Source: Alphaproteobacteria bacterium (GTDB lineage Bacteria > Pseudomonadota > Alphaproteobacteria > Rhodospirillales > Rhodospirillaceae). From it: 64,000 bases of DNA. The notes beneath the pieces were generated by a model. It made no database searches and was not told where the DNA came from. It saw nothing but the letters and a program-made list of their open reading frames with translations. The stretch covers positions 1 to 64,000 of the forward strand of contig QJZR01000020.1 of assembly GCA_003246625.1 (NCBI GenBank), in the 5' to 3' direction. Position numbers and translations under genes: made by a program. This document shows positions 1-64,000 of the stretch, in pieces (position 1 is the stretch's first letter; each line of letters begins with the position of its first letter).

Positions 1-2457
1 AGCCAGGTCGCCGCCCTGACCACCAATCAGATCGTCGCGCTGACCAGCACCGGCATCGCGGCGCTCTCCGCCACCCAGGCGCAGGCCCTGACCGCCGCCC
101 AAATCGGCGCCCTGAACGACACCCAGGTCTCCGCCCTCTCCGCCACCGCCGTGGCCGAGCTGAACAAGACGCAGATTCGCGGCCTCTCCACCACCCAGGT
201 GGCGGCGCTGAACGCCACCGACATCGGCGAGTTCACCGGCACCCAGCTGGGCCTGATGTCGATCGAACAGGTGGCGGCGATCAGCACCACCAGCGTCTCG
301 GCCCTCTCCGCCACCCAGATGGAAAGCCTGGGCACCGCCCGGGTGTCGGCCTTCACCACCACCCAGATCGCGGCGCTGTCCGCCACCGACATCGGCGAGT
401 TCTCCGCCGCGCAGGTCGGCGTCCTCTCCACCAGTCAGTTGGGCGCCCTGACCAGCACCAGCCTGGCCGCCCTCTCCGCCACCCAGGTGGAAGGGATGAC
501 CACCACCCAGGTGCGCGGCCTCACCACCACGCAGATCGCCTCGCTGTCGGCCACCGACATCGGCGAGTTCACCGCCAGCCAGATCGGTGCCCTGACCACC
601 GATCAGATCGGCGCGATCACCTCGACCGCGGTGGCGGCGCTGTCCAACACCCAGGCGGAGGCCCTGACCGCCGCGCAGATCGGTTCGCTGAACGACACTC
701 AGGTCTCCGCCCTGACCGCCACCGCCATCGGCGTCTTCGACAAGACGCAGATCCGTGGCTTCTCGACCACCCAGGTCGCCGCCCTCAACGCCACCGATAT
801 CGGCGAGCTGACCGCGACCCAACTGGGCCTGATGTCCAACGAACAGGTGGCGGCGATCAACACCACCAGCCTGTCGGCGCTCTCCGCCACCCAGATGCAG
901 GGATTGACCGCCCTGCAGATCGCCTTCATGACGACCAGCCAGGTGCAATCGCTGTCGGCCACCGACATCGGCGAACTGAGTGCCACCCAGGTCCGGGCGT
1001 TGACCACCACGCAGTTGGCCTCGCTCTCCACCACCAGCGTCTCGGCCCTCTCCGCCACCCAGGTGGAAGGGATGTCGACCGCGCAGGTGCGGGGCCTCAG
1101 CACCACCCAGTTGGCGGCCCTGTCGGCCACCGACGTCGGCGAGTTCTCCGCCAGCCAGGTCGCCGCGCTGACCACCGATCAGATCGGCGCGCTGACCAGC
1201 ACCGGCATCGCGGCGCTCTCCGCCACCCAGGCGCAGGCCCTGACCGCCGCCCAAATCGGCGCCCTGAACGACACCCAGGTCTCCGCCCTCTCCGCCACCG
1301 CCGTGGCCGAGCTGAACAAGACGCAGATCCGCGGCCTTTCCACCACCCAGGTGGCGGCGCTGAATGCCACCGACATCGGCGAGTTCACCGGCACCCAGCT
1401 GGGCCTGATGTCGATCGAACAGGTGGCGGCGATCAGCACCACCAGTATCTCGGCGCTGACCGCGACGCAGATGGAAAGCCTGGGCACCGAGCGGGTGCCG
1501 GCGTTCACCACCACCCAGATGGCGGCGCTGTCGGCCACCGACATCGGCGAACTCTCCACCGCCCAGGTCGGCGTGCTGTCCACCGGCCAGTTGGCGGCAC
1601 TCTCCACCACCGCCGTGTCGGCGCTGTCCGCCACCCAGATGGAGGCTCTTTCCACCCTGCAGGTGAAGGGCCTGTCCACCACCCAGATCGCGTCGCTGTC
1701 GGCCACCGACATCGGCGAGTTCGCCACCAACCAGATCGGCGCCCTGACCACCACCCAGATCGGCTCGATCACCTCGACCGCGATGGCGGCGTTGACCAGC
1801 ACCCAGGTCCAGGGGTTGAGCGGCGCCCAACTGGCGGCGTTGACCGCGACCAGCCTGTCGGCGCTGTCCGCCACCGCCATGGAGGCCCTGTCCAGCAGCC
1901 AGATCCAGGGGCTGACCACCACCCAGGTGTCGGGCTTGACCACCACCGACATCGGCGAACTTTCCGCCACCCAGGTCGGCGTGCTGACGACGCCGCAACT
2001 GACGGCGCTGTCCACCACCAACCTGTCGGCGCTCTCCGCCACCCAGATGGAAGGTCTGACCACCGCCCAGGTGCGGGTCCTCTCCACCACCCAGATGGAG
2101 GCGCTCTCCGCCACCGACATCGGCGAGCTCTCCGCCACCCAGGTCGGCGTGCTGACCACCACGCAGCTGGCGTCCCTGACCACCACCAGCCTGTCGGCGC
2201 TGAACGCCACCCAGGTCGAGGCTCTGTCCACCTTGCAGGTGAAGGGCATCTCCACCACCCAGGTGGCGGCTCTCTCCACCACCGACGTCGGCGAGTTCTC
2301 CTCCACCCAGGTCGCCGCGCTGACCACCGACCAGGTTACCGTGTTGACCACGACCAACATTTCGGCCATGACAACCACGCAAGCCAACGCCCTGACGCAA
2401 GAGCAGGTTGCCGTCCTCAGCAGCGCCCAGGTCGAGGCTTGGCTGGCGGCTCTTGCC
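1..2457 (+). repeat. Tandem 576-bp super-repeat (24 octapeptide codon blocks)
   Basis: Three nested periods are visible: 24 bp (one octapeptide), blocks of 7, 7 and 10 octapeptides each closing with an ATDIG-type unit, and a 576-bp super-unit of 24 octapeptides. Full super-units lie at 229-804, 805-1380 and 1381-1956. Partial units lie at 1-228 and 1957-2457. Bases 1-150 and 1153-1302 (two super-units apart) are nearly identical at the nucleotide level, which suggests recent duplication or gene conversion. Confidence 0.9.
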
Positions 2458-2460
2458 TAA
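1..2460 (+). CDS. Octapeptide-repeat Ser/Thr-rich protein (5' end outside window)
   Basis: The frame is open from base 1, so the start lies upstream; the GTG at 151 is only an internal codon. The visible 819 residues are almost wholly octapeptides of the form A-L-[ST]-x-T-Q-[IV]-x, for example ALSATQVE, GLTTTQIA and ALSATDIG. Leu at position 2 and Ile/Val/Leu at position 7 are nearly invariant. Units form blocks that end in ATDIG and begin again with EF or EL. There is no Cys, almost no Pro, and a single Trp near the C-terminus (EAWLAALA). It is acidic and rich in Ser, Thr, Ala, Leu and Gln. No catalytic, transmembrane or RTX motif is visible. The regular hydrophobic spacing suggests a long solenoid or filament, possibly a surface or secreted protein. 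The adjacent GT41-type glycosyltransferase makes O-glycosylation on Ser/Thr plausible; that is inference. I do not recognise a named family. Confidence 0.85.
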   Translation, partial: SQVAALTTNQIVALTSTGIAALSATQAQALTAAQIGALNDTQVSALSATAVAELNKTQIRGLSTTQVAALNATDIGEFTGTQLGLMSIEQVAAISTTSVSALSATQMESLGTARVSAFTTTQIAALSATDIGEFSAAQVGVLSTSQLGALTSTSLAALSATQVEGMTTTQVRGLTTTQIASLSATDIGEFTASQIGALTTDQIGAITSTAVAALSNTQAEALTAAQIGSLNDTQVSALTATAIGVFDKTQIRGFSTTQVAALNATDIGELTATQLGLMSNEQVAAINTTSLSALSATQMQGLTALQIAFMTTSQVQSLSATDIGELSATQVRALTTTQLASLSTTSVSALSATQVEGMSTAQVRGLSTTQLAALSATDVGEFSASQVAALTTDQIGALTSTGIAALSATQAQALTAAQIGALNDTQVSALSATAVAELNKTQIRGLSTTQVAALNATDIGEFTGTQLGLMSIEQVAAISTTSISALTATQMESLGTERVPAFTTTQMAALSATDIGELSTAQVGVLSTGQLAALSTTAVSALSATQMEALSTLQVKGLSTTQIASLSATDIGEFATNQIGALTTTQIGSITSTAMAALTSTQVQGLSGAQLAALTATSLSALSATAMEALSSSQIQGLTTTQVSGLTTTDIGELSATQVGVLTTPQLTALSTTNLSALSATQMEGLTTAQVRVLSTTQMEALSATDIGELSATQVGVLTTTQLASLTTTSLSALNATQVEALSTLQVKGISTTQVAALSTTDVGEFSSTQVAALTTDQVTVLTTTNISAMTTTQANALTQEQVAVLSSAQVEAWLAALA

Positions 2461-2468
2461 ACGAGAAC

Positions 2469-2497
2469 CGGCGGGCAGGGTATTCCCCTGCCTGCCG
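2469..2497 (+). terminator. GC-rich hairpin between repeat protein and glycosyltransferase gene
   Basis: The arms at 2469-2480 and 2486-2497 pair over 12 bp with one G-T and a 5-nt loop. There is no clear T-run after it, so it may be a weak terminator or an RNA-stabilising hairpin that tunes expression of the downstream gene. Confidence 0.4.
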
Positions 2498-2515
2498 TGT
2501 TAAGGGTGCGGTCGT

Positions 2516-4546
2516 ATGGACAACGAATCTCTGCTGCAACTGGTGAACCGCCTGTCGGAAGAGCCGTTTCCGGTGACCGAAGCGGTGGACGCCGCGATCC
2601 GGCTGCAACGGGAAGGCAACGCCGCCGCCGCCGCGATGGTGTATCGGCTGTGGAGCAAGATCCACGCCGACGACCCCCTGCGTTACGTCGCGCTGTTCAA
2701 CCTGGGCACGATGCTGTCCTCCCAGGGGGACCTGGCCGGGGCGAAGGACGCCCTTGAGGCCGCCATCGCGAGCAAGCCGGATTTTCACCCCGCCTACATC
2801 AATTACGGCGGCGTCCTGGAAAAGCTGGGCAACGCGGACGAGGCCGTGCGCCAGTGGACGGAGATCGTCAAGCAACTGTCCCCGGTGGTGCCGTCGGCGG
2901 TCACCTACAAGGTCACCGCCCTGAAGCAGATCGGCCGCCTGCTCGAGGAAAACCGCCGCCACGCCTCGGCCGAGGCGCATCTGCACGACGCCCTGTCGCT
3001 CGACCCAGACCAGGCCGAAATCGTCCAGCACTTCGTCATGGCGCGGATGGTGCAGTGCAAGTGGCCGGTGGTCGATCCCTGGGAAGAGGTCAGCCGTCTT
3101 CAGCTGATGAAGGGCTTCGAGCCGCTGACCGTGGCCGCGTACGCCGACGACCCGGTTTTCCACATGGGCGTGGCGTGGAACTACAACCGCACCTACGACC
3201 CGCCGCCCGGCACCGCGCCGCTGTGGCGCTCCGCCGCCCGCCCGCCGTCGAAGCGCCTGCGCGTCGGCTATCTGTCGTCGGACCTGCGGGCGCACGCCAT
3301 CGGCTTCCTGATGGCCGAATTGTTCGAACTGCACGACCGCAAGCGTTTCGAGGTCACCGCGTACTACTGCGGCATTCCCGAGGACGACGCGATCAAGACG
3401 CGCATCCGGGGGGCGGTCGAGCATTGGGTGGACGTTTCCGCCCTCGACGACGACGCCGCGGCCCGGAAAATCGCCGACGACAACATCGACATCCTGATCG
3501 ACGTCAACGGCTATACCCGCAGCGCCCGGGGGCATCTGCTCTCGCTCAGGCCCGCGCCGGTGATCGTCAACTGGCTGGGTTTCCCCGGCACCATGGGCAG
3601 CCCCCACCACAACTATCTGCTGGCCGATCCCTGGATCGTCCCCGAGGGCGACGAAATCTATTACACGGAAAAGGTTCTGCGCCTGCCGTGCTATCAGCCC
3701 AACGACCGCAAGCGGGCCATCGCGCCGCATCGCCCCACCCGCGCCGAGGTCGGCCTGCCCGAAAACGCCGTCGTCTATTGCAGCTTCAACGGCAGTCACA
3801 AGTTCACCCGCTTCACCTTCGACCGCTGGATGCAGATCCTTCAAGAGGTGCCGGGAAGCGTTCTTTGGCTGCTCGGCGTGTCCGAACCGGTGGACCAGGG
3901 GATCGCCCAACAGGCCCAGGCCCGCGGCATCGATCCCGCGCGGATCGTCTTCGCGCCGAAAATCGCCAACCCCTTTCATCTGGCCCGTTATCCGCTGGCC
4001 GACCTGTTCCTCGACTCCGCCCCCTACGGCGCCCACACCACCGCCTCGGACGCGATGTGGATGGGGGTTCCGGTGCTCACCTTCGCGGGGCGCAGTTTCG
4101 CCGCCCGGGTCTGCGCCAGTTTGGTGCGCGCGGCGGGGATGCCCGACCTGGTCTGCGACGGGCCGGACGAATTCGTCGCCCGCGCCATCGCCCTGGGGCG
4201 CGACCCCGCCGCCCTGCGCGGCTATCGCGACCGGCTGGAGGCCAACCGCAAGACCTGCACGCTGTTCGACATGGATGCCCATGTCCGCGGCCTGGAGGGG
4301 CTGTTGCGCGAAATGTGGGGCGACTTCGAGGCCGGACGGCTGCCGCAGCCGGACCTGCGCAATCTCGACGTCTATCGCGATCTGGCCCTGGCCGACGATT
4401 ACGAAGGCATCGAACGAATCCGCATCGAGGACCTTGCCGGACACTATCGCGCCCTGCTCGCGGCGCGCGACCGCGTTCGGCCGGTGCCCGAAGATGCACG
4501 ACTGTGGACTCCGAAGGCCAGAACGGCCGCGCGGGAGTCCGCCTAA
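2516..4546 (+). CDS. TPR protein with GT41 (O-GlcNAc transferase/SPINDLY-type) glycosyltransferase domain
   Basis: The 676-residue protein has TPR-like helical repeats around residues 55-170 (for example YVALFNLGTMLSSQGDLAGA). A GT41 catalytic region runs from about 245 to 610. Hallmarks of O-GlcNAc transferases follow in order: VGYLSSDLRAHAIGFLM with the conserved His, LIDVNGYT, NWLGFPGTMGSPHHNYLLAD, SFNGSHKFTRFTFDRW with the Lys, and SAPYGAHTTASDAMWMG plus VPVLTF. The family transfers sugars from nucleotide donors, usually UDP-GlcNAc, to Ser/Thr of proteins, with the TPRs binding the acceptor. The gene directly follows the Ser/Thr-rich octapeptide gene and leads a run of sugar-modifying genes. 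Family assignment is firm; donor and acceptor are inferred. It is probably cytoplasmic. Confidence 0.92.
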   Translation: MDNESLLQLVNRLSEEPFPVTEAVDAAIRLQREGNAAAAAMVYRLWSKIHADDPLRYVALFNLGTMLSSQGDLAGAKDALEAAIASKPDFHPAYINYGGVLEKLGNADEAVRQWTEIVKQLSPVVPSAVTYKVTALKQIGRLLEENRRHASAEAHLHDALSLDPDQAEIVQHFVMARMVQCKWPVVDPWEEVSRLQLMKGFEPLTVAAYADDPVFHMGVAWNYNRTYDPPPGTAPLWRSAARPPSKRLRVGYLSSDLRAHAIGFLMAELFELHDRKRFEVTAYYCGIPEDDAIKTRIRGAVEHWVDVSALDDDAAARKIADDNIDILIDVNGYTRSARGHLLSLRPAPVIVNWLGFPGTMGSPHHNYLLADPWIVPEGDEIYYTEKVLRLPCYQPNDRKRAIAPHRPTRAEVGLPENAVVYCSFNGSHKFTRFTFDRWMQILQEVPGSVLWLLGVSEPVDQGIAQQAQARGIDPARIVFAPKIANPFHLARYPLADLFLDSAPYGAHTTASDAMWMGVPVLTFAGRSFAARVCASLVRAAGMPDLVCDGPDEFVARAIALGRDPAALRGYRDRLEANRKTCTLFDMDAHVRGLEGLLREMWGDFEAGRLPQPDLRNLDVYRDLALADDYEGIERIRIEDLAGHYRALLAARDRVRPVPEDARLWTPKARTAARESA

Positions 4547-4561
4547 AATGGGAGCAAAACC

Positions 4562-4774
4562 ATGGCAGAAGGACATGGGTGTGCCGGTCTGGACGTCGAC
4601 AGAACCGCCGGGTTGCTGATCGGCTTCCATGGGCGGGGTGCCGTCCGTTTGGCGGCGCAACGGGCCAACCGCCTGGCCGAGGAAGGCGACCGCGCCGGCG
4701 CCTTCGAATGGCTGCGCATTTCCGAAGCGGTGCTGGCGCTGCTGAAGAACGGCGGCACGGCGAAGCCGTGCTAG
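4562..4774 (+). CDS. Small conserved protein downstream of the GT41 gene
   Basis: This is a 70-residue soluble protein with an amphipathic helical centre (AQRANRLAEEGDRAGAFEWL) and no membrane segment. It starts 15 bp after the GT41 stop, with a GGGAGC ribosome site upstream, so the two genes are very probably cotranscribed. Small proteins with this A-x-R-A...G-D...W-x-R-I pattern look familiar from glycosyltransferase loci of Rhodospirillales, but I cannot name the family. A role as an accessory or adaptor of the glycosyltransferase is only a guess. Confidence 0.6.
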   Translation: MAEGHGCAGLDVDRTAGLLIGFHGRGAVRLAAQRANRLAEEGDRAGAFEWLRISEAVLALLKNGGTAKPC

Positions 4775-4784
4775 GGCTGCCCGA

Positions 4785-5567
4785 CTAGCCCTCTTGCCCG
4801 AAGAGATGCCGGGCGAACGCCGGAAGCCGACGGAAGGCCAGGTGCAGCCCCTCGTTGAAGCTGGCCACCTGGAAGCCGTGCCGCGCCCAAAGGATTTGCA
4901 GGGACTTCCGGGAATGGATCGAAACGTGCCCCGACCTGGGGGACACGTAGCTCCAATACAGGCCCCGCTCGTCGAAATCCACCGGCTGCACCAGGGTCGA
5001 GAACAGCACCACCCCGGCATCCTGCAAAAGCGACTTGATCACGCCGATGGTTTCCATGGGGTCCGGCACGTGTTCCAGGACCTCGTAGCAGGTGATCAGG
5101 TCGAACTTTCCCTCCGGCATGGTGCTGGCCTGGTCGTTGAAGGGGTCGTAGGGGACGACCTCGGAAAAGCCGGTTTCCCGCAGGAATTGGCCGAGCAGGC
5201 CGTTGCCGCTGCCGTAATCCAGGATGGACAGACTGTCCCGGGAGCCGCCGAACAGCGCCTCGATGGTCTTGGCGTTGCCCTGCGGCCGTTCGAGGACCGA
5301 ACCGGGGTCGATGCGCGGATAGAATTCGTTGTAGATGAACTCGGCGTAATCCTCGCGGCCCCACGCGTCGAACGACGCGGTGAACAGGAAACCGCATTCG
5401 GGGCAGCGGTTATAGAAGACCATCTGCCCCGAGGGCGGCACGGCATAGTTCTCCCACGCCGGGCCCGGCTTGTTGAAGTCGATGGCGCCGAACAGCGGCG
5501 CCGGGTTGCCGCAGACCTTGCACGCGCGCACCCGCGCACGCGCCATCGGGGGGAATTCGCCGGACAT
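4785..5567 (-). CDS. Zinc-ribbon class I SAM-dependent methyltransferase
   Basis: The 260-residue protein begins with a Cys4 ribbon: CKVCGNP near residue 16 and CPECGFLF near residue 56. A Rossmann methyltransferase domain follows, with motif I ILDYGSGNGLLG and the acidic motif DLITCYEVLEHVPDP. This layout matches sugar C- or O-methyltransferases found in glycan clusters. The ATG at 5567 is preferred because it lies 3 bp after the stop of the upstream GT9 gene; the longer open frame reads through that gene. Its likely role is methylation of a nucleotide sugar or of a glycan made by its neighbours. Confidence 0.82.
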   Translation of the reverse strand: MSGEFPPMARARVRACKVCGNPAPLFGAIDFNKPGPAWENYAVPPSGQMVFYNRCPECGFLFTASFDAWGREDYAEFIYNEFYPRIDPGSVLERPQGNAKTIEALFGGSRDSLSILDYGSGNGLLGQFLRETGFSEVVPYDPFNDQASTMPEGKFDLITCYEVLEHVPDPMETIGVIKSLLQDAGVVLFSTLVQPVDFDERGLYWSYVSPRSGHVSIHSRKSLQILWARHGFQVASFNEGLHLAFRRLPAFARHLFGQEG

Positions 5568-5569
5568 TC

Positions 5570-6694
5570 TCAGACCCCTTCGTCGCTGGACTTGCGATGG
5601 CCGCCGCTTTCGGCCATCAGGCGATCGAACCCCGCCAGAATCTCGGCGGGGTCGATGGAACGGATGGCCTGGCCGGTTTCGACCGCGCGCTCGTCGAAGC
5701 CCGGCAGGGTGGGAACCACCACGCGATGCGGGCATCCGTTGACCGGGGCGAAGGCGGGCAGGCCGCAGAAACGGCTTTCCGGAAGCAGCGAGCCATAGTT
5801 CCGGGCCAGATAGTCGGGGATATGCCCGACCTCGCAGATCGGCGTTTCCACCGCGGCGGCCAGATGCTTCGGCCCGGAATCGACGGTGACGATCGCCGCG
5901 CACGCCTCGATCAGGCAGGTCTGCTGGCCGATGGTGATTGCCTTGGTCAGGTCGATGCAGCTTCCCCGCAGCGCCGGATAGGGCCTCTGCCCGATCAGGA
6001 TCGGGGTGAAGCCGCGCGCGGCGACCCCCCGGATGACGCCCGACACCTGGGCGTCGTCCAGCACCTTCATCACGTGGGTGCCCGCCCCGTGCACCGCGAC
6101 GAAGCCCCGGCCGCGCGGCATGCCGCTCAGCGCCCGCTCGATCTGGCGGCGTTCTTCCGGGTCGGCGAACAGGTCGTAGCCGTCGGTCTTGAAGTCGACG
6201 CCGTAGACCTGCTTGAAGAAGATTTCCTGATAGTCGGCGATGTTGGCCAGGTTGGGCCGGTCGAGCAGGTCGGTGAAATAGTCGTTGGAATTATAATTCC
6301 GGATCACCCAGCGGTCCTGCCGGAAGCCGATTTTCCGTTTCGCCTTTATCCGGGCGACGATGACGCCGTAAAGGTTGGTTTCGTGCGGGTCCGGCACATA
6401 GACGTAGTCGAAGGCCTGGCCGTCCAGGCCCTCCAGCGCCCGGTCCAGGGCGGGAATGTCCAGGCCGTTCTCGTCGATCAGGCGGGCGACGACGGGGGCG
6501 TCCAGCCGCTGGTTGACGTAGGGATTGTTCTTGTAGAAGTCCTGCATGTGGAAGGAATGCATGAAGGTGATGTGCGCATCCGGTTCCAGGCTGCGCAGCT
6601 TCTTCAAGGCGCGCGAAAAGATCACATGGTCGCCCAGGCCGCCATGCCGAATGATCAGGATCTTCTTCACCGGAGGGATCACGCCACCCACCAT
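5570..6694 (-). CDS. GT9 (heptosyltransferase-like) glycosyltransferase
   Basis: This protein has 374 residues from the ATG at 6694; a GTG a few codons later, just before KKILIIRHGGLGDHV, is an alternative start. The N-terminal RHGGLGDHVIFSRALKKLR motif is the ADP-heptose:LPS heptosyltransferase-type nucleotide-binding start. The C-terminal VTVDSGPKHLAAAVETPICE is the GT9 sugar-donor signature (D-S-G-P-x-H-L-A-A-A). It also carries HGAGTHVMKVL in the second Rossmann lobe. The donor may be ADP-heptose or another activated sugar. It ends 3 bp before the zinc-ribbon methyltransferase gene and lies 47 bp after the radical SAM fusion gene, so the three are probably one minus-strand operon. Confidence 0.85.
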   Translation of the reverse strand: MVGGVIPPVKKILIIRHGGLGDHVIFSRALKKLRSLEPDAHITFMHSFHMQDFYKNNPYVNQRLDAPVVARLIDENGLDIPALDRALEGLDGQAFDYVYVPDPHETNLYGVIVARIKAKRKIGFRQDRWVIRNYNSNDYFTDLLDRPNLANIADYQEIFFKQVYGVDFKTDGYDLFADPEERRQIERALSGMPRGRGFVAVHGAGTHVMKVLDDAQVSGVIRGVAARGFTPILIGQRPYPALRGSCIDLTKAITIGQQTCLIEACAAIVTVDSGPKHLAAAVETPICEVGHIPDYLARNYGSLLPESRFCGLPAFAPVNGCPHRVVVPTLPGFDERAVETGQAIRSIDPAEILAGFDRLMAESGGHRKSSDEGV

Positions 6695-6741
6695 TCGAGA
6701 GAATGAACGCCCGCGGAACGCGGCGACGACGGAAACCCCGG

Positions 6742-8517
6742 CTAGGGGGTCTTGTAGGCGACGTGGATATGATGCCGCCCGATGTCCTTGCCCAGGAACT
6801 CCAGGCCGTTCGGCACGACGCGGACGTACTTGTCCAGTTCGCCGGTCTTGAAGACCACGGTGTCGCCGTTCAGGGTATCGGTCAGCTTGATCTCCGGCGG
6901 CAGTTCCGTCATCGGCAGGAAGGAAGCGAAACCCGCCGAGGTCAGGACGCCCAGTTGCGACCACTTGCCGCTTTTCTTGACCACGCCGTTCCAGTTCTCG
7001 CCCAGGCTGCGGCTCGACAAATGGGTGACGTGCAGGTCGGGGACGAACACCAGCTTGTGGCGCGGCCACTGCTGGAAGAACCAGGAATCGATGCCGCCCG
7101 CCGAACAGAACGCCTCGGACAGGGCCTTCGGCCACCGTTCGCGGATGGACAGGGCGCGGGGATGGAACAGCTGGAAATAGCCGTTCGGTTCCCGGTTGAC
7201 CGAGGCCTGCTGGTTCTCCACCTCGCTCTCGTCGCTGCGCTGGGTATAGTAGAGGCAACCCGGATTCAGGGCATGGTTGAGGACATAGGCCCGCAGCCCC
7301 CGGTTCATGAAGATGTCGGCGTCGGTGAACACCACCCAGTCGGGGTCCTTCAGGGCCTCGATGGCGTCGTTCATCATCTTGCCCTTGTTGAAGGCGTGGT
7401 CGTCGTCGTAGCAGCGGTCGGAAACCACCAGGGTCGCGCCGTTCTCCCGCGCCACCTTCTGGGTCTCCTTGTCCTCGGAACTGGTGACGACGACGATCTG
7501 GTCGAACAAAGGGGCGTTGTGCGGCAGGGTCCGCTTCAGCATCTCGGCATAGCCGACCGAGACCAGCACGCACGACACCCGGCGCGGAAACGCCGAGACG
7601 TTGCCGATGCCGACGCGCGGCCCCTCGCCGACATAGCTGTCGCGGCGCTGAATGGTGCGCTGTTCGTTATGGTATCCGGCGTCGTACAGCTCGTACTTGC
7701 CCTTCTTCACCGCCGGGCTTCCGGCCTTGGCCAGCCGTTGCAGGTTCTGCGCCGAGACGATATCCCGCTCCAGCGCGTCGATCTGCGACGGGCCGGGTTG
7801 GGCCAGCGCGCAGCAATCGCAGAGTTCCAGCTGGTTGCCGAAGTCTTCCGGCTTGCGCTGCCACCAGCCGTGTTCGATCGGCCAGGCGTGCGCGCCGTTG
7901 AAGAACAGACGGTCGATCGCGGCGGCGACCTCGCAGAAATAGGCGCCCTTGTCGTTCATCGCCGCCGACCACAGGTTCTGCACCCAGCAATTGTCGCGGT
8001 TCTGCACCCACTGCTCCTGCGACATCCCGGTCGCCGCGACGTAGTCTTCCCGCGAGATCAGAAGCGCCTGGTGCAGACCGGCGGATTCATGGGTGTTGGT
8101 GTTCCAATGCCCATAGACCTCCATGATCGTCTCGTAATGGCGATAGAAGCCCTCGCCCAGGCTGGTCCACAGGCCGCGCCCGGTGGAGCGGTCGAACAGC
8201 CGTTCGTTGGCGAAGCGGTTGAAGTCCTCGACCGGGGCGAGGCCGTTGTTGGTCGTCGGGCCGCCCCAGATTTCCGCGAAACGGCGGGAGAGTTTCTCGA
8301 AATCGGCGTGCAGCGTCGGCTCCCCGGCGATGATGCCGATCACCCGGTTCGGCCCCTGCCATCCCTCCATGCTGGCGACGGCGCGCTCGAAGGCGGCGAG
8401 GGACAGATCCTCCCGCTTGGGCTGGTGCGAAATCAACCGCGTGCAGTTCGAACATTTCTTGTGGCATTTCGTGCTGATGTCGATTTGGACGATGTCCATG
8501 TCCGCCGGAGAACGCAT
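6742..8517 (-). CDS. Radical SAM-like domain fused to a GT-A glycosyltransferase
   Basis: The 591-residue protein is a fusion. The N-terminus has IDISTKCHKKCSNC, the CxxxCxxC triad of radical SAM enzymes, followed by IIAGEPTLH, the usual glycine-rich/GE strand. Further Cys (NCWVQN, YFCEV and LCDCCALA, in the region around residues 190-260) could hold an auxiliary iron-sulfur cluster in a SPASM-like region. From about residue 310 a GT-A glycosyltransferase-like domain begins (RVSCVLVSVGYAEM, then WVVFTDADIFMN with the DxD metal site). This suggests one chain that both rearranges or epimerises a sugar or peptide and glycosylates it. The start at 8517 has an upstream GGCGGCAGGT-like ribosome site; the ATG at 8499 is an alternative. 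Confidence 0.78.
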   Translation of the reverse strand: MRSPADMDIVQIDISTKCHKKCSNCTRLISHQPKREDLSLAAFERAVASMEGWQGPNRVIGIIAGEPTLHADFEKLSRRFAEIWGGPTTNNGLAPVEDFNRFANERLFDRSTGRGLWTSLGEGFYRHYETIMEVYGHWNTNTHESAGLHQALLISREDYVAATGMSQEQWVQNRDNCWVQNLWSAAMNDKGAYFCEVAAAIDRLFFNGAHAWPIEHGWWQRKPEDFGNQLELCDCCALAQPGPSQIDALERDIVSAQNLQRLAKAGSPAVKKGKYELYDAGYHNEQRTIQRRDSYVGEGPRVGIGNVSAFPRRVSCVLVSVGYAEMLKRTLPHNAPLFDQIVVVTSSEDKETQKVARENGATLVVSDRCYDDDHAFNKGKMMNDAIEALKDPDWVVFTDADIFMNRGLRAYVLNHALNPGCLYYTQRSDESEVENQQASVNREPNGYFQLFHPRALSIRERWPKALSEAFCSAGGIDSWFFQQWPRHKLVFVPDLHVTHLSSRSLGENWNGVVKKSGKWSQLGVLTSAGFASFLPMTELPPEIKLTDTLNGDTVVFKTGELDKYVRVVPNGLEFLGKDIGRHHIHVAYKTP

Positions 8518-8890
8518 CGGATACCTGCCGCCAGTGAAGGATTCAAGGTGCCGCCATCGTTGCGCATATGGCCCTGTTTGGCAACCGAACTCGCCCCGAT
8601 TCGACGTCGTCCGCCCCCCTGGCCCGCGACCCGCTCCGAAACCGGCGGCGGGGCGGAATCGCGGCGCGAGGGAAGGTGACGCCGCCAGGCGGATATGGCA
8701 TAAACGGAGGAACCGACGGCACGTCTCGAGATGCCTTCATCGTCCCGGCATCCCCGGCCGTTCCCACGGCTTGTCTTTCTCGATGCCTCCGACACGCGAA
8801 CCGCACCGAACCGCGAGGTGGCCCCATATGCGCCGGGAAGAAACGCGCCGCGCCGGCGTCCCCCTTCCGTAGCGCCCGGCAGGAGACTCC
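8518..8890. other. Divergent intergenic region of the glycosylation cluster
   Basis: These 373 bp separate the minus-strand operon (genes starting at 8517 and 6694) from the plus-strand FkbM gene. Open frames crossing it are antisense or frame shadows without ribosome sites or family motifs. It presumably holds both promoters, but I see no convincing -35/-10 pair and no strong hairpin. Confidence 0.5.
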
Positions 8891-10150
8891 ATGCTCGCCG
8901 ACCTCCTCCATTCCCTGAAATTCGGTGGCTACGCGCCGCGCACGCTGCTCGACGTCGGGGCGAACCTGGGGGCCTTCTCCCGCGCCTTCGTCGAGGTCTT
9001 TCCCCACTGCCTGCCGACCCTGGTCGAGCCCAATCCCCACTGCCTGACGCGGTTGCGGGACCTGCCCTTCGAGGTGTTGCCGGTCGCCGCCTCGAACCGC
9101 AACGGCAACGCCGAGCTTTTCCTCACCGCGGAGTGGCCGGAAACCCCCGGCGCCTCGCTCTACCGCGAGAACACCGCCTTCTTCCGCGACGAGGTGCTGG
9201 TCCGGGAAAAGGTCCGCGCCGCCTGCCTGGACCTGCGGCTGGCGGGACGGCGCTTCGACTTCGTCAAGATCGACGTGCGGGGGTCGGAAATCGACGTCCT
9301 CGACGGCGGCGCCGAGGTCATCCGCGAGGCGGACTACGTTCTGGTCGCGGCGCCGATGACCGAATACAACATCGGCGCGCCGCCGGTCGAACGCCTGTTC
9401 GACAAACTCGCCGAACTCGGCTTCCGCTGCGCCCAGGTGGTGGGCTTCCACCGCATCGGCGGCACCCCGGACGGACCCTTGCAGCAGATGGACGTCCTGT
9501 TCGAGCGCCTGACGCCGCGCGCCGCGCAGGATTACCGCTATCGGGCGGTCGGCGACCGCGCCGACCTGCTGGCCCACCTGACGGAAACCAAGCGCCGGTC
9601 GACCGGCTTTTCCGTGATCGGCCTGGGCGCCGGCCCCTGGGCGGACGAGATCGCCGACGCCGCCTTCGGCGCCGCCCCCGCCGACGCGCCGTTGCGCTTC
9701 GCCGGAGACCCCAACGACGCCGACGGCTGGATGCCGGTGCTGAAGCACGTCGAACGGCACGGCAAGTTCTCGTACGCCGTCTGCTCCCACCTGATCGAGG
9801 GCATGGCCGACCCGGCGCTGCTGTTGCGCATGCTGCCGCGCGTCGCCGAGGCGGGGACGATCGCCGCCCCCTCGAAATTCGTCGCCCTGCCCCGCGCCGA
9901 AGGCCCCTATCGCGGCATCCTCGGCCACCGCTGGATCGTCTGCGGCCGCAACGGACAGCTCGTCCTCGTCCCCAAGATCCCGCTGATCGACTATCTGAAC
10001 CTGCCGGACGAAGAGGCCTGGCGCGCCGATGCCGCGCGCCATGAAATCCAGATCTTCTGGCGCCGGACCATCCAGGCGAAAATCCTCGACCCCGGCGTCG
10101 CCGCGGCGGTCGACCTGTTCGCCCAAACCCTGAGCGGCCAAGACCCATGA
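8891..10150 (+). CDS. FkbM-family methyltransferase with a second methyltransferase-like half
   Basis: The 419-residue protein has an N-terminal FkbM methyltransferase (about 1-215): LLDVGANLGAFS (motif I), LVEPNPHCL and FDFVKIDVRGSEIDVL. FkbM enzymes O-methylate sugars or polyketides. The C-terminal half (about 220-410) has a second Rossmann-like start, FSVIGLGAGPWADEI, then YAVCSHLIEGMADPALLLRM, which mirrors the EHLxDP strand of class I methyltransferases. It ends in a PYRGILGHRWIV segment. The second half may be degenerate or have another role. The stop overlaps the start of the next gene by 4 bp (ATGA), which indicates translational coupling. Confidence 0.82.
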   Translation: MLADLLHSLKFGGYAPRTLLDVGANLGAFSRAFVEVFPHCLPTLVEPNPHCLTRLRDLPFEVLPVAASNRNGNAELFLTAEWPETPGASLYRENTAFFRDEVLVREKVRAACLDLRLAGRRFDFVKIDVRGSEIDVLDGGAEVIREADYVLVAAPMTEYNIGAPPVERLFDKLAELGFRCAQVVGFHRIGGTPDGPLQQMDVLFERLTPRAAQDYRYRAVGDRADLLAHLTETKRRSTGFSVIGLGAGPWADEIADAAFGAAPADAPLRFAGDPNDADGWMPVLKHVERHGKFSYAVCSHLIEGMADPALLLRMLPRVAEAGTIAAPSKFVALPRAEGPYRGILGHRWIVCGRNGQLVLVPKIPLIDYLNLPDEEAWRADAARHEIQIFWRRTIQAKILDPGVAAAVDLFAQTLSGQDP

Positions 10151-11256
10151 AAATCCTGTTCATCGACACCTGCGGCTGGGCCTACGACACCACCACGCCG
10201 GTCCGCCAGCCCCTGGGCGGGGCGCAATCCGCCATGGTCTACCTGACCATGGCGCTGGCGCGCATGGGACACGACGTCTACGTCATCAACGAAACCCGCG
10301 ACCCGCGCGAACTCGTCACCGACGGGGTGCACTTCATCAGCCTGCCCCTCTCCCTGCAGGAGACCGACAGCTTCGACGTCATCGTCTCGTCGAACAACGC
10401 CAACGGGGTGGCGATCGCCTCGGGCGGCTGCCGCACCCCCCTGGTCCTGTGGTCCCATCACGCCTGCGACCAGGGGTCCATCCAGGCGCTCGCCGAGCAA
10501 CGGGAACGGGACGCCTTCGCCGGGTACGTGCTGCTGACGAAATGGCAGACCGACACCTACGTCGACACCTTCCACCTGGACCCGGCCAAGATCCGGATCA
10601 TCCGCAACGCCGCTTCCCCCGCCTTCCACGGGGTGGAACGGACGGAATTCGGCTGGCTGGAACAGGGCAAACCGCCGGTCCTCGCCTATACCAGCACCCC
10701 CTATCGCGGCCTCGACATCCTGCTGCTCGCCTTCCCGATGATCCGGGAACGGCTGCCCGGCGCGACCCTGCGCATCTTTTCCAGCATGGGCATCTACGAC
10801 GCCGGGGTGTGGGACCCCTTCACCTCCCTCTACGCCCTGGCGCGGACGATGCCGGGGGTGGAATACGTCGGCCCCCTGGCGCAGCCCGAACTCGCCCGGG
10901 AAATGGCCAAGGTGGACATCTGGGCCTATCCCAGCACCTTCGCCGAAACCTCGTGCGTTTCCGCCCTGGAGGCGATGGCGGCGGGCGCCTTCTGCGTCAG
11001 CACCGCCCTGGGGGCGCTGCCGGAAACCACGGCGGGCTTCGCCCACCTGATGCCGCCGCTGGTCACCAACTATCCCGGCGTCGCGGCGACGCGCTTCGCC
11101 ACCCACCTGCTGGAATCCGTCGAGGCCGCCGCGCGCGACAAGGCGGCGGCCCTGGCGCGCATCCGCGAACAGGTGGAATTCGTCCGCTCGTATTACGACT
11201 GGGACCTGCGCGCCAAGGAATGGACCCTGTGGCTGGAACAGGTACTCAAGCGCTGA
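10147..11256 (+). CDS. GT4-type glycosyltransferase (GT-B fold)
   Basis: The 369-residue protein has an N-terminal lobe with a glycine-rich acceptor loop, PLGGAQSAMVYLTMALARMGHD written in two parts as PLGGAQSAMVYL and ALARMGHDVYV. The C-terminal lobe has ILLLAFPMIRERLPGATLRI, the linker VEYVGPLAQPEL, and the GT4 donor motif IWAYPSTFAETSCVSALEAM with its E-x7-E. Proteins of this kind transfer hexoses from nucleotide sugars to lipid-linked or protein-linked glycans at the cytoplasmic membrane. It is coupled to the FkbM gene and followed by a strong terminator. Confidence 0.87.
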   Translation: MKILFIDTCGWAYDTTTPVRQPLGGAQSAMVYLTMALARMGHDVYVINETRDPRELVTDGVHFISLPLSLQETDSFDVIVSSNNANGVAIASGGCRTPLVLWSHHACDQGSIQALAEQRERDAFAGYVLLTKWQTDTYVDTFHLDPAKIRIIRNAASPAFHGVERTEFGWLEQGKPPVLAYTSTPYRGLDILLLAFPMIRERLPGATLRIFSSMGIYDAGVWDPFTSLYALARTMPGVEYVGPLAQPELAREMAKVDIWAYPSTFAETSCVSALEAMAAGAFCVSTALGALPETTAGFAHLMPPLVTNYPGVAATRFATHLLESVEAAARDKAAALARIREQVEFVRSYYDWDLRAKEWTLWLEQVLKR

Positions 11257-11265
11257 AACGAAAAA

Positions 11266-11288
11266 CGGGGGGATCGGCGATCCCCCCG
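11266..11288. terminator. Bidirectional terminator between GT4 gene and gldA
   Basis: A perfect 10-bp stem, CGGGGGGATC / GATCCCCCCG, with a GGC loop lies between convergent genes. A-rich sequence precedes it and GCGGTTTT follows it, so it can serve both strands. Confidence 0.85.
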
Positions 11289-11313
11289 TGCGGTTTTCCG
11301 CGCCGCGCGAAGA

Positions 11314-12399
11314 TCAGGCCTCGCGGCGGCGGCCCTCGGCATCGGCGGCCTTCAGCGCCCAGAACACCGTCCGCGGGCTGATTTCGTGCGGTTCGTTGTG
11401 GATGGTCTCGCCGGGGGCGCAGGCGGCCTCGGCCACCCGCATCAAATCGGCGTCCGAGACCTCGGTCAGGCCGATCGCCGCAAGCGTCGTCGGCAACCCC
11501 ACCGCCTCGCAGAAATCATAGATCACGTCGACCATCTCGGGCGGCTGCCCGGTCAGGAACAGCGCGGCGAGAACGCCGATCGCCACCTTCTCGCCGTGCC
11601 AGAAGGCATGGGTCGGCGCCAGCACGGTCAGACCGTTGTGAATGGCGTGGCACGCCCCCAGGCCGCCGCTTTCGAAGCCCAGGCCGGACAGCAGGGTGTT
11701 GGCCTCCACCACCTTTTCCAGGGCCGGGGTCACCGCCCCCGCCCGCGCCGCGCTCAACGCCAGGTCGCCGTATTCGAGCAGGGTGTCGAAACACAGCCGC
11801 GCCAGGGCATAGGCGGTCATCGTGCCCGGACGCCCGGTCATGTTGCCCGCCCGCGCGATGCGGCAGCTTTCCGCCTCGAACCAGGTGGACAGCGCGTCGC
11901 CCATGCCGGAAACCAGGAAGCGCGGCGGCGCGGCGGCGATGATCTCGGTGTCCACCAGCACCACGTTGGGATTCTGCGGCAGCAGCAGATAGCGCGAGAA
12001 CACCCCCTGCGGCGTGTAGATCACCGACAGCGCGCTGCACGGCGCGTCGGTGGAGGCCAGGGTCGGCACGATCACCACCGGCAGGCCGCCCGCGTGGGCC
12101 ACCGCCTTGGCGGTGTCCAGGGCCTTGCCGCCGCCGATGCCGACGATCACCCGGGCCTTCGGCGCCGCCTTGGCGAGACGGTTGATCTCGTCGTCGCAGC
12201 ATTCGCCGCCGAAGGGTTCGATCGCCGCCTCGGCGTGCCCCGCCAGCGCCGCCGCGATGCGTTCACCCAGGGTCTTCGCCACCACCTTGTCGACGATCAC
12301 CAGGGCGCTTTCGCCCAGACGCGCGGTCTCCTCGCCGAGGACCGACAAGGCCCCCGCCCCTTGCACGTAGCGGCCGGGAAATATCGCGGTGGTCAACAT
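11314..12399 (-). CDS. gldA: Glycerol dehydrogenase-family protein
   Basis: The 361-residue protein is the normal length for the family. It has the NAD-binding IVGIGGGKALDTAKAVAH, the metal and substrate segment PTLASTDAPCSALSVIY, and the iron-ADH-type motif GLGACHAIHNGLT followed by HAFWHGEKVAIG; the Asp/His/His metal ligands are all present. The ATG at 12399 is set by a strong AAGGAG upstream; the open frame continues upstream through rsmD sequence without support. GldA oxidises glycerol to dihydroxyacetone with NAD+. Members of this fold also include glycerol-1-phosphate dehydrogenases, so the substrate is not certain. Confidence 0.88.
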   Translation of the reverse strand: MLTTAIFPGRYVQGAGALSVLGEETARLGESALVIVDKVVAKTLGERIAAALAGHAEAAIEPFGGECCDDEINRLAKAAPKARVIVGIGGGKALDTAKAVAHAGGLPVVIVPTLASTDAPCSALSVIYTPQGVFSRYLLLPQNPNVVLVDTEIIAAAPPRFLVSGMGDALSTWFEAESCRIARAGNMTGRPGTMTAYALARLCFDTLLEYGDLALSAARAGAVTPALEKVVEANTLLSGLGFESGGLGACHAIHNGLTVLAPTHAFWHGEKVAIGVLAALFLTGQPPEMVDVIYDFCEAVGLPTTLAAIGLTEVSDADLMRVAEAACAPGETIHNEPHEISPRTVFWALKAADAEGRRREA

Positions 12400-12478
12400 G
12401 GCGTTTCTCCTTCGTAGGGTTGAAAACCGGAAGGAATCATACTCCCGATTTTTCCCCGCCGACAAAGAAAGCTCGGTT

Positions 12479-13039
12479 TCAACCCCGGCGGCGCAGGAAG
12501 GCCACCGCCGCCTTGCCATAGACGCGCCGGTCGTCGAGGACGAAGCCCTCCGGCCAGACCGGAGAGTCGGCGGCGGCGGTCTCCACCACCGCCACCGCGC
12601 CGTCGCGCAGCCACCCCGCGGCGACGGCGGAAGCCAGGGCGGCGGGCGCGATGCCGTCGGCATAGGGCGGATCGAGGAACAGCAAGGAACAGGGAAGCGG
12701 CGCGCGCGGCAGGTGGGTGGCGTCGCCCCGCAGCGCCGTGGTCGCGGTTTCCGCCTTCATCGCGCGGATGTTGGCGGCCAGCGCGGCCAGCGCGGCGGGC
12801 GCGCGCTCGACGAAGGTGACGTGCGCCGCGCCGCGCGACAGAGCCTCCAGCCCCAGGGCGCCGGTCCCCGCGCAGAGGTCGGCCACCCGCGCCCCCAGCA
12901 GCGCGAACTCGTGCGGCGGATAGCGGTGGATCAGAATATTGAACAGGGATTCCCGCGCCCGGTCCGAGGTGGGCCGCACCCCCGCCCCTTCCGGCGCGGC
13001 CAGCAGCTTGCCGCGATACCTGCCCGCGACGATCCTCAT
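12479..13039 (-). CDS. rsmD: 16S rRNA (guanine(966)-N(2))-methyltransferase
   Basis: The 186-residue protein has the family N-terminus MRIVAGRYRGKLLAAP, then RPTSDRARESLFNIL, the SAM motif VADLCAGTGALGLEALSRGA and the catalytic LLFLDPPY (N2-guanine DPPY type). It methylates G966 of 16S rRNA during 30S assembly. The start overlaps the stop of the upstream pseudouridine synthase gene by 4 bp, the usual alphaproteobacterial pairing. Confidence 0.95.
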   Translation of the reverse strand: MRIVAGRYRGKLLAAPEGAGVRPTSDRARESLFNILIHRYPPHEFALLGARVADLCAGTGALGLEALSRGAAHVTFVERAPAALAALAANIRAMKAETATTALRGDATHLPRAPLPCSLLFLDPPYADGIAPAALASAVAAGWLRDGAVAVVETAAADSPVWPEGFVLDDRRVYGKAAVAFLRRRG

Positions 13040-13962
13040 TTGCCCTTGCGTCCCCTGCCGCGGTCGTCGCCGAAACGGTGCGGCCGGGGCGGGCGGGCCG
13101 GTTTGGCGGCGGATTTGCCGTCCGTCGGCTTGGCGGCGGGACGGGAGGACTTGGCCGGAGCGGCATCCTCGCCGCGTTCGCGGCGGCGGCGCGACCGGCC
13201 TTCCTCGGCCCCCGACGGCAATTGGCCGCGCACCGCGTTACCCAGGGTATCGCGCAGAATCTTGGGCGGAATCTCCGCCGCCGCGCCGGACGGCAGGTCG
13301 CCCAGGGTGAAGGGGCCGTAATGCACCCGGATCAGGCGGTTGACGGTCAGGCCGATCGCCTCCATCAGCTTGCGGACCTCGCGGTTCTTGCCTTCGGTCA
13401 GGGTGACCTCCAGCCAGGCGTTGGCCCCCTGCTGGCGTTCCAGCGTCGCCACCACCGGGCCGTAGCGCACGCCGTCCACGGTCATCCCGGTGGCCAGGCG
13501 GTCGAGGGCATCCTGACGCGGCGTGCCGTGCACCCGCACGCGATAGCGGCGCGACCAGGCGTTGGCGGGCAATTCCAGGCGGCGGGCCAACTCGCCGTCG
13601 TTGGTCAGCAGCAAAAGCCCCTCGGAATTGAGGTCGAGCCGCCCCACCGAAATCACCCGCGGCAACTCGGCGGGCAGGTTGTCGAACACCGTCGGGCGGC
13701 CCTCCGGGTCCTTGTGGGTGGTCACCAGCCCCACCGGCTTGTGATACCGCCACATGCGCGGCGGCATGCGCTCGGGCAATGGCTGGCCGTCCACCGTCAC
13801 CACGTCGCCGGGGCCGACGAGGGTCGCCGGGGTTTCCACCTTGCGGCCGTTCAGGGCCACCCGTCCGGCGACGATGCGCGCCTCGGCCTCGCGGCGGGAA
13901 CAGACCCCGGCGCGGGCGATCGCCTTGGCGATACGCTCGCCCTTGTCCTGGTTCTCGGTCAT
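13036..13962 (-). CDS. rluB: rRNA pseudouridine synthase (RluB/RsuA family)
   Basis: This protein has 308 residues from the ATG at 13962, which has GAGAGG upstream. An S4 RNA-binding domain (GERIAKAIARAGVCSRREAE) is followed by the RsuA/RluB catalytic core with YHKPVGLVTTHKDPEGR and the active-site Asp in VGRLDLNSEGLLLLTNDGEL. The C-terminus is a long basic, low-complexity tail from about residue 235 (RSRRRRER, KPARPPRPHR), common in alphaproteobacterial RluB. It isomerises a uridine of 23S rRNA; RluB, RsuA and RluE cannot be fully separated by eye. It is translationally coupled to rsmD. Confidence 0.88.
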   Translation of the reverse strand: MTENQDKGERIAKAIARAGVCSRREAEARIVAGRVALNGRKVETPATLVGPGDVVTVDGQPLPERMPPRMWRYHKPVGLVTTHKDPEGRPTVFDNLPAELPRVISVGRLDLNSEGLLLLTNDGELARRLELPANAWSRRYRVRVHGTPRQDALDRLATGMTVDGVRYGPVVATLERQQGANAWLEVTLTEGKNREVRKLMEAIGLTVNRLIRVHYGPFTLGDLPSGAAAEIPPKILRDTLGNAVRGQLPSGAEEGRSRRRRERGEDAAPAKSSRPAAKPTDGKSAAKPARPPRPHRFGDDRGRGRKGK

Positions 13963-13984
13963 CTCGCCTCTCGGAAAATCCGGG

Positions 13985-15271
13985 TCAGACGCCAGGCAGA
14001 CCCGCGCGCGGCGCGGCGTCGGCGATTTCGGGCGTCGTCTTCTCATAGCGCGGCAACGCGCCCCCCGCAACCTTGGCCCCGCCGCCCGCCGGACGCGGCG
14101 GCATCGGCGCGCTGAAACGGGCGGTCACCGGCAAACGCGGCATCGCGCCCGCGACGCGGTCGGCGGGCACCCGCTCGAAGGCGGCCTGGGTGCCCATCAG
14201 CGCGGCGCGCGCCGCGCTGGGCGGCAGCACCCGCATCAGCACCGGGGCCGCGTCGTCGTCGGCCGGGGCGATCTGCAACGCCGCGCGGGTTACCGCCGCC
14301 TCGGCCAGCGGGCCAAGCGGCAGGCGCACCGGCTCCGCCCCGTCGAGGGCGCCGCTCAGCCAGGGCAGCGACAGACCGCCCCCGGGCAGCAGGTTGCGGG
14401 CCAGGGCCGTGCGCAGGTCCTCGGCGCGCGAACGGCGATGCGCCGCCTTGCGCTCCGGCTTGCGCGGCGAGGCGGCGACCGGCGTCGGCGCCACCAGATC
14501 GGACGACAACGCGGCGAAGCGGACCATCTCGCGCTTGAAGGCGCGCACCAAGCGGCCGTGCAGCGCCGCCGCCGAAACCGCGTGACGGCCCGGCAGATAG
14601 AACAGGTTGGGGTTGCTGGCCGCCGCATCGGGGAACAGCGCGGCCGCCGCGGTTCCCGGCGTGGCGACGGCGGCGCGCAACAATTGCAACGCCCCCTGCG
14701 CCCCCAGGAAGTGGGCGATGTAGAGTTCCTCGGGCGTCACCTTGCGTCCCAGCGCGCGGGACAGGGTGGCGCGGTTCTCGCGGGTGTATTCGGCGGCCAG
14801 GTGGGCGGCGAGTTCGGGGTCGTGGCGCAGGTCGAGGATCCGCCGTCCGTCCTCGCCCTCGGGCAGGAAGAAACCGCCCTTCGCCTGGCGCACGACCCGG
14901 GCGGCGAGGTCGCCCTGGCCATAGGTGCCCCCATGGCGGGAAAACAGGTCCAGCCAGGTCTGGCGGGTGAACTGGAACATCCCCGCCGCGCTGGAGGCGG
15001 CGGCGTCGGCCGAGGAATCGAAGCCGCTTTCGCGATAAGCCTTGGCCAGAAGATAGGGAAAGGCGACGCCGGTGCTCTGGCTGGCGGAGCGGATCGCCGC
15101 CAGCACCCGCGCCTCGACCATGGTGCCCGCCACCGCGACGCTGCCGTCGGGCGCGACGAAGGCGACATCCACCCCGGCATCGGCAAACCCCAGCGCCGCC
15201 GCCGGAATCCCCGCGACGGCAATCGCGACCGCAGTCGCCAGAAGCGACGTTTTTCGTCTTGCCGTGTCCAT
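13985..15271 (-). CDS. Exported lytic transglycosylase (SLT domain)
   Basis: The 428-residue protein opens with a signal peptide (MDTARRKTSLLATAVAIAVA, then AALG). The SLT domain at about 60-210 has the catalytic Glu in AKAYRESGFD, SSAAGMFQFTRQTWLDLF, and AHFLGAQGALQLL. These enzymes cleave peptidoglycan to 1,6-anhydro-MurNAc products in the periplasm. The C-terminal 200 residues are Ala/Arg/Pro-rich and without a recognised domain. It is divergent from tadA, with 97 bp between them. Confidence 0.87.
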   Translation of the reverse strand: MDTARRKTSLLATAVAIAVAGIPAAALGFADAGVDVAFVAPDGSVAVAGTMVEARVLAAIRSASQSTGVAFPYLLAKAYRESGFDSSADAAASSAAGMFQFTRQTWLDLFSRHGGTYGQGDLAARVVRQAKGGFFLPEGEDGRRILDLRHDPELAAHLAAEYTRENRATLSRALGRKVTPEELYIAHFLGAQGALQLLRAAVATPGTAAAALFPDAAASNPNLFYLPGRHAVSAAALHGRLVRAFKREMVRFAALSSDLVAPTPVAASPRKPERKAAHRRSRAEDLRTALARNLLPGGGLSLPWLSGALDGAEPVRLPLGPLAEAAVTRAALQIAPADDDAAPVLMRVLPPSAARAALMGTQAAFERVPADRVAGAMPRLPVTARFSAPMPPRPAGGGAKVAGGALPRYEKTTPEIADAAPRAGLPGV

Positions 15272-15368
15272 GAGAATCAGGATGAACCTTCTCCGGTTAT
15301 CATTTCCCTAATGTGCGGCGTTTTCCGCCGTCTTGACCTTGGCGTGCGAAGTGCGCACTCTTCAGGAT

Positions 15369-15860
15369 ATGAACACCGCGCCGACGACGTCAACCGCCGC
15401 CTCCGGCGGCTACATGGACCGCGCCATCGCCCTGGCGCGCGATGCGGCGCATCGCGGCGAAGTGCCGGTGGGCGCGGTGGTGGTGGAGGCGGAAACCGGC
15501 CGCATCGTCGCCGAGGCAGCCAACCGCACCGAAACCGACCGCGACCCCACCGCCCACGCCGAAATCCTGGCCCTGCGCGAGGCGGCGCGCGTGCTGGGCG
15601 CGCCCCGCCTGCCCGGCTGCGACCTCTACGTCACCCTGGAACCCTGCGCGATGTGCGCCGCGGCGATCGCCTTCGCCCGCATCCGCCGCGTCTATTTCGG
15701 CGCCTTCGACCCCAAGGGCGGCGCCGTCGACCACGGCCCCCGCCTCTTCCAGCAGCCGACCATCCACCACCAGCCCGAGGTGGTCGGCGGCGTGCGCGAA
15801 ACCGCCTGCGCCCGCCTGCTCAAGACCTTCTTCGCCGAACGGCGCGACGGCAACGGTTGA
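15369..15860 (+). CDS. tadA: tRNA-specific adenosine deaminase
   Basis: The 163-residue protein has the zinc-deaminase motifs TAHAEILAL (catalytic Glu and His ligand) and EPCAMCAAAI (two Cys ligands). It deaminates A34 to inosine in tRNA-Arg(ACG). The ATG at 15369 is chosen since the upstream in-frame start at 15333 adds an atypical N-terminus; the ATG at 15414 would also leave an intact domain. It stands divergent from the lytic transglycosylase and upstream of the lpt-surA run. Confidence 0.92.
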   Translation: MNTAPTTSTAASGGYMDRAIALARDAAHRGEVPVGAVVVEAETGRIVAEAANRTETDRDPTAHAEILALREAARVLGAPRLPGCDLYVTLEPCAMCAAAIAFARIRRVYFGAFDPKGGAVDHGPRLFQQPTIHHQPEVVGGVRETACARLLKTFFAERRDGNG

Positions 15861-15916
15861 TCCGCCGCGCGAAAGCCACGATCATGGGCGGCCCCGCCGC
15901 CTTTTTCGGACATGCG

Positions 15917-16417
15917 ATGATGACCCCCCGCCTGCGTTTCCTTGCCGCCGCCCTTTCCGCCGCCGCGCTGGCCGTCTGCCTCGGCGCGACCCCGGCCTCG
16001 GCGTCGGGGGGCGGCGGCGAGGGCGGTGGAAAGGGCGGGGGACAGACCACCGCCTTCGGCCCGGAGGAACGCAAGCTGCAACTGTCGCCGCTGTGGGTGC
16101 CGGTGATCGGCGCGCGCAGCCAGACCAAGGGGGTGCCCGGCTATCGCCCGGTGACGATCATGATCACCTCGCGCGAGCACGGCATGATGACGATGTGCTA
16201 TCGCCTGCCCTATATCGTCGAGGCGCTGCTGTTCGAAATGAACCGGCAACCGATTTCGCAGAACAGGGGACGCATGGACTTCACCGGCCTCAACGCCCGC
16301 CTGTTCGCCGTGGCCGACCGCGCCGCCGGTCCGTCGGTGGTGAAGTCGGTGGAGGCGGTGGAGAACGTCCCCCGCCCCGACAAGGCCAACCAAGACATGC
16401 TGGCCCTCTGCCAATGA
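15917..16417 (+). CDS. Small exported protein of unknown function
   Basis: This protein has 166 residues from the ATG at 15917. A clear Sec signal peptide (LRFLAAALSAAALAVCLG, ending ASA) is followed by a glycine-rich linker (GGGGEGGGKGGG). The mature part of about 125 residues contains WVPVIGARSQTKGV, a Met-rich GMMTMCYRLPYIVEAL helix and a C-terminal Cys. No family is recognised; a periplasmic location is likely. Its stop overlaps the start of the HD hydrolase gene by 4 bp, so the pair is cotranscribed. An ATG at 15884 is possible but would put 11 residues ahead of the signal peptide. Confidence 0.72.
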   Translation: MMTPRLRFLAAALSAAALAVCLGATPASASGGGGEGGGKGGGQTTAFGPEERKLQLSPLWVPVIGARSQTKGVPGYRPVTIMITSREHGMMTMCYRLPYIVEALLFEMNRQPISQNRGRMDFTGLNARLFAVADRAAGPSVVKSVEAVENVPRPDKANQDMLALCQ

Positions 16418-17133
16418 GCGCCGCGCCGCGCACCCCGCTGGACGAAAGCGCGCGCCGCCGCCTGGCGGAAAACGCACCGCGCACCTGGCAGCGCATGCTG
16501 TCCGGCCGCAGGCTCAACCTGATCGAGCCCTCGCCCCTCGACATCGAAATTCACGACATCGCCCTGGGGCTGTCGCGCAACACCCGCTGGAACGGCCAGA
16601 CCTCGGGCGCGCACGGCTGGTCGGTGGCGCAGCACGCCCTGCTGGTGGTCGACATCCTGCAACGCCAGAACCCGGAAAGCCCGTCGTGGGTGCTGTTGGC
16701 GGCGCTGCTGCACGACGCGCCGGAGTACGTCACCCACGACCTGATCACGCCGCTCAAGGCGGCGGTGGGCGACGTCTTCCGCGAGATCGAGGCCCGCCTG
16801 CAAACCGCCGTCCACGTCGCCTTCGGCCTGCCGCCCCGCCTGCCGGACGAAATCGCCGCCAGGATCAAGAAGGCCGACCTGGTCGCCGCGGCGACCGAGG
16901 CGGTGCAACTGGCGGGCTTCGCCGCGCCCGAGGTGAAGGGCATCCTGCATATCGCCGCCAAGCCCCTGGCCGACGTCGCGCTGACCCCCCTGCCCTCGGC
17001 GGCGGTGGAGGCCGAATTCCTGAAGCGCTTCGACATCCTCTACCGCGCCCACCGCCACACCCTGGCGCAGGGCAACGGCCTGGGCGAAAAGACCGCTGCG
17101 GCGAACGACGCCCCGGACGAATTCCGGTTCTAA
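16414..17133 (+). CDS. HD-domain (YfbR-like) phosphohydrolase
   Basis: The 239-residue protein has the HD metal motifs SGAHGWSVAQHALLV and ALLHDAPEYVTHDLITPLK, with the H...HD...D pattern of 5'-deoxynucleotidase-like enzymes. Known YfbR proteins hydrolyse deoxyribonucleoside 5'-monophosphates. The substrate here is not shown. It is coupled to the preceding exported protein by an ATGA overlap and lies 31 bp before lptF. Confidence 0.85.
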   Translation: MSAAPRTPLDESARRRLAENAPRTWQRMLSGRRLNLIEPSPLDIEIHDIALGLSRNTRWNGQTSGAHGWSVAQHALLVVDILQRQNPESPSWVLLAALLHDAPEYVTHDLITPLKAAVGDVFREIEARLQTAVHVAFGLPPRLPDEIAARIKKADLVAAATEAVQLAGFAAPEVKGILHIAAKPLADVALTPLPSAAVEAEFLKRFDILYRAHRHTLAQGNGLGEKTAAANDAPDEFRF

Positions 17134-17164
17134 TGTCCGCCGTCAGCCTCTATACTCCGCCGCC

Positions 17165-18298
17165 ATGATGCGGGGACTGACGCGCTATATCCTGAAACAA
17201 CTGCTGATCGGCATGCTTCTGGTGACCCTGGGGCTGTCGACGCTGCTGTGGCTCAGCCAATCGCTGCGCTTCGTCGACCTGATCGTCAACAAGGGCCTGT
17301 CGGTGTGGCTGTTCCTCAAGCTCACCTCGCTGTTGCTGCCCGGCTTCCTGATGGTGGTGCTGCCGATCGCCATCTTCACCGTCACCCTGTTCGTCTACAA
17401 CAAGCTCTCCGACGACCGCGAACTGGTGGTGATGCGCGCCGCCGGGCTGGGACAGTGGGGACTGTCGGTCCCCGCGCTGATCCTGGCCGCCGGCATCACC
17501 GTGCTCTCCTACACGCTGACCCTGTGGATCGCCCCGGATTCGGTGCGGACCTTCCGCGAACTGCAATGGGCGATCCGTCAGGACGTCACCCATCTGGTGC
17601 TGAAGGAAGGCGAGTTCACCGACGTCGGCGACGGCATCATCGTCTTCGTCGGCGAACGCGACGCCGACAACGTGCTGTCCCGGGTGATGATCTCGGACAC
17701 CAGCAACCCGGCCAAGGAGGTCATCGTGATGGCGGAAAAGGGCGCGCTGGTTTCCGGCGCGGCAATCCCGCGCATCCACCTGATCAACGGCAACCGCCAG
17801 GAATACACCCCGGCGGATCACGGCTTCTCGGTCCTGCACTTCGATTCCTACACCGCCGAATTCGGCGATTCCCACCCCAGCGACGAGATCCGCTTCCGCG
17901 ACGCGCGCGAACGCACCCTCAGCGAACTGTTCACCGCCGAACCCGACGAGATGCTCTCCGCCACCGACATCCGCCGCTTCCGCGTCGAGGGGGTGCAACG
18001 CCTGTTGCTGCCCTTGCAGGTCCTCAGCTTTACCCTGATGGCACTGGCCGGTCTGCTCGGCGGCCACTTCGACCGCCGCGGCCAGGGCCTGCGCGTCGCC
18101 GCCACGGTCGGCCTGATGATCGCCTTCCAGGCCGCCAACCTCGGCTTCAACAACATTGCCGGACGCAACGGACTCTTCCTGTTCCTGCAACCCGTTCTGG
18201 CGCTTCTGCCGATTGTGATTTCCTGCCACCTTTTGTACCCTGTGCACCGACGCGTCCGCGAGCAGGCGGGCGCCACAGCCGGGGTCATCGGATCTTGA
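17165..18298 (+). CDS. lptF: LPS export ABC transporter permease LptF
   Basis: The 377-residue YjgP/YjgQ-family permease has paired N-terminal helices (LTRYILKQLLIGMLLVTLGL, then LLPGFLMVVLPIAIFTVTLF), a periplasmic beta-jellyroll region at about 130-260 (LKEGEFTDVGDGIIVFVGER and LINGNRQEY), and three C-terminal helices. The family couples LptB ATPase activity to moving LPS from the inner membrane onto the Lpt bridge. The TQSLR/SQSLRFVDLIVN-type N-terminus and the RQE-rich middle fit LptF rather than LptG. Alphaproteobacteria usually have lptG immediately after; here lptD follows directly. Confidence 0.88.
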   Translation: MMRGLTRYILKQLLIGMLLVTLGLSTLLWLSQSLRFVDLIVNKGLSVWLFLKLTSLLLPGFLMVVLPIAIFTVTLFVYNKLSDDRELVVMRAAGLGQWGLSVPALILAAGITVLSYTLTLWIAPDSVRTFRELQWAIRQDVTHLVLKEGEFTDVGDGIIVFVGERDADNVLSRVMISDTSNPAKEVIVMAEKGALVSGAAIPRIHLINGNRQEYTPADHGFSVLHFDSYTAEFGDSHPSDEIRFRDARERTLSELFTAEPDEMLSATDIRRFRVEGVQRLLLPLQVLSFTLMALAGLLGGHFDRRGQGLRVAATVGLMIAFQAANLGFNNIAGRNGLFLFLQPVLALLPIVISCHLLYPVHRRVREQAGATAGVIGS

Positions 18299-18342
18299 GT
18301 TCTCCGCGCCGCCAACCGGCCCTCGCGGCCGCGCCTTCCTCC

Positions 18343-20634
18343 ATGCCGAGGAAGATCGCCTCCGCCCTGGGGGTGACCGCGTGCATCCTCGGCACGGCCA
18401 CCGCCCGTGCCGACGACGATCCCTATGCCGCCTTCAGCCTGAGCGCCTTTCCCACGATAACCGTCCGCCCCGGCAGCGCCGCCGCGCCCGCCGCCGTCGC
18501 CGCGCCTACCGCCAAACCGGCGTCGGAGCCCCTGGGCGAGGCGCCGGTCGCCCTGGCCGCCGAGGAAGTCACCCACGACCGCGAGCTCAACGTCGTCACC
18601 GCGCGCGGCGGCGTCGAAATCAACCAGGCGGGCTATACCCTGTTCGCCGACACCGTCAGCTACGCGATCAACCAGGACACCGTCACCGCCTCCGGCAACG
18701 TTTCCCTGATCTCGCCGGGGGGCGACGTCACCTTCGCCGACCACCTGCGCCTGACCGGCAAGATGCGGGAAGGCGCGGTGCAAAATCTGCTGACCGTCAC
18801 CGCCAACCTATCGCGCACCGCCGCCGCCAACGGTACCCGCCGCGTCGGCGAGAAGGGACAGCAGATCAACGAACTCGAACACGCCGTCTACAGCCCCTGC
18901 GACGCCTGCGCGGGCAGCGACACCCGCGTCTGGCAGATCAAGGCGGCGCGCATCGTCCACGACGAGGCGGACAAGGACGTCGTCTATACCGACGCGACCG
19001 TGGAAATTCTGGGTCAGCCGGTCCTCTATTCCCCCTATCTGTCGCACGCCGACCCGACGGTGAAGCGCCGCAGCGGCTTCCTCTTCCCTGGCGTCGGCAA
19101 TTCCAATTCCGTCGGGACCTACGTCAAGGTGCCGTACTACTACGTCACCTCGCCGCAGTCCGACGTCACCCTGACGCCGATGCTGACCAGCGACGATCCC
19201 TCGATCCTGATCGGCCAGTACCGGCAGAAGCTGGCGAACTCCAGCTTCATCCTCGACGCCTCGGGCCGCGCCGGCGACTCCGACGAAAACCGCGGCCACG
19301 TCGGCTTCCGCGGCGAATGGGACGCCAACGACGTCTGGCGCGGACGGGCGAACCTGCGCGCGGTTTCTTCCGACACCTACATGCGCCGCTACAAAATCGA
19401 CGTACCCAACGACTACATGGGACGGCGCGACCCGCTGTGGGAATCCTCGTTCACCAACAGCATCGCCATGGAGGGCTTCTCCGGCGACGACTACGCCCGC
19501 ATCGAGGCCCTGAGCTTCCGCGAGATGCGCGACCTCACCACCACCACCAAGAACCCCTATGCCCTGCCGCGCGCCGATTGGACGCACATCGGCGAGCGCG
19601 GCACCGCCGGCGGCTATTGGACCACCGCGCTGTCCACCGCGTCGCTGACCCGCTCCGGCGGCGAAGCCGACAGCTACCGCGTCTCCGCCTCCACCGTCTG
19701 GACCCTGCCCTACGTCGCGCCCTCGGGCGAGCACTACACCCTGACCACCTCTCTGCGCGGCGACGCCTATCAGGTCGACAAGTACGAGATGGAAAACGGC
19801 CGGACCTTCACCGGCGCCACCGGACGCCTGATCCCCGAGGCCTCCCTGCGCTGGAGCTGGCCATTCGCCAGCGTCGGCGAACGTACCACCCAGGTGATCG
19901 AGCCGGTGCTGATCGGCACCGTTTCGCCGGTCGGCGGCAACCCGATGGAAATCCCCAACGAGGACAGCCGCGACCTGGAATTCGACGACACCACGGTGCT
20001 GTTCCGCAACCGCTTCATCGGCTACGACCGCGTCGAGACCGGGCCGCGCGGCACCTATGGCCTCAACTGGAACGCCTATGTCAACGGCACCGCGAACCAG
20101 ATGAACGCCTTCGTCGGCCAAACCTATCGCACCCATGCCGACGCGGTGTTCGCCGAGACCTCGGGCATCCGCGAAGGCCTGTCCGACTATGTCGGGCGGG
20201 TGCGCTATACCTACGGCAAGTATTTCAGCTCTTCCTGGCGGGTCCGCGTCGACAACAGCAACTACGACGTGGTCGGCAACGACATCACGGTGTCCGGCGG
20301 CAACGATCCGCTGACCCTGTCCGTCGCCTACCTCAACCAACGCAACCGCTTCCGCACCAGCGCCGATACCAACGACGACATCGAGCAAAGCTCCATCGGC
20401 CTGCGCTCGCGCCTGTCCCGCGACTGGACCCTCAGCACCTCGCTGAACAACGACCTGACCGATGACGGCGGCCCCTTGTCCTTCTCCACCTACGCAACCT
20501 ACGAGGACGAATGCTTTCTGCTGCGCCTGACCGCGACGCGGGACTATACTTCCGACCGTGATACGGAAGCCGGCTGGGGGGTGGCGGCCTACCTGATCTT
20601 CAAGACCCTCGGCGATACCTCCTTCGGCATGTGA
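18343..20634 (+). CDS. lptD: LPS-assembly outer membrane protein LptD
   Basis: This protein has 763 residues from the ATG at 18343. It has a signal peptide (SALGVTACILGTATARA), an OstA/LptA-like jellyroll at about 65-200 (DRELNVVTARGGVEINQAGY), then a long beta-barrel with many Tyr/Trp strands and the family segment KRRSGFLFPGVGNSNSVGTY. It inserts LPS into the outer leaflet together with LptE. A TTG at 18295, overlapping the lptF stop, is a possible earlier in-frame start and would lengthen the leader by 16 residues. Between lptF and surA it keeps the expected alphaproteobacterial order. Confidence 0.93.
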   Translation: MPRKIASALGVTACILGTATARADDDPYAAFSLSAFPTITVRPGSAAAPAAVAAPTAKPASEPLGEAPVALAAEEVTHDRELNVVTARGGVEINQAGYTLFADTVSYAINQDTVTASGNVSLISPGGDVTFADHLRLTGKMREGAVQNLLTVTANLSRTAAANGTRRVGEKGQQINELEHAVYSPCDACAGSDTRVWQIKAARIVHDEADKDVVYTDATVEILGQPVLYSPYLSHADPTVKRRSGFLFPGVGNSNSVGTYVKVPYYYVTSPQSDVTLTPMLTSDDPSILIGQYRQKLANSSFILDASGRAGDSDENRGHVGFRGEWDANDVWRGRANLRAVSSDTYMRRYKIDVPNDYMGRRDPLWESSFTNSIAMEGFSGDDYARIEALSFREMRDLTTTTKNPYALPRADWTHIGERGTAGGYWTTALSTASLTRSGGEADSYRVSASTVWTLPYVAPSGEHYTLTTSLRGDAYQVDKYEMENGRTFTGATGRLIPEASLRWSWPFASVGERTTQVIEPVLIGTVSPVGGNPMEIPNEDSRDLEFDDTTVLFRNRFIGYDRVETGPRGTYGLNWNAYVNGTANQMNAFVGQTYRTHADAVFAETSGIREGLSDYVGRVRYTYGKYFSSSWRVRVDNSNYDVVGNDITVSGGNDPLTLSVAYLNQRNRFRTSADTNDDIEQSSIGLRSRLSRDWTLSTSLNNDLTDDGGPLSFSTYATYEDECFLLRLTATRDYTSDRDTEAGWGVAAYLIFKTLGDTSFGM

Positions 20635-20656
20635 CGAGACAGAGCGGGATGACCAG

Positions 20657-21940
20657 ATGATCCGATTCGAAAGCCTGAAACGCACGGCGGCGGCAATCTG
20701 CGGAGCCGTGGCGATTCTTCTGTCCCCCGCCGCGCCCGGCCCGGCGCACGCCAACGACGCCCTGCGCATCGCCGCCGTGGTCAACGACGACATCGTCTCG
20801 ATCTTCGACCTGTCGATCCGGCTCAAGGTGGCGCTGTTCTCGTCCCGTCTGCCCGACACCCCGGAAAACCGCCGCCGCCTCGCCCCGCAGGTGCTGCGCA
20901 GCCTGGTCGACGAGCGCTTGCAGATACAGGAGGCGAAACGCCTCAACGTCGCCATCGACGACGCCGAGGTCACCCAAGCGATCGGCCGCGTCGAAGCGGG
21001 CAACCGCATGCGGCCCGGCGGGCTTCAGGAGCTGGCGACGGCGATGGGGGTTCCCTTTTCGGCGATTTCCGAACAGATCCGCGCCCAAGCCTTGTGGATC
21101 AAGGTGGTCAACCGCCTCTACAACCAGAAGGTCATTCCCTCGGCCGAGGACATCCAGGACCGCCAGGACCAGATCCGCGCCACCCTGGGGCGGCCGCAGT
21201 TCGAGGTTTCGGAAATCTTCCTGCCCTTCGACGCCGCGCAGAACGAAACCGAGCTCGCCACGCTCGCCGAGAAGCTGTCCGAACAGTTGCGCCTGGGCGC
21301 GCCGTTCGCCCAGGCAGCCATGCAGTTTTCCCGCAGTCCGACCTCGGGCCACGGCGGCAACCTGGGCTGGGTGCCGCAGGGGCAGTTGGAACGCGAACTC
21401 GACGCCGCCCTGCTGACGATGCACGACGGCGACGTCTCCGCGCCGATCCGCACCTCTAGCGGCTATTACATCCTCAAGCTCAATCGGCGCCGCCTCCAGC
21501 AGGCCCCCGACCCGGCCGACGCCCGTCTGCGCCTGAGCCAGATCAAGCTGCCGGTCTCGGGCGAGAAGTCCCTCTCCCCCGCCGACCGCGACAAGGTGGC
21601 CGCCTATGTCGCGGGCAGCCTGCGCGGTTGCCCGGCCTTCGAAACCTACGGCAAGACCCTGGGCACCGAGGGCACCGGCCCGCTCGGCAGCATGCGGATC
21701 CGCGAAATGCCGCCGTTGGTGGCGCAGACGGTGGGCAACCTGGCGGTCGGCGACCCCAGCCCGATGGTCGAGGTCGGCGGCGTTTCCACCATCCTGATGG
21801 TCTGCGAACGCACCGTCGCCGACGGTTTGCCCTCCCATGACGATATCCGCAACAGCCTGCGCGTGGAACGTCTGGAGCGTGCCTCCGAACGTCACCTGCG
21901 CGACCTCCGGCGCATGGCGGTGATCGACGTTCGGATATGA
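20657..21940 (+). CDS. surA: Periplasmic chaperone/peptidyl-prolyl isomerase SurA
   Basis: The 427-residue protein has a signal peptide (AAAICGAVAILLSPAAPG up to HAND) and a SurA N-terminal domain (IAAVVNDDIVSIFDLSIRL). One clear parvulin domain lies around residues 180-285 (EVSEIFLPFDAAQNE, FSRSPTSGHGGNLGWV, IRTSSGYYILKL), and a second weaker one follows. SurA escorts outer membrane proteins, including LptD, across the periplasm. It starts 22 bp after lptD and overlaps pdxA by 4 bp. Confidence 0.93.
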   Translation: MIRFESLKRTAAAICGAVAILLSPAAPGPAHANDALRIAAVVNDDIVSIFDLSIRLKVALFSSRLPDTPENRRRLAPQVLRSLVDERLQIQEAKRLNVAIDDAEVTQAIGRVEAGNRMRPGGLQELATAMGVPFSAISEQIRAQALWIKVVNRLYNQKVIPSAEDIQDRQDQIRATLGRPQFEVSEIFLPFDAAQNETELATLAEKLSEQLRLGAPFAQAAMQFSRSPTSGHGGNLGWVPQGQLERELDAALLTMHDGDVSAPIRTSSGYYILKLNRRRLQQAPDPADARLRLSQIKLPVSGEKSLSPADRDKVAAYVAGSLRGCPAFETYGKTLGTEGTGPLGSMRIREMPPLVAQTVGNLAVGDPSPMVEVGGVSTILMVCERTVADGLPSHDDIRNSLRVERLERASERHLRDLRRMAVIDVRI

Positions 21941-22947
21941 CCGAGGCGCCCCTTGTCCTGTCGATGGGGGAACCGGCGGGGATCGGCCCCGACGTCGTCC
22001 TGACCGCATGGTCGGCGATGCGCGCGGGGCTGCCTCCCTTCGCCGTTCTGGCCGACCCCGACATGCTGGCGGCCCGCGCCCGGCACCTGGGTCTGAGCGT
22101 GCCGATCCGCCAACTGGCCGCCGCCGACCTGCCTGAAACCGCCGCCGTCTTCGCCGCCGCCCTGCCGGTGCTGCCGGTGCCGCTGGCCGCCCCCGGCGTT
22201 CTCGGCGCCCCCGACCCGGCCAATTCGCCGCGGGTGGCGGAAGCGATCCGCCAAGGCGTCGCCCTCTGCCGCGAGGGCCACGCCCGCGGTCTGGTCACCG
22301 CGCCGATCCACAAGGCGGCGATGGCGGCGGGCGGCTTCGCCTTCCCCGGACATACCGAATTCCTGGAATCCCTGGCCGGTCCCGGCCACCGCGCGGTGAT
22401 GATGCTGGCCTGCGCGGGCCTGCGGGTGGTGCCGCTGACCGTTCACTGCGCCCTGGCCGAGGTGCCGGAACGCCTGGCCGCATCGCCCCTCGCGGAGGTC
22501 GCCCGCATCGTCCTTGCCGCCCTCAGCCGCGATTTCGGCATCCCCCGGCCGCGTCTGGCGGTCGCCGGGCTGAACCCCCACGCCGGGGAAGACGGTCTGA
22601 TGGGCCGCGAGGAAGCCGACATCATCGCCCCCGCCCTTGCCGGACTGCGCACCGAGGGGCACGACGTCGCCGGACCGCTGCCCGCCGACACCATGTTCCA
22701 CGCCGAGGCGCGCGCCCTCTACGACGCGGCTCTCTGCATGTATCACGACCAGGCGCTGATCCCGCTGAAGACGCTGGACTTCCACGGCGGCGTCAACATC
22801 ACCCTGGGGCTGCCCTTCGTCCGCACCTCGCCCGACCACGGCACCGCGCTGGCCATCGCCGGCAGCGGCCGCGCCAACCCCGCCAGTCTGGCCGCCGCGC
22901 TCGGCGCCGCCGACGCCATCGCCCGCGCCCGGGAGACCGCCCGATGA
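21937..22947 (+). CDS. pdxA: 4-hydroxythreonine-4-phosphate dehydrogenase
   Basis: The 336-residue protein has the family start [34 protein letters not shown] with HTEFL (metal-binding His), [16 protein letters not shown], and the C-terminal [13 protein letters not shown] and [13 protein letters not shown]. It oxidises 4-phosphohydroxy-L-threonine in pyridoxal phosphate synthesis. It is coupled by ATGA overlaps both to surA before it and to rsmA after it, the classic surA-pdxA-rsmA arrangement. Confidence 0.96.
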
Positions 22948-23768
22948 CCGACACCCTGCCGCCGCTACGCGAGGTCATCGCGGCCTACGGGCTCGCCGCC
23001 AAGAAGAACCTGGGGCAGAACTTCCTGCTCGACCTCAACCTCACCGCCCGCATCGCCCGCGCCGCCGGGCCGCTCGACGCGGGCACCATTGTCGAGGTCG
23101 GCCCCGGCCCCGGCGGCTTGACCCGTGGGCTGCTCTCCGAGGGGGCGGTCAACCTGGTCGCCATCGAACGCGACGACCGCTGCCTGCCCGCCCTCGCCGA
23201 CATCGCCGAGGCCTATCCCGGGCGCCTGACCGTGCTGGCCGACGACGCCCTCGCCATCGATTACGAGACCCTTGGCCCGGCGCCGCGCCGCGTCGCCGCC
23301 AACCTGCCCTACAACATCGGCACCGTACTGCTGACCCGCTGGCTGGAACGCCCCGAGCTGTTCGCCTCGATCACCGTGATGCTGCAAAAGGAAGTGGTCG
23401 ACCGCATCGTCGCGCCGCCGGGGGGCAAGGACTACGGCCGTCTCTCCGTGCTCTGCCAATGGCTGTGCGAAACCTCGGCCCTGTTCGAGGTCCACCCCGC
23501 CGCCTTCTCGCCGCCGCCCAAGGTGACCTCCGCCATCGTCCGCCTGGAACCCCGCGCCGAACCCGCCTTCCCCTGCGCGCGCGCCGATCTGGAAACCGTC
23601 ACCGCCGCCGCCTTCGGTCAACGCCGCAAGATGCTGCGCGCCGCCCTGAAATCCCTGGGAGGAGAACCCCTTTGCGCGGAGGCGGGCATCGACCCCCAGG
23701 CGCGGGCGGAGACCATCCCGGTGGCGGGCTTCTGCGCCCTGGCCCGCGCCTTCGCCGCACGGAAATAA
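22944..23768 (+). CDS. rsmA: 16S rRNA (adenine(1518)-N6/adenine(1519)-N6)-dimethyltransferase
   Basis: The 274-residue protein has the KsgA motifs [34 protein letters not shown] (SAM binding), [17 protein letters not shown] (the NLPY catalytic motif) and the C-terminal [15 protein letters not shown]. It dimethylates two adjacent adenines near the 3' end of 16S rRNA. It is the last gene of the lptF-rsmA run and is followed by an intergenic repeat with hairpins. Confidence 0.97.
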
Positions 23769-23945
23769 AACCAGGCCGGGGCTCCGCCCCCGGACCCCGC
23801 ACAGGGTCTTGGACCCTGTGGACCCATTCCTGCGGCAATCATCCACCACGCCGCGTGACGGTTTTATCGCGCTGCGCGCAAAAGCCTAGGAAATGGGGAG
23901 CGCGAGGGGACCGAGTCCCCTCGCAACGTTTTCCCGTACCGGGTT
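23769..23945. repeat. Intergenic repeat family 1, copy A
   Basis: The copy opens with AAACCAGGCCGGGGCTCCG, then a hairpin CACAGGGTC-TTG-GACCCTGTG (23800-23820). A module with GCGGCAATC, CCGCGTGACGG and CTGCGCGCAAAA follows, then AGGAAATGGGGA, and it closes with the hairpin CGAGGGGAC-CGA-GTCCCCTCG (23904-23924). Related copies lie at 35122-35295 and 44075-44220. It sits between convergent rsmA and proC and probably also ends their transcripts. Confidence 0.8.
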
Positions 23946-24764
23946 CTACCCCGCCAACTCGCGCGAGCGGTCGGCGGCGGCGGCCAGCGCCCGGGCGAAC
24001 AGGGGCGGCATTTCCGGCATCAAGTGGGCAAGGGCGGCGGCGGTGGTGCCGCCCGGGCTGGTGACGGCGACGCGCAGGGTGGCGGCGTCCTCGGCGCTTT
24101 GCCGCAGAAGCTCGCCGGAGCCCGCGACGGTGGCGCGGGCGAGTTTCATCGCGAGGTCGGGGGCGAGGCCGAGCTCCACGCCCGCCGCCGCCATCGCCTC
24201 GACCATGTGGAAGACATAGGCGGGGCCGCTGCCGGACAGCGCGGTGACCGCGTGCATCTGGTCCTCGTCGGCCAGCCAGACGGTTTCGCCGACGGCGGCC
24301 AGCAGGGTCGCGCCGAGTTCGCGCTGCGCCGGGGACGCGGCGGCGTTGGCGAACAGGCCGGAAATGCCGCGCCCCACCGCCGCCGGGGTATTCGGCATCA
24401 CCCGCAGCACCGGCGTTCCGGCGCCGAAGGCGGCCTCGAAGGCGGCGATCGGCTTGCCCGCGACGATGGAGACGATCAACGGCCGGGGGATCGCCGCCGC
24501 CAGCCGCGCCGCCACCGGCGGCAGGGCGTCGGCCAGTCCCTGCGGCTTGACCGCGACCAGCACCGCGCCGGGGACGAAGGCCGCCGGAACCTCCGCCGCC
24601 GTGGCGAAGGCGGCGACGCCTTTCGCCGACCAGGCGGCGCGGAGGTCGGCGTTGGCCTCGACGACGGCGACGCGGTCCTTCGGCCAGCCGCCCGCGAGCC
24701 AGCCCGAGACGAGCGCGCCGCCCATTTTGCCGCAGCCGATCACCAGGATGTTGGCGTGGGTCAT
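23946..24764 (-). CDS. proC: Pyrroline-5-carboxylate reductase
   Basis: The 272-residue protein has an N-terminal NAD(P) site (ILVIGCGKMGGALVSGW), LVAVKPQGLADAL, VLRVMPNTPAAVGRGISGLF, and the C-terminal ALSGSGPAYVFHMVEAMAAA with SPGGTTAAALAHL. It catalyses the last step of proline synthesis. It lies downstream of the YbjN gene on the same strand but is separated from it by a terminator hairpin. Confidence 0.95.
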   Translation of the reverse strand: MTHANILVIGCGKMGGALVSGWLAGGWPKDRVAVVEANADLRAAWSAKGVAAFATAAEVPAAFVPGAVLVAVKPQGLADALPPVAARLAAAIPRPLIVSIVAGKPIAAFEAAFGAGTPVLRVMPNTPAAVGRGISGLFANAAASPAQRELGATLLAAVGETVWLADEDQMHAVTALSGSGPAYVFHMVEAMAAAGVELGLAPDLAMKLARATVAGSGELLRQSAEDAATLRVAVTSPGGTTAAALAHLMPEMPPLFARALAAAADRSRELAG

Positions 24765-24821
24765 GGTTATCCCCCTGAAATTTTTGTCCGCGCCAGGAAT
24801 AGACCAGTTCCCGGCATGACG

Positions 24822-24843
24822 AAAGCCCCCTTGCGGGGGCTTT
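24822..24843. terminator. Terminator after the YbjN gene
   Basis: The arms AAAGCCCCC and GGGGGCTTT form a 9-bp stem with a TTGC loop. It lies 28 bp beyond the stop of the minus-strand YbjN gene and before the proC start. T-rich flanks occur on both sides. Confidence 0.75.
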
Positions 24844-24870
24844 TCCGGGTTCGCGGCGAAAGGGCGGGGA

Positions 24871-25374
24871 TCAGGCTTCGCCGACGGTGTCCAACATCGC
24901 CGCCTCGACCGCCTGGGCCGGGGCCTTGCCGCCCCAGGTGACGTACTGGAAGGCGGGATAGAAGCGTTCGCATTCGCTGATCGCCACGTCGATCAGGGAT
25001 TCCAGCCGGTCGGTGCCGAGGTTGAGTTCCGGCCCCAGCAGCAGGGAATAGCGGAACATCGGCAGGCCTTCGTCCGCCCACAGGGCGAAGTGGCCGATCC
25101 ACAGCTTTTCGTTGGCCAGGGCCAGAAGTTCGGCGACCGCGGCGCGGCGTGCCTCGGGCACCCGCATGTCGAGCGCGCACGAGACGTGCAGGGTTTCCAG
25201 TTCCGGCGCGAGGGCGAAGAACACCCCGTAGTCGCACCAACGCCCGGGGACCTCGACCGCCAGTTCGTCGTCACCGCGGCGTTCGAAGGTCCAGTCGCGG
25301 GCGGTGAGCACCTGTTCGATGAGTTCGAGGGGGTGGAGGGTTTCGACGTCGAATACGGTGTCGGCAGTCTGCAT
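24871..25374 (-). CDS. YbjN domain-containing protein
   Basis: The 167-residue soluble protein has the YbjN pattern: HPLELIEQVLTARDWTFERR, ELAVEVPGRWCDYGVFFAL and ANEKLWIGHFALWADEGLP, in an alpha/beta fold resembling type III secretion chaperones. YbjN proteins are linked to stress and motility phenotypes in enterobacteria; the molecular function is unknown. The YbjN-proC-ubiK neighbourhood is common in alphaproteobacteria. Confidence 0.85.
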   Translation of the reverse strand: MQTADTVFDVETLHPLELIEQVLTARDWTFERRGDDELAVEVPGRWCDYGVFFALAPELETLHVSCALDMRVPEARRAAVAELLALANEKLWIGHFALWADEGLPMFRYSLLLGPELNLGTDRLESLIDVAISECERFYPAFQYVTWGGKAPAQAVEAAMLDTVGEA

Positions 25375-25662
25375 GGGGGGAACCTCCTACTCCCGGCCGG
25401 GAAAACCGCCCGGCCTTTCAACCGGCCCCTGTGCACCGGAAGCCTCTGCCGCGTCAACGTAAATCTTTACGCGCCCCGATGCCAGACCCGCCCGGATAGC
25501 CAGAAAATCGTACCTATCGGTGATCCTTGCGGGAAAGCCACAACATCTAGAGTGCCAAAGACCCTTCCCCAATGCAAGGAGAGTTTGATGACGAAGCCAT
25601 GAAGACAGGCCGACGCCCGCGCGGAGACCCGCGCGGGCGTCGGATTCGCCAGAATTCGGCGA
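25375..25662. other. Intergenic region between ubiK and YbjN genes
   Basis: No credible gene is seen in these 288 bp. A good ribosome site, AAGGAGAGTTTG, precedes a plus-strand ATG at 25588, but the frame stops after four codons (Met-Thr-Lys-Pro). The promoter of the YbjN gene should lie at the left end, where the sequence is less GC-rich (25450-25560). The ubiK terminator lies at the right end. Confidence 0.5.
25610..25643. terminator. Strong hairpin after ubiK
   Basis: A perfect 15-bp stem (25610-25624 with 25629-25643) and a 4-nt AGAC loop lie 20 bp beyond the ubiK stop on the minus strand. There is no long T-run, but the stability makes it a likely terminator or 3' end stabiliser. Confidence 0.65.
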
Positions 25663-25989
25663 TCAGTCCTGCGGCTTTTCCACCGGAGCGGACTTGGCCG
25701 CCGGTTTCTTCGCGGCGGGTTTCTTCGCGGCGGCGGGTTTGGCGGGCTTCGCCGCCGCTTCCAGCTTGGCCAGGCGGGCCGCCAGCTTTTCCTGTTCCTC
25801 GCGCGCGGCGGCGGCCATGGCGCGCACCGCCTCGAACTCCTCGCGGCGCACCAGGTCGAGATCGGAAAGGACGCGTTCCAGGCGCTGCTTGACCGCGGTT
25901 TCCATTTCGTCCTTCAGGCCGCCGATGGCGGTGGCGGCGTCGCCGGCCAGACGCGACACGTCGTCGAACAATCGCGGACGGGATGACAT
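25663..25989 (-). CDS. ubiK: UbiK family (BMFP/YqiC) ubiquinone-biosynthesis accessory factor
   Basis: This protein has 108 residues from the ATG at 25989, which has GGAGG upstream. It has the BMFP pattern: FDDVSRLAGDAATAIGGLKD, an amphipathic region, then a coiled coil (RREEFEAVRAMAAAAREE, KLAARLAKLEA) that trimerises in characterised members. It closes with a Lys/Ala/Pro tail (AAKKPAAKKPAAK). UbiK supports the Ubi complex for aerobic ubiquinone synthesis in E. coli. The longer open frame upstream has no support. Confidence 0.85.
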   Translation of the reverse strand: MSSRPRLFDDVSRLAGDAATAIGGLKDEMETAVKQRLERVLSDLDLVRREEFEAVRAMAAAAREEQEKLAARLAKLEAAAKPAKPAAAKKPAAKKPAAKSAPVEKPQD

Positions 25990-26113
25990 CCAGGTTTCCT
26001 CCGAAGGATTGATGACGGCGCGCAAACCCCATGGCGCCGTCCGACGCTTGTCATTATGATGGCGGTGCGCGCCCCTGTCCACACCCCGGGGGGAGGCCAT
26101 ATCTCTTTTAACC

Positions 26114-26139
26114 GGAATGACAATTCCGCATTCGCGGAA
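26114..26139 (+). promoter_or_regulatory. Overlapping dyads upstream of hldD
   Basis: Two overlapping inverted repeats, GGAAT-4-ATTCC (26114-26127) and TTCCGC-4-GCGGAA (26124-26139), lie about 20 bp before the hldD start in the least GC-rich stretch. They could be an operator or mutually exclusive leader hairpins. No regulator is implied by the neighbours. Confidence 0.3.
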
Positions 26140-26158
26140 CAGCTAGAGGGAACGCCCA

Positions 26159-27145
26159 ATGTACGTGGTCACCGGCGGCGCCGGCTTCATCGGATCGAAC
26201 ATCGTGGCGGCGCTGGAAGCTCGCGGCGAAAAGGACATCGTGGTGGTCGACCGTCTGCGCAGCGGCGGCAAGTGGCGCAACATCAGCAAGCGCGCCCTGG
26301 CCGACATCGTGCATCCCGACTACGTCCTGCAATACCTGGAAACCAACGTCAAATCGGTCGAAGCGGTGATCCACATGGGGGCGATTTCCTCCACCACCGA
26401 GACCGACGCCGACAAGATCCTGGCCAACAACTTCAGCCTGACCCTCGGCCTGTGGAAGTGGTGCGCGGCGCACGAAAAGCGGTTCATCTATGCCTCGTCG
26501 GCGGCCACCTACGGCGACGGCACCTGCGGCTTCTCGGACGAGTTCTCCGAGGGTGCGCTGTCCCGCCTGCGGCCGATGAACCCCTATGGCTGGAGCAAGC
26601 ACCTGTTCGACCGGCGCGTCGCCAGCAAGGTCTTCAACAACCGCCGTACCCCGTCGCAGTGGGTGGGGCTGAAGTTCTTCAACGTCTACGGCCCCAACGA
26701 ATACCACAAGGGCGGCCAGCAAAGCGTGGTGGCGCAGGTCTATCCGCGCGCCGCCGCCGACGCCCACTGCCTGTTGTTCAAGTCGCACAACCCGCAATAC
26801 CCCGACGGCGGCCAGATGCGCGATTTCGTCTGGGTCGGCGACTGCGTCGACGTGGTGATGTGGATGCTGGACAACCCGCAGATCAACGGCCTCTACAACC
26901 TGGGGACCGGGCAGGCGCGATCCTTCCTCGACCTGGCCTCGGCGGTGTACCGCGCCCTCGGCAAGGACCCGAAGATCCGCTTCATCGACACCCCGACCGA
27001 GATCCGCGACCGCTATCAGTATTTCACCCAGGCCGACATGCGCGCCCTGCGCAAGGCCGGGTACGCGCGGCCCTTCACCACCCTGGAAAGCGGCATCCAC
27101 CAGTACGTGGTGAACTTCCTGCACACCGAAGACCCCTACGTCTGA
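26159..27145 (+). CDS. hldD: ADP-L-glycero-D-manno-heptose 6-epimerase
   Basis: The 328-residue extended short-chain dehydrogenase has the NADP-binding start VVTGGAGFIGSNIVAAL and the HldD signature segments YASSAATYGDG, NPYGWSKHLFDRRV (YxxxK catalytic pair), VYGPNEYHKG, DGGQMRDFVWVGDCV and LGTGQARSF. It makes the L,D-heptose donor for the LPS inner core. It stands alone ahead of lgt with 10 bp between them. The GT9 enzyme at 5570 may use a related donor. Confidence 0.95.
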   Translation: MYVVTGGAGFIGSNIVAALEARGEKDIVVVDRLRSGGKWRNISKRALADIVHPDYVLQYLETNVKSVEAVIHMGAISSTTETDADKILANNFSLTLGLWKWCAAHEKRFIYASSAATYGDGTCGFSDEFSEGALSRLRPMNPYGWSKHLFDRRVASKVFNNRRTPSQWVGLKFFNVYGPNEYHKGGQQSVVAQVYPRAAADAHCLLFKSHNPQYPDGGQMRDFVWVGDCVDVVMWMLDNPQINGLYNLGTGQARSFLDLASAVYRALGKDPKIRFIDTPTEIRDRYQYFTQADMRALRKAGYARPFTTLESGIHQYVVNFLHTEDPYV

Positions 27146-27155
27146 GACCGGTCCG

Positions 27156-27974
27156 ATGTCCGCTCCCCTGGTCTTTCCGCAGATCGATCCGGTGGCCTTC
27201 GCCATCGGCCCCTTCGCCGTGCGCTGGTACGCCCTGGCCTATATCGCCGGGCTGGTCGGCGGCTGGCAGCTTTCGGCGCGCCTGACCCGCAGCGGTTCGG
27301 GCCGGGTGACACCGCGCGACCTCGACGATTTTCTGACCTGGGCGACGCTGGGGGTGATTCTCGGCGGGCGCGTCGGCTACGTGCTGTTCTACAACCTGCC
27401 GGTCTACCTCGACCATCCGCTGGAGGCCCTGGCCATCTGGAAGGGCGGCATGTCGTTCCACGGCGGCTTCCTGGGGGTGGTGGTGGCGGTGCTGCTGTAT
27501 TGCCGCCACCGGAAGATTCCGCCGCTGTGCATGGGCGACCTTTTGGTCACCGTGGCGCCGATCGGCCTTGGCCTCGGGCGGGTCGCCAACTTCGTCAACG
27601 GCGAACTCTTCGGCCGCGTCGCCCCCGACGCGCCCTTCGCGATGATCTTTCCCCACGGCGGGCCGCTGCCCCGCCATCCCAGCCAGCTCTATCAGGCGGG
27701 GATGGAAGGCGTGCTGCTGTTCGCGGTGATGCTGACCGCCTGGTTCCTGGGCGGCGGGCGGCGCCCCGGCTTCCAGTTCGGCCTGTTCCTCGCCGGATAC
27801 GGCATCGCGCGCATCGTCGGCGAGACCTTCCGCCAGCCGGACCCGCAACTGGGCTTCCTGTTCGGCGGCACCACCATGGGGCAATGGCTCTCCCTGCCGA
27901 TGGTCGCCCTGGGCGCCTGGCTGATCCGCCGCGCCCTGGCCAATCCGCCGGCCCTGCCCGGCACCCCGGAATGA
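27156..27974 (+). CDS. lgt: Prolipoprotein diacylglyceryl transferase
   Basis: The 272-residue membrane protein has several hydrophobic helices and the Lgt motifs FAVRWYALAYIAGLV, GMSFHGGFLGVV, IGLGLGRVANFVNGELFGR and HPSQLYQAGMEG. It transfers diacylglycerol from phosphatidylglycerol to the lipobox Cys in the inner membrane. It overlaps the next gene by 4 bp; the lipoprotein at 29895 is a nearby potential client. Confidence 0.96.
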   Translation: MSAPLVFPQIDPVAFAIGPFAVRWYALAYIAGLVGGWQLSARLTRSGSGRVTPRDLDDFLTWATLGVILGGRVGYVLFYNLPVYLDHPLEALAIWKGGMSFHGGFLGVVVAVLLYCRHRKIPPLCMGDLLVTVAPIGLGLGRVANFVNGELFGRVAPDAPFAMIFPHGGPLPRHPSQLYQAGMEGVLLFAVMLTAWFLGGGRRPGFQFGLFLAGYGIARIVGETFRQPDPQLGFLFGGTTMGQWLSLPMVALGAWLIRRALANPPALPGTPE

Positions 27975-29026
27975 CGACGGCGGAGCGCCTGCTGTCCCGT
28001 ATCCGGGCCGATGGGCCGATCCCCCTGCCCGACTTCATGGCCGAAGCGGTCGCCGCCTATTACCGCCGCCCGCGCGTCTTCGGCGCGGCGGGCGACTTCG
28101 TCACCGCGCCCGAGGTCAGCCAGATCTTCGGCGAACTGGTCGGCGTCTGGCTGGCCCTGCGCTGGCACGCCGAGGGACGGCCGGAACGGTTTCTCGTCGC
28201 CGAATGCGGGCCGGGGCGCGGCACCCTGATCGCCGACGCCCTGCGCGCCGCCGCCATGGTGCCGGGGTTCGCCGCGACGATCGACCTGCACCTGGTGGAA
28301 ACCAGCCCCACCCTGCGCGAGGCGCAGGCCACGGCGCTGGCCGGTTTCCCCGCGACCTGGCACGACGACGCCACGGACCTGCCCGGCGGACCGTTGCACG
28401 TGGTCGGCAACGAGTTCCTCGACGCCCTGCCCGCCGCGCAGTTCGTCTTTCGCGGCGGCGCCTGGCGCGAACGGCGGGTCGGCCACGACGGCCGGGACTT
28501 CGTCTTCGCCGACGGGCCGGAAGCCCGCCCCCCCGCCGACCTTCTCGACCGCCTGCCCGCGCCGCGCGAGGGCGAGATTCTCGAACACGCCCCCGCCGCC
28601 GAGGCCTTCGTCGCCGGGTTGGCGCGGCGCATCGCGACACAGGGCGGCGCCGCCCTGTTCTTCGACTACGGCCCGGCGGAAAGCGGCTTCGGCGACACCC
28701 TGCAGGCGGTGTCCCGCCACCGGGCGGCGCCGCCCCTGGCCGCGCCGGGCGAGGTGGACCTGACCGTCCACGTCGATTTTTCCCGTCTCGCCCGCCTGGC
28801 CCAAGGCGAGGCCGCCGCCGCCTTCGGCCCCGTCGACCAGGGCATTTGGCTGGTCGCGCTGGGCCTGCCCGCGCGCCTGACCACCCTGTTGCGGCAGGCG
28901 ACGCCACGACAGACGGAAGAATTGGTTTCCGGCGCGCAACGCCTGATCGAACCGCAGGCAATGGGTAGACTGTTCAAGGCCTTCGCCCTGATGCCCGGGG
29001 GTTCGGAGGCGCCGGAAGGGTTCTGA
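27971..29026 (+). CDS. SAM-dependent methyltransferase, MidA/NDUFAF7 family (COG1565)
   Basis: The 351-residue protein has the family opening IPLPDFMAEAVAAYYRR, GDFVTAPEVSQIFGELVGVW, the SAM motif LVAECGPGRGTLIADALRA and LHVVGNEFLDALPAAQFVF. The mitochondrial relative NDUFAF7/MidA methylates an Arg of a complex I subunit; bacterial members are usually uncharacterised. The ATGA overlap with lgt and the position before pgeF are a conserved alphaproteobacterial trio. Confidence 0.9.
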   Translation: MTTAERLLSRIRADGPIPLPDFMAEAVAAYYRRPRVFGAAGDFVTAPEVSQIFGELVGVWLALRWHAEGRPERFLVAECGPGRGTLIADALRAAAMVPGFAATIDLHLVETSPTLREAQATALAGFPATWHDDATDLPGGPLHVVGNEFLDALPAAQFVFRGGAWRERRVGHDGRDFVFADGPEARPPADLLDRLPAPREGEILEHAPAAEAFVAGLARRIATQGGAALFFDYGPAESGFGDTLQAVSRHRAAPPLAAPGEVDLTVHVDFSRLARLAQGEAAAAFGPVDQGIWLVALGLPARLTTLLRQATPRQTEELVSGAQRLIEPQAMGRLFKAFALMPGGSEAPEGF

Positions 29027-29032
29027 AATCCT

Positions 29033-29058
29033 TTGAACCATCCGTAAAATCCTATACT
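29033..29058 (+). promoter_or_regulatory. Possible promoter for pgeF
   Basis: TTGAAC (29033-29038) and TATACT (29053-29058) sit in the only AT-rich stretch before pgeF, but the spacer is just 14 bp, shorter than the sigma-70 optimum. Confidence 0.3.
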
Positions 29059-29130
29059 CTGAGAACAGATTTCATGCCTTCCCGGTTGAACTCCCGCCGA
29101 TGAATCACGCGAAACGATAGAGAGTCTCTC

Positions 29131-29898
29131 ATGATCACGGTTTCCGCGCTGAACGACATCGGTCGCGTCCGTCACGCCTTTTTCACCCGCAACCGCGGCG
29201 TCTCCACCGGGCTCTACGCTTCGCTGAACTGCGGCTACGGTTCGCACGACGACCCGGCGAACGTGACGCAGAACCGCGCCCTCGCCATGGAACTGATGGA
29301 ACAACCCGCGTCCGCCCTGGTCACCGTCCACCAGGAGCACACCACCCGGGTGATCACCGTCTCTCAGCCTTGGGACGCCAAGGACGCGCCGGTCGCCGAC
29401 GCCATGGTCACCGACCGGCCGGGCATCGCGCTCGGCATCCTCACCGCCGACTGCGTACCGGTGCTGCTGGCCGACACCAAGAAAGGCATCATCGGCGCCG
29501 CCCACGCCGGGTGGAAAGGCGCGATCAAGGGCGTGCTGGAGGAAACCGTCACCCGCATGGTCGACCTGGGGGCGCGCCCCGGCACCATCGCCGCCGCGGT
29601 CGGGCCCTCGATCTCGCAGCGTTCCTACGAGGTGGGGCCGGAGTTTCCCGCCCCCTTCATCGCCGAAAACCCCGAGAACGACCAATTCTTCGCCCCGTCG
29701 AAAAACGCCGGACACTTCATGTTCGACCTGCCCGCCTTCGTGGCGCGCAAACTGGCCCGCGTCGGCATCACCGAGGTGATCCGCACCCCCTGCGACACCT
29801 GCCGCGAATCCGACCGTTTCTTCAGCTATCGCCGGGCCTGCCAGAACGGCGAGACGGATTACGGTCGATGCCTGTCGGCGATCGTCCTGGAACGATGA
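29131..29898 (+). CDS. pgeF: Peptidoglycan editing factor / purine nucleoside phosphorylase (YfiH, laccase-domain)
   Basis: The 255-residue protein has the YfiH zinc site: VHQEHTTRVI, GILTADCVPVLLAD and GAAHAGWKGAIKGVLEE, then AAVGPSISQRSYEVG and the C-terminal DTCRESDRFFSYRR. Family members act on purine nucleosides, and E. coli YfiH keeps L-Ser out of peptidoglycan stems; which role holds here is unknown. It overlaps the following lipoprotein gene by 4 bp. Confidence 0.92.
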   Translation: MITVSALNDIGRVRHAFFTRNRGVSTGLYASLNCGYGSHDDPANVTQNRALAMELMEQPASALVTVHQEHTTRVITVSQPWDAKDAPVADAMVTDRPGIALGILTADCVPVLLADTKKGIIGAAHAGWKGAIKGVLEETVTRMVDLGARPGTIAAAVGPSISQRSYEVGPEFPAPFIAENPENDQFFAPSKNAGHFMFDLPAFVARKLARVGITEVIRTPCDTCRESDRFFSYRRACQNGETDYGRCLSAIVLER

Positions 29899-30848
29899 AG
29901 CGGGCGGCCCGCGCCCTGGCGTTCTGCGGCCTGGCGGCGCTGGCCGCCTGCGACGTCGGACACCCCTTCGAACGGCTGGCGGGCAGCGAGGGCGAACTGG
30001 GCGCGCCGCCGATCCCGGTGCTGTGCGTCGACCCGATCCCCGGCCTTCCCGCCGACCTGGCGCGGAACCTGCGCGACGCCCTGGCCGACGAACTGGTCCG
30101 CCGCGAACACCTGGCGACGGCCGACGATTCCTGCCCGCCGGGATCGCCCCGCATCATGTCCTGGCAGGTTTCGGCGAACGGCACTTCCCGCCTGATGTTC
30201 AGCCGCCCGGCGAACGGACGCGCCAACGCGCCGGTGACGGTCGCCATCGACCCGCCCGCCGATCCCGCCCGCTGGCCCGAAACGGCGCAACGCTGGGCGC
30301 TTCTTCTGGCCGACCGCCTGGATTTCCAGCCCCCCACCGTGCGTTCCGTCCGCGCGCCGTTCGATTCCCTGCTCGACGCCCGCGCCCGCCCCGCCCCGCC
30401 CGCCGCCGCCCCGGCGCCGGTCGCGGCCGACGACCCCGGCCGCATCTTCGTCGAGACGGTGGACGGCGCCACCGGCGACGGCAACACCCTGCTGCGCTTC
30501 GCCATGGTCGGATACCTGCGCCGCGCCGGTCTGAAGCCCGAGGCCGAGGCGGCGGCCCGCGCCACCGCGCCCTATCTGGTCAAGGGCCGCGTCGACATCG
30601 GCGCGCCGCGCGGCGAGACCGGCGGACCGAAGCTGCGCCGGGTGCGAATCGTCTGGACGGTTTCCGACGCCAAGGGGCGTTCCCTCGGCACTCTGGAGCA
30701 GGCCAACGACGTCCCCGCCGAAAGTCTGAACCGCATCTGGGGGCAAGCCGCCGACGCGGTGGCCGCCGCCGCGGCGGGCGCGATCGCCGACGTGGTGCGC
30801 CAGGCGCGCGAACAAGCGCGGGAGACCGCCCCGGCAACGCCGCGCTGA
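29895..30848 (+). CDS. Predicted lipoprotein of unknown function
   Basis: The 317-residue protein has a lipoprotein signal: [18 protein letters not shown], with lipobox LAAC at Cys19. The mature part begins with a DVGHPFERL segment and contains [17 protein letters not shown]. It then has a Pro/Ala linker ([17 protein letters not shown]) and a C-terminal alpha/beta region with [10 protein letters not shown] and [17 protein letters not shown]. No catalytic motif is seen. Translational coupling to pgeF is the usual alphaproteobacterial context and suggests an envelope role. Confidence 0.8.
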
Positions 30849-30850
30849 CG

Positions 30851-30879
30851 GGTTTACAAGGCGGCGCGACACTGCTAAT
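30851..30879 (+). promoter_or_regulatory. Sigma-70-like promoter for prs
   Basis: TTTACA (30851-30856), a 17-bp spacer and TAATAC (30874-30879) preceded by TG one base upstream form a good extended -10 promoter about 75 bp before the prs start. Confidence 0.6.
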
Positions 30880-30954
30880 ACCACCCGAAACTCGCCCTCA
30901 GCCGTGCAGGACGCACCGGGCGCCCTGGGCGCGATCCGCTTGGAGAATGCCGTC

Positions 30955-31887
30955 ATGAAAGTCGTCGCCTGCAACAGCAACCGCCCGCTGGCCGAGGCGA
31001 TCTCCGCCTACATGAACATCGGCCTGACCAACGCCAGCATCCGCCGCTTCTCGGACATGGAAATCTTCGTCGAAATCCAAGAGAACGTGCGCGGCGAAGA
31101 TGTCTTCGTCGTCCAGCCGACCTCGTACCCGGCGAACGACAACCTGATGGAGCTTCTGATCACCCTGGACGCGCTGCGCCGCGGCTCGGCCCGCCGCATC
31201 ACCGCGGTGATGCCCTATTTCGGCTATGCCCGCCAGGACCGCAAGACCGGCCCGCGCACGCCGATCTCGGCGAAGCTGGTGGCCAACCTGATCACCCAGG
31301 CCGGGGCCAACCGCGTCGTCACCCTCGACCTGCATTCCGGGCAGATTCAGGGCTTCTTCGACATTCCGCTCGACAACCTTTACGCCGCCCCGGTGTTCGT
31401 CAAGGACATCAAGGCCCGCCTGGGCAAGGAACGGCCGATGATCGTTTCGCCGGACGTCGGCGGCGTGGTGCGCGCCCGCACCCTGGCCAGCCGCCTGGAC
31501 GCCGACCTGGCGATCATCGACAAGCGCCGCGAACGCGCCGGGGTCTCCGAGGTGATGAACATCATCGGCGACGTCTCGGGCCGCGACTGCATCATGGTCG
31601 ACGACATCGTCGATTCGGCGGGCACCCTGTGCAACGCCGCGCAGGCGCTGATCAACGCCGGCGCCAACTCGGTGCAGGCCTATGTCACCCATGGCGTGCT
31701 GTCGGGCGGCGCGGTGGCCCGCGTTTCCGCCTCGCCCCTCGAATCCATGGTGATCACCGACAGCATCCTGCCCACCGAGGCGGTGCGTCTGTCCGAGAAG
31801 TTCCGCGCGCTGTCCATCGCCCCCCTGATGGCCGAGGCGATCACCCGCATCAGCGAGGAACGCTCGGTTTCCAGCCTGTTCGACTGA
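30955..31887 (+). CDS. prs: Ribose-phosphate pyrophosphokinase
   Basis: The 310-residue protein has [17 protein letters not shown] at the start, then [20 protein letters not shown], the PRPP synthase signature [28 protein letters not shown], and the PRPP-binding [15 protein letters not shown]. It makes PRPP from ribose 5-phosphate and ATP for nucleotides, His, Trp and NAD. The ATG at 30955 is favoured by GGAG upstream; the GTG at 30904 would overlap the leader. Confidence 0.96.
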
Positions 31888-31912
31888 CCCGGGACTTTTC
31901 CGGTAAGAACGG

Positions 31913-31941
31913 TTGCCCCGCGCCACGGAAAAGAGTAAACA
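31913..31941 (+). promoter_or_regulatory. Possible promoter for rplY
   Basis: TTGCCC (31913-31918), a 17-bp spacer and TAAACA (31936-31941) lie about 90 bp before rplY. Both boxes are partial matches. Confidence 0.4.
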
Positions 31942-32031
31942 ACCCGCTTCGCCGTCCGAATGACCGGGCGGCGTTCGGCGTCGGCACCCCTGGAGGCCGA
32001 CGTCACCCATGACAAGCAAGGAGTTTTCGTC

Positions 32032-32661
32032 ATGAAAGCGACTACGTTGACCGCTCAGAAGCGGGAACGGGCCGGTAAGGGGGCAGCTCGTGCGGTGCGG
32101 GATCAGGGTCTGATCCCCGGCGTCATCTATGGTGACAAGCAGCCGCCGGTGATGTTCTCGATCGATCCGCGCCAGATTATCGCCCAGATGGCCCGCCCCG
32201 GCTTCTGGACCCATCAGTTCGAAATCGAGGTCGACGGCGAAAAGACCCTGACCATGTGCCAGGATCTGCAGGTCCATCCGGTGACCGACCGTCCGATCCA
32301 CGTCGATCTTCTGCGCATCCGCGCCGACTCCGTCGTCACCGTCGACGTGCCGGTGAAGTTCGTCAACGAACTGCGTTCGCCGGGCCTGAAGCGCGGCGGC
32401 GTGCTGAACGTGGTGCGTCACGACATCGAAGTGCACTGCATGGCGGCCTCGGTTCCCGAGCATCTGGTGGCCGACCTGGCCGGTCTGGATGTCGGCGATT
32501 CGATCCACATCAGCGCCATCGCCCTGCCGGAAGGCGTGAAGCCGACCATCGCCGACCGCGACTTCACCATCGCCACCATCGTCGCCCCGAGCGGCATGAA
32601 GAGCGAAGAGAGCGAAGCCGCCGCCGATGCCGCCCCGGCCGCGACCGAGGACAAGGCGTAA
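32032..32661 (+). CDS. rplY: 50S ribosomal protein L25 (general stress protein Ctc type)
   Basis: The 209-residue, two-domain L25/TL5 protein has an N-terminal 5S rRNA-binding domain (LTAQKRERAGKGAARAVRDQ, PGVIYGDKQPPV) and a C-terminal CTC domain (VDVPVKFVNELRSPGLKRGG, VLNVVRHDIEV). An acidic Ala/Glu tail closes it. It binds 5S rRNA in the large subunit. The ATG at 32032 follows a perfect AAGGAG. It pairs with pth and ychF, as in many bacteria. Confidence 0.95.
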   Translation: MKATTLTAQKRERAGKGAARAVRDQGLIPGVIYGDKQPPVMFSIDPRQIIAQMARPGFWTHQFEIEVDGEKTLTMCQDLQVHPVTDRPIHVDLLRIRADSVVTVDVPVKFVNELRSPGLKRGGVLNVVRHDIEVHCMAASVPEHLVADLAGLDVGDSIHISAIALPEGVKPTIADRDFTIATIVAPSGMKSEESEAAADAAPAATEDKA

Positions 32662-32697
32662 TTCCGCTGCGGAGGTTGCCCGGGGGACGATGATTCC

Positions 32698-33321
32698 ATG
32701 CGACTGATCGTCGGACTGGGCAACCCGGGCGCGGAATACGCGCACAATCGCCACAACATCGGATTCATGGCGGTGGACGCGATCGCCCGCCGCCATGACT
32801 TTTCCGCCTGGCGCAGCCGCAACCAGGGGCTGGCCGCCGAAGGCGAGATCGGGGGCGTCCGTGTCATGCTCCTCAAGCCTCAGACCTATATGAACAATTC
32901 CGGCGCCTGCGTCGGCCCGACCGCGCGCTTCTTCAAGATCGCGCCCGCCGACGTGGTGGTGCTGCACGACGAACTGGATCTTGCCCCCGGCAAGGTGCGG
33001 GTAAAAGTCGGCGGCGGCGCCGCCGGACACAACGGCCTGCGCAGCATCGCCGAACAGTTTTCGACCGACACCGTGCGGGTACGCCTGGGCATCGGCCACC
33101 CCGGCGACAAGGACCGGGTGTACGGCCACGTCCTGTCCGATTTCGCCAAGGCCGAGCAGGCCTGGCTCGCCCCCCTGCTCGACGCGCTCGCCGAGGCCGC
33201 GCCGCTGCTGGCCGCGGGCAAGGACAACGAATTCATGACCCGCGTCGCGCTGCTGACCCAGCCGCCGCGTCCGAAAAAGGAAAAACCGGGCGCCGCCGCC
33301 CCCGGCAAGGGAGACAACTGA
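32698..33321 (+). CDS. pth: Peptidyl-tRNA hydrolase
   Basis: The 207-residue protein has the Pth motifs [20 protein letters not shown] (catalytic His in NRHN), [10 protein letters not shown], and [20 protein letters not shown] with [13 protein letters not shown]. It recycles peptidyl-tRNA dropped from ribosomes. The last base of its stop is the first base of the ychF start (TGATG). Confidence 0.97.
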
Positions 33322-34421
33322 TGGGTTTCAACTGCGGCATCGTCGGCCTGCCCAACGTCGGCAAGTCCACCCTGTTCAACGCGCTGACCGCCACCGCCGC
33401 GGCGCAGGCGGCGAACTTCCCCTTCTGCACCATCGAGCCCAACGTCGGCCGCGTCGCGGTGCCGGACCCCCGCCTGGACACCCTGGCGGAGAAGGCCAAG
33501 TCGGCGAAGGAGATTCCCACCCAGCTGGAGTTCGTCGACATCGCCGGACTGGTGCGCGGCGCCTCGAAGGGCGAGGGCCTGGGCAACCAGTTCCTTGCCA
33601 ACATCCGCGAGGTGGACGCCATCGTCCACGTGCTGCGCTGCTTCGAGAACGACGACGTCACCCACGTCGAAGGGTCGATCGACCCCCTGCGCGACGCCGA
33701 GACGGTGGAAACCGAACTCATGCTCGCCGACCTGGACAGCCTGGAAAAGCGCGTCGTCCCCTTGCAGAAAAAGGCGAAGAGCGGCGAAAAGGACGCCAAG
33801 GCGGCCCTGGAACTGATGGAACCGGCGCTGGAGGCCCTGCGCAACGGCAAGCCCGCCCGCACCGCGCGCCCCACCGACGCCGAGGGTGCGCGCGCCTTCG
33901 ACCGCTTGCAGCTTCTCACCGGCAAGCCGGTTCTTTACGTCTGCAACGTCGCCGAGGACGACGCCGCCACCGGCAACGCGCTGTCCGCCAAGGTCGCCGA
34001 GAAGGCCAAGGCCGAGGGCGCGGCGACGGTGGTGGTCTCCGCCGCGATCGAGGCCGAGTTGTCGCAGCTTGCCGACGACGAACGCACCGAATTCCTGGCC
34101 GACCTGGGCCTCGCCGAGGCCGGGCTGTCGCGGGTGATCCGCGCCGGTTACGCGCTTCTCGGCCTGATCACCTTCTTCACCGTGGGGCCGAAGGAAGCCC
34201 GCGCCTGGACGGTGCGCGACGGCGCCAAGGCGCCCGAGGCGGCGGGGGTGATCCACACCGATTTCGAAAAGGGCTTCATCCGCGCCGAAACCATCGCCTA
34301 TGACGACTATATCGCCTGCAACGGCGAACAGGGCGCGAAGGAAGCGGGTAAGATGCGCTCGGAAGGCAAGGAATACCCGGTCAAGGACGGCGACATCTTC
34401 CACTTCCTGTTCAACGTGTAG
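33321..34421 (+). CDS. ychF: Redox-regulated ATPase YchF (Obg family)
   Basis: The 366-residue protein has the P-loop [34 protein letters not shown], and NVAED in place of NKxD, the change that gives YchF its ATP preference. A helical insert at about 130-190 and a C-terminal TGS domain ([25 protein letters not shown]) complete it. YchF binds ribosomes and affects stress responses. The pth-ychF coupling is widely conserved. Confidence 0.97.
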
Positions 34422-34461
34422 GACCTGGGCGGAGCCCACGGGTTTTTCTCGGAGGCGGCAC

Positions 34462-35121
34462 ATGGGCGCGATTACCCAACTGACGGCAAGCGACGGGCAC
34501 CGCCTGTCGGTCTATCGCGCCGACCCGATCGGCCACGCCCGCGGCGGCGTGGTGCTGCTGCACGAAATCTACGGCCTGACCGCGCAGACCCGCGGCATCG
34601 CCGACTGGCTGGCCGACGAGGGCTTCGCGGTGATCGCTCCCTCCCTGTTCGACCGCGCCGAAAAGGGGGCGAACATCGCCTATAGCGAGGCGGGGGCGGA
34701 ACACGGCCGCGCCCTGCGCGATGCCATCGGCTGGGACGCGCCGCTTCTCGATATCGCGGCGGCGCGCGCCGCCCTGCCGCCGGGCAAGGCGGCGGCGGTG
34801 GGGGAAAGCTATGGCGCCAGCCTCGCCTGGCGGGCGGCGGCGGCGCTTCCCCTAGACGCGGCGGTCTGCGGCAGTCCGGGCAACCTGGCGGATTTCCTGC
34901 CCGAAACCCCGCTCTGCCCGGTGTTGATCCATTTCGGTACGCACGACCCGAAAACCCCGGCGGACCTGCGGGCGCGGGCCCGCGCCATCCCCGGCGTCGC
35001 CGCCGTCGACCATGACGCCGGGCACGCCTTCACCTGCCCGGTGCGCGACGGCTTCGACGCCGCCGCCACCCGCGCCGCCGAAACCGCCACCCTGGCCTTC
35101 CTGTCGAAATTCCTGGGATAA
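34462..35121 (+). CDS. Dienelactone hydrolase family protein
   Basis: The 219-residue alpha/beta hydrolase has GGVVLLHEIYGLT, the nucleophile region AVGESYGASLAW (Ser where classic DLH has Cys in GxCxGG), the acid region IHFGTHDPKTP and the His in VDHDAGHAFTC. True dienelactone hydrolases open the lactone in chlorocatechol breakdown; this Ser-type paralogue more likely is a general esterase. The start is set by GGAGGCGGCAC ahead of the ATG. There are no aromatic-degradation genes nearby. Confidence 0.82.
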   Translation: MGAITQLTASDGHRLSVYRADPIGHARGGVVLLHEIYGLTAQTRGIADWLADEGFAVIAPSLFDRAEKGANIAYSEAGAEHGRALRDAIGWDAPLLDIAAARAALPPGKAAAVGESYGASLAWRAAAALPLDAAVCGSPGNLADFLPETPLCPVLIHFGTHDPKTPADLRARARAIPGVAAVDHDAGHAFTCPVRDGFDAAATRAAETATLAFLSKFLG

Positions 35122-35295
35122 AAACCAGGGTAGGGGCTCCGCCCCTGGACCCCGCCGGAGGGTCGCGGACCCTCCGGACCTCCCGAACACGTTCGAAGAA
35201 AAAGGGCCTCCCTTGCGGGGGCCCTTTTTCTTCGAATACGCATGGGGTCTGGGGCCCAAGGCCCCAGAGGGTCCGGGCAGCGCCCGGCCTGGTTC
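35122..35295. repeat. Intergenic repeat family 1, inverted pair (copies B and B')
   Basis: The left half has AAACCAGGGTAGGGGCTCCG and the hairpin CCGGAGGGTC-GCG-GACCCTCCGG (35155-35177). The right half, read on the minus strand, repeats the same plan: AACCAGGCCGGGCGCTGCCC, then GGGGCC-TTG-GGCCCC. The two copies face each other around the terminator at 35192-35236, like a bacterial interspersed mosaic element. Confidence 0.75.
35192..35236. terminator. Strong bidirectional terminator
   Basis: A 17-bp perfect stem (35192-35208 with 35220-35236) with an A5 run on one side and a T5 run on the other lies between the convergent dienelactone hydrolase and VOC genes. It can act on both strands. Confidence 0.88.
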
Positions 35296-36162
35296 TTATC
35301 CCTCGGAGAATTCGATCAGGGTGCCCAGGGTTTCCGACGGCGGCACCCGGATCATTCCTTCCTTGAGCATGCGGAAGGCGACGCGGTTGGCCGCCAGGAC
35401 GCAGGCGGTGCGTTCGATATCCCGCACCTTGATGCCGATCGCCACCGGCGCGGGCGGCTTCGGCGCCTTGTCCAGTTCGACGTCGGGGTGAAGCTGGGTC
35501 AACTGCTCCGGCGAGCAAAGGAAGACGGTATGGCCGCCCAGGTGCACCGCCACCGTGTGGTCGGTGATCGCCGCCACCCCGGCGCCGAAGAAGTCCTCGT
35601 AGGCATTTTTCGCCGCCAGCGGGTCGTCGACGACGATGGTCAGCGAATCGATGCCGATCGCGCCGTTGGGGTGGTCGGTCCATCCCGGACGGCGCACCGC
35701 GTCGGGGGAGAGGTGCTGCGCGACGAAGGCGGACAGGCCGAGCAACGCGTCCTCGGGCAGGCGCACCATGGACAGGGCGGCGCGGATTTCGCCCTCCTTG
35801 GTCTGGATCACCCGGTTCACCGACTGCGGCGGCTGCGCCTGCACCCCCTTGTTCAGCAGGGCCTGATGCACCGCCGCGCCGTTTTTGGTGGCGAAGGCCA
35901 CCGCCATGATGCCGTTGCCCAGGGAGGACAGGGACTTTTCCAGACGGCGGCGCAGTTCGCTGTCCGCCGCCTCGGGCGAGCGGGCGACCAGTTCCAGATA
36001 GTCGTGCGGCATCATCACGCAGTGATTGCCGGTGCCCATGCCTTCGTGCCGCCCATAGGGGGTCAGGGCGAAGCCCAGGCGGGCATAGGTGTCCACCGCC
36101 TCCGCCAGGGATTTGACCCCCACCACGATATGGTCGATGCCGGTGATGTGACTTGCCGTCAT
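35296..36162 (-). CDS. VOC (glyoxalase_3-like) family protein
   Basis: This protein has 288 residues from the ATG at 36162, which has GAGAGGAC upstream. Two vicinal-oxygen-chelate halves are visible: GIDHIVVGVKSLAEAVDTYA with NHCVMMPHDYLELVA in the first, and SLTIVVDDPLAAKNAYEDFF with HTVFLCSPEQL in the second. The fold is shared by glyoxalases, extradiol dioxygenases and fosfomycin-type enzymes. It is the last gene of the mtnP-mtnA-aldolase run, so it could act on a product of that pathway, but the substrate is unknown. Confidence 0.8.
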   Translation of the reverse strand: MTASHITGIDHIVVGVKSLAEAVDTYARLGFALTPYGRHEGMGTGNHCVMMPHDYLELVARSPEAADSELRRRLEKSLSSLGNGIMAVAFATKNGAAVHQALLNKGVQAQPPQSVNRVIQTKEGEIRAALSMVRLPEDALLGLSAFVAQHLSPDAVRRPGWTDHPNGAIGIDSLTIVVDDPLAAKNAYEDFFGAGVAAITDHTVAVHLGGHTVFLCSPEQLTQLHPDVELDKAPKPPAPVAIGIKVRDIERTACVLAANRVAFRMLKEGMIRVPPSETLGTLIEFSEG

Positions 36163-36178
36163 GATGTCCTCTCGCCGC

Positions 36179-36820
36179 CTAGGCCTTGCGCGGCTGACCG
36201 TAGGTTTCGAATTTCGCGAGCACGCGGTCCATCTCGTCGTCGGGAAGGACGATCGGCTCGCCGATCTGCAACACCCGCCAATACTGCTCGGCCAGTTCCT
36301 CGACCTCAAGCGCGAGTTTCAGCGCGGCGTCGAGATCGGCGGCGAAGGCGATCATTCCATGGTGCGCCAACAGGCAGGCGGTGCGCCCCTCCAGCGCCGC
36401 CAGCGCCGCGTCGGAAAGCGCCTGGCTGCCGAAGGTGGCGTAGGCGGCGCAGCGGATATCCTTTCCCCCCGCCACCGCCACCATGTAGTGGAAGGCGGGA
36501 ATGCCGATGCGGCGGCAGGCCAGGGCGACGCAGAACGGCGCGTGGGCGTGCACCACCGCCCCCGCCTCGGGCCGCGCCGCATAGATGTCGCGATGCATCC
36601 GCCATTCGCTGGACGGCGCGAAGGCGCCGCGATGGGTGCCTTCCAGGTCCATTTCGGTCATGTCGGCGGGGGCCAGGCGCGGCGTCGGCACGCCGGACGG
36701 GGTGATCAGGAAGCCGTCGTCGGTGCGCACCGAGACGTTGCCCGCGGTGCCCCGGTTGATCCCCAGACGGCCGAGTTCGGAAGCCGTCCTCAACAGGTCG
36801 AAACGCTGGCGAGAGCTCAT
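36179..36820 (-). CDS. Class II (FucA-like) aldolase, candidate 5-(methylthio)ribulose-1-phosphate / 5-deoxyribulose-1-phosphate aldolase
   Basis: The 213-residue protein closely follows L-fuculose-1-phosphate aldolase: [37 protein letters not shown] (catalytic Glu), [13 protein letters not shown] and LLAHHGMIA (three zinc His), ending KFETYG. It overlaps mtnA by 4 bp and lies in a run with mtnP. In Rhodospirillum rubrum a FucA-like aldolase in this setting splits methylthioribulose-1-phosphate into DHAP and 2-(methylthio)acetaldehyde (the DHAP shunt). The context therefore argues against fucose use and against MtnB dehydratase. The assignment to the shunt is inference. Confidence 0.85.
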
Positions 36821-37914
36821 TGGGCGTGCTCCGGATAGAGGGAGGCCAGCCCCTCGCGGCTGGCCGGGCAGACGCCGCGCTCGGTGACCAGGGCGGTGAC
36901 CAGACGGGCGGGGGTGACGTCGAAGGCATAGTTGGCGCAGGCGCTGCCTTCCGGCACCAGGCGCACCGTTTCCACCCGGCCGTCGCCGGTCAGGCCCGCG
37001 ATGTGCGATTGTTCCCGCGCCGAACGCTGCTCGATGGGAATCTGCGCGACGCCGTCGGTCAGCGTCCAGTCGACGGTCGGCCCGGGCAGGGCGACGAAGA
37101 ACGGCACGCCGTTGTCGAACGCCGCCAGCGCCTTCAGATAGGTGCCGATCTTGTTGCAGACGTCGCCGGTCGCCGTGGTGCGGTCGGTGCCGACGATGCA
37201 GGCGTCGACCAGGCCGTGCTGCATCAGGTGGCCGCCCGCGTTGTCGGCTATCACCGTGTGCGGCACGCCGTGCTGCCCCAGTTCCCACGCGGTCAGGCTG
37301 GCCCCCTGGTTGCGGGGGCGGGTTTCGTCCACCCAGACGTGGATCGGCAGGCCTTCCTCGAAGGCGCGATAGATCGGCGCCAGCGCGGTGCCCCAGTCCA
37401 CCGTCGCCAGCCAGCCGGCGTTGCAGTGGGTAAGGACGTTCAAACGCTGCGGCCGCCCCTTCTTCTCGAAGATGTCGCGGAACAGGGCGAAGCCGTGTTC
37501 GCCGATGGCGCGGTTGATCTCCACGTCCTCGTCGGCGATGTCGTTGGCGCGCATCCAGGCGGCCAGGGCCCGCCGGTTCGGCGCCACCGGCAACAGCGCC
37601 GCGCGCATCTCCGCCAGCGCCCAACGCAGGTTGACCGCGGTCGGCCGGGTGGCGAGCAGAAGATCGTGGGCGGCGGCGACGTTCGCGTCGGAGGAATCGT
37701 CCTCCATCGCCAGCGCCATGCCATAGGCGGCGGCGGCGCCGATCAGGGGCGCGCCGCGTACCTGCATGGTGGAAATCGCCGTGGCGGCTTCCTCCACGGT
37801 TCTCAGACGCGCCACCTCGAAGACGTGCGGCAGCAGGGTCTGGTCGATGATTTCCACCGTCTTGCCGTCGTCGGCGGGCCAGATGGTGCGGGTGGCGATG
37901 CCGTCTACCTTCAT
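36817..37914 (-). CDS. mtnA: S-methyl-5-thioribose-1-phosphate isomerase
   Basis: The 365-residue eIF2B-related isomerase has [40 protein letters not shown] (catalytic Cys in HCNAG), [30 protein letters not shown] (catalytic Asp) and the C-terminal [10 protein letters not shown]. It converts methylthioribose-1-phosphate to methylthioribulose-1-phosphate. It is coupled to the aldolase gene by an ATGA overlap and starts 10 bp after mtnP. Confidence 0.95.
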
Positions 37915-37924
37915 CGGTCCCTCG

Positions 37925-38794
37925 TCACGCCAGACGGCCGATGATCGGCTTCAGTTTCTCGGCCACCGCCGGGTCGCGCGCCTCGGGCGGGGTGATCAGG
38001 GCGTGCTGCAAGGCGGTGCCGCAGCCCTTCGGGCAGTCGCCGCGTTCCGCCGCCAGCTTCGGCGCCACGGCGCGGATCAGGGCGCGGGCGTTGTCGGCGT
38101 TGGCCAACAGCACCTTCACCACCTGCTCGACGGTGACGCTGTCGTGGTCGGGGTGCCAGCAGTCGAAGTCGGTGACCATCGCCACCGTGGCGTAGCAAAG
38201 CTCCGCCTCGCGCGCCAGCTTCGCCTCGGGCATGTTGGTCATGCCGACCACGTCGCAGCCCCAGGAACGATAGAGTTCGGACTCCGCCTTGGTCGAAAAC
38301 TGCGGCCCCTCCATCACCAGATAGGTGCCGCCCCGCTTGCAGGGCAGCGACAGTTCCGCCGCCGCCCGCTCGATGGCGTCGCCCAGGCGGGCGCACACCG
38401 GTTCGGCGCAACTGACGTGGGCGACCAGGCCGGTGCCGAAGAAACTTTTCACCCGGGCGAAGGTGCGGTCGATGAACTGGTCGACGACGACGAAGCTGCC
38501 GGGCGGCAGATCCGCCCGCAGGGAGCCCACCGCCGACATCGAGATCACCTCGGTCACCCCCAGCATCTTGAGGGCGCAGATGTTGGCGCGGAAGTTGAGC
38601 TCGGACGGCGGGATGCGGTGGCCACGCCCATGACGCGGCAGGAAGGCCAGTTTCTGGCCGTTCAGGGTGCCGGTGAGAATCTCGTCCGAGGGGGCGCCGA
38701 AGGGAGTGTCGACCTTTACCCAGCGGCGATCTTCCAACCCGTCGATGTCATAGATCCCCGACCCGCCGATCACCCCGAGAAACGGCTGCACCAT
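37925..38794 (-). CDS. mtnP: S-methyl-5'-thioadenosine phosphorylase
   Basis: This protein has 289 residues from the ATG at 38794. It has [15 protein letters not shown] (phosphate loop), [58 protein letters not shown] and [20 protein letters not shown]. It cleaves methylthioadenosine, a by-product of polyamine or homoserine-lactone synthesis, to adenine and methylthioribose-1-phosphate. It is the first gene of the minus-strand salvage operon. Confidence 0.95.
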
Positions 38795-38887
38795 CGTCCG
38801 ACCCCCTTGTCCGAAAAAAGAAAAAAGCACGCCCCGCACCTTACCCCCACCGGGCGGCGGCGGACAAGGGGCGGGGCGGATTTCCGT

Positions 38888-40840
38888 TCAGTGCACCGAG
38901 GCCCAGACGCGGCGCTTCAACGCATAGAACAGCACGGTCAGGGCGAAGATGAACAGCACCGCCTTCACCCCCAGGGCATGGCGGTGCTCCAGCTCCGGCT
39001 CCGCCGCCCATTGCAGGAAGGCGGTGACGTCGCGGGCGATCCGCTCGGCATCGTTGGGGGCGCCGTCGGCGAACTCGACGACGCCGTCGCTGATCTGCGG
39101 CGGCATGCCGATGGCGTTACCCGCGAACACGGTGTTGTAGTACTTGCCGGGCGGCAGGGTCGTTTCGCCGGGAGGATCGGCGAAGCCTGTGATCAGCGAG
39201 AAGACGTAATCCGGGCCGCCCATCCGCGCCTTGACGATCAGCGACAGGTCGGGCGGCAGGGCGCCGCCGTTGGCCGCCATCGCCGCCTGGTCGTTGGCGA
39301 ACGGCGCGGGGAAGCGGTCCGAGGGCAGGCCCTTGCGTTCGAACATGTCGCCGTTTTCGTCGGGGCCGTCGGCGACCTGATAGGACGCGGCGATTTCCTT
39401 CACCGCGTCCTCGGTATAACCGAGCGCGCCGAGGTTGCGGAACGACAGCAGCTTCATCGAATGGCAGGCGGCGCAGACCTCGCGATAGACCTGATAGCCA
39501 CGGCGCAACTGCGCCTCGTCGTAGGTGCCGAACACCCCCTGCCAGCTCCACGCCTGGCGGGTCAGGTGCCCGCCTTCCGAGGCCAGCGCCGAACCGCCGA
39601 GGGCGGCGAACACCGCGAAGGCCATCACCGCCTTGGCCAGAACCGGGGTGCCGATGCTTTCCGGCAGGGGCTTGGTCTTCTCGAACCGCGACAACAGGGG
39701 CAGGAACACCAGAAGGTGCAGGAAATAGTACCCGGCGGCGAGGCGGCCGACGGTGATCCACACCCCCTCGGCGGGTTGCGACCCGGCGTACCCCAAAACG
39801 AAGCAGTCGGCCACGAACAGCCAGAACGCCTTCTTGAACCAGGGGCGGAAGGTGGCGGAGCGCACCTTGCAGCTATCCAGCCACGGCAGGGCGAACAGCA
39901 CCAGGATCGCCGCGAACATCGCGATCACCCCCATCAGCTTGTCCGGCACCGCGCGCAGAATGGCGTAGAAGGGCAGGAAATACCATTCCGGCACGATGTG
40001 CGGCGGCGTCACCATCGGGTTGGCGGGGATGTAGTTGTCGGGATGCCCCAGGACGTTGGGATACCAGAAGACGAAGACGCAATAGACGATCAGGAACACG
40101 CCGATGCCGAAGAAATCCTTCACCGTGTAGTAGGGGTGGAAGGGGATGGTGTCCTGCGGCCCCCGAACGTCGATGCCCAAGGGGTTGTTCGACTTCACCG
40201 TGTGCAGCGCCCAGACGTGGATCACCACCACGCCGAGAATCGCGAACGGCAGCAGGAAGTGCAGCACGAAGAAGCGATTGAGGGTCGGGTTGTCGACCGA
40301 GAAGCCGCCCCACAGCAGGGTGACGATGGCGTCGCCGACCACCGGCACCGCCGAGAACAGGTTGGTGATCACGGTGGCGCCCCACAGGCTCATCTGCCCC
40401 CAGGGCAGCACGTAGCCCATGAAGGCGGTGGCCATCATCAAAAGCAGGATGACCAGGCCGATCCACCACAGAAGCTCGCGCGGCGGCTTGTAGGACCCGT
40501 AGTAAAGCCCCCGGAAGACGTGGACGTAGACGACGACGAAGAACATCGACGCGCCGTTCATGTGCAGATAGCGGATCAGCCAGCCATGGTTGACGTCGCG
40601 CATGATCCGCTCGACCGAATTGAAGGCCATGTCGACGTGCGGCGTGTACTGCATCGCCAGGAACAGGCCGGTGACGATCATCACCACCAGCATGAATCCG
40701 GCGAGGGAACCGAAATTCCACCAATAGTTCAGGTTCTTCGGCGTCGGATAGTCGACCGCGCTGTGCTTCATCAGCGAAATGATCGGCAGACGGCTGTCGA
40801 ACCAGTCCAGGGCCTTTTGCAGTTTTCCGGGGGCGCTCAT
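38888..40840 (-). CDS. fbcH: Fused cytochrome b / cytochrome c1 (FbcH type) of the bc1 complex
   Basis: The 650-residue chain joins two subunits. Residues 1 to about 400 are cytochrome b, with the four heme His in the [20 protein letters not shown] pair and the later [18 protein letters not shown] pair, and the Qo motif VPEWYFLPF near 284. A second signal-like segment follows ([16 protein letters not shown], then SEGG). Cytochrome c1 comes next, with heme site [13 protein letters not shown] near 455, the Met ligand region GNAIGMPPQ, and a C-terminal anchor ([20 protein letters not shown]). In Bradyrhizobium FbcH is cleaved into b and c1 after export; the ALA/SEGG site predicts the same here. 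The complex oxidises ubiquinol and reduces cytochrome c. Confidence 0.95.
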
Positions 40841-40861
40841 CTCTCAGTCATCTCCCACCGA

Positions 40862-41395
40862 TCATCCGATGCGGACCAGGGTATCGCTCAGGAAGGCATA
40901 GGCCGGCACCGCCAGGTTGGCGGGCGCCGGGCCCTTGCGGATGCGCCCCGAGGTGTCGTAGTGCGAGCCGTGGCAGGGGCAGAACCAGCCGCCGAAATCG
41001 CCGCGCGGGTCGGCGGGCTTCTGCCCCAGGGGCACGCAGCCGAGGTGGGTGCAGACGCCGACCAGGATCAGCCATTCGGGACGGGTGACGCGCGCCGAAT
41101 CCGGCTGCGGATCGCGCAGGTCGGCCAGGGGCACGGCGTCGGCGGCGGCGATCTCGGCGGCGGTGCGGCGGCGGATGAACACCGGCTTGCCGCGCCATTT
41201 CACGGTGATCGCCTGCCCCGCCGCGATCGGCGAGAGGTCGACCTCGACGGAGGACAAGGCGCGGGTGTCGGCGGCGGGGTTGAGGCTGTCGACGAACGGC
41301 CAGACCACCGCGGCGGTGCCCACCGCGCCCACCGCGGTCGCGGCATAGAACAGGAAGTCGCGGCGCGTCGCGTCCTTGATCGTGTGTTCGGCCAT
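40862..41395 (-). CDS. petA: Ubiquinol-cytochrome c reductase, Rieske iron-sulfur subunit
   Basis: This protein has 177 residues from the ATG at 41395. A Tat-type twin-Arg start ([18 protein letters not shown]) doubles as membrane anchor. The [2Fe-2S] ligands are in [12 protein letters not shown] and [11 protein letters not shown]. It is the first gene of the bc1 operon, 21 bp before fbcH. The open frame runs further upstream through trmL antisense sequence without support. Confidence 0.95.
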
Positions 41396-41525
41396 ACCTA
41401 TCCCCCGTCCGTAGCCCAGGCGTCTCGGCACTTGTGCAACACCTGGGAATTGGCTACGCCCATTCCTAGGGTCCATCCCTTGAAAAAATACCAGATTTCT
41501 TCGCCTTCCTCGAAAGGTTCCGCCG

Positions 41526-41981
41526 ATGCGCGTCGCCCTGTTCCAACCCGACATCCCGCAGAACGTCGCCGCGGTGGCGCGTCTGTCCGCCTGCTTCGGC
41601 GTGCCGCTGGACGTGATCGGGCCGGAGGGCTTCGTCTGGGACGATAAGCGCCTGAAACGGGTGGGCATGGACTATCTGGAACATGCCGAGATCGTCCGCC
41701 ATGCCTCGTGGCGGGCTTTCCTCGACGCGCGCGGCGGCGCGCGGCTGGTGCTGCTGACCACCCGGGGGGCGACGCCGCTGCCCGGGTTCGCCTTCGCGGC
41801 GGACGACATCCTGCTGTTCGGACGGGAAAGCGCGGGGGTGCCGGACGCGGTTCACGACGCCGCCGACGCCCGCGTCGTGGTGCCGATGCGGGCCGTCGCC
41901 CGCTCGCTGAACCTGGCGCAGACCGCCGCCATCGCCCTGGCCGAGGGCCTGCGCCAGACGCACGGTTTCCCGGCACCCTGA
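41526..41981 (+). CDS. trmL: tRNA (cytidine(34)-2'-O)-methyltransferase
   Basis: The 151-residue minimal SPOUT protein has [54 protein letters not shown] and the knot segment [20 protein letters not shown]. It 2'-O-methylates the wobble base of tRNA-Leu isoacceptors. It is divergent from petA across 130 bp, which must hold both promoters. Confidence 0.94.
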
Positions 41982-41986
41982 CCGGA

Positions 41987-42667
41987 TCAGCGCGCCGCGA
42001 CGGGCACGAAACACAGGTTGGGGGAAGATCCCTTGTCCAGCCAGTCGCGCCAGGCGGGCCATTCGGCCAGGGCGGCGGCGATCGCCGCCTGGCCGTCGGC
42101 GGCGGGGACCACGCCGTTGCCGGCGCGCAGCGCCTTGGCGTAACGGTTCGAATTTTCCAACGCGCCGCACAGGTCGAAGAAAGCGACGCCGCAACGCGCC
42201 GCGATGCCCGCGAAGCCCTGGGTCAGGCCGCGCAGCCGCACCGGATCGTAGAACAGCGCACTTCCCTGACGGCCGAGCAGCGACGCCCCGCCGCCCCGCA
42301 CCGGCGGCGGCCCGATCCAGAACACCGCGCGCCAGGAGGCGGCCTCGGCGATCACGCATTCCGCCATGTAAAGGGTCTCGGGCAGGGAGACCCGCACCCC
42401 CTCGCCCCCCACCGCCTGGTCGTTCAGGCCGAAGCAGAAGACCAGGGCCGACATCGGCAGGCCGGACAGGCGTGCCTCGGCCTCGGCGCGCCAGCGCCGG
42501 GCGACGTCGGCGGTGGTGTTGCCCTCCACCGCCAGGACATAGGGAACCAGGGCGTGCCCGGCGTCGCGTTCCCGCCGTACCAGACGATGCGGCCAGCCGA
42601 ACCCCTCGGGGTCGCGCAGCCCCAGCATCATCTCGTCGCCGAAGAAGCAGACCGAATGCTTGGCCAT
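41987..42667 (-). CDS. SGNH-hydrolase-fold protein lacking the catalytic triad
   Basis: This protein has 226 residues from the ATG at 42667, which has AGGAGAAC upstream. The GDSL/SGNH blocks are recognisable but altered: block I reads FFGDEMMLGL, with Glu where the nucleophile Ser should be. Block III keeps the Asn in FCFGLNDQAV. The usual D-G-V-H-P block V reads GNGVVPAADGQ, so the Asp and His are lost as well. Such a protein probably cannot act as an esterase by the usual mechanism and may bind a carbohydrate or acyl ligand. It lies tail to tail with trmL. Confidence 0.75.
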   Translation of the reverse strand: MAKHSVCFFGDEMMLGLRDPEGFGWPHRLVRRERDAGHALVPYVLAVEGNTTADVARRWRAEAEARLSGLPMSALVFCFGLNDQAVGGEGVRVSLPETLYMAECVIAEAASWRAVFWIGPPPVRGGGASLLGRQGSALFYDPVRLRGLTQGFAGIAARCGVAFFDLCGALENSNRYAKALRAGNGVVPAADGQAAIAAALAEWPAWRDWLDKGSSPNLCFVPVAAR

Positions 42668-42692
42668 GCCCTGTTCTCCTGCTTGATCCCCC

Positions 42693-42712
42693 ATTCAGGG
42701 ATATCCCTGAAT
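42693..42712. promoter_or_regulatory. Perfect 20-bp palindrome upstream of the SGNH-like gene
   Basis: ATTCAGGGATATCCCTGAAT is a perfect palindrome, 26 bp upstream of the SGNH-like start and 25 bp after the cca stop. Its symmetry and lack of a loop favour a dimeric-repressor operator over an RNA hairpin. Confidence 0.5.
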
Positions 42713-42736
42713 CCTTCCACGCGAAAGTGACCTGCG

Positions 42737-44050
42737 TCACCCGTTTTCCGCTTTCCCCGAGGCCTCTCCCAGACGGGACAGCAAGGCGGCGCGGTCCGGC
42801 GCGAAATCCGCCGCCGCCCAGGCGGTTTCCAGACGCCGCAGCTCCTCGCCGAGGCCGGGGCCGGGCGGCCAGCCGCGTTCCAGAAGATCGGCGCCGCGCA
42901 GCGGAAACTCCGGCACCGGGCGGGTTTCCGGCAGGTGCAGCAGTTCCTCCCAGGCGGCGGTACCGCACGCCCCGGGGCACGGCCCCGCCGCGCCATAACG
43001 GGCGCGTTCGTCCGCCCAGGCCAGCAGCACCCGGTCGCGATAGGCCTCCGCCCCCGTCCGCCACAGGATGCGGCGCGCGGTTTCCGGCGGCGTTTCCACC
43101 GTCAGCGGTCCCTCCGCCACCGGCTCCAGCATGTCGAGCAGGCGGGCGCGCCCGGCGTTCGACAACCGCCAGGCATCCGCCAGGGCCGCCGCCCGCGCCG
43201 CGTCCGCCGCCGGCTCGCCGGTGGCGATCAGGGCCGCCAGCCGCCGCAGGGGGTCGGCGCCGACGCCTGCCGCCTTGATCCCCCGCGTCTCCAGCCAGGC
43301 GAGCAGGCGCAACCGCCCGGCGTCGATGGGTTCCGGCAGCAGGTGGGGGATCAGCCCCTCGCCGCGCATCAGCAGAAGCACCCCGCCGGGATCGGAACCT
43401 TCCAGAATGCCCAGCATCTCCGCCCGCACCCGTTCCCCCGACAGGCCGTCGAGCAACGGCGCCTGCCTGCGGATGGCGGACAGCGCCGCCGGGTCGGCGG
43501 GCGGCGCGCCGAAGCGTCCGAAGAAACGGAAGAAACGCAGGATGCGCAAGGCGTCTTCCGCGATGCGGCTGTCCGCATCGCCGACGAAGCGCACCCGCCG
43601 CGCCCCCAGGTCGGCGATGCCGTCGAAGGGGTCGTAGACCGCGCCGTCGGGGTCGGCGTAAAGCGCGTTGATGGTCAGGTCGCGGCGCGACGCGTCGGCC
43701 AGCCAGTCGTCGGTGAAGGCGACCACCGCGTGGCGGCCGTCGGTTTCGACGTCGCGGCGCAGGCTGGTGATCTCGAAGGGGCGCGACGGCGTCACCGCGG
43801 TCACCGTGCCGTGGGAAAAGCCGGTGGGCACGGCGCGGATGCCCGCCGCCGTCAGCAGGCGGGTCACCTCCGCCGGGGGGCGGTCGACGGCGATGTCGAC
43901 GTCGTGCACCGGTCGGCCGAGCAGCGCGTCGCGCACGCAGCCCCCGGCGAAACGCGGGCAGGCCCCGTCCGCCGCCAGCGCGGCGATCACCGCGCGGGTG
44001 TCGGGATGGACCAGCCAATCCTGCGGCGACAACTGCCCCACCGGCTCCAC
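42737..44050 (-). CDS. cca: CCA tRNA nucleotidyltransferase / poly(A) polymerase family
   Basis: The 437-residue protein has the class II nucleotidyltransferase core: CPRFAGGCVRDALLGRPVHD, then VDIAVD with the DxD metal Asp, ASRRDLTINALYAD, and GARRVRFVGDADSRIAEDAL followed by RILRF. The helical C-terminal half is long. It adds or repairs the 3' CCA of tRNA; a poly(A)-polymerase specificity cannot be ruled out by eye. DUF6111, NUDIX and DUF1285 genes upstream form the usual alphaproteobacterial group. Confidence 0.92.
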   Translation of the reverse strand: MEPVGQLSPQDWLVHPDTRAVIAALAADGACPRFAGGCVRDALLGRPVHDVDIAVDRPPAEVTRLLTAAGIRAVPTGFSHGTVTAVTPSRPFEITSLRRDVETDGRHAVVAFTDDWLADASRRDLTINALYADPDGAVYDPFDGIADLGARRVRFVGDADSRIAEDALRILRFFRFFGRFGAPPADPAALSAIRRQAPLLDGLSGERVRAEMLGILEGSDPGGVLLLMRGEGLIPHLLPEPIDAGRLRLLAWLETRGIKAAGVGADPLRRLAALIATGEPAADAARAAALADAWRLSNAGRARLLDMLEPVAEGPLTVETPPETARRILWRTGAEAYRDRVLLAWADERARYGAAGPCPGACGTAAWEELLHLPETRPVPEFPLRGADLLERGWPPGPGLGEELRRLETAWAAADFAPDRAALLSRLGEASGKAENG

Positions 44051-44074
44051 GCGACCCTCCCCCGGGTTTGGAAA

Positions 44075-44220
44075 AACAACGACTTCATGGAGGGTCGCAG
44101 ACCCTCCATACCTCCCTCAACTCTTTTTTTGCGGCAATCGACCATCCCGTCGCCCCGTGACGATTTCATGGCTCTGCGCGCAAAAACCAGGAAATGGGGA
44201 CGTGGGCGCCGAACTCCCCC
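44075..44220. repeat. Intergenic repeat family 1, copy C
   Basis: It has the hairpin ATGGAGGGTC-GCA-GACCCTCCAT (44087-44109), then the same tail as copy A: GCGGCAATC, CCCCGTGACGATTT, CTGCGCGCAAAAACC and AGGAAATGGGGA. It lies between DUF6111 and cca, which run in the same direction, so it may attenuate the transcript. Confidence 0.78.
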
Positions 44221-44227
44221 GGGAGCT

Positions 44228-44497
44228 TCAGTCCTTCGGCGGCAGATGGTGGCCCGGCACGATGCGGCCGTCCTTGTATTCCGGCGGCACGTAGGTCGAC
44301 CCGGCGGGAGCGCCGTCGAACGCCGCGAAATACCCCAGAACCGCCAGCAGACACACCGTGCCCGCGACGAACAGCCAATGCCAGGGATGCTTCCAGTCCC
44401 GCTCCGCGCCGAACTTCTTCATCAGCCAGACCCACGCGAAATAGGCCGCGAAGGGCATCAGGAAGGGCAGCAGATAGCGCAGCAGGGAACTAGTCAT
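44228..44497 (-). CDS. DUF6111 family membrane protein
   Basis: The 89-residue protein has two transmembrane helices (LLPFLMPFAAYFAWVWLM and WLFVAGTVCLLAVLGYFAA) and a conserved soluble tail with YVPPEYKDGRIVPG. Its function is unknown. It overlaps the NUDIX gene by 8 bp, so the two are cotranscribed. Confidence 0.85.
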   Translation of the reverse strand: MTSSLLRYLLPFLMPFAAYFAWVWLMKKFGAERDWKHPWHWLFVAGTVCLLAVLGYFAAFDGAPAGSTYVPPEYKDGRIVPGHHLPPKD

Positions 44498-45185
44498 CGG
44501 CGATCATCAGGCGGGAGAAGTTAACCAGGATGCCCGCCGTCGCCCCCCAGATGAAACGGTCGCCGAAGGGGATGCCGTAATAGCCCCGGCGCAGGCCGTC
44601 CTCGTCGCGGAAGTGGCGCTGGTGCTGCGCCGGGTCGAGCAGATGGACAAGCGGCGCCTCGAAGATGTCGGCGACCTCGAAGGGATCGGGGGTCAGGGAA
44701 AACGGCGGCGACACCACGCCGACCACCGGGGTGATCGCATAGGCGGTCAGGGTGACGTACTGCGGCAGGGTGCCGAGGATGCGCACCCGCGCCGGGTCGA
44801 GGCCGGTTTCCTCGGCGGTTTCGCGCAAGGCGGTGGCGGCGATGTCGGCGTCGTCGTCTTCCTTGCGGCCGCCGGGAAACGAGATTTGGCCGGGATGGTG
44901 GTGCAGGTGGTCGGTGCGTTTGGTCAACAGCACGGACAGTCCCTCCGGCCGCTCGATCAGGGGAACCAGCACCCCGGCGGGACGGGTCTTTTCCAGGGTG
45001 GGGCGCCAGTCCTCGCGCCCCGGCGTGGCGGACAGGATGTCGGTCCCCTCGTTAAGGGACGCGGAAATCCCAAGGTCGGACAGGGTCGGACAGGGACCCA
45101 GTTCCGCCAGACGCGCCGCGATGCGGGAAACCGTGAGACCGGCTAGTCGGTCCCACCGAGAACAAAGAACCGCCGACTGCTCCAT
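44490..45185 (-). CDS. NUDIX hydrolase (CoA pyrophosphatase-like)
   Basis: The 231-residue protein has RPAGVLVPLIERPEGLSVLL and SFPGGRKEDDDADIAATALR leading into the NUDIX box ending RETAEETGL. TKRTDHLHHHPGQISFPGG is the NuCoA-type segment seen in CoA diphosphatases. It likely hydrolyses CoA or its derivatives. The ATG at 45185 has AAGGAAG upstream and lies within the end of the DUF1285 gene (43-bp overlap). Confidence 0.88.
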   Translation of the reverse strand: MEQSAVLCSRWDRLAGLTVSRIAARLAELGPCPTLSDLGISASLNEGTDILSATPGREDWRPTLEKTRPAGVLVPLIERPEGLSVLLTKRTDHLHHHPGQISFPGGRKEDDDADIAATALRETAEETGLDPARVRILGTLPQYVTLTAYAITPVVGVVSPPFSLTPDPFEVADIFEAPLVHLLDPAQHQRHFRDEDGLRRGYYGIPFGDRFIWGATAGILVNFSRLMIADD

Positions 45186-45694
45186 AGACCGAACTCTTCC
45201 TTTCCGTCGTGTGTCCGGGCCTCGCCCAGGGCCGCGAGCTCGTAATATACCGGACGGGACACCCGTGCCGAAACGCCGTCTTCCAACCGGACATAGGGAA
45301 TTGGGTCGCCGGTTTCGGGATCGGGAACCGTGAACAGGGGGTGCGCCGCGTCGAGGGTGACGATGCGGTCGATGTTGGTGCGGAAGCTCAGCACTTGGTC
45401 CTGCCCCGAGCCGGAGCGGAACACCTCGACCGCCAGGAAGGGCACGTCCTCCACCTCCACCGGCAGGGGGGCGGGGTCGCAGGGCAGATGCACCTCGTAG
45501 CCGCCGCTTTCCGACCGGCGCAACCGCGAGGCCAGCAGGCAGACCATTTCCTTGCGGGCGAAGGGGCGGCCGTCGAAATACCAGACGCCGCGGCGGTCGA
45601 TGCGCAAGCCCTGGCCCCCGGAAAGCGATGCGGCCGCGGGCATCGCCGCGCCTGACTTGCCACCCTCCGGGACCGATACCACCGACCACGCCAT
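45143..45694 (-). CDS. DUF1285 domain-containing protein
   Basis: The 183-residue protein has the DUF1285 pattern: RIDRRGVWYFDGRPFARKEM, EDVPFLAVEVFRSG, LSFRTNIDRIVTLDAAHPL and VSARVSRPVYYELAALG. Its function is unknown, but the domain regularly sits with NUDIX and cca genes in alphaproteobacteria. It is the first gene of the minus-strand group. Confidence 0.88.
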   Translation of the reverse strand: MAWSVVSVPEGGKSGAAMPAAASLSGGQGLRIDRRGVWYFDGRPFARKEMVCLLASRLRRSESGGYEVHLPCDPAPLPVEVEDVPFLAVEVFRSGSGQDQVLSFRTNIDRIVTLDAAHPLFTVPDPETGDPIPYVRLEDGVSARVSRPVYYELAALGEARTHDGKEEFGLWSSRRFFVLGGTD

Positions 45695-45970
45695 CGCACG
45701 CGTACCCCTGTTTTTGCGATTCGCGGCCGCATCGGCCGCTTAAGCGATATATGGGCATCCCCGAGACGCCGCAAAGGGACGGATCCGCATCCGCCGCGCC
45801 ACCCTTGCGATTTTCCGCGATCCCCCACCGCGTTACGGGCGAATACCATGCCTTCGCGGCGCCCCGGAGGCAAGACTTGCCGCCATCCGGACGCGAGCTT
45901 TCTGGACAGGCGCACGATTGGCAGTTATGGTCGCCCGCATTTTCAGAATGTGGACGGAAGGGGAACCTCC
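45695..45970. other. Divergent region between DUF1285 and bioB
   Basis: These 276 bp contain no gene with support. A weak candidate promoter for bioB is TGGACA at 45903 with TATGGT 17 bp downstream. I see no BioR-type operator and no riboswitch-like structure. Confidence 0.45.
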
Positions 45971-46981
45971 ATGAATTACCAAGCCATCGCCGACCAGGCG
46001 ATCGCGAAGCAGCCGCTCAGCCGCGAACAGGCCCTGGCCATTCTCGGCGCGCCGGATACCGACGTGATGGACATGCTGGCCGCCGCCTATCGGGTGCGCC
46101 GCCACTTCCGCGGCAACCGCGTGCACGTGCAGCTGCTGAGCAACGTGAAGAGCGGGCTGTGCGGCGAGGACTGCCACTATTGCTCGCAGTCGCGGGTTTC
46201 CAAGGCGCCGATCGACAAGTACGGTCTGTGGCAGAAGGAAAAGGCCCAGGACGAGGCGAAGCGCGCCACCGCCATGGACGCCAAGCGCTATTGCATGGCG
46301 CTGTCCGGCGGCCAGCCGACCGACCGCGAGATCGACAACCTGGCCGACATGGTCCGTTCGATCAAGGCCGAGAGCAAGATCGAGCTCTGCCTGTCGATCG
46401 GCTTCCTGACCCCGGCGCAGGCGAAGAAGCTGGCGGACGCGGGCCTCGACCGCATCAACCACAACCTCAACACCAGCGAACGCTATTACTCCACCATCTG
46501 CACCTCGCACACCTACGCCGACCGGGTGAAGAACCTGATGACGGCGAAGGAAGCGGGCCTCGACATCTGCTCGGGCGGCATCATCGGCCAGGGCGAGACC
46601 GACGAGGACATCTTCGACATGTTCGACGCCCTGCGCGCCATCGAACCGAAGTCGATTCCGCTGAACTTCCTGATCCCGGTCGAGGGCACGCCGTTCGGCG
46701 AGATGACCCCCAACCTGACCCCGCGCAAGTGCCTGAAGGCGCTCAGCCTGCTGCGCTTCATGCACCCGGACGTGGACCTGCGGGTGGCGGGCGGCCGCGA
46801 ACATCACCTGCGCTCCATGCAGCCGCTGGCGATGTACGCCGCGAACTCGATCTTCGTCGAGGGCTACCTGACCTGCGACGGCCAGGAAACCCCGGCGGCG
46901 ATCCAGATGATCGCGGACATGGGCTTCGAGCTGGAGGTCGAATCCGCCTCGGAGGATTCGCTCGGCACCGCGGCCGCCTGA
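45971..46981 (+). CDS. bioB: Biotin synthase
   Basis: The 336-residue radical SAM enzyme has the cluster motif GLCGEDCHYCSQS (CxxxCxxC), the [2Fe-2S] ligand Cys residues (for example ELCLSIGFL and DICSGGIIGQGE), and YYSTICTSHTY. It inserts sulfur into dethiobiotin. Family length is normal, and the ATG at 45971 excludes a low-quality upstream extension. It is the first gene of the bioB-F-H-C-D-A operon. Confidence 0.97.
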   Translation: MNYQAIADQAIAKQPLSREQALAILGAPDTDVMDMLAAAYRVRRHFRGNRVHVQLLSNVKSGLCGEDCHYCSQSRVSKAPIDKYGLWQKEKAQDEAKRATAMDAKRYCMALSGGQPTDREIDNLADMVRSIKAESKIELCLSIGFLTPAQAKKLADAGLDRINHNLNTSERYYSTICTSHTYADRVKNLMTAKEAGLDICSGGIIGQGETDEDIFDMFDALRAIEPKSIPLNFLIPVEGTPFGEMTPNLTPRKCLKALSLLRFMHPDVDLRVAGGREHHLRSMQPLAMYAANSIFVEGYLTCDGQETPAAIQMIADMGFELEVESASEDSLGTAAA

Positions 46982-47002
46982 CGGCATCCCGGACGCACGA
47001 CG

Positions 47003-48169
47003 ATGACCCCGGAACAGGCACTGGAGGATCTGAGGCAACGCGGCCTTCTGCGCAGTTTGAAGGCGCTGCCGGAAAACCGTGGCCGGTTTCTCCTTAACGG
47101 AGAAGCCTGGCTCAACTTTTCCTCCAACGACTACCTCGACCTCGCCCATCACCCGGCGCTGAAGGCGGCGGCGGTGCGCGCGGTCGAGGAACTCGGCTGT
47201 TCCGCCGCCGGGTCGCGTCTGACCAGCGGCCACCTGGTCCTGCACGAGACCCTGGAAACCGCGCTGGCCGCCTTCGTCGGCATGGACGCGGCGCTGGTCT
47301 TCGGCAGCGGCTTCCTCACCAACCTCGGCGTGATCCCGGCCCTGGCCGGGGATCACGCGACGATTTTCTGCGACCGCCTCAACCACGCCAGCCTGATCGA
47401 CGGCACCCTGATGGCGGGGGTGAAGTGGCATCGCTATCGCCACAACGACACCGCCCACCTGGACGACCTTCTGGAAAAGCATCCGGCGGCGGAGGGCGAA
47501 ACCCGCCTGGTGATCACCGATTCGGTGTTCTCGATGGACGGCGACATCGCGCCCCTGGCCGAAATCGCCGAAATCGCGCGGCGACACGGCGCCCTGCTGA
47601 TCGTCGACGAAAGCCACGCGGTCGGCGTGATGGGACCGAACGGCGCGGGCCTGTGCGCCGAGCTGGGCCTGAAGCCGCAGGCGATCACCTGCGGCATGGG
47701 CAAGGCCTTCGGCAGTTACGGCGGCTTCGTCGCCTGCTCGGTCGACCTGCACGCGCTGATCGTCAACCGCGCCCGCAGCTTCATCTATTCCACCGGCCTG
47801 CCGCCCGCGGTGATCGCTGCCTCGCGCGCCGCGCTCGACCTCTTCGTCGAGGCACGGGGGGCCCTCGGCGCCGACCTGATGGACCGCGCCCGCCACATGC
47901 ACGCCCTGCTGGCCGACGCCGGGTTCGACATGCCGCCCTTCTCCTCGCCGATTCTGCCGGTGATGGTGGGCGACAACCACGTCGCCCTCGACTTCGCGGC
48001 GCGTCTGGCCGACCGCCGCATCCTCTGCGGCGCGATCCGCCCGCCGACGGTGCCGCCGGGCACCGCCCGCCTGCGCCTGACCGTCACCCGCGCGCACGAC
48101 GCGGCGGACCTGACCGCCGCCGCCCGCATCTTCGCCGAGGTCGGCCGCGACCTGGGGGTGCTGCGGTGA
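47003..48169 (+). CDS. bioF: 8-amino-7-oxononanoate synthase
   Basis: The 388-residue alpha-oxoamine synthase has NFSSNDYLDLAHHPAL, GSRLTSGHLVLHETLE, NHASLIDG, VIDDSHAVGVMG-like VDESHAVGVMGPNGAGL, and the PLP Lys region TCGMGKAFGSYGGFVACS. It condenses pimeloyl-ACP with alanine. It starts 21 bp after bioB and overlaps the next gene (GTGA). Confidence 0.95.
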   Translation: MTPEQALEDLRQRGLLRSLKALPENRGRFLLNGEAWLNFSSNDYLDLAHHPALKAAAVRAVEELGCSAAGSRLTSGHLVLHETLETALAAFVGMDAALVFGSGFLTNLGVIPALAGDHATIFCDRLNHASLIDGTLMAGVKWHRYRHNDTAHLDDLLEKHPAAEGETRLVITDSVFSMDGDIAPLAEIAEIARRHGALLIVDESHAVGVMGPNGAGLCAELGLKPQAITCGMGKAFGSYGGFVACSVDLHALIVNRARSFIYSTGLPPAVIAASRAALDLFVEARGALGADLMDRARHMHALLADAGFDMPPFSSPILPVMVGDNHVALDFAARLADRRILCGAIRPPTVPPGTARLRLTVTRAHDAADLTAAARIFAEVGRDLGVLR

Positions 48170-48914
48170 TCGGCGCGCCGGGCATCGTTCTGGTTTCCGG
48201 CTGGACCACCGGTCCCGGCGCCTGGAACGGCGTCCTCGCCGCCTGCCCGCCGCTGCCGGTGGCGCACCTCGACTGGTGGACCGCCCTGGCCGATCCCGCC
48301 GCCGCCTTCGCCGAGGCCGCGGCGCGCGCCAACGCCCTGGCCGGAATGCCCGCCGCCGCGCCGGTGATCGCCGTCGGCTGGTCGCTGGGCGGACAGATCG
48401 CGGCGCGCGCCGCGATCGACGCGCCGGAGGCGGTTTCCGACCTGCTGCTGGTCTCCACCCCCGCCCGCCTGCTCGCCGACGAAACCGGCCTGGGCGCCGA
48501 CCCGATTTCCCTGCGCGCGATGCGCCAGGGCCTGCGCCGCGACGCCAAGGCGATCGTCGAGGGCTTCTGGGCCGAGGCCCTGGCGGGCGACCGCACCGGC
48601 TTCGACTTTCCGGCGGAGAGCGACGCCATTCTGGCGAAACTCGACGCCAAGACCCTGGACACGGGCCTTGCCGCCCTGGCCGAAACCGACCTGCGCCGCC
48701 AGTTGCCGCGCATCCGCGCCGCCACCCTGGTGATCCAGGGCGACGACGACCGCATCGTCGGCGCCCACGCCGCGCAGACCTTCGCCGCCGCGGTGCCGGG
48801 CGCCACCGTGCTGGCGGTCGCCGACGGCAGCCACGCCCTGCCGCTGACCCATCCGCGGATGATCGCCGAGATTCTGACCGCGCTGGTCGGCGCCCACACC
48901 GGGGCGCCCTGCCG

Positions 48915-48918
<4 letters not shown>
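48166..48918 (+). CDS. bioH: Pimeloyl-ACP methyl ester esterase (BioH-type alpha/beta hydrolase)
   Basis: The 250-residue protein starts at a GTG that overlaps the bioF stop. It has an oxyanion strand LVSGWTTGPGAW, the nucleophile elbow AVGWSLGGQIAARA (the GWSLGG of E. coli BioH), a lid region, the Asp in IQGDDDRIVGAHA and the His in ADGSHALPL. It should demethylate pimeloyl-ACP methyl ester made with BioC. Lying between bioF and bioC supports this; the BioG and BioK types look less similar. Confidence 0.85.
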
Positions 48919-49694
<776 letters not shown>

Positions 49695-49712
49695 CCTCCG
49701 AAAGGACGAACC

Positions 49713-50441
49713 ATGCTCAAGGGTTTCGTCGTCACCGGCACCGACACCGACGTCGGCAAGACGGTCACCACCGCTTCCCTCTGCCTGTGGCTGAAATCGC
49801 GCGGCGTTTCCATCGCGCCGATGAAGCCGGTGCAGACCGGCGCCACCTTCCGCGACGGGCGCTGGAACGCCCCCGACCTCGACTTCACCCTGGGCATGCT
49901 GGGGCTTTCCCCCGCGCCCGCCGACCGTGGCCTGATGCAGCCCTTCTGCTATCGCCCGGCGTGTTCGCCGCATCTGGCGGTCGGCCCGGGCGAGACCCCG
50001 CCGTCCGTCGCCGGGGTCGCCGCCGCAGCAGCCGCCCTGGCCGAACGCTTCCCGGTGGTCGCGGTGGAAGGCGCGGGCGGCCTGATGGTGCCGCTCAACG
50101 CCGACGAGATGATGATCGACCTGTTCGCCGCCCTGATGCTGCCGGTGGTGCTGGTCGGGCGGGTCGGCCTGGGCGCGATCAACCACGTGCTGCTGTCGCT
50201 GGAGGCGCTGAAACGGCGCGGCATCCCGGTCGCCGGGGTGGTGTTGAACGAGACCCGCCCGCAAAGCGAGGACGACGCCTTCATCCGCGCCGACAACCCC
50301 CGCTCCATCGTCCATTTCGGCGGCGTGCCGTGCCTCGGCACCCTGCCCTTCACCCCGGACCCGGACGCGGCGCGCCTGACCGCCGCCGCCGAACGTCTTC
50401 CCGGCCTCGCCGCGGCCTTCGCGCCGCTGTTGCGCGGCTGA
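49713..50441 (+). CDS. bioD: Dethiobiotin synthetase
   Basis: The 242-residue P-loop protein has FVVTGTDTDVGKTVTTASLC (ATP site), PMKPVQTG, VAVEGAGGLMVPLNADEMM and VLNETRPQSEDD. It carboxylates 7,8-diaminononanoate to dethiobiotin. It starts 18 bp after bioC, with GGACG-type ribosome site sequence before it. Confidence 0.95.
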   Translation: MLKGFVVTGTDTDVGKTVTTASLCLWLKSRGVSIAPMKPVQTGATFRDGRWNAPDLDFTLGMLGLSPAPADRGLMQPFCYRPACSPHLAVGPGETPPSVAGVAAAAAALAERFPVVAVEGAGGLMVPLNADEMMIDLFAALMLPVVLVGRVGLGAINHVLLSLEALKRRGIPVAGVVLNETRPQSEDDAFIRADNPRSIVHFGGVPCLGTLPFTPDPDAARLTAAAERLPGLAAAFAPLLRG

Positions 50442-50461
50442 ACCGACAGGACATTCCTCCG

Positions 50462-51781
50462 ATGACTTCCGACCTTCTCGCCCGCGACCGCCGTTTCATC
50501 TGGCATCCCTTCACCCAGGCGCAGACCGCGCCCGAGCCGATTCCCGTGGTTTCCGCCAGCGGCGTGGAAATCACCGACGCCGACGGCAACCGCATCCTCG
50601 ACATGATCTCGTCGTGGTGGGTCAACCTGCACGGCCATGCCCATCCGGCGATCGCCGCCGCGGTGGCGGAACAGGCGCGCACCCTGGAACAGGTGATCTT
50701 CGCCACCTGCACCCACGCCCCGGCGGTGGACCTGGCCGAGGGGCTGGCCCGGCAACTGCCCGGCGCCCTCAACCGCGTCTTCTATTCCGACAACGGCTCG
50801 ACGGCGGTGGAAGCGTCCCTGAAAATCGCCCTGCAATTCTTCCGCAACCGTGGCGAAACCCAACGCACCCGCTTCGTCGCCATGGACGGCGCCTATCACG
50901 GCGACACCGTGGGCGCGATGTCGGCGGGGGTCAGCTGCGGCATCTTCGACGTTTGGGGGCAGATGCTGTTCCCCGTCGACACCCTGCCCAACGCCGTCAC
51001 CTGGGACGGCGACGCCGAGGTCGAGGCCAAGGAGGCCCAGGCCCTCGCCGCGCTCGACGCCTATCTCGACGCGCAGGGCGACGCGGTGGTCGCCGCCATC
51101 GTCGAGCCCCTGGTGCAGGGCGCGGGCGGCATGCGGATGTGCCGCCCGGCCTTCCTCAAGGCGTGGACCGAACGCCTGAAGGCGGCGGGCGCCCTGGTCA
51201 TCTTCGACGAGGTGATGACCGGCTTCGGCCGCCTGGGCGACCTGTTCGCCTGCATCAAGACCGGGGTCGAACCGGACTTCGTCTGCCTGTCCAAGGGGAT
51301 CACCGGCGGCTTCCTGCCGATGGCGGCGACGGTGACCAACGACCGCGTCTACCAGGCCTTCCTCTCCGACGACACCGCCAAGGCCTTCCTGCACGGCCAT
51401 TCCTATACCGCCAACCCCCTGGGTTGCGCCGCCGGCAACGCCTCGCTGAAGCTTCTGCTCGACCCCGCCTGCGCCAAGCGCCGCGCCGAGATCGAGGCCT
51501 TCCACCGCGCCGCCCTGCCGGAAATCGCCAAGCTGCGCGGCGTGGTGCGGCCGCGCGTCATGGGCACCATCGCCGCCTTCAACGTCCACGCCGACGGCGA
51601 CGAACGCGGCCTCGGCGCGACGGCGGGCCTGCGCCTCAAGGAGTTCTTCAAGGCCGAGAACATGCTGATCCGTCCGCTCGGCAACGTCGTCTACCTGCTG
51701 CCGCCCTATTGCGTCACCGACGAGCATCTGACCCGTGCCTACGACAGCATGATTCGCGGCGTGAAAAGCCTGTTTGCCTAA
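50462..51781 (+). CDS. bioA: Adenosylmethionine-8-amino-7-oxononanoate aminotransferase
   Basis: The 439-residue class III aminotransferase has FIWHPFTQAQTAPEPIPV, SWWVNLHGHAHPAIA, FYSDNGSTAVEASLKIALQF, MDGAYHGDT, VIFDEVMTGFGRLG and the PLP Lys in CLSKGITGGFLPMA. It uses SAM as amino donor to make diaminononanoate. It is the last gene of the biotin operon; a short TTCGCT/AGCGAA hairpin follows at 51793-51809 but has no T-run. Confidence 0.96.
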   Translation: MTSDLLARDRRFIWHPFTQAQTAPEPIPVVSASGVEITDADGNRILDMISSWWVNLHGHAHPAIAAAVAEQARTLEQVIFATCTHAPAVDLAEGLARQLPGALNRVFYSDNGSTAVEASLKIALQFFRNRGETQRTRFVAMDGAYHGDTVGAMSAGVSCGIFDVWGQMLFPVDTLPNAVTWDGDAEVEAKEAQALAALDAYLDAQGDAVVAAIVEPLVQGAGGMRMCRPAFLKAWTERLKAAGALVIFDEVMTGFGRLGDLFACIKTGVEPDFVCLSKGITGGFLPMAATVTNDRVYQAFLSDDTAKAFLHGHSYTANPLGCAAGNASLKLLLDPACAKRRAEIEAFHRAALPEIAKLRGVVRPRVMGTIAAFNVHADGDERGLGATAGLRLKEFFKAENMLIRPLGNVVYLLPPYCVTDEHLTRAYDSMIRGVKSLFA

Positions 51782-51858
51782 AAAAAGACAGATTCGCTCC
51801 AAAAGCGAACGCGCCGCGCCTTGCTCCGAATCGGGGAGCCGCCCCACATCTGTGAGAT

Positions 51859-51875
51859 GGACGAAATTTTCGTCC
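51859..51875. promoter_or_regulatory. Palindrome next to the ribosome site of the first HMA gene
   Basis: GGACGAAATTTTCGTCC has 8-bp arms around one central base and ends 19 bp before the start codon, just before CAGGAG. A GCTCC-7-GGAGC dyad lies slightly upstream. Either could be the operator of a copper-sensing regulator, or the palindrome could hide the ribosome site as a hairpin. Confidence 0.4.
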
Positions 51876-51894
51876 GGATCACAGGAGAACGAGC

Positions 51895-52128
51895 ATGAGC
51901 AGCACAACCTTGAGCATCAAGGGGATGCACTGCGAGGGCTGCGCCGAGAACGTCGAACGCGCGTTGCGTAACGTTCCGGGAGTCGCGACCGTCTCCATCG
52001 ACATCGACCACAACCTCGCCGTCATCGAAGGCGGCGGCGTCGCGACGAATCTGCTGAACGCGGTGCGCGATGCCGGATACGTCGCCGAGATCATTCCCGA
52101 CGAACCGGAGAACTCCAGCATCGTCTGA
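51895..52128 (+). CDS. HMA-domain copper chaperone (CopZ-like)
   Basis: The 77-residue protein is a single heavy-metal-associated ferredoxin-like domain with the Cu(I) site GMHCEGCAENVERAL and VPGVATVSIDID, ending in an acidic tail (DEPENSSIV). CopZ-like proteins carry Cu(I) to CopA. A good CAGGAG site precedes the ATG. It is the first of three HMA units in a row. Confidence 0.9.
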   Translation: MSSTTLSIKGMHCEGCAENVERALRNVPGVATVSIDIDHNLAVIEGGGVATNLLNAVRDAGYVAEIIPDEPENSSIV

Positions 52129-52289
52129 CCATTCTCACCGGGCCGGAACGGCATGCCGCCGCCCCGGCCCGCGCCCCCTGGGCGGCGCGGGCCGCGATGT
52201 CCGCAAATATTCTTGCCGCGGCGCTTGCGGCATGCGCCGCACCGGCCCAACATAAGAACGGTTCGCATGTCCCCGGAAGGAGCTTCCCG

Positions 52290-52505
52290 ATGGCCGATCC
52301 GTTCGTCCTGTCCCTAATCGTCGAAGGCATCCACTGCGAGAACTGCCTCGCCAACGTCACCGAGGCCCTGAACAAGGTGCCGGGGGTGGTGGGGGTGCGG
52401 GTCGACGCCAAGACCGGCCGCGCCGACGTCACCCCGGGCGACATCAAGGCGGAGGCGGTTCTCGCCGCGGTCCGCGACGCCGGGTTCGAAGCCCGCCTGG
52501 CATGA
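52290..52505 (+). CDS. Second HMA-domain copper chaperone
   Basis: The 71-residue HMA domain has GIHCENCLANVTEALNKVPG. GGAAGGAGC before the ATG at 52290 gives the start; the open frame upstream would add a non-family leader. Its stop overlaps the copA start by 4 bp (ATGA), so it is made together with the ATPase and may replace a second N-terminal HMA domain of CopA. Confidence 0.88.
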   Translation: MADPFVLSLIVEGIHCENCLANVTEALNKVPGVVGVRVDAKTGRADVTPGDIKAEAVLAAVRDAGFEARLA

Positions 52506-54646
52506 GCCAGCGCCTGACCATCCTGGGGATGCGCTGCGCCGGATGCTCGGCGGCGGTGGAGAAGGCGCTGAAGGCGGTGCCCGGGGTCGACGACGCGCGG
52601 GTCAACCTGGCGCTGGCCACCGCCGAGGTGGACACCGAAACCGCCGACGCGGCGGCCCTGGCCGAGGCGGTGGCCGCCGCCGGGTTCGAGGCCCGCCCCG
52701 AAATCCCCCCCGCCGAGGCGGAAGCCGCCGCGGTGGAACGGGACGCCGCCGCCGGACGCCTGTTGCTGTTCGCCGCCGTCTTCTCCCTCCCCTTCCTTGC
52801 CGAAATGGCGGCGATGGCCACCGGACACGGCGGCCTGCTGCCGCCGCTGCTGCAACTGGCCCTGGCCGCACCGGTGCAGCTGATCGCCGGATGGCGCTTC
52901 CATGCCGGCGCGGTGCGCGCCCTGCGCCACGGTTCGGCCAACATGGACGTTCTGGTCTCTCTCGGCACCTCGGTCGCCTTCCTGTTCAGCCTGGCGCTGC
53001 TGCTGACCGCGCCCGCCGGGCACGTGCCGCACCTCTATTTCGAGGCCGCCGCCCTGATCGTCACCCTGGTCCTCTTCGGTAAGTGGCTGGAGGAACGGGC
53101 GAAGCGCGGCGCCACCGCGGCGATCCGCTCGCTGATGGCCCTCGCCCCGGAACAGGCGACGATCGAACGCCAGGGGGTGCGCACCACCCTGCCGATCGCC
53201 CTGGTGCGGGTGGACGACGTGGCGGTGGTCAAACCCGGCGAACGCATCCCGGTGGACGGGCTGATCCTGGACGGCGACAGCGAAACCGACGACTCCCTGA
53301 TCACCGGCGAAAGCCTGCCGGTGGCCAAGGGCAAGGGCGACGCGGTGACCGCCGGGGCGGTCAACGGCTCCGGCCTGATCCGGGTGCGGGCGACCCGCGT
53401 CGGCGCCGACACCACCCTGGCCCGCATCGCCGCCCTGGTCGCTGCGGCGCAGGGCGGCAAGGCGCCGATCCAGCGGCTGGTCGACCGGGTGGCGGCGGTC
53501 TTCGTGCCGGTGGTGGTGTCGGTGGCGGCGGTCACCTTCGCCGTCTGGATGCTTTCGGACGCGCCGCTGGAACGCGCGGTGACCGCCGCGGTTTCGGTGC
53601 TGGTCATCGCCTGCCCCTGCGCCCTCGGCCTGGCCACCCCGGCCGCCCTGGTGGCGGGTACCGGCGCGGCGGCGAAGGCGGGCATCCTGATCCGCGACAT
53701 CGAAACCCTGGAACGCGCCGCGACGACGGACATCGCGGTCTTCGACAAGACCGGCACCCTGACCGAGGGCAAGCCCCGCGTCGTCGCGGTGCACGCGCCC
53801 TCCGGCGAGGCGGAGATGATCCGCCTGACGGCGGCGGCGCAGGCGGGCAGCGCGCATCCGCTGGCCAAGGCGGTGCTGGCGCACGCGGCGGGGATCGACC
53901 TGCCGCCGGTTTCCGGCCTGCGCACCCTGCCGGGCGGCCTGGCCGCGACGGTAGAGGGAAGGGAGATGCTGATCGGCTCCGAGGCGCTGTTCGCCGCGCG
54001 CGGCATCGACGCAGCCCCCCTGGCGGCGGTCCTGGCGGAGTGGCGCGCCCTGGGGCGCAGCATCGCCCTGGTGGCGGCGGACGGCGCGCTTCTGGGGGCG
54101 ATCGGCATGATCGACGCCCCGCGTCCCGAGGCGGCGGAGGCCCTGGCCCTGCTGCGGGCCCGCCGGGTAACGCCGGTGATGCTGTCCGGCGACCATGCCG
54201 AGGCCACCGCGCGTATCGCCGGGGAACTGGGGATCGATCGCTTCTTCGGCGCGGCGACGCCCGAGGACAAGGCGGCGCGCATCGCCGCCCTGCATGCCGA
54301 AGGACATGTGGTGGCGATGATCGGCGACGGCGTCAACGACGCCCCGGCCCTGGCCGCCGCGGATGTCGGCATCGCCGTCGGCGGCGGCGCCGACGCCGCC
54401 ATGGCGACCGCCGGAATCACCCTGATGCGGCCGGATCCGCGCCTGGTCGCCGCCACCTTCGACGCGGCTCGGGCGACGCGGCGCGCCATCCGCCAGAACC
54501 TGTTCTGGGCCTTCGCCTACAACGTCGTCGGCATCCCGGTGGCGGCGATGGGGCTGCTGCATCCGTCGCTGGCCGGGGCGGCGATGGCGATGAGTTCGGT
54601 CAGCGTCGTCGGCAACGCCCTGCGCCTGACCCGTTGGAAACCTTGA
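52502..54646 (+). CDS. copA: Cu(I)-exporting P1B-type ATPase
   Basis: The 714-residue protein has one N-terminal HMA domain (GMRCAGCSAAVEKAL), eight predicted membrane helices and the ATPase motifs in order: DDSLITGESLPVAKGKGD, IACPCALGLATPAALV (membrane CPC site), FDKTGTLTEGKP (phosphorylated Asp), SAHPLAKAVLA (the HP motif) and IGDGVNDAPALAAADVG. The last helices carry YN, MAMSSVSVV and N residues of the P1B-1 (Cu+/Ag+) class. It exports copper to the periplasm. It ends 7 bp from the convergent diguanylate cyclase gene. Confidence 0.95.
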   Translation: MSQRLTILGMRCAGCSAAVEKALKAVPGVDDARVNLALATAEVDTETADAAALAEAVAAAGFEARPEIPPAEAEAAAVERDAAAGRLLLFAAVFSLPFLAEMAAMATGHGGLLPPLLQLALAAPVQLIAGWRFHAGAVRALRHGSANMDVLVSLGTSVAFLFSLALLLTAPAGHVPHLYFEAAALIVTLVLFGKWLEERAKRGATAAIRSLMALAPEQATIERQGVRTTLPIALVRVDDVAVVKPGERIPVDGLILDGDSETDDSLITGESLPVAKGKGDAVTAGAVNGSGLIRVRATRVGADTTLARIAALVAAAQGGKAPIQRLVDRVAAVFVPVVVSVAAVTFAVWMLSDAPLERAVTAAVSVLVIACPCALGLATPAALVAGTGAAAKAGILIRDIETLERAATTDIAVFDKTGTLTEGKPRVVAVHAPSGEAEMIRLTAAAQAGSAHPLAKAVLAHAAGIDLPPVSGLRTLPGGLAATVEGREMLIGSEALFAARGIDAAPLAAVLAEWRALGRSIALVAADGALLGAIGMIDAPRPEAAEALALLRARRVTPVMLSGDHAEATARIAGELGIDRFFGAATPEDKAARIAALHAEGHVVAMIGDGVNDAPALAAADVGIAVGGGADAAMATAGITLMRPDPRLVAATFDAARATRRAIRQNLFWAFAYNVVGIPVAAMGLLHPSLAGAAMAMSSVSVVGNALRLTRWKP

Positions 54647-54653
54647 ACCCGGC

Positions 54654-56153
54654 CTATTCCGCGCAGACGACGCGGTCGCGGCCCGCCGTCTTGGCGGCAT
54701 AGAGGGCGGCGTCGGCGCGGGCGATCAGGTCCTCCGCCTCTTCCCCCGGGCGCAGTTCCGCCACCCCGGCGCTGACCGTCAGCGGCACCTCCCCCGCCCC
54801 CTCCAGGTGCAGCGGCTCCGCCAGCACCGCGTGGCGGGCCTTTTCCGCCACCTCGCGCGCCTGGTCGAGGCGGCAATTCTCCAGCAGCAGCAGGAATTCC
54901 TCGCCCCCCCAGCGGCACAGGCCGTCGCCCGCGCGCACGCCGTCGCGCAGACGCCCCGCCACCGTGCGCAACGCCGCGTCGCCCACCACGTGGCCGAAGC
55001 GGTCGTTGATCGCCTTGAAGTGGTCGACGTCGAAGAACACCAGGGAAACCGGCCCCGGCGACCGCCGCGCCCGCTGTTGCGCCTGAGCGAACACCACGTC
55101 GAAGGCCTGACGCCCGAGAACGCCGGTCAGGGCGTCGATGGCGGCCAGGGACTCCAGCTTGCGGTGCGACCGCCGCACCAGAATGGCGCACAGCCAGGTC
55201 ACCACCAGCGTCGCCAGGAAACCGACCGCCAGGTCGTTGACCAGGGTCCGCTGCGCCTCGGCCAGGCGTTCGCCGCCGTTCTGTTCGACCAGAAGATACC
55301 AGCCGAGGTCGGGGATGAACCGGCTGTTGAGGAAAATCGTCTCGCCGTTCCGCTTGTATTCGAAACGGCCCTGATCCCGCGACAGCAGGCCGTCGGCGAT
55401 GGCGGAAATGCCCGCGCGCTTGTGGATGTCGGGCTCCGCCGCGTCGAAGGTCCGTCCGTACAGCTTCAACCGTCCGTCACGATCGACGAAATAGACGGTA
55501 CGCCGGTATTCCCTCTGATACCGCTCGACCAGTTGCTTCACCGTCACCGCCTGCAAGCCGATGCCGGTGGCGCCGAGGAAGCGTCCCTCGTAATCGAGGA
55601 CGCGGAAGTTGATGAAGATCGTCATCGTGTCGTCGTTCGCCATGTCGGGATCGACGTTGGTTTCGTAGGGATGGTCCATCCCCCGCACGCGGAAGAACCA
55701 GACGTCGCGCGGTTCGCCCTCGCGCACCTGCTTTAAGACGCCCTTGTTCTGGTAATAGGTGCGGGAACGGTCGGAAACGAAGAACGCGGTGAAGGCGCCG
55801 TACTTCTGCTGGATCTCGTTCAGATAGCGGACGACCGGCTGGGCCGCGCGTTCGCCGTCGAGAACCCAGTCGCGCAGGAAAGTGTCGTGCGCCATCAGCG
55901 AGGACACGAAGATCGGCTTCAACAGATCCTGCTGGATTTCCGAATACAGGGTGTCGCTGGTCAGCGGCAGGTCGCTTTCGACGATCGCCCGGCGGATCGA
56001 CGCCCGCGACACCCAATAGTTCGCCAGCGTCACCACCAAGAACCCCGCCGCCACCACCGCCACGATCAGGGCGACGATGCGGGCGGACCTCACGGCTTCG
56101 GGAAAATTCGCCTCGGTTCTGCGGGGGTTTCCCCGACCTTTTCCCTGTTCCAT
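54654..56153 (-). CDS. Membrane-bound diguanylate cyclase with periplasmic sensor domain
   Basis: This protein has 499 residues from the ATG at 56153. It has a first membrane helix ([20 protein letters not shown]), a periplasmic Cache-like domain to about 310 ([50 protein letters not shown]), a second helix ([17 protein letters not shown]) and a GGDEF domain: [20 protein letters not shown] and [16 protein letters not shown] five residues before GGEEF is a product-inhibition I-site. It should make c-di-GMP in response to a periplasmic ligand and be feedback-inhibited. It diverges from a chemoreceptor gene. Confidence 0.92.
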
Positions 56154-56406
56154 GCGGCACTCCCTGTTTCCCAGCCAAGGTAAGACCGCGCCTCGCCGCT
56201 GTCCAGATTGGGGCCGCACCTTATTCCACGGCCAACCGCATGAATTTTGTGCATGTTTATCCGTCCTTGACGCGCCGCCGCAGAAACGGTCAGAATCGTT
56301 CCATGAAATAGTGCTCATCCGTTTTTCACTCTTCCGCACCGGGGCAACCTTTCGTTTTTCATGGAAAGGCGAGCGCGGAGAGAGACCGGGTCAGGGGACG
56401 CCACTC
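56154..56406. other. Divergent region between diguanylate cyclase and chemoreceptor genes
   Basis: These 253 bp hold both promoters. No sigma-54 (GG-N10-GC) or sigma-28 type site is convincing to me. The sequence is less GC-rich near 56240-56350. Confidence 0.4.
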
Positions 56407-58395
56407 ATGCTCGACAAACTTAAGATCAATGCCAAGCTCTCAATCTTGAGCGCCACTTTCCTGCTGCCGATCGCCCTGCTGGTTTTCCAGTTCATCGGCC
56501 AGGCCAACGTCAACATCGTCTTTTCCGAACGCGAACTGGTCGGCAGCCAATACTTCCGGGTTCTGCGCGACTCCTTGGACGGGACGATCGACCTGGCGAT
56601 CGGCAAGGGCGACGCCGCCGCGGCGAAACGCGCGCTCGACGCCGCCAAGGCCAAGGACGCCGCCACCGCCGCCGACATGAAGGCGGCGGAAAGCGCTGCC
56701 GCCATGCAGAAGGCGGTCGCCGCCGCCATCGCCGCGCCGCAGGGGAACGCCCTGGACACGGCGGTGGACGCCACGCTGGCGCACATCACGCGGGTCCAGG
56801 ACGGTTCCAACCTGACCCTCGACCCCGACCTCGACTCCTATTACATGCAGGACCTGGTGACGGTGAAGCTGCCGGTTGCCGAGGCCGCCGCGCTGCGGGT
56901 TCTGGCGGTCGCCGAAAAGATGGCCGCCGCCCAGCCCGCGCCGACCGCCCTGCTGGTCGAATTCGTCACCCGCAAGGGCGAACTGGCGGCGGTTCTGGAC
57001 GGCATCGACGGCGACGTCGCGGCGGGCCTGCGCGGCAACGCCGATGGCAAGATGAAGGCGGCTCTCGACGCCTCGACCGCCGCCTTCGCCAAGGCCAAGG
57101 CAGACTTCGTCGGCAAGCTGGACGCGCTGACCGCGGGCGGTGCGGTGCCCGCCGCCGCCGACCTGAAACTGGCGCAAATCGCCCTGCATCAGGCCAACCG
57201 CGCCCTGTCGCTGGCCGCCACCGGCGAACTGGACCGGCTGCTTTCGGTCCGCATCGACACCCTGGGGTCGCAGCGCAACAGCGACCTCGGCAGCTCGCTG
57301 TTCGTGCTGCTCGGTTCCTTCTTCGCCTCGTGGTGGATCGGCCGCAACGTGTCGCGCCCGATCCACGACATCGCCGCCACCTTGAACACCCTGGCCCAGG
57401 CCAAGTGGGACATCACGGTGCCGCACACCACGCGCGGCGACGAGATCGGCGACATCGCCTCGGCGGTGGACACCTGGCGCAGCAACGCCCTGACCCGCCG
57501 CGCGGCGGCGCAGGAAGCGGAAAAGGAAAGAAAGGCGCGCGAGGAACGGGCCCTGCGGGTCGAGGCCCTGACCCTGGAGTTCAACGAGCAGATGCGCTCC
57601 AGCATCGGCAATTTCCTGCAAGCGGCGCAGGGGCTGGAACGGACCTCCAGCTCGATGTCCGAGGTGGCGGAACGGACCTCGTCGCAGACCTCGGCGGTGG
57701 CCGGCGCGGCGCAGGAATCCTCGCAAAGCGTCGACTCCGTCGCCGCCGCCACCGAGGAAATGAACATGTCGATCGCCGAAATCGCCCGGCGCATCGACGA
57801 GGCCGACGCCGTCGTCAAGCGGGCGGCGGACCAAACCGCCCATGCCGAGACCCTGGTCTCCAGCCTGGAGGACACCGCGCAGAAAATCGGCGAGGTGGTG
57901 CAGATGATCAACGACGTCGCCAACCAGACCAACCTCTTGGCCCTCAACGCCACCATCGAGGCGGCGCGCGCGGGCGAGGCGGGCAAGGGCTTCGCCGTGG
58001 TCGCCTCGGAAGTCAAGAACCTGGCCAACCAAACGGCCCGGGCGACCGAGGAAATCGCCAGCCAGATCAGCGCCGTGCAGGAAGCCAGCCAGACCACGGC
58101 GAAGGAAATCGCGGCGATCTCGCAGGTGATGTCGTCGGTGACCTCGATCACCGCCTCGGTGGCGGCGGCGGTGGAGGAACAGCAGGCGACCACCGCCGAC
58201 ATCGCGCGCAGCATCGCCCTGGCCGCCAGCAGCGCGCAAGAGGTCAGCCAGAACATCGCGGGGCTGGAGGAAGGCGCGCAGGAAACCGGCGAGGCCTCGC
58301 GCTCGGTGCAGGAGGCGGCGAAGGCGCTGTCGCAGCAATCCGACGCCATGCGCGACAACGTCGAACGCTTCATCGAGGCGGTGCGCACCGTCTGA
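56407..58395 (+). CDS. Methyl-accepting chemotaxis protein (HBM/4-helix-type sensor)
   Basis: The 662-residue chemoreceptor has an N-terminal helix ([20 protein letters not shown]) and an Ala-rich all-helical periplasmic region of about 260 residues, large enough for a tandem four-helix sensor. A second helix ([17 protein letters not shown]), a HAMP domain ([20 protein letters not shown]) and a signalling tip follow ([34 protein letters not shown]). It controls CheA kinase activity. AGGGG precedes the ATG at 56407. A long upstream frame has no support. Confidence 0.93.
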
Positions 58396-58416
58396 GCGCG
58401 GCGTTCCGGCCCAACA

Positions 58417-58445
58417 AAAACGGCGGCCCATCGGGCCGCCGTTTT
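58417..58445. terminator. Bidirectional terminator between two chemoreceptor genes
   Basis: A perfect 13-bp stem (AAAACGGCGGCCC with its complement) and a 3-nt ATC loop, with A-run on the left and T-run on the right, lie between convergent genes ending at 58395 and 58460. Confidence 0.92.
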
Positions 58446-58459
58446 CCGTTCGTCCGCCG

Positions 58460-60163
58460 TCAGGAGCGGGAGAGCTGGCGCTCGGTTTCCTCGACCGAGT
58501 TCTCCACCGCGGCGTTGACCGACTTGTGCAGATTGTCGATGTCGCCGCTCAGTTCCCCCACCGTGCCGCGCAGGCTGACCGCGACGTCGCCGACCTCGGT
58601 CGCCTGCTGCGACACCGCCGAGATCATCGTCGCCACTTCCTGCGCGCCGCCCGCCACTTCCTGCACGTTGCGGGAAATGTCGCGGGTGGTGGCGTTCTGT
58701 TCCTCCACCGCCGAGGCGATGGCCGCCGCCGTTTCGTCCACCTTGGCCAGGGTATGGCCGATTTCCGCCATCGCCGTGACCATGCGGTGGGACTGCTCCT
58801 GCATTCCCTGGATCTTTTCGGTGATCTGCGACAACGCACGCTGGGTTTCCAGCGCCAGGGACTTCACTTCGCCAGCCACCACGGCGAAGCCCTTGCCCGC
58901 GTCGCCCGCGCGCGCCGCCTCGATGGTGGCGTTCAGGGCCAACAGGTTGGTCTGCGCCGCGATGCCGTTGATCAGCTCCACCACCGTGCCGATGTCGTTG
59001 GCCGCCGCGTCGACCTGGGCGACGACGCCCTGCGCCTCGGCCGCCAGTTCGCCCGCCTGCCGCGCGATCGCGGTGGAGGCCGCCGCCTGGTTGGCGATTT
59101 CGGAGATCGAGGCAGAGAGTTCCTCGGCCGCGCTGGCCACGGTTTCGGCGTTGGCCAGGGCCTGTTCGGCACCGGCGGCGACGATGGTGGAATTGTTCTG
59201 CATCTGCTGCACCAGCCCTTCCAGGTGGGCGACGCCGCCGTTCATGGTTTCGGCGCAGACGGTGACCTTTTCGACCGCGGTGTCGGTTTCGGTGCCGACC
59301 GTCGTCGCCATACCTCGCACCGCATCCAGCACCGCCTTCTTCGACAGTTCGGCCAGATTCTTTTGCGCTTCCTCCAGCTCGCGGCTCTGACGCAGTTTCT
59401 CGCGGAAGACTTCCAGCGCCTCGGCCATGTGGCCGATCTCGTCGGCACGACCACGGCCCGCGATCTCGACGTCGAGGTCGCCCTCGGCCAGGCGGCGGGT
59501 CGCGGCGGTCATTCCGGTAATCGCCCGCAGGCTCATCCGCAGGAACAGGAAGGTGACGATCCCCATGAAAGCCAGAAGCCCGCCGCCCGCCAGCACCGTC
59601 GACCGCGACAGGGCGGCGACCATCTTCTCGATTTCCTGTTGGCTGAGACCGGTATAGAGGACGCCGACCACCTTGCCCGAAGCGTCCTTGATCGGGTCGT
59701 AGGCGGTGAAATACCGCTGGCCGAGAATTTCCGCCTCGCCGCGATAGGGCTTGCCGTCGCGCAGCACCGCGTCATAAACCGGGCCGGGCGCCAGCTTGGT
59801 GCCGACGGCGCGGCTGCCGTCCGCCTTCATCACGTTGGTGGCGACGCGGGTATCGGCCGCGAACACCGTCGCGGTGCCGCCGATCAGGGTCTTGATGCCA
59901 TCCACCACCCGGATGTCGCCGTTCAACGGCGTGTCCCCGGCGAACAGCGTATCGCCCTCCAAACGGTATGCGGCACCCACCCCGGCAAGAACGTGCCAGG
60001 CGACGCGCATCGCGCTCTCCTGCCGTTCCTGCGCCTGCACGTTCAACTCTTCGTGGGCGATGTGCACGCTGACGCCAAGAAGAGCAGCCATCGTCACCAA
60101 CAACGACAGCAGGGTTGCGAACGTCACTTTTTGCACGAGAGAAAGACGGAAAAGAGCTTTCAT
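58460..60163 (-). CDS. Methyl-accepting chemotaxis protein (Cache-type sensor)
   Basis: The 567-residue chemoreceptor has an N-terminal helix ([20 protein letters not shown]) and a periplasmic single-Cache (Cache_3/Cache_2-like) domain at about 40-185: [36 protein letters not shown] and [13 protein letters not shown] second helix, HAMP ([20 protein letters not shown]) and a signalling domain follow ([34 protein letters not shown]). Such Cache sensors bind small organic acids in characterised cases; the ligand here is unknown. Confidence 0.93.
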
Positions 60164-60425
60164 TTGTCACCACAACTCCAGGGGGCATTCGTATGTTTTT
60201 CTCGGACCTTCTGGCCATTTCTCTTTATTTTGGGCCGCCTAGCGGGTTTTCCAGTGACCCCCGTCACAATTACGCAATAAGATTTCCCGAAAATGCTTTT
60301 TTCGGACACAAACCGCGATGGAAACCGCCGTTCGGCGTTCCCTTCCCCACCGAACACTTGAAGATTGCATTCCCCGTTCCGAAGCGTAACTTCGGCGGGT
60401 CGTGACCGCATGGGGGAAACCGGCG

Positions 60426-62162
60426 ATGAACCGCAATCTTTGGGCGATGATCGTATTCGCGTGCGCGCTGCTGACCGCCGCGCCCGCCGCCTGGGCCGCG
60501 CCACGAAGCGCCGCCCCCTCGCCGGACGTCCTCAACGAACGCCTGGAAACCCTGCGCGACACGGTGAAGGAGCTTTCGGCGGAGACCAAGGCCAACACCC
60601 AGGCAACCGCCGAACACAAAAACGGCCTTCAGGCCCAGGACAAACGGATCGAGGACACCAACGATCGCTTTAGCGATCTGCACGAAAGCATCACCCGCGT
60701 CCTCACCCTCATCAGCACCGGCGCAGCCACCCTGGGCGCGGTCGTCGGCGGTTTTGGCTATTTCTTCTACAAAAAGGTTCGGGCGGATGCCCTGCAAAAA
60801 ACTGAATTGGTCATCATGAAATGGCTTTCCGATAATCAGAACGCCCTCTACGAGGAAAAAGAAAAGATACTAAAAGAGCTCAAGATCGCCGAAGAGAAGG
60901 CAATTCAAGACATCAATTCCGCCTGCAAGCAGGTGCAAACGAATGCAGATAATGCGAACGATATCATAAATAAGAGAATCAGCGACTCAACCTTCATTGA
61001 GCCTGATACCGGCAATGGAGATAAATACAATGATAAAAATCTAATGGAATTAATGAACAAGCCAGAAAGTAAACGCACGGCTGATGACCTGATAAAATTA
61101 GGCCTAGCCGCACTGTTCGATAATAAAAATGACAATGCTATATATTATTTTGGGCGCATACTAGAACTGCCCACAGCCACCAAAAAACAGATCGCCAATG
61201 CCTTGTTCAACAGGGGGATTGCACTTGGACGGCAGAACAGACCGGACGAATCCATCGCCGCCTATAACGCAATAATTCACCGGTTTCGCGATGACGCCAA
61301 CCTGAACAAACAGATTGCCAACGCCTTGATCAACAAGGGCGTCATGCTTGGACGACAAGGCAAAACAAAAGAAGGCATCGGCGCCTATGACGAAGTAATC
61401 TGCCGCTTCGGCAAAAATCCCCCCCCCGACTTGCGCGAACCGGTCGCCCTAGCCTTGATCAATAAGGGCGTCGCGCTTGGACGACAGAACGAACTGGATG
61501 AGGCCATCCACGCCTATAACGAAGTAATTCACAACTTCGACGAAAACCCCACCCCAGACCTGCGCGAACAGGCCGCCAAAGCCCTGGTCAACAAAGGCCT
61601 CGTACTTAGACAAGAGAACAAGCTAGACGAGGCCATCGAGGCCTATAACGGGGTAATCCTCCGTTTCAAATATGGTTCCACTCCAGCCCTGCGCGAACAG
61701 AGCGCCAGAGCCATGGTCAACAAAGGCATCGCACTTGGACGACGGGGAAATGTGGATGAAGAAATGACCGCCTATAACGAGGTAATCCAAAATTTCGATG
61801 ACGCTCCCACCCCCATCCTGTGCGAACAGCTCGCTATTGCCCTAGTCAACAAAAGCGATGTTCTGGGAAAGGGGGGAAATGCGGATGAAGCGATCGACCT
61901 TTGTAATAAGGTGATCGAGCGCTTTGGCGACGACCCCACCCCCGCCCTGCGCGAACAGGCCGCTATTGCTTGGGTTAACAAGGCCGAGAACCTGGATCGG
62001 AAGGGAGAAACGGAAAAGGCCCTGCGTATTTTCGATGACGTCATCAAGCTCTACGGCACGGAGGAAACCGCCCAGGACGCGGTCAAGGAGGCCAAGCGGT
62101 TGCGGGATGAGATCCTGGCCCGGAAGAAGACCTGCGACGACGCGCCCAAGGACAAGGAATAA
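60426..62162 (+). CDS. Exported, membrane-anchored TPR protein
   Basis: This protein has 578 residues from the ATG at 60426, which has GGGGGAAA upstream; a GTG at 60402 is less likely. It has a signal peptide (WAMIVFACALLTAAPAAWA), a heptad-rich coiled coil at about 35-85, a membrane helix (LISTGAATLGAVVGGFGYFF) and a helical linker. From about residue 260, seven TPR-like units of some 43 residues follow, each with LxNKGxxLGRQ, DEAIxAYNEVI and a PTPxLREQ spacer. Bases about 60780-61900 are much more AT-rich than the rest of the window, with codons such as AAT, ATA and AAA. This hints at acquisition from elsewhere. Its function is unknown; it is probably a protein-binding scaffold. Confidence 0.85.
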   Translation: MNRNLWAMIVFACALLTAAPAAWAAPRSAAPSPDVLNERLETLRDTVKELSAETKANTQATAEHKNGLQAQDKRIEDTNDRFSDLHESITRVLTLISTGAATLGAVVGGFGYFFYKKVRADALQKTELVIMKWLSDNQNALYEEKEKILKELKIAEEKAIQDINSACKQVQTNADNANDIINKRISDSTFIEPDTGNGDKYNDKNLMELMNKPESKRTADDLIKLGLAALFDNKNDNAIYYFGRILELPTATKKQIANALFNRGIALGRQNRPDESIAAYNAIIHRFRDDANLNKQIANALINKGVMLGRQGKTKEGIGAYDEVICRFGKNPPPDLREPVALALINKGVALGRQNELDEAIHAYNEVIHNFDENPTPDLREQAAKALVNKGLVLRQENKLDEAIEAYNGVILRFKYGSTPALREQSARAMVNKGIALGRRGNVDEEMTAYNEVIQNFDDAPTPILCEQLAIALVNKSDVLGKGGNADEAIDLCNKVIERFGDDPTPALREQAAIAWVNKAENLDRKGETEKALRIFDDVIKLYGTEETAQDAVKEAKRLRDEILARKKTCDDAPKDKE

Positions 62163-62169
62163 CCCACAT

Positions 62170-62262
62170 CCGTCATGCCCGGACTTGATCCGGGCATCCA
62201 CGGGTTTTTGGTGCCCCGACCCCCAAGACGTGGATGGCCGGGACAAGCCCGGCCATGACGAG
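62170..62262. repeat. Palindromic repeat family 2, copies a and b (inverted pair)
   Basis: Copy a is ATGCCCGGA-CTTGA-TCCGGGCAT (62175-62197). Copy b is ATGGCCGGG-ACAAG-CCCGGCCAT (62234-62256), the same element in reverse. Both are bordered by CGTC and CCACG-type ends. They sit between the TPR gene and the GIY-YIG gene and may also end the TPR transcript. Confidence 0.85.
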
Positions 62263-62299
62263 GCGGGAAATCGCGGTATCGAGACAAGGGAATACGGCG

Positions 62300-62587
62300 A
62301 TGCCTGCCGCATGGGTCTATATCCTGACCAACCGTCCGAACGGCACGCTCTATGTCGGGGTTACCTCGAACCTCGCCCGACGCATCTGGGAACATCGCGA
62401 AGGCGTGGCCGACGGCTTCACCAAGCGTTACGGCATCAAGCGGCTGGTGCATGCGGAACCCTTCGACGATATCCGCCGGGCCATCCAACGGGAAAAGAAC
62501 CTCAAGCACTGGTGCCGGGCGTGGAAGGTGCGCCTGATCGTTTCGGACAATCCGGACTGGGCGGATTTGTTTCCGCTGCTGGCGTGA
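62300..62587 (+). CDS. GIY-YIG nuclease-superfamily small protein
   Basis: This protein has 95 residues from the ATG at 62300. It has the motif pair WVYILTNRPNGTLYVGVTSN (Y-I-L ... Y-V-G form of GIY-YIG), then LARRIWEHREG (catalytic Arg region), KRYGIKRLVHAEPF, and the Glu in IQREKNLKHW. This is the short YhbQ/UPF0213-like class, whose nuclease role in cells is poorly known. The open frame upstream reads into palindrome copy b and is not part of the gene. It is surrounded on both sides by palindromic repeats. Confidence 0.9.
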   Translation: MPAAWVYILTNRPNGTLYVGVTSNLARRIWEHREGVADGFTKRYGIKRLVHAEPFDDIRRAIQREKNLKHWCRAWKVRLIVSDNPDWADLFPLLA

Positions 62588-62945
62588 TGCCTCCCTTCCC
62601 GTCATGACTAGGCGTCTTCCGGAATAGGGTGCCCCCCGGGCTTAAGCCTATGGTCTGCCACCGAAGGGAAAACTCCGTGGATGCCTGTGTCGAGCACGGG
62701 CATGACGGGTGGGTAAGCGCGCCATTTTGCGTCTTCGTCACCCCCGGACTTGTTCCGGGGGGCCACGCCTTGTTGCTCTTCCCCGTCCATGCCGAAAAAC
62801 GCGTGGATGCGCGGGACAAGCCCGCACATGACGGTTGGGGCTGGGGCGACCCGGGGATCAATCCGGGCATCCGCGACTTTACTCAAAAAAACGTCGACCC
62901 CCGGGTCAAGCCCGGGGGTGACAGTGGGATAGAACCGAGGCGACG
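62588..62945. repeat. Palindromic repeat family 2, cluster of further copies
   Basis: About five or six copies follow the GIY-YIG gene, all with a CTTG-type or CAAG-type 5-nt loop. They include ATGCCTGTG-TCGAG-CACGGGCAT (62681-62703), CCCCCGGA-CTTGT-TCCGGGGG (62741-62761), ATGCGCGGG-ACAAG-CCCGCACAT (62807-62829), a weaker copy near 62850-62868, and ACCCCCGGG-TCAAG-CCCGGGGGT (62897-62919). No gene is seen in this stretch. Confidence 0.85.
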
Positions 62946-62949
62946 CGGC

Positions 62950-64000
62950 CTACCCCTCCAGCGGGTACCAGCGCGGGCGGGCGAAGATCAGGCCGCAGGT
63001 TTCGCCCACTTCCGGCCCGGGCTCGCGGCGGGTTTTCTGCACCCGCACCTCGGCCTCGCCGACCCGCACGCGATAGTCGATCACCTCGCCCAGATAGGCC
63101 TTGCGCTCCACCGTGCCGGAGACGCCGCCCTCGGTGGAGAAGGCGATCTCGTTCGGCCGGGCCGCCAGCCAAGCGCCCCCCGCGGCGGCCAGTTCCGGTG
63201 GCGGCGGCGCGGGCGGCGCATAGGATGCGCCCGCCACCTCCATCCGTCCGTCGCGCAGCGCCACCTGGAGGAACGACGACAGGCCGATGAACTCGAAGAC
63301 GAAGCGGTTGGCCGGGGCGCCATAGATTTCCAGGGGCGAGCCCACCTGCTGCACCACGCCGCCCTTCATCACCAGGATGCGGTCGGACAGCGCCATCGCC
63401 TCGGACTGGTCGTGCGTGACGTAGAGGATGGAATGGTGGAAGCGCCGTTGCAGATCCTTGATCTCGAAGCGCATTTCCTCGCGGAAATGGGGGTCGAGGG
63501 AGGACAGCGGCTCGTCCAGCAGCATCACGTCGGGACGGATCGCCAACGCCCGGGCCAGCGCCACCCGCTGCTTGCCGCCGCCCGACAGGTCGTCGGGCGA
63601 GCCCTCGGCCACCGACCACAGGTTGGTGTGCTTCAGGGCTTCCTCGGCCCGTGCCTGGATTTCCTCCCTGGGCAGCTTGCGGATGCGCAGGGGGAAGGCG
63701 ACGTTCTCGAACACCGACATGTGCGGCCACACCGCGAAGGCCTGGAACACCATGCCGAAGTTGCGATTTTCCGGCGGCAGGTAGAAGTGCTTCTTCTTCG
63801 ACGAGATCACCCGGTCGCCGACGCGGATTTCGCCGTCGTCCAGGTCCTCGAACCCCGCCACCATGCGCAGGGTGGTGGTCTTGCCGCAGCCCGAGGGCCC
63901 CAGCATGGCGACGCATTCCCCCTGCTCGATCGACAGGTCGAGGCGGTTCACCGCGGCGACCTTGCCGAAACGCTTGGTCACGCCGGAGAGTTCGATATAG
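62950..64000 (-). CDS. ABC transporter ATP-binding protein (PotA/FbpC type), 5' end outside window
   Basis: The frame stays open to base 64000 (YIELSGVTKRFGK), so the GTG at 63981 is internal and the start lies beyond the window. It has Walker A MLGPSGCGKTTTLRMVAG, the Q-loop FGMVFQAFAVWPHMSV, the signature LSGGGKQRVALARAL (Gly-Lys where Gln-Gln is usual), Walker B DVMLLDEPLSSLDP and the switch His in LYVTHDQSEAM. A C-terminal TOBE domain follows from about residue 240. This class powers import of iron(III), polyamines, sulfate, phosphonates or sugars; the substrate genes would be upstream, off the window. Confidence 0.9.
   Translation of the reverse strand, partial: YIELSGVTKRFGKVAAVNRLDLSIEQGECVAMLGPSGCGKTTTLRMVAGFEDLDDGEIRVGDRVISSKKKHFYLPPENRNFGMVFQAFAVWPHMSVFENVAFPLRIRKLPREEIQARAEEALKHTNLWSVAEGSPDDLSGGGKQRVALARALAIRPDVMLLDEPLSSLDPHFREEMRFEIKDLQRRFHHSILYVTHDQSEAMALSDRILVMKGGVVQQVGSPLEIYGAPANRFVFEFIGLSSFLQVALRDGRMEVAGASYAPPAPPPPELAAAGGAWLAARPNEIAFSTEGGVSGTVERKAYLGEVIDYRVRVGEAEVRVQKTRREPGPEVGETCGLIFARPRWYPLEG

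Follow-up and report, generated by a model that had tools for sequence, protein, structure and literature searches.

Does a single reading frame in an alphaproteobacterial genome truly join a radical SAM (rSAM) enzyme to a glycosyltransferase (GT), and if so, what might the combined chain do? The gene in question lies on the minus strand at positions 6742..8517 of the window, by which we mean the whole 64,000-nucleotide stretch of DNA analysed; it starts with an ATG at 8517, stops at 6742-6744 and encodes 591 residues in one frame, with an rSAM half at residues 1-260 and a GT-A half at residues 313-525. A sequence-only reading had described the chain as an rSAM-GT fusion on the basis of a CxxxCxxC motif, extra cysteine clusters and a DxD motif after about residue 310, and had proposed a domain search of both halves, a survey for the same fusion and structure prediction for the auxiliary cluster ligands. 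Pfam detects both halves, each under its curated cut-off: Radical_SAM scores 18.8 bits against 29.5 (residues 14-83, E 0.0019) and Glyco_tranf_2_4 scores 26 bits against 27.5 (residues 325-404), while searches of NCBIfam and PHROGs with the window protein returned weak partial matches only. Since all Pfam matches fall below their cut-offs, that reading was right on something that profile libraries nearly miss. A second Radical_SAM match elsewhere in the window, at 46154-46630, exceeds the cut-off with 82 bits.

A full-length model of the window protein has a mean pLDDT of 80.8, and the survey recovered orthologous chains with the same two-domain architecture in 13 of 28 bacterial and archaeal loci, relatives that exclude chance as the source of the arrangement, together with eight fused viral loci. 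In seven of seven pairs compared, dN is well below dS in both halves, indicating purifying selection on the rSAM and GT parts alike; of the four parts, the C-terminal tail is the one with the largest dN in six of the seven. Together, these data indicate that the fusion is true and conserved and that it is one branch of a larger, phage-linked pairing of rSAM and GT genes, and we agree with the earlier view that such a fusion is unusual and suggestive of coupled chemistry.

The rSAM and twitch half (residues 1-260; 7738..8517, minus strand) is recognized weakly by Pfam and more clearly by fold. Among the structures listed, a model covering residues 1-276 (mean pLDDT 82.5) aligns best with SpeY (7x0b; Z 14.6 over 219 residues, 3.3 Å) and then with BtrN (4m7t; Z 11.4 over 187 residues, 3.8 Å), after which the ranking passes to two peptide enzymes and anSME, at Z 9.9 and lower. 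The Foldseek ranking agrees: only six chains match at E <=0.001, four of them SpeY and the other two BtrN. When PDB sequences are searched with a profile built from this half, the top match is BtrN (E 6.5e-5); it spans profile positions 8-117, which cover the core without the twitch part, and the match to SpeY is non-significant (E 0.055). Identity to SpeY and BtrN in the structural alignments is 13-19%, and in the full model residues 144-148, which adjoin the invariant H143 and H149, have pLDDT below 50. Despite the sub-cut-off Pfam score, the model has the partial TIM barrel of the radical SAM fold, with Z up to 14.6, and the N-terminal half matches radical SAM enzymes in both sequence and fold.

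The cysteines of this half are strongly conserved. The CxxxCxxC motif noted earlier is C18, C22 and C25 (8443..8466, minus strand), a predicted SAM-binding [4Fe-4S] site present in 95 of 96 distinct rSAM domains drawn from the window, bacteria and viral contigs, the exception being an N-terminally truncated row. Four further cysteines are present in all 96 and form a predicted auxiliary site: C177 (7987..7989), C195 (7933..7935), which is followed by the invariant E196, and the CxxC pair C233/C236 (7810..7821), all on the minus strand. The intervening C235 of the window protein is not conserved. As the patterns used for scanning included C18 and C22, or C195, conservation of those residues is partly by construction, while C177, C233 and C236 were absent from every scan pattern. 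N141, H143, H149, W183, E196, W219 and Q229 are kept in 95 or 96 of the 96 domains.

How many auxiliary clusters could these cysteines hold? The seven-cysteine SPASM motif, CX9-15GX4C-gap-CX2CX5CX3C-gap-C as quoted in PMC6231123, was not matched in the rSAM half, where the pattern after the core is C177-X13-G191-X3-C195 plus one CxxC. With just four conserved cysteines after the core in the family, we rejected a SPASM domain or several auxiliary clusters; the extra cysteines of the sequence-only reading therefore stand, and their division into several clusters does not. What fits the model is a twitch type, namely a truncated SPASM domain with one predicted auxiliary cluster. According to PMC9012708 and PMC6231123, the auxiliary cluster of BtrN is ligated by four cysteines and is a possible acceptor of the second electron, and that of MoaA is held by three cysteines and binds substrate at its open iron. 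Four conserved cysteines are compatible with a fully Cys-ligated cluster as in BtrN, the ligation itself being predicted, and on this architecture we favor an oxidising BtrN-like mode over the MoaA mode, with the caution, voiced in PMC6231123 itself, that sequence is a poor guide to function within this rSAM subfamily.

A linker at residues 261-312 (7582..7737, minus strand) joins the halves through a low-confidence stretch (residues 285-305, pLDDT below 50), and the GT-A domain (6943..7581, minus strand) begins near residue 313, in agreement with the boundary first suggested. Its DxD motif is D399-A400-D401 (7315..7323, minus strand), invariant in seven of seven aligned domains, the viral one included, which also share conserved FNKG and AGxxD stretches. 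The FNKG...DAD...AGGxD pattern is one that we take to resemble beta-1,4-galactosyltransferases, with only weak PHROG matches behind that likeness. GT2-type Pfam domains match from residue 324 (best E 1.4e-5), all below cut-off. From residue 312 the full model aligns with the GT-A enzymes WrtF (Z 16.1, 175 residues), SpsA (15.1), TarS (15.1) and ThuS (14.8); SunS is also among these folds, which places the domain near the SunS/ThuS peptide S-glycosyltransferases. Overall, the C-terminal half is a modelled GT-A fold carrying DxD, for which sugar transfer is predicted. A beta-rich tail in the model (residues 526-591; 6745..6942, minus strand) completes the chain.

The gene is rare in the taxonomic surroundings of the window. 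None was found in seven further genomes of the same genus; at E <=0.001, four of 61 genomes gave a match, the window's own counted, and the rSAM profile at E 1e-6 matched three of 385 genomes of the class and seven of 297 of the order, counts that include the window's own genome and two weak matches (G354 and G642) to other rSAM genes. The full profile at E 1e-8 matched three of 398 genomes of the phylum, and tblastn of the window protein against 72,556 plasmid records gave nothing at E 1e-5. The genome-search matches in G354 and G642 (33-34 bits) and in G024 were assigned to other rSAM families, to which the one in G825 probably belongs as well; the G024 locus (L012, G024:C6:6037-6243) holds a 292-residue frame of another rSAM with an FNLxPxxD-like stretch and is perhaps a distant cousin. 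In G009, a genome of the window's family, a 147-residue frame (L019:1417-1857, minus strand) resembles a decayed piece of the rSAM.

A wider pattern scan of 84,980 bacterial and archaeal species genomes matched 140 stretches, which resolved into the 28 loci. The 13 fused loci come from Caulobacter, Phenylobacterium, Paracraurococcus, Hyphomicrobiales and other alphaproteobacterial records; a profile detects the GT half in all 13, one of which (L039) is cut by a contig end, and 12 of the 13 were aligned and share 62-70% identity with the window protein. The rSAM stands alone in eight of the 28, mostly Desulfovibrionales by title. In three it is followed by a GT2-like part, for which Pfam on L010 (the same gene as L026) gave GT2 at E 3.2e-33, and in three more (L021-L023) it carries an unassigned C-terminal part; an FkbM identity guessed by eye for that part of L021 was supported neither by Pfam nor by BLASTP with the window's FkbM protein. 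One Lachnospiraceae contig (L045) encodes two rSAM chains, at 2654-4261 and 6417-8078, each with an extra tail, and the tail has a sub-cut-off Pfam match to C2185-like_N. Both L045 chains are followed by what looks by eye like a GT2-like gene, and the C-terminal part of the first gives a hint (E 0.46) of a worn-down GT. Stand-alone rSAM genes in L027-L033 and L046, mostly Desulfovibrionales, have as neighbors further rSAM genes, a GT2-like gene and one that may be Maf-like, the names being assigned by eye from L028 and L033.

Relatives are abundant in viral contigs. An rSAM-only scan of the viral collection matched 127 stretches, of which 108 were relatives (tblastn E 1e-3) and 80 were kept. 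A GT is fused or nearby in 62 of these 80 loci, several of which are near-copies of one another and many of which lie on short contigs, where absences mean little. The window-type GT is fused in three and forms a separate gene on the same contig stretch in 13. On viral contig L050, a separate 219-residue GT gene lies 0.8 kb downstream of the rSAM and shares 31% identity with the window's GT half (E 5e-28). Another GT2 cluster lies within 2.5 kb of the rSAM in 41, accompanied by a nucleotide-sugar epimerase cluster in 18 and a terminase cluster in 37 of those 41, with cluster names resting on one tested member each; in L082, the sole representative tested, an epimerase (phrog_540, E 8.9e-63) and a GT2 (E 2.2e-7) adjoin the rSAM. 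Five loci carry an exostosin-type fusion or its neighbors, 11 have a major-head-protein gene and/or the v11 gene without the tested GT types nearby, and seven fell in no class. The v11 gene is phrog_3742, whose function is not known and which appears scaffold-like by eye.

The reciprocal scan with the GT half found 33 viral loci, three of them on contigs already known from the earlier searches and one of these the query's own. An rSAM was also present in 24 of the 33 (E <1e-20), fused in six and separate in 18, and was not seen in the other nine within the contig stretches examined; this reciprocity led us to reject a chance pairing of the halves. Two of the eight fused viral loci, L158 and L165, are alike in sequence. 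On representatives, PHROG assignments show that the viral rSAM and GT genes adjoin those for terminase, portal, protease and the major head protein. Among the fused forms, such tests found head genes around L154, L156 and L165 and gave no match for the one neighbor of L163 that was compared. In L154 (4005-4529), L156 (1701-2315) and L165 (6327-6848) the fused gene comes after a short gene for a class I methyltransferase, recognized by Pfam as Methyltransf_24 in L156 and L165 and by eye in L154. In a different arrangement, L049:7012-8859 places an exostosin (GT47) domain N-terminal to the rSAM (Pfam E 3.4e-30), and L112, L116, L122 and L123 share it by clustering and length; on one side of these genes is a second glycosyltransferase, on the other a short gene of GT9-like appearance by eye, without a Pfam or PHROG match. 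No match at E 1e-5 came from tblastn of four queries (the window protein, two viral rSAMs and a viral GT) against the 50,697 annotated phage records, and of ten proteins compared with PHROG, the stand-alone viral rSAMs gave weak partial matches and the GTs none, so that neither half has a strong family there.

Where, then, did the bacterial fusion come from? We built a tree of 113 rSAM domains, leaving out matches of fewer than 200 residues and identical rows. Twenty of the 21 fused rows cluster together (support 100/96), and the 14 bacterial rows, including the window, are nested inside this cluster, with L056, L055, L156, L154 plus L165, and L163 branching successively before them with starred support. 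Taken at face value, this branching order would derive the bacterial fusion from phages; some of these contigs classed as viral may in fact be host DNA, although head genes adjoin the fused gene in L154, L156 and L165. The remaining fused row, L073, is a long branch. On the full 113-row tree the fused label needs two changes, and the starred branches force two. We nonetheless set aside two independent fusion origins: in that tree L073 joins L159, and both are long branches. In a thinned tree of 96 rows, from which L159, L078 and two-thirds of the near-copy viral rows (L1xx rows in which no GT was seen) had been removed, L073 is placed next to a grouping of the fused rows and the Lachnospiraceae rows, and a single origin is not rejected (p-AU 0.131).

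In the window, the fused gene sits within a group of sugar-related genes. At lower coordinates on the plus strand are an ALTTAQ-repeat protein, cut by the contig start and a possible glycosylation target (1..2460; PF20080, E 1.5e-112), and a TPR-GT41 transferase of the SPINDLY/OGT type (2516..4546; PF13844, E 2e-76). Two minus-strand genes follow, a class I methyltransferase (4785..5582; PF13489, E 7.9e-30) and a GT9-type glycosyltransferase (5570..6670; PF01075, E 6.2e-10), then the rSAM-GT gene itself, and beyond it on the plus strand an FkbM methyltransferase (8891..10150; PF05050, E 2.7e-10) and a GT4-type glycosyltransferase (10147..11256; PF13692, E 3.9e-12). The fused gene has a G+C of 0.64 against 0.683 for the window, a deviation that says little because the two minus-strand neighbors are equally low (0.647 and 0.649). 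One ALTTAQ-repeat frame runs off the contig start (819 residues) and another off the end of contig C12 (1,884 residues; G000:C12:234687-240338, equivalent to L174:12688-18339), and the two are probably one giant repeat protein split by assembly.

This neighborhood is only partly shared. A simple pattern count over the 13 other fused bacterial loci found ALTTAQ-like repeats near the fused gene in two, L039 and L041, the flanks being of different lengths; these two also contain a GT41-type gene, found by Pfam in L039 and as a blastp cluster in L041. In the Caulobacter and Phenylobacterium loci read (L035, L037, L040 and L044), the neighbors, named by eye, are mainly housekeeping genes, which indicates that a sugar-gene cluster is not required; in L044 a sugar-nucleotidyltransferase-like and kinase-like pair, again named by eye, lies next to the fused gene. 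That the ALTTAQ protein is a glycosylation target is a guess from the neighborhood.

Based on these data, which support two domains, one four-cysteine site, a dehydrogenase-like fold and a GT partnership in both sequence and model, we propose that the chain is a two-step sugar-tailoring enzyme that couples dehydrogenation of a sugar by a twitch rSAM with GT-A transfer, a reading that we consider evenly balanced between right and wrong; the odds that the rSAM half oxidises a sugar are likewise about even. The cluster at C18, C22 and C25 would cleave SAM to a 5'-deoxyadenosyl radical, which would take a hydrogen from a carbinol carbon of the sugar, and the four-cysteine auxiliary cluster (C177, C195, C233 and C236) would accept the second electron to leave a keto-sugar. 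The DxD-bearing GT-A half would then add this keto-sugar to an acceptor or, with the steps reversed, make a glycoside that the rSAM half oxidises. In the window the likely target of glycosylation would be the neighboring giant ALTTAQ-repeat protein or a different surface glycan; in phages, where the pair lies among head genes, that position suggests decoration of the virion or a change to the host surface. The earlier suggestion that a radical-modified sugar or peptide may be channelled between the halves is hereby narrowed as to its substrate: a sugar is favored because the closest solved folds are BtrN/SpeY-type dehydrogenases, and a peptide is less favored. The GT41, GT9, GT4 and FkbM neighbors in the window and the epimerase and GT2 genes in viral loci speak for the sugar-tailoring reading, as do the fold ranking, the four auxiliary cysteines, the 24 of 33 GT loci with an rSAM and the purifying selection on both halves; the low identity to SpeY and BtrN, the reliance on predicted models with a low-confidence stretch beside H143 and H149, the core-limited sequence match to BtrN and the non-significant one to SpeY, the 11 of 80 viral loci lacking a tested GT and the seven in no class, the nine of 33 GT loci in which no rSAM was seen and the mainly housekeeping neighbors in the Caulobacter and Phenylobacterium loci read speak against it.

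Related twitch and SPASM enzymes also catalyse epimerisation, peptide cross-linking and ring formation, and the strongest competing explanation, although unlikely in our estimation, is that the rSAM half alters a protein side chain, by oxidation or otherwise, and that the GT half glycosylates the same protein, which in phages would be the capsid. Its appeal comes from the 11 viral loci in which the rSAM lies beside a major-head-protein gene (phrog_3437 in L069) and/or its upstream neighbor with no tested GT, from anSME, an rSAM enzyme acting on an amino-acid side chain, and RiPP enzymes being the next folds (Z 9.1-9.9), and from the resemblance of the GT fold to SunS and ThuS. SpeY (14.6) and BtrN (11.4), both aminocyclitol or sugar enzymes, are clearly closer, however, and a single auxiliary site without the SPASM seven-cysteine motif, together with a fused or nearby GT in 62 of 80 viral loci, also argues against a protein target. 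The loci with head-protein and/or phrog_3742 neighbors and no tested GT are L061, L062, L063, L064, L066-L071 and L103, and the head-gene position of such stand-alone rSAM relatives hints at a capsid-linked role.

It is somewhat less probable again that the rSAM half is a NeoN-like sugar epimerase, in which a residue would return the hydrogen and invert the stereocenter without net oxidation. Radical SAM enzymes with auxiliary clusters do include epimerases, the peptide epimerase EpeE is matched at Z 7.7, and the sugar context would serve this explanation as well as the dehydrogenase one; EpeE, the epimerase in the fold comparison, nevertheless falls far below SpeY and BtrN. Quite improbable is a C-terminal half that acts as a nucleotidyltransferase-like GT-A relative, activating a sugar instead of transferring it: NTP_transf_3 matches the window protein at E 0.0015 and Foldseek places IspD (4kt7) at ranks 10 and 11, but the 50 fold matches listed for the full model are all glycosyltransferases except two SpeY rows belonging to the other half, and the FNKG and AGxxD stretches are conserved alongside DxD. 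Split genes exist in other records, yet a frameshift or assembly error joining two genes, or a decaying pseudogene, has a negligible chance of explaining 13 further bacterial and eight viral fusions with dN far below dS in both halves in all seven pairs.

The sugar-tailoring reading can be extended to a broader scenario, possible but doubtful on present data, in which a hitherto unrecorded class of phage-borne twitch rSAM dehydrogenases and their partner GTs, encoded within a head-gene operon of uncultivated tailed phages, put radical-oxidised keto-sugars on virions or on the infected cell, and alphaproteobacteria took over the fused version for glycosylation of their own surface. If true, phages would make oxidised sugars by oxygen-sensitive radical chemistry during head assembly or host-surface change, and the rSAM-GT pair recurring among viral head genes would point to an unstudied route to oxidised surface sugars. 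The bacterial fusion offers a single chain, with no obvious need for a partner, in which such coupling could be assayed directly.

How does this family compare with known systems? Our literature search, which mostly covered papers outside subscription, found no description of an rSAM-GT fusion or of a phage-linked pairing, and none of SpeY or ALTTAQ. The GT half shares its GT-A fold and DxD with WrtF, SpsA, TarS/TarP, SunS/ThuS and K4CP (Z 14-16), from which it differs in its 10-17% identity and in its fusion, as no rSAM fusion occurs among the matches listed. Pelagimyophages, as described in PMC7029224, offer a likeness in phage-carried sugar-transfer genes, thought to alter host O-chains or DNA, and in rSAM gene cassettes, of this or another family, within a hypervariable region; their GTs accompany tail-fibre genes in hypervariable regions, whereas the genes described here, rSAM and GT alike, have terminase, portal and capsid genes around them in the loci tested. 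BtrN (4m7s, 4m7t), the 2-deoxy-scyllo-inosamine dehydrogenase, which acts on aminocyclitols or sugars according to PMC9012708, is the second closest fold and the best sequence-profile match to the rSAM half. It likewise has a twitch domain with one auxiliary [4Fe-4S] cluster held by four cysteines, as predicted for the window family, but it is a stand-alone enzyme of 13% identity, and the window family carries an invariant set of its own in N141, H143, H149, W183, E196, W219 and Q229. SpeY (7wzv, 7wzx, 7x0b, titled 'Twitch Radical SAM Dehydrogenase') is the closest fold, at 17-19% structural identity, and its PDB chain is about 300 residues long and unfused. SpeY belongs to the spectinomycin pathway, in which a glycosyltransferase step adjoins its own, and its substrates are aminocyclitols or sugars. 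SpeY and BtrN, the nearest structurally solved twitch rSAM dehydrogenases, belong to antibiotic pathways; here, chemistry predicted to be of their type is linked to sugar transfer, both within one chain and by gene neighborhood, and is spread through uncultivated viral contigs.
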